Shown piece by piece: positions 1-10,448 of a stretch of DNA of 10,448 nucleotides. The stretch spans positions 1 to 10,448 of the forward strand of contig JAICLN010000119.1 in the NCBI GenBank assembly GCA_025925615.1, read 5' to 3'. Under the pieces are notes generated by a model, which saw only the letters and a list, made by a program, of their open reading frames with translations, did not search any database and was not told the DNA's origin. This stretch comes from Actinomycetospora sp. Lineage in GTDB: Bacteria > Actinomycetota > Actinomycetes > Mycobacteriales > Pseudonocardiaceae. Every line of letters starts with the position of its first letter. The stretch's first letter is position 1. Position numbers and translations under genes: made by a program.

Positions 1-1668
1 CGGGGGAGCGGGCGCGGCCGGGGCGCTCGAGGCGGGCGCGCCGAACGCCGAGGCCGCGTCCGGGACCGCGGTGACCGCGAGCGCGCCGCGGGCGTCCCGG
101 CCGACCACGACGGTCGCGACGGCGGTGCTCGGCACCGGCACCGTCGCGACGGCGGTCTCGCCGTTGTTCGTCCGGACGTCCATCGTCCAGGTCTTGGCGT
201 CGACCTCGGTGTACGAGGAGCCCGAGGCGTAGAGCAGGCCCTGGGCGAGCGCGCCGCCGCCGCGGGCGACGACGTCGACGGGCCCGACCCCGGCAGCCGC
301 CGACACCACGCGGACGAAGGCCTTGCCGGGCGGGGCGAGCGTGCTGCCGTCCGTGAGGACCTCGGCCTGCGGGGTGTCGTTCGGCCCCACGTCGACGAAG
401 GCGGCGGTCTGCGCCGTCCGCGGGCCGACCGCGACGTAGGCGGTGAGGGCCGGCGGGGATGACGGGGAGGCCCCGGCCGGACGGGCCTGGAGCGTGTAGA
501 CGCCGGGCGTGGCCGCAAGGTAGCTGCTGATGCCGCGGTAGCTGACGTCGGAGGCGACCTTCGTCAGGGGGAGCCCGGGGCCCTCGGCGTACATGTCGAC
601 CGCGCCGGTCGAGGGGGAGAGGTGCGCGACGCGCAGCACACCCTGGTCGCCGGTCGGCGGACCGAACAGCGGGAGCGCCGAGGGGAGCGCCGGGGTCTCG
701 ATCAGGCCTGCGAGCACGTCGGCGGGCGCGAGGAGGGGCGCCGACTGCGCGAGCGGATCGGTCGCGGTGAGCGGGGGGAGAGGCAGGGCCGGCAGCGCGA
801 TCGGAGGCAGCGCGATCGGAGGCAGGGCGACCGGAGGCCGGGGGACCGGAGGCAGCGACACCGACGGCACGGAGACCGCGGGCAGCGAGACAAGGGGGAG
901 GGATACCGAGGGAAGGGACACCGGGGGGACGGAGACCGACGGGACCTGCACCGCCGGGAGCGAGACGGGCGGCAACGAGACCGGCGGGACCTGGACCGCG
1001 GGCAGGGACGCGGCGGGGACCTGCACGGCGGGGACCTGCACGGCGGGGACCTGCACGGCGGGGACCTGCACGGCGGGGACCTCGGCCGCCGGCAGCCGGA
1101 CGGGAGGCACCTGGACGGCCGGCACCTGGACGGCGGGGAGGGCCGGGGCCGGCGCGGCCGGTGCCTTCGACGCGGGAGCGGACACCGCCTTCGGAGCCGC
1201 CCGGAGCACCCGCGGGACGAGCCCGCCGTGTGAACTGCGCTCCGACGACGAGTCGGATGCGGATGGCGAGTCGGAGGACCTCGAGTCCGCGCGCGACTTC
1301 GAGTCGGAGGACTTCGAGCCGGACGAGGACCCCGACCCCGACGAGGACCCCGACCCCGACGAGGACCCCCTCGAGCCCGACGACGAGGACCCCTTCGACC
1401 CGGAGCCCGAGTCACCCGGATGCGAGGAGGCCGAGCCCGAGGGACCGTCGCCCAGATCGAGGACCGCACCGCCGGACCCGGACCCGTGCGACCCCGATCC
1501 CGACCCGGAGGACGAGCCGCCCCCGTCGTCGTCGTGATCGGCGAGGAGCACCGGCCCCCCGGCCGCGAGCACCGTCGGAGGGCCGCCGGGCGCCGACGTC
1601 GTCGCCACCACGAGCCCGAAGGCCGAGGTCACCACCGCTGCCGTCGCCGCCCGCGCACTGCGTCTCAT
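1..1668 (-). CDS. Secreted DUF4397-domain surface protein with Ser/Gly stalk and Pro-Val pentapeptide repeats (3' end outside window)
   Basis: The frame is open for 556 codons from the ATG at 1668 to the left edge, so the C-terminus is missing. GGGAG lies 9 bases upstream (1678-1682), and a TGA (1684-1686) precedes the start in frame. Residues 1-35 read as an Arg-led hydrophobic export signal. Residues about 52-140 are Ser/Gly-rich with later Lys, Asp and Arg. Residues 177-301 are 25 pentapeptides of form [LV]-P-x-[VI]-x. From about residue 343 a DUF4397-type domain begins (RVAHLSPSTGAVDMY) and runs to about 545, where Ala/Pro-rich sequence starts. DUF4397 domains are beta-rich and typical of exported or wall-associated proteins. 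The layout (signal, flexible stalk, stiff repeat, folded domain) suggests a surface protein that holds its domain away from the membrane. The anchor, if any, is outside the window. No enzymatic role is visible. The family call is confident; the function is unknown. Confidence 0.88.
   Translation of the reverse strand, partial: MRRSARAATAAVVTSAFGLVVATTSAPGGPPTVLAAGGPVLLADHDDDGGGSSSGSGSGSHGSGSGGAVLDLGDGPSGSASSHPGDSGSGSKGSSSSGSRGSSSGSGSSSGSGSSSGSKSSDSKSRADSRSSDSPSASDSSSERSSHGGLVPRVLRAAPKAVSAPASKAPAAPAPALPAVQVPAVQVPPVRLPAAEVPAVQVPAVQVPAVQVPAVQVPAASLPAVQVPPVSLPPVSLPAVQVPSVSVPPVSLPSVSLPLVSLPAVSVPSVSLPPVPRPPVALPPIALPPIALPALPLPPLTATDPLAQSAPLLAPADVLAGLIETPALPSALPLFGPPTGDQGVLRVAHLSPSTGAVDMYAEGPGLPLTKVASDVSYRGISSYLAATPGVYTLQARPAGASPSSPPALTAYVAVGPRTAQTAAFVDVGPNDTPQAEVLTDGSTLAPPGKAFVRVVSAAAGVGPVDVVARGGGALAQGLLYASGSSYTEVDAKTWTMDVRTNNGETAVATVPVPSTAVATVVVGRDARGALAVTAVPDAASAFGAPASSAPAAPAPP
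766..1140 (-). repeat. 15-bp tandem repeat encoding 25 [LV]PxVx pentapeptides
   Basis: The array is exactly 375 bases, 25 units of 15. Four adjacent units at 1021-1080 are identical in DNA (ctgcacggcggggac, VPAVQ on the coding strand). Flanking units drift to VPPVS, LPSVS, LPAVS and LPPIA. Identical units in the N-proximal part and diverged ones toward the DUF4397 domain suggest recent expansion at that end. Proline every fifth residue should give an extended, non-globular rod. Confidence 0.9.
1322..1369 (-). repeat. 18-bp direct repeat in the Ser/Gly stalk
   Basis: The unit gacgaggaccccgacccc is present twice exactly (1322-1339 and 1340-1357), followed by the first 12 bases of a third. On the minus strand it encodes a Gly-Ser-rich hexapeptide of the stalk. 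The length could vary by slippage. Confidence 0.75.
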
Positions 1669-1908
1669 CGAGCGCCGCTCCCGTCACGTTCCGGCCGCTC
1701 CCGCGTCTCGAGAGCGATCACTCGATGGGGGAACGACGCTCACCCGTTCGCGTGACGCCGAAAGCGCGGACACCGGAGTGTGACGAGCGGCGTCAGCAGC
1801 CCCGGACGCGAAGCCTGCGCTCCGACAGCGAGCCTCGTGCCAGGCATCGTCAGGTGATCGTCAGCGGAGCGCCGGTCGTGGGGCCCGCGGTCGGGGACCG
1901 TGGAGGGC
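1669..1908. promoter_or_regulatory. Divergent intergenic region between DUF4397 and DUF2252 genes
   Basis: About 240 bases without a convincing ORF. It holds a tandem octamer box at 1846-1864 (separate entry). Three short inverted repeats are also visible: TCGAG-N8-CTCGA at 1708-1725, GAACG-N9-CGTTC at 1731-1749, and TGACG-N5-CGTCA at 1781-1795. The first two lie 40-80 bases upstream of the DUF4397 start and could be regulator sites for it. I see no clear -10/-35 pair for either gene. Confidence 0.45.
1846..1864 (+). promoter_or_regulatory. Tandem ATCGTCAG box upstream of DUF2252 (putative response-regulator site)
   Basis: ATCGTCAG at 1846-1853 is repeated exactly at 1857-1864, an 11-bp period with a 3-base spacer (gtg). 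The box ends 44 bases before the ATG at 1909. The same box, with one base changed over 20 bp, lies 44 bases before the PBP start. Direct repeats with a one-helical-turn period are the known binding geometry of OmpR/PhoB-family regulators; the identity of the regulator is inference. Confidence 0.6.
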
Positions 1909-3258
1909 ATGAGCGACGTGGTCCACCACCTCGAGACCGAGGACACCGACGAGCGCACCCGCACCATCATCGACACCCTCCTCGACAACTCCGCGGACCT
2001 CATGGTCGCGAGCCCGGCCGCGTTCCGCGCGAAGTTCCGGAAGATGGCCGCTGACCCCTTCGCGTTCTACCGCGGCAGTGCCTGGCTGTTCTACGCCGAC
2101 CTGGCCCGGCTCGAGGATCCGTGGGTCGACGAGCGCACGCGGCGGGTGTGGATCCAGGGTGACCTGCACGCCGGCAACTTCGGCACCTCGATGGCTGGCG
2201 ACGGCGCGCTCGTGTTCGGGGTGAACGACTTCGACGAGTCCTACCTCGGGCACTTCACCTGGGACATCGAGCGGCTCGTGGCCAGTGTCGCGCTCCTCGG
2301 GTGGGCGAAGGCGTTCTCCAACGCCGAGATCGACGATCTCGTCGCCGGCTACGTCCGGAGCTACCTGGCCGCGGTGCGCTCGTTCAGCGGCACCCGGGGC
2401 GAGATCGAGCTCTCGCTGCGGCGGGGCACCACCACTGGAGTGGTGCACGACGCCCTGGTGCGCGCCCGTCACCGGAACCGGGAGACGCTGCTGGCGTCGC
2501 TGACCGAGGTCGAGGGGGAGGGGCGGGTGTTCCGCGACGGTGCGGGCGTCCGCCGGCTGGGGGACGAGGAGAGGGTCGAGGTCGAGGCCGCGTTCGGGCG
2601 CTACCGGGCGACGATCCCGCGGGGCAAGCGGCTCCCCGACGCGGCCTACACCGTCGTGGACGTCGTGGGTCGCAGCGGGTTCGGGATCGGCAGTGCGGGA
2701 CTGCCCGCGTACACGGTGCTCGTCGAGGGATTCGACGAGGCCCTCGAGAACGACGTGCTGATCTCCATGAAGCGGGCCGTGCCGCCCGCGCCGAGCCGGA
2801 TCGTCGACGACGAGCGCACCCGCTCGGCGTTCACCGATCACGGTCATCGCACCGCGACCTCCCAGCGGGCCCTCCAGGCGCAGGCCGACCGGTTCCTCGG
2901 CCACACCCGGATCGCCGGGGTCGGTTACGTGGTGGCGGAGCTCTCGCCCTACGAGACCGACCTGGACTGGGACGAGGTCACCGAGCCGGAGGACGCCGCG
3001 GAGGTCCTGGCCCATCTGGGGCGGGCGACGGCGAAGGCCCACTGCGTGTCCGATGCGGACGCCGAGACGGACCTGGTCCCGTTCCAGGTCGAGGACGCCG
3101 TGCTGGCGGTGCTCGAGGGCCGGGAGGCGGACTTCGTCGACGCGATGACGCGTTTCGCGCGCCGGTACGCCGCGCGGGTCCGCGACGATCACCGGCTGTT
3201 CGTGGAAGCCTTCCGCAGCGACCGGATCCCCGGCGTCACGAGCACCCACCGAGCCTGA
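1909..3258 (+). CDS. DUF2252 family protein (kinase-like fold)
   Basis: A 449-residue protein, the usual size for DUF2252. Numbered from the ATG at 1909, it carries the family hallmarks DPFAFYRGS (49-57), QGDLHAGNFG (83-92) and GVNDFDE (104-110). The GDLHxxN and DFD pattern resembles the catalytic and metal-binding loops of aminoglycoside-phosphotransferase/protein-kinase-like folds. ATP-dependent phosphotransfer is therefore plausible, but no substrate is established for this family. There is no signal peptide or membrane segment, so it is cytoplasmic. The start is uncertain: GTG at 1900 is in frame, and GTG at 1918 has GGAGGG 10 bases upstream. I chose ATG 1909 because its TGGAG context and its 44-base distance from the octamer box match the PBP gene. 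The gene stands alone and converges on the PBP gene. The shared upstream box suggests co-regulation with envelope genes. Confidence 0.88.
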   Translation: MSDVVHHLETEDTDERTRTIIDTLLDNSADLMVASPAAFRAKFRKMAADPFAFYRGSAWLFYADLARLEDPWVDERTRRVWIQGDLHAGNFGTSMAGDGALVFGVNDFDESYLGHFTWDIERLVASVALLGWAKAFSNAEIDDLVAGYVRSYLAAVRSFSGTRGEIELSLRRGTTTGVVHDALVRARHRNRETLLASLTEVEGEGRVFRDGAGVRRLGDEERVEVEAAFGRYRATIPRGKRLPDAAYTVVDVVGRSGFGIGSAGLPAYTVLVEGFDEALENDVLISMKRAVPPAPSRIVDDERTRSAFTDHGHRTATSQRALQAQADRFLGHTRIAGVGYVVAELSPYETDLDWDEVTEPEDAAEVLAHLGRATAKAHCVSDADAETDLVPFQVEDAVLAVLEGREADFVDAMTRFARRYAARVRDDHRLFVEAFRSDRIPGVTSTHRA

Positions 3259-3259
3259 G

Positions 3260-3283
3260 GCCGACCGCCGCGTACCGATCGGC
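3260..3283 (-). terminator. Hairpin filling the gap between convergent genes
   Basis: GCCGACCG (3260-3267) pairs with CGATCGGC (3276-3283) across an 8-base loop. On the minus strand all 8 pairs form, one as G-U; on the plus strand one pair is a C-A mismatch. It occupies nearly all 25 bases between the DUF2252 and PBP stop codons. There is no T-tract, as is common in high-GC actinobacteria. The better pairing on the minus strand favours a role in ending the PBP transcript. Confidence 0.55.
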
Positions 3284-5290
3284 TCACGGGCCAACGGCCG
3301 GTCCGGGCCGGGCGGGCAACGGGGTCATCATCGTGTACCAGGTGCGGGCGGGGAGGGATCCGCCGGTGAGATCGCCGGTCTCGCACGTGCGAACCGGGTC
3401 GAGGCAGACCGGCTGCGGAGCCCCGCGGTCGGAGAACGTCATCACCGACGCGGCGTAGCGGTCGGTCGCCCCGAGGAAGGCCGCCGAGGCGGATCGCTGG
3501 GTCGTGCCGGTCTTGCTGATCATCGGCCGATGCCATCCGGCGGCGTCGGCGGCCCCGGCCGAGGTGCCGACGGTGTGGTCGTCGCCGAGGGCGGAGCGCA
3601 GCGCGGCGGCGACGTCGGGGGACACGGCGCGCGCGCAGGCCTGCCGCGGGATCCCGACCGCGGTGCCCGTGCGGTCGGTGACGGAGGTGAGCAGGCTCGG
3701 GGGGCACCAGACGCCCCCGGAGACGATCGTGGCGGCGACGTTCGCGAGGTCGAGCGGACTGGTCGGGTCGGGCCCGAGGGTGAACGAGGCCCGGTGCCCG
3801 GCGACGACCTCGTCGGCGAGGCTGCGCCCGTCGGGCCCCCGCGCGGCCAGCGTCGTCCGCAGTCCGAGCCGGCGGGCCACGTCGACGATCGGGGCGATCG
3901 ACCCGATGCGGTCCTCGAGCGCGACGAACGGCGTGTTGGGCGAGACCGCCAGGGCGTGCCGCACCGTCAGGCGGTCGTCGTACGACCCCAGGTTCTCCAC
4001 GCTGTAGCGGCGGCCGAAGGCCGTGGAGGTGTAGCGGGCGGGGACGTCGAGGACGGTGTCGGGGGTGACCAGTCCCCGTTCCAGCGCCGCGGCCACGGTG
4101 AAGATCTTGTAGATCGACCCTGCGCCGCGCAGGGGCGCGGTGACCAGCGGCAGCGCGCTCTGCCCGTCGTTCCGGTCGTTGCCGTAGGTCCGGTTGGCCG
4201 CCAGCGCCAGCACCGGGCGACGTTCGGTGCCCGGAGCGACCACCGCGGTCACATCGGCGACGCCGCCGGTGCCCGGTGCGGCGTCGAGCGTGGCCCGGCG
4301 GGCCCGGGTCGTGACGCGCGGGTCGAGGGTGGTGTCGACCGTGTAGCCGCCGGTGGCCAGCGCGTCGTGGTCGAGCCCGAGTCCGGCGAGGCGGTCGAGG
4401 GCGGCGCGGCAGAAGAAGCCGGTGCCGGGCCGCGCGCCGGTGCAGCCCTCGGGTGGCACGTGCGGGTCCGGGCGCACCCCGAGCGGTGCCGCGCGGGCCG
4501 CTGCGGCCTGGGACGAGGCGAGGGAACCGACCTCGAGCATCGCCTGGATCACCTCGTCGCGCCGGGCGCGCGCCTGGTCCGGATGGGTCGCGGGGTCGTA
4601 GCCGCCGGGCGAGCGCACCAGGCCGGCGAGCAAGGCCGCCTGGGGCACCGTCAGGGCGTCGGCGTCGACGCCGAAGTACGTCCGGGCCGCGGCCTGGACG
4701 CCGTAGGCACCGTTCCCGAAGTAGACCAGGTCCAGGTACCGGGTGAGGATCTGCTGCTTGTCGAGCCGTCCCTCGACCCGACGGGCGAGCCGCACCTCGG
4801 TGAGCTTGCGGGCGAGCGTGTCGGCGGTCGCGGCCTCCCGCTCGGCCGGGGTGTCGGCGAGCGCGTAGAGCCGGAGGTTCTTGACGTACTGCATCGTGAT
4901 CGTCGACGCGCCCTGACCCTCGAGCGGTGTGCCGCGGACCGCGTTGCTCACCAGCGCCCGCGCCAGCCCGTGCCAGTCGACGCCGTCGTGGACGAAGAAC
5001 CGGCGGTCCTCGATGGCGACGATCGCCGCCTTCATCGTCCGGGCGATCCCGGCCGCCGGAACCGGCAGCCGGAAGCGGCGGTAGAGGTACGCGATCGGGG
5101 CGCCGGTGTCGTCGAGGAGCACCGAGGCGGCGTCCGGCCGGGCCTGCGCCAGCGACGCACTCGTCGCGCCGATCCCCGTACTCGCCCGCGCGAGCAGCGC
5201 GGCGCCCCCGACGGCCGGGGGTGCCAGCAGCAGCGCCACCACGGTCCCGGCCACCGCACACACGCCGAGTGCCCGTGTCGTCAGCCCCAT
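3284..5290 (-). CDS. Class A penicillin-binding protein (bifunctional glycosyltransferase/transpeptidase)
   Basis: A 668-residue protein with one N-terminal membrane helix (about 9-34) and both catalytic domains outside the cell. The glycosyltransferase family 51 domain shows EDRRFF with the catalytic Glu at 94, GASTITMQ (127-134), RKLTEVRLA (161-169) and the YFGNGAYG region (190-197). The transpeptidase domain shows all three motifs: SIYK with nucleophile Ser392, SPN at 450-452 and KTG at 593-595. It should polymerise lipid II into glycan strands and cross-link the stem peptides. Two cysteine pairs (283/294 and 629/636) could form disulfides. The start is the first ATG after an in-frame TGA; its GGAG lies only 2 bases upstream, which is unusually close. 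Upstream is the tandem octamer box, and the lipoprotein/HtrA operon is divergent. No cytoplasmic N-terminal extension of note and no PASTA domain are seen. It is a complete gene; which PBP paralogue it is cannot be told from one window. Confidence 0.95.
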   Translation of the reverse strand: MGLTTRALGVCAVAGTVVALLLAPPAVGGAALLARASTGIGATSASLAQARPDAASVLLDDTGAPIAYLYRRFRLPVPAAGIARTMKAAIVAIEDRRFFVHDGVDWHGLARALVSNAVRGTPLEGQGASTITMQYVKNLRLYALADTPAEREAATADTLARKLTEVRLARRVEGRLDKQQILTRYLDLVYFGNGAYGVQAAARTYFGVDADALTVPQAALLAGLVRSPGGYDPATHPDQARARRDEVIQAMLEVGSLASSQAAAARAAPLGVRPDPHVPPEGCTGARPGTGFFCRAALDRLAGLGLDHDALATGGYTVDTTLDPRVTTRARRATLDAAPGTGGVADVTAVVAPGTERRPVLALAANRTYGNDRNDGQSALPLVTAPLRGAGSIYKIFTVAAALERGLVTPDTVLDVPARYTSTAFGRRYSVENLGSYDDRLTVRHALAVSPNTPFVALEDRIGSIAPIVDVARRLGLRTTLAARGPDGRSLADEVVAGHRASFTLGPDPTSPLDLANVAATIVSGGVWCPPSLLTSVTDRTGTAVGIPRQACARAVSPDVAAALRSALGDDHTVGTSAGAADAAGWHRPMISKTGTTQRSASAAFLGATDRYAASVMTFSDRGAPQPVCLDPVRTCETGDLTGGSLPARTWYTMMTPLPARPGPAVGP

Positions 5291-5300
5291 GACTCCAGAC

Positions 5301-5410
5301 GATCACGAGTCCACGCTCCTGCCCGGTGCGCCACCTGACGATCCCCTGACGATGGCCGTCATGCGGGTCCGCACGCCGCGCGCCGCCGGCCGCTCGGGGT
5401 ACTCGTGATC
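5301..5410. repeat. Perfect 10-bp inverted repeat bracketing the divergent promoter region
   Basis: GATCACGAGT at 5301-5310 is the exact reverse complement of ACTCGTGATC at 5401-5410, with 90 bases between. Read in the direction of each gene, ACTCGTGATC lies 10 bases before the PBP ATG and 1 base before the lipoprotein GTG. The symmetric placement suggests matching promoter or operator elements for the two divergent transcripts. Confidence 0.5.
5335..5353 (-). promoter_or_regulatory. Tandem ATCGTCAG box upstream of the PBP gene
   Basis: On the minus strand ATCGTCAG is read from 5353 to 5346 and again from 5342 to 5335, an 11-bp period with spacer ggg. It ends 44 bases before the PBP ATG and begins 58 bases before the divergent lipoprotein GTG, so it could serve both. 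A third, one-mismatch copy (ATCGTCTG) lies at 5303-5296 close to the PBP start. Confidence 0.6.
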
Positions 5411-5411
5411 C

Positions 5412-5996
5412 GTGCAGCGACGCCTCCTCCTCGCCAGCCTCGCCCCCACGGTGGTCCTCCTGCTGGGGGTCCTCGCCGCGTGCAGCGACAACTCGCGCCC
5501 CGCGCCTCGGGCCCCGCACCCGATGAGTCCCGAGAACGCCTCCCGACCGCCCACCCCGCAGACCTGGCTCGACCAGGTCTGCTCGGCGCTCGGTCCCGCC
5601 GGACGGACCGAAGCGCCCGTCCCCGACGTCGTCGTGTCCGATCTGCCGGGTTCCCGTGACCGGGTGGTGGCGTACCTGTCGTCGCGCATCGACGCCTTCG
5701 ACGCCGCCGCGGACGGGATCAACGCGGCCGGGCCGGCCCCGACCGACGGCGGCCAGTTGGTCACCGAGCCGGTGGTCCGGCTGCTGCGCGAGCGGGCCGC
5801 CACGACGACGAGGTTGCGTGCGGACCTGCAGGCGGTGCCCGACGTCGCACCGCAGACGTTGTTCGAGACCCTCACCCGGGTCCACGACCAGATGGTGCTC
5901 GTCGGTCGGGCCCCCGTCCTGCGTGAGCTCGCGCTGCCGCCGGACCTGGCCCGCAGCGCCGCCACGGTCCCGTCGTGCACGGCGCTCGACCGATGA
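5412..5996 (+). CDS. Unrecognised lipoprotein, first gene of an operon with HtrA
   Basis: A 194-residue protein starting at GTG 5412, the first start after an in-frame TGA (5406-5408); the ribosome site is weak (GGGG 12 bases upstream). The N-terminus is a classic lipoprotein signal: Arg3-Arg4, a hydrophobic stretch, then lipobox L21-A22-A23-C24. The mature part begins with a Pro-rich linker, then TWLDQVC, then largely helical sequence. Mature cysteines at 57 and 189 lie near the two ends and could form a disulfide. I recognise no family. The stop codon overlaps the start of the HtrA-like gene, so the two products are probably made together. A role as a partner, substrate or regulator of the protease at the outer membrane face is inference from this coupling only. 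Confidence 0.8.
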   Translation: MQRRLLLASLAPTVVLLLGVLAACSDNSRPAPRAPHPMSPENASRPPTPQTWLDQVCSALGPAGRTEAPVPDVVVSDLPGSRDRVVAYLSSRIDAFDAAADGINAAGPAPTDGGQLVTEPVVRLLRERAATTTRLRADLQAVPDVAPQTLFETLTRVHDQMVLVGRAPVLRELALPPDLARSAATVPSCTALDR

Positions 5997-7033
5997 GCGG
6001 GGCGAGGTCGGTGACCCCGACGAGGGCCCGGCGCGCGCTGTTCGTCCTCGCCTCGCTCGTCGCCGCGGTCGGGCTGCTGGCCGGCTGCTCCCAGGCCCCT
6101 TCTGCCCCGTCCGCCCCGGCCGCCCCCGCACCGGTGACGTCCGGGCCCACCCCGGCGCTCCCGGATCTGGTGGCGCAGGTCGAGCCGAGCGTGGTGACCG
6201 TGCGGGTGCCCACGGGTCTCGGCAGCGGCGTGGTCTACCGGCCCGACATCATCGTCACCAACCAGCACGTCGTCGGGGACGCACGGGAGGTGTCGCTGCA
6301 GTTCGCCGACGGTTCCAGCGCCCCGGGGCAGGTGCTCGCCGCGGACCGGGTCAGCGATCTGGCCGTGATCCGCAGCGCGCGGGGTGGCCTACCGCCGCTG
6401 CCGGTGCGCACCGACCTGCCCCGGCAGGGCGAGACCGCCCTCGCGCTGGGGAGCCCGCTCGGCCTGGAGAACACCGTGACGGCCGGCATCGTCTCCGCGG
6501 TCGGCCGAGAGCTCCCTCAGCAGAGCTCCGGCAGTGCCGCCGGCCTCATCCAGACCGACGCGCCCATCTCGCCGGGGAACTCCGGGGGCGCGCTGGTCGA
6601 CGGGCACGGCAACCTCATCGGCATCAACGAGATCTACATCCCGCCGGGCGCCGGGGCGGTGTCGCTCGGCTTCGCCATCCCCTCGGTCACGGTGGTCGAC
6701 GCCGTGGACCAGCTGCTGAGCCGTGGCTCGGTCACCCACCCCTACCTGGGCGTCTCCCTGACCCAGCTGACCGACCAGGTGCGTGACCGGCTCGGCGTCC
6801 GGGCCGCCACGGGTGCCGTGGTCCTCGACGTCGCCCCCGGCAGTCCCGCCCAGCAGGCTGGTCTCCAGGCCGGGGACGTCATCACCGCCTTCGCCGGTGC
6901 GCCGGTCGCCTCGGTGCAGGACGTGGTCTCACGCCTCGCGCGGACCACGCCGGGCCAGCAGGTACCGGTCGTCGTCGCCCGCGGGGCCACGACGGTGAAC
7001 CCGACGGTGACGGTGGCGGAGCGGCCGGCCTGA
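5993..7033 (+). CDS. HtrA/DegP-like serine protease (S1C trypsin domain plus PDZ), lipoprotein
   Basis: A 346-residue exported protease. The ATG at 5993 overlaps the preceding stop as ATGA, which sets the start and implies translational coupling. The lipobox is L29-A30-G31-C32, so the mature protein is probably lipid-anchored outside the membrane rather than held by the helix many actinobacterial HtrAs use. A Pro/Ala/Ser-rich linker runs to about residue 55. The trypsin-like domain has the full triad: His92 in TNQHVVG, Asp122 in RVSDLAVI and Ser197 in SPGNSGG. A single PDZ domain (about 250-335) starts at YLGVSL and contains GSPAQQAGLQAGD. Family members degrade or refold damaged exported proteins and respond to envelope stress. 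The neighbours (the upstream lipoprotein and the divergent PBP) fit an envelope maintenance role. All catalytic residues are present. Confidence 0.95.
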   Translation: MSGARSVTPTRARRALFVLASLVAAVGLLAGCSQAPSAPSAPAAPAPVTSGPTPALPDLVAQVEPSVVTVRVPTGLGSGVVYRPDIIVTNQHVVGDAREVSLQFADGSSAPGQVLAADRVSDLAVIRSARGGLPPLPVRTDLPRQGETALALGSPLGLENTVTAGIVSAVGRELPQQSSGSAAGLIQTDAPISPGNSGGALVDGHGNLIGINEIYIPPGAGAVSLGFAIPSVTVVDAVDQLLSRGSVTHPYLGVSLTQLTDQVRDRLGVRAATGAVVLDVAPGSPAQQAGLQAGDVITAFAGAPVASVQDVVSRLARTTPGQQVPVVVARGATTVNPTVTVAERPA

Positions 7034-7088
7034 CGCCCACCGCGCTCGTGCGAGGCGGACGGTCTGCTCGACGGGCACGATCGGCGTC

Positions 7089-8225
7089 ATGACCGACCCC
7101 ACGCCCACGCGGGCGCTGCCGTTGGCGGGCGTCCTCGTCGTGTCCTGCGAGCAGGCCGTCGCGGCCCCGCTCGCGACCCGCCACCTCGCGGACCTCGGCG
7201 CTCGGGTGATCAAGGTCGAGCGTCCCGGCCGTGGCGACTTCGCGCGGGACTACGACACCGTGGTGCAAGGCCTGTCCAGCCATTTCGTCTGGTTGAACCG
7301 GTCCAAGGAGTCGGTCACCGCCGACCTCAAGGACCCCGAGCAGTCGGCCCGCGTCCGCGAGCTGATCGACGGCGCGGACGTCTTCGTCCAGAACTTCGCG
7401 CCGGGCGCGGCAAACCGGCTCGGGCTCGGCGCGAAGGACCTGCGTCGAGACCATCCCGGTCTGGTCCACTGCAGCATCTCCGGCTACGGCTCGACCGGGC
7501 CCTACCGCGACGCCAAGGCCTACGACCTGCTCATCCAGGCCGAGGCCGGGCTCGTGTCGGTGACGGGCACCGAGGAGCACCCTGCCAAGGCGGGCATCCC
7601 CGCGGCCGACATCGGTGCCGGCATGTACGCGTTCTCCGGGATTCTCGCCGCGCTCTACGACCGCGAGCGCACCGGCGAGGGCGCCGCGATCGAGGTGAGC
7701 CTGTTCGACGCGCTCTCGGAGTGGATGGGCTTCCCGCTGCAGTACGCCCAGGGCAGCGGCCGCGCGCCGGTGCGGGCGGGGACGAGCCACCCGGCGATCG
7801 CGCCCTACGGGGCGTTCGCGGCGGGCGACGGGGTCGAGGTCGTGTTCGGCATCCAGAACGAGCGGGAGTGGCACCGCTTCTGCGAGGTGGTCCTCGCCGA
7901 CGCGGGGATCGCCGACGACGAGCGCTTCGCGACCGGGTCCGCGCGGGTGGAGAACCGGCCGGCCCTGCACGAGGCGATCGATGCGGTCCTCTCCGGACTG
8001 ACCGGCGACGAGCTCGTCGAGCGGCTCGAGCGCGCCGGTGTCGCCAACGCCCGCCGTCGCACCCTCGACGAGGTCCTCGCCCACCCGCAGCACGAGGAGC
8101 GGGGCCGGTTCGTCGAGGTCGACAGCTCGTCCGGCCCCGTCCGGACCCTGCTGCCGCCGATCACGTTCGCCGACGGCCGCACCCCGCGGATGGGGCCCGT
8201 CCCGGACGTGGGCCCCGCGGTGTGA
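7089..8225 (+). CDS. Family III CoA-transferase (CaiB/BaiF)
   Basis: A 378-residue cytoplasmic enzyme, normal for the family. It opens with the characteristic segment from PLAGVLVVSCEQAVAAPLA through HLADLGARVIKVERPG (about 11-47). It continues with NRSKESVTADLKD (70-82), FVQNFAPGAANRLGL (99-113), SGYGSTGPYRD (131-141) and PAADIGAGM (171-179). By family alignment Asp174 is the catalytic aspartate that carries the aspartyl-CoA intermediate. These enzymes move CoA between carboxylic acids, or racemise acyl-CoAs in related members. The substrate cannot be read from sequence. It follows HtrA by 55 bases without an obvious Shine-Dalgarno, so it may have its own, possibly leaderless, transcript. 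Its neighbours give no pathway clue, and it converges with the symporter unit at 8240, 14 bases away. Confidence 0.93.
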   Translation: MTDPTPTRALPLAGVLVVSCEQAVAAPLATRHLADLGARVIKVERPGRGDFARDYDTVVQGLSSHFVWLNRSKESVTADLKDPEQSARVRELIDGADVFVQNFAPGAANRLGLGAKDLRRDHPGLVHCSISGYGSTGPYRDAKAYDLLIQAEAGLVSVTGTEEHPAKAGIPAADIGAGMYAFSGILAALYDRERTGEGAAIEVSLFDALSEWMGFPLQYAQGSGRAPVRAGTSHPAIAPYGAFAAGDGVEVVFGIQNEREWHRFCEVVLADAGIADDERFATGSARVENRPALHEAIDAVLSGLTGDELVERLERAGVANARRRTLDEVLAHPQHEERGRFVEVDSSSGPVRTLLPPITFADGRTPRMGPVPDVGPAV

Positions 8226-8239
8226 GAGCTGTTCCTGGG

Positions 8240-8542
8240 CTATTCCTCCTCGATGGTGTCGATCCCGAGGGGGCGCACCCGTGCCCACGCCAGGAAGATC
8301 GCGGCGACGACGAGCAGGCCGATGCCGGTCCAGAGGTTGATCTCGGTCCCGGCGGCCCGGGCGAGCTGGTCGGGTCCGTCGAGCAGGCCGCGGATCACGA
8401 GGACCACGCCGTAGAGGCCCATCAGGGCGCCGATGACATAGCGGAGATCGAACAGCCGCTGCATGCGGCTCTCGGTCTCGATGGTGGTCTGCGGCGTGCC
8501 CGGCTCGTCCCGGGGCGGTCCGCTCTTGGCTGCTTCGCTCAT
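8240..8542 (-). CDS. Small two-helix membrane protein downstream of the symporter
   Basis: A 100-residue protein starting at ATG 8542 with GGGAG 5 bases upstream (8548-8552). A polar N-terminal tail of about 28 residues precedes RLFDLRYVIG, a first helix at about 34-53, a Gly/Asp/Ala-rich loop, a second helix at about 68-86, and an acidic end (DTIEEE). It begins 14 bases after the symporter stop and was probably cotranscribed with it. From memory, small proteins with this RLFD-start and two helices often follow sodium:solute symporter genes; an accessory-subunit role is inference. The frame upstream stays open by chance into the symporter, which can mislead gene callers into a 569-residue fusion. 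The gene itself looks intact even though the symporter is broken. Confidence 0.8.
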   Translation of the reverse strand: MSEAAKSGPPRDEPGTPQTTIETESRMQRLFDLRYVIGALMGLYGVVLVIRGLLDGPDQLARAAGTEINLWTGIGLLVVAAIFLAWARVRPLGIDTIEEE

Positions 8543-8556
8543 GACGGCTCCCGGTC

Positions 8557-9969
8557 TCAGGCGAAGAGGACGTTGAGGACGACGGTGATGACCAGCGCGA
8601 CCGCGCCGAGCAGCACCGGCTTGCGGTACCAGACCTTCTCCTTGGGCTGGCGCAGCGTCGGGACGGTGCCGTCGGGCCCGGGCACGCCGTAGACGATCCC
8701 GGCGAGCCGCTCGGGCTCGGGCCGGGCCGTGGCGAGCGAGACGACCACGGTGACGATGATGTCGACGAGGAACGCGGCTCCGGCCTGGTAGAAGCTCACC
8801 GCGATGCCAGAGCCGAAGTCCACGACGCCGGCCTCGGCGAGCACGAACACCACGGTGCCCCGCGATGACGCCGGTGAAGAGCCCCGAGAAGCCACCCCAG
8901 CCGGTGGTGCGCTTCCAGAACATGCCGAGGATGAACGTCGCGAAGATCGGTGCATTGAAGATCCCGAAGAGCGACTGCAGGTAGGTCATGATGTTGTTGA
9001 AGGACGAGGCCAGCAGCGCCGTGAAGATCGCGATGACGACCCCGAGGACGGTCACCCAGCGGCCCGCCGTCAGGTAGTAGCGGTCACTGCGGCCCTTCGC
9101 GAGGTAGGGCTGCAGCAGGTCGTAGGTGACGACCGTGTTGAGCGAGCTGACGTTCGCCGCCACGCCGGCCATGAACGAGGCGAACAGGCCGGTGATCGCG
9201 ATGCCGAGCACGCCCTCGGGCAGCAGCTGGCCGATCAGGGCCGGGATCGCGTCGTTGTACTCGAGACCGCCGGCGTTCTCGTTGCCGAAGTTCGGGATGG
9301 CGACGAGGGCGACGAGGCCCGGGATGATCGTGATGGCCGGGATGAAGATCTTGGGGAAGGCGGCGATCAGCGGCGTGCGCTGGCTCGCGCTGCGGTCCTT
9401 GGCGGACAGCGCCCGCTGGATCTCGGCGAAGTTCGTGGTCCAGTAGCCGAAGGACAGGACGAAGCCGAGCCCGAGGACGATCGAGATCCAGTTCGCGCCG
9501 ATGGGGTTGGTGACGCTGCCGATGCCGGTGCCCTGCCAGGCGTGCAGGCCCTCCGGTCCGAGTGCGGACGCCGAGACCTTCTCGGTCAGCGCGGAGTAGC
9601 CGCCGACGTGACGGACCGCGACGATCGCCAGCGGGATCAGACCGGCCAGGATGACGAAGAACTGCAGCACCTCGCCGTAGATCGCGGAGCCCAGCCCGCC
9701 GAAGCCGATGTAGACGAGCACGACCGCGGCCGAGAGCACGATGCCCCAGATCTGCGGCAGGCCCAGCAGGGCGTTGAGCACGATCGCGAGGGCGTAGAGG
9801 TTGACGCCGGCGATGAGCACGGAGGCGACGGCGAAGACGACCGCGTTGAGGACGTGCGTGTAGTTCCGAAGCGGAGCCGGAAGAACTCCGGAACCGATCT
9901 GACCTTCGACCGGTAGTAGTAGATGGCCAGGAGCGTGTAGTCCAGCCATCCCGGGTTCAGGCGCAGCAT
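8557..9969 (-). pseudogene. Sodium:solute symporter (SSS/SLC5 family), N-terminal deletion plus two frameshifts
   Basis: It starts at ATG 9969 with AAGGGG 5 bases upstream (9975-9980). Three frames make one protein: frame A 9969 to about 9868, frame B to about 8862, frame C to the TGA at 8557. The middle part is clear SSS sequence, with YWTTNFAEIQRALSAKD (about 9398-9446) and ANVSSLNTVVTYD (about 9120-9160), the helix with Na-binding serines. First lesion: LDYTLLAIY runs straight into YYRSKVRSVPEFF, skipping the rest of the first helix, the second helix and most of the third, roughly 70-90 residues by family memory. The joined length of about 470 residues against a usual 530-560 agrees. Second: one base is missing near 9866-9867 (GG where GGG restores RFGNYTHVLN). 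Third: one extra G in the run at 8858-8861. Without the core helices transport is unlikely. The adjacent galT suggests galactose or another sugar as the original substrate. Confidence 0.8.
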
Positions 9970-10008
9970 CGCGACCCCTTGCTGTCAGCGGGTTCCGAGA
10001 AGGTTCCC

Positions 10009-10020
10009 GTGAACGTTATC
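10009..10020. promoter_or_regulatory. LacI/GalR-like operator candidate
   Basis: GTGAACGTTATC is centred on AACGTT, with 8 of 12 positions symmetric. A central CG inside A/T-flanked half sites is typical of LacI/GalR-family operators, which often control sugar-use genes. Its position between a symporter and galT fits. The outer arms are imperfect. Confidence 0.3.
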
Positions 10021-10085
10021 GTCAGCCGGGCCACAGGGTCGTACCGACCGGTGGGGAACGTCAAGAGGGCATGAAGCACCAGGTG

Positions 10086-10091
10086 AGGAGG
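10086..10091 (+). promoter_or_regulatory. Strong ribosome binding site of galT
   Basis: AGGAGG sits 6 bases before ATG 10098, the best Shine-Dalgarno in the window. It selects 10098 over the ATG at 10071 that is in the same frame. Confidence 0.65.
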
Positions 10092-10097
10092 CGGTCG

Positions 10098-10448
10098 ATG
10101 ACGACGCCGGACGGCTCGGGGGAGCCATGTCAGGAAAGTCCCCCCATCGGCGTGCTCAACGGCATCCCGGACGTGCGGCGGCAGGGAAGGGCCGTGCCAG
10201 ACGCCGGGCCCGCCACCACTCCGGGCCTGGTCGTGAGCGAGGAGCGCCTCGCCGACGGCCGGCACATCACCTACTTCGGCGTCGCGCGGTGAGCGAGCGG
10301 CGCTACGACCCCACCCACGACGAGTGGGTCACCTTCGCCACCCACCGGCAGGACCGCACCTACAAGCCGCCGACCGCCGCCTGACCCCACTGCCCCACGC
10401 GCCCCGGCGGCCCGGAGACCGAGATCCCGCGCGAGCACTCCGAGAACG
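10098..10448 (+). pseudogene. galT: galT, galactose-1-phosphate uridylyltransferase, 5' part; frame break and in-frame UGA (3' end outside window)
   Basis: GalT exchanges UMP between UDP-glucose and galactose-1-phosphate in the Leloir pathway. From ATG 10098 the first frame gives a 64-residue product ending ERLADGRHITYFGVAR at TGA 10290-10292. LADGRxxxYF is the N-terminal signature of actinobacterial GalT. The protein then continues one frame back from GTG 10289 (GTGA overlap) with RRYDPTHDEWVTF and HRQDRTYKPPTAA, the conserved first strand region. That frame meets TGA at 10382-10384 and then continues as PHCPTRPGGPETEIP. In GalT the motif is CPxCPTRPGGP, so the UGA replaces exactly the first zinc-binding cysteine (Cys52 position of E. 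coli GalT). The usual variable spacer between YF and RYDP also seems shortened. A decayed gene is most likely. Alternatives are a functional start at GTG 10289 by coupling, selenocysteine at the UGA, or sequencing error. Confidence 0.75.

Follow-up and report, generated by a model that had tools for sequence, protein, structure and literature searches.

Genes and tandem boxes in the window

The window, i.e. the whole 10,448-nt stretch of Actinomycetospora sp. DNA analysed here, makes up contig C43 in its entirety; the draft genome to which it belongs comprises 382 contigs totalling 3.52 Mb and is about 60% complete. A gene for a DUF4397 protein with extensin-like proline-rich repeats (1..1668, minus strand) is divergent from a DUF2252 protein gene (PF10009, 355.8 bits; 1909..3258, plus strand). 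Homologs of the DUF2252 protein from four genomes align from residue 1, with GTG 1900 as another possible start. The minus strand carries at 3284..5290 the gene of a dedicated class A penicillin-binding protein (PBP) with Transgly and Transpeptidase domains. Divergent from it, on the plus strand, lie a lipoprotein-like gene (5412..5996, start uncertain), for which no match was found in Pfam or NCBIfam, and the gene of an HtrA-type protease with Trypsin_2 and PDZ domains (5993..7033), which overlaps the end of the lipoprotein-like gene; the two are probably one operon. A membrane protein gene labelled symporter-like by eye (8240-9975, minus strand) is split over two frames at two places, reflecting either a broken gene or assembly errors.

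The octamer ATCGTCAG occurs in exact form five times on the two strands of the window, at 1846 (+), 1857 (+), 5335 (-), 5346 (-) and 10018 (+), against a chance expectation of 0.33, and none of 200 shuffles attained five. The only exact tandem 19-mers, ATCGTCAG-N3-ATCGTCAG, are at 1846-1864 (plus strand, box 1) and 5335-5353 (minus strand, box 2), both intergenic by our own gene calls. When the preceding C is included, the resulting 20-mers differ at one spacer position, GTG versus GGG. The count of five, the placing of the two tandem boxes and their single difference had all been claimed in an earlier note on this DNA, and are confirmed. A third match at up to three mismatches, 1857-1875, overlaps box 1. 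The single octamer at 10018-10025, between the frame-broken symporter-like gene and a small ORF, was treated as chance because its 11-bp-shifted neighbours match at only about 4 of 8 bases (by eye).

Box 1 stands 44 nt before the DUF2252 ATG at 1909, in the same direction, and 210 nt before the called start of the DUF4397 gene; it may be common to both genes. Box 2 stands 44 nt before the PBP start, in the same direction, and, in the reverse direction, 58 nt before the called lipoprotein start. The earlier note had also counted the lipoprotein/HtrA operon among the box genes; its upstream box is indeed box 2, yet its predicted control is less sure for the very reason that this box is common to PBP.

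Distribution of the box in the genome and the genus

The genome scan at up to two mismatches that the earlier note had proposed gave seven tandem sites in the source genome, two of them the window boxes, and none with a reversed control pattern. One site with one mismatch, C100:5245, is followed at 84 nt by the gene of an OmpR-family response regulator (RR), after which comes its kinase gene; another, C379:1020, is intergenic and 8 nt before a called start. The sites with two mismatches comprise C100:1312, 111 nt before an ANTAR-domain gene, and two deep within coding sequence on C134 and C378.

Across 18 genomes of the genus 122 sites were found at up to two mismatches, and the genes around all of them were called by a simple codon-composition script, so that called starts are rough. 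Sites with at most one mismatch (37) are almost wholly intergenic (34 intergenic, 3 at gene edges, none deep in genes). The 85 two-mismatch sites are divided into 28 intergenic, 11 edge and 46 deep in genes; since many genomes have them at homologous positions in coding sequence, the loose matches are mostly background. The reversed-pattern control gave 5 sites in the same genomes versus 122, and a control with a 2-bp spacer gave 39, just one of them at up to one mismatch versus 37 with the 3-bp spacer. Two of the three edge sites, G005 C11:255460 and G009 C27:234969, represent one homologous place at overlapping convergent gene ends; they are probably background rather than operators, and were kept in the count of 37. 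The half-site is CGTCAG. Base frequencies were taken from 36 sites at up to one mismatch in RR-positive genomes, a selection that partly builds in their sharpness.

The adjacent response regulator and kinase

The RR (C100 4462-5160, minus strand) exceeds the Pfam cut-offs for Response_reg (102.9 versus 30.2 bits) and Trans_reg_C (102.1 versus 26.2 bits). The histidine kinase (C100 3083-4465, minus strand) carries HAMP, HisKA and HATPase_c domains, and the motifs around the receiver Asp of the RR and the His of the kinase are both present. Judged by its sequence, the RR is a member of the OmpR/PhoB family and a relative of MtrA, yet not MtrA. Its best NCBIfam model is MtrA (NF040689; 254.5 bits, not reaching the cut-off of 300), followed by CseB (NF041733; 237 bits, cut-off 350, not reached); the PhoB model gives 208.9 bits (cut-off 296.2, not reached). 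The kinase likewise scores 209.7 bits against the MtrB model, below the cut-off of 450. A separate MtrA, at 383-385 bits, is present in five of six genus genomes searched and was not seen in the incomplete G000. A tree of 60 rows sets the RR apart from a 9-row MtrA group and places it in a clade of 20 rows (support 97/97), most of them from Pseudonocardiaceae. The recognition-helix region reads DTRLLDVH[VI]RRLRRK in most rows of the clade and DTRLVNVHVQRLRSK in the MtrA of the genus; to judge by PhoB-type structures, this region is presumably the part that reads the half-site.

An RR ortholog of 86-91% identity is found in six other genus genomes, with a fragment at a contig end in G004, and A. 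lemnae has the RR. A homolog of 68-69% identity occurs in G001 (two copies), G003 and G016. There was no RR match at E <= 1e-60 in G007, G008, G012, G014 and G017, and G010 and G015 each hold a match of just 49-50% identity, that of G015 being MtrA. Directly upstream of the boxed RR gene in one locus lies a cytochrome c gene (L008 5279-6025, minus strand) with Pfam cytochrome c domains, which we take to be QcrC-like; in some relatives a symporter occupies its place.

Co-occurrence of box and regulator

A reversed box lies 80-85 nt before the RR gene in all eight genus genomes with a close ortholog (that of G004 being the fragment). The 68-69% types (G001, G003, G016) have no box adjacent to the RR gene. 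Within the genus a site at up to one mismatch is present in 10 of 11 RR-positive genomes (not in G003) versus one of seven RR-negative genomes (G015; Fisher p 0.0025). Nine other genus genomes carry several sites on the RR contig, often within tens of kb; in the source genome the RR-kinase pair (C100) and the window (C43) are on different contigs of the 60% complete draft.

Among 150 Pseudonocardiaceae genomes, with RR presence set at E <= 1e-75, the RR is found in 31, a site at up to one mismatch in 42 and both in 23. Sites thus occur in 23 of 31 RR-positive versus 19 of 119 RR-negative genomes (p 1.3e-9) and, when the genus is left out, in 20 of 27 versus 19 of 117 (p 1.3e-8), all of these tests ignoring phylogeny. 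The eight RR-positive family genomes without such a site include G003. Outside the genus 65 sites were listed; RR-positive genomes account for 36, and 20 of these lie within 20 kb of the RR.

Among the best 80 named loci of RR relatives, 8 of the 10 that belong to the RR clade have a site at up to two mismatches, versus none of the 70 others. The tree includes 30 of the 80 loci, 9 of which fall in the clade; L086 corresponds to G009, and the remaining 49 were counted as outside by lower identity. At exactly three mismatches the same loci give 19 sites, also outside the clade, versus one in the reversed control. The OmpR/PhoB-type geometry proposed earlier is borne out by the 11-bp period and by the partner RR on C100, and the box very probably serves as the operator of this RR, a prediction made on a sequence basis.

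Predicted targets in Actinomycetospora

The clearest candidate target of the RR is the dedicated class A PBP. A box lies 44-45 nt before the PBP gene, in the same direction, in G000, G002, G005, G006, G009, G011 and G013 (in G009 with the start taken as the ATG at L045:13475, the script start being 39 nt further upstream). A BCCT gene precedes PBP in G001 and G016, and a two-mismatch box is 45 nt upstream of BCCT. Only a partial PBP was found in G003, with no box in the locus retrieved, and no PBP was seen in G004. The dedicated PBP form (64-70% identity) is present in 9 of 11 RR-positive versus none of seven RR-negative genus genomes. PBP paralogs of 46-51% identity number 31 among those listed, 21 of them with loci, and one locus holds a site, the G005 convergent-end site already mentioned. 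The boxed PBP gene of G005 breaks off at about 110 codons, with its box kept (L047 10500-11649). Conservation before orthologous PBP and RR genes answers the comparison of upstream regions that the earlier note had suggested.

The distance of 44-45 nt from box to start is common to the DUF2252 gene (ATG 1909), the seven PBP genes and the two BCCT genes; were distances of 20-200 nt equally likely, its chance would be about 1/90 by our arithmetic. GGAG directly precedes the start in 8 of these 10 leaders, and no common -10 element was seen among them by eye.

Other boxed genes are more varied. A Na:alanine symporter has a reversed box in seven genomes, at 39-76 nt by called starts (two being two-mismatch sites), and a lipoprotein gene is boxed in five genomes, again in reverse, so that orientation does not sort the targets simply. 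Boxes stand 111-215 nt from a membrane-protein family (four) and from ANTAR-type genes (three). HtrA shares its box with PBP through the divergent operon in G000 and has two boxes upstream in G009; HtrA of the G002 locus has no box at up to three mismatches. The boxed genes, taken together, include class A PBP, HtrA, lipoprotein and one GlxA-like gene, and also transporters and small unknown proteins. The envelope regulon of the earlier note holds as far as envelope genes are prominent and is too narrow in view of the transporters, the small proteins and, outside the genus, the family of about 71 residues described below; that the regulon concerns stress, we infer.

The DUF2252 link

DUF2252 belongs to the protein kinase clan of Pfam, with flipped lobes, according to the accessible text of PMC9758233. 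Homologs of 65-72% identity are present in 14 other genus genomes, RR-negative ones among them, along with another at 34%. None of the 15 non-self DUF2252 loci of the genus (one being the 34% relative) has a box at up to three mismatches; contig ends limit the upstream sequence of two of these loci, to about 0.16 kb in G004 and 0.95 kb in G008. A regulation of DUF2252 conserved in the genus is thereby rejected, and the link between box and DUF2252 appears, from these loci, confined to this species. The earlier idea of a regulon recruiting DUF2252 therefore stands for this species and fails for the rest of the genus. That the gene is a true target here we consider likely, and its neighbours suggest an envelope role for it.

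The idea that the PBP promoter was copied to DUF2252 in this genome found no support: the leaders are identical at 18 of 44 positions (p 0.39) and the 46 nt upstream at 21 of 46 (p 0.14). Nine leader comparisons were made for DUF2252 and three are nominally low, i.e. with G005 PBP (26/44, p 0.001, still significant when corrected for nine), G001 BCCT (p 0.0065) and G009 PBP (p 0.03); because of these three, the DUF2252 and PBP/BCCT leaders may have a distant common origin. Since within this genome the two leaders, DUF2252 and PBP, resemble each other no more than shuffled sequences do, yet the likeness to G005 PBP exists, the equal spacing could reflect promoter geometry or an old common origin, or the two together.

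Boxed genes outside the genus

Reversed boxes precede the RR gene in Actinophytocola, G145, two G153 loci (two mismatches) and Pseudonocardia autotrophica. Besides the RR, the commonest boxed gene outside the genus encodes a protein family of about 71 residues, sometimes two per locus (L287-L299, L087, L094), for which no Pfam match was found in the one member run. Its boxes are in the same direction, and of 14 distinct genes, with duplicates counted once (G098/Actinophytocola L093; G151:C14/P. hydrocarbonoxydans L094), 10 have the box 54-61 nt upstream of the called start. Five genomes of genus g8 (L301-L305) have an exact box before a secreted-looking family of 205-213 residues, on contigs other than that of the RR. 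No PBP was recognised among boxed genes in the loci read outside the genus. Targets turn over while regulator and box stay. In G019 four half-sites stand in a row with an 11-bp period (L306 3766-3806), beside an integrase-like ORF and a tRNA-like sequence (by eye); this genome has no RR above 54% identity, and the array, which looks like an integration-site repeat, was judged unrelated to the RR.

Proposed system and alternatives

The whole explanation, in which an undescribed Pseudonocardiaceae two-component system has the 19-bp box as its operator and controls a PBP-centred gene set, is quite probable. From the computed sites, their conservation, spacing and co-occurrence with the RR, we infer binding, phosphorylation, activation, signal and function. 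Kinase and RR would act as a canonical pair in which the RR is phosphorylated, and each CGTCAG half-site would take up one of two RR protomers, arranged head to tail at a distance of one helical turn. Phosphorylated RR would most likely activate the PBP, BCCT and DUF2252 promoters from its place 44-45 nt before the start codon, and control its own operon through the reversed box 80-85 nt upstream. The predicted Actinomycetospora regulon would be a partly clustered envelope and solute-transport set around the dedicated class A PBP. In this species DUF2252 may have entered it through the gain of a box at equal spacing, either by new mutation or as an old promoter copy.

Repression from the same operator by the same RR, either generally or of some targets with activation of others, e.g. 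at its own reversed box, is possible and on balance unlikely. The two layouts, same direction at 44-45 nt (PBP, BCCT, DUF2252) and reversed at 80-85 nt (RR), would suit it. Against it, a fixed place upstream of the -35 region, where the box probably lies, is the usual activator layout. MtrA for its part represses some genes, according to the accessible text of PMC5650626. That the box is the site of MtrA itself is improbable, even though MtrA is the best NCBIfam model of the RR, a ATCGTCAC variant precedes homologous genes in G005 and G011, and MtrA sites also have an 11-bp period (a 9-nt repeat plus 2-nt spacing in M. tuberculosis; accessible text of PMC6265350). The MtrA half-sites given in the accessible parts of PMC13189361 and PMC5650626 are GTCACAgcg or GTnAC, not GTCAG. 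MtrA is moreover present in the RR-negative G015 (385 bits; one site) and in G003 (no site at up to one mismatch), and the sites track a non-MtrA RR and precede its gene.

That an alternative sigma factor reads the box as a core promoter element could draw on the fixed start-codon distance of several genes, but is very improbable, as the box occurs in both orientations, lies 80-85 nt from the RR start and tracks the RR gene throughout a family. Nor does a tandem repeat with an 11-bp period have the shape of an ECF -35 element. A dispersed repeat or a coincidence of coding sequence, with no regulatory role, would fit the recurring two-mismatch sites in coding sequence and is scarcely credible for the boxes, since sites at up to one mismatch are absent deep in coding sequence and the box is the only element clearly common to the two window promoters and is kept in orthologous promoters of other species.

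The proposed two-component system resembles several known systems in part. The Pho box of PhoB has head-to-tail half-sites of 11-bp period with a TGTCA-like core in an activator layout near -35; the RR misses the PhoB cut-off, and no phosphate genes were seen among the boxed genes annotated. CseB/CseC of Streptomyces has an OmpR-family RR too and an envelope stress theme, but the CseB cut-off is not reached by the RR and no sigma factor gene was called beside it (by eye). MtrAB of Mycobacterium, Corynebacterium and Streptomyces is likewise composed of an OmpR-family RR and a HAMP/HisKA/HATPase kinase, with an 11-bp direct-repeat site. The C100 system differs from it in falling below both model cut-offs (RR and kinase), in its half-site (CGTCAG versus GTCACA or GTnAC), in residues of the recognition-helix region and in having no lpqB-like gene directly after the kinase. 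MtrAB governs osmotic and cell-wall genes (accessible text of PMC13189361 and PMC6265350), and in C. glutamicum it senses osmotic stress and activates betP and proP (accessible text of PMC13189361). Given this parallel, and with BCCT and PBP among the predicted targets, the most plausible signal is osmotic or cell-wall stress; that the signal is envelope or osmotic could go either way. An evenly balanced judgement applies also to the joint claim that, in some species of the genus and not in others, an MtrA-like system with a private operator governs an accessory module for envelope and osmoprotection, made up of the dedicated class A PBP, a lipoprotein, BCCT and Na:alanine transporters and in some cases HtrA, and that outsiders such as DUF2252 join the module by gaining a box at a fixed start-codon distance.

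Family and site geometry are already known; as far as the open-access literature searched goes, in which no description of this system was recognised, the system, its half-site and its regulon appear to be new. An operator and a candidate regulon would be assigned to an uncharacterised Pseudonocardiaceae two-component system. MtrA and the RR, with equal site geometry and different half-sites in one cell, make cross-binding avoidance by OmpR-family paralogs directly testable. A predicted regulatory context is also gained, in one species only, for one DUF2252 gene, the product of which has a kinase-like fold and no assigned function. As a separate observation, ATCGTCACCCGATCGTCAC lies 27 nt before homologous genes of about 490 codons in G005 (L230 2077) and G011 (L235 2014), and is possibly a site of MtrA or of another paralog with a GTCAC half-site.
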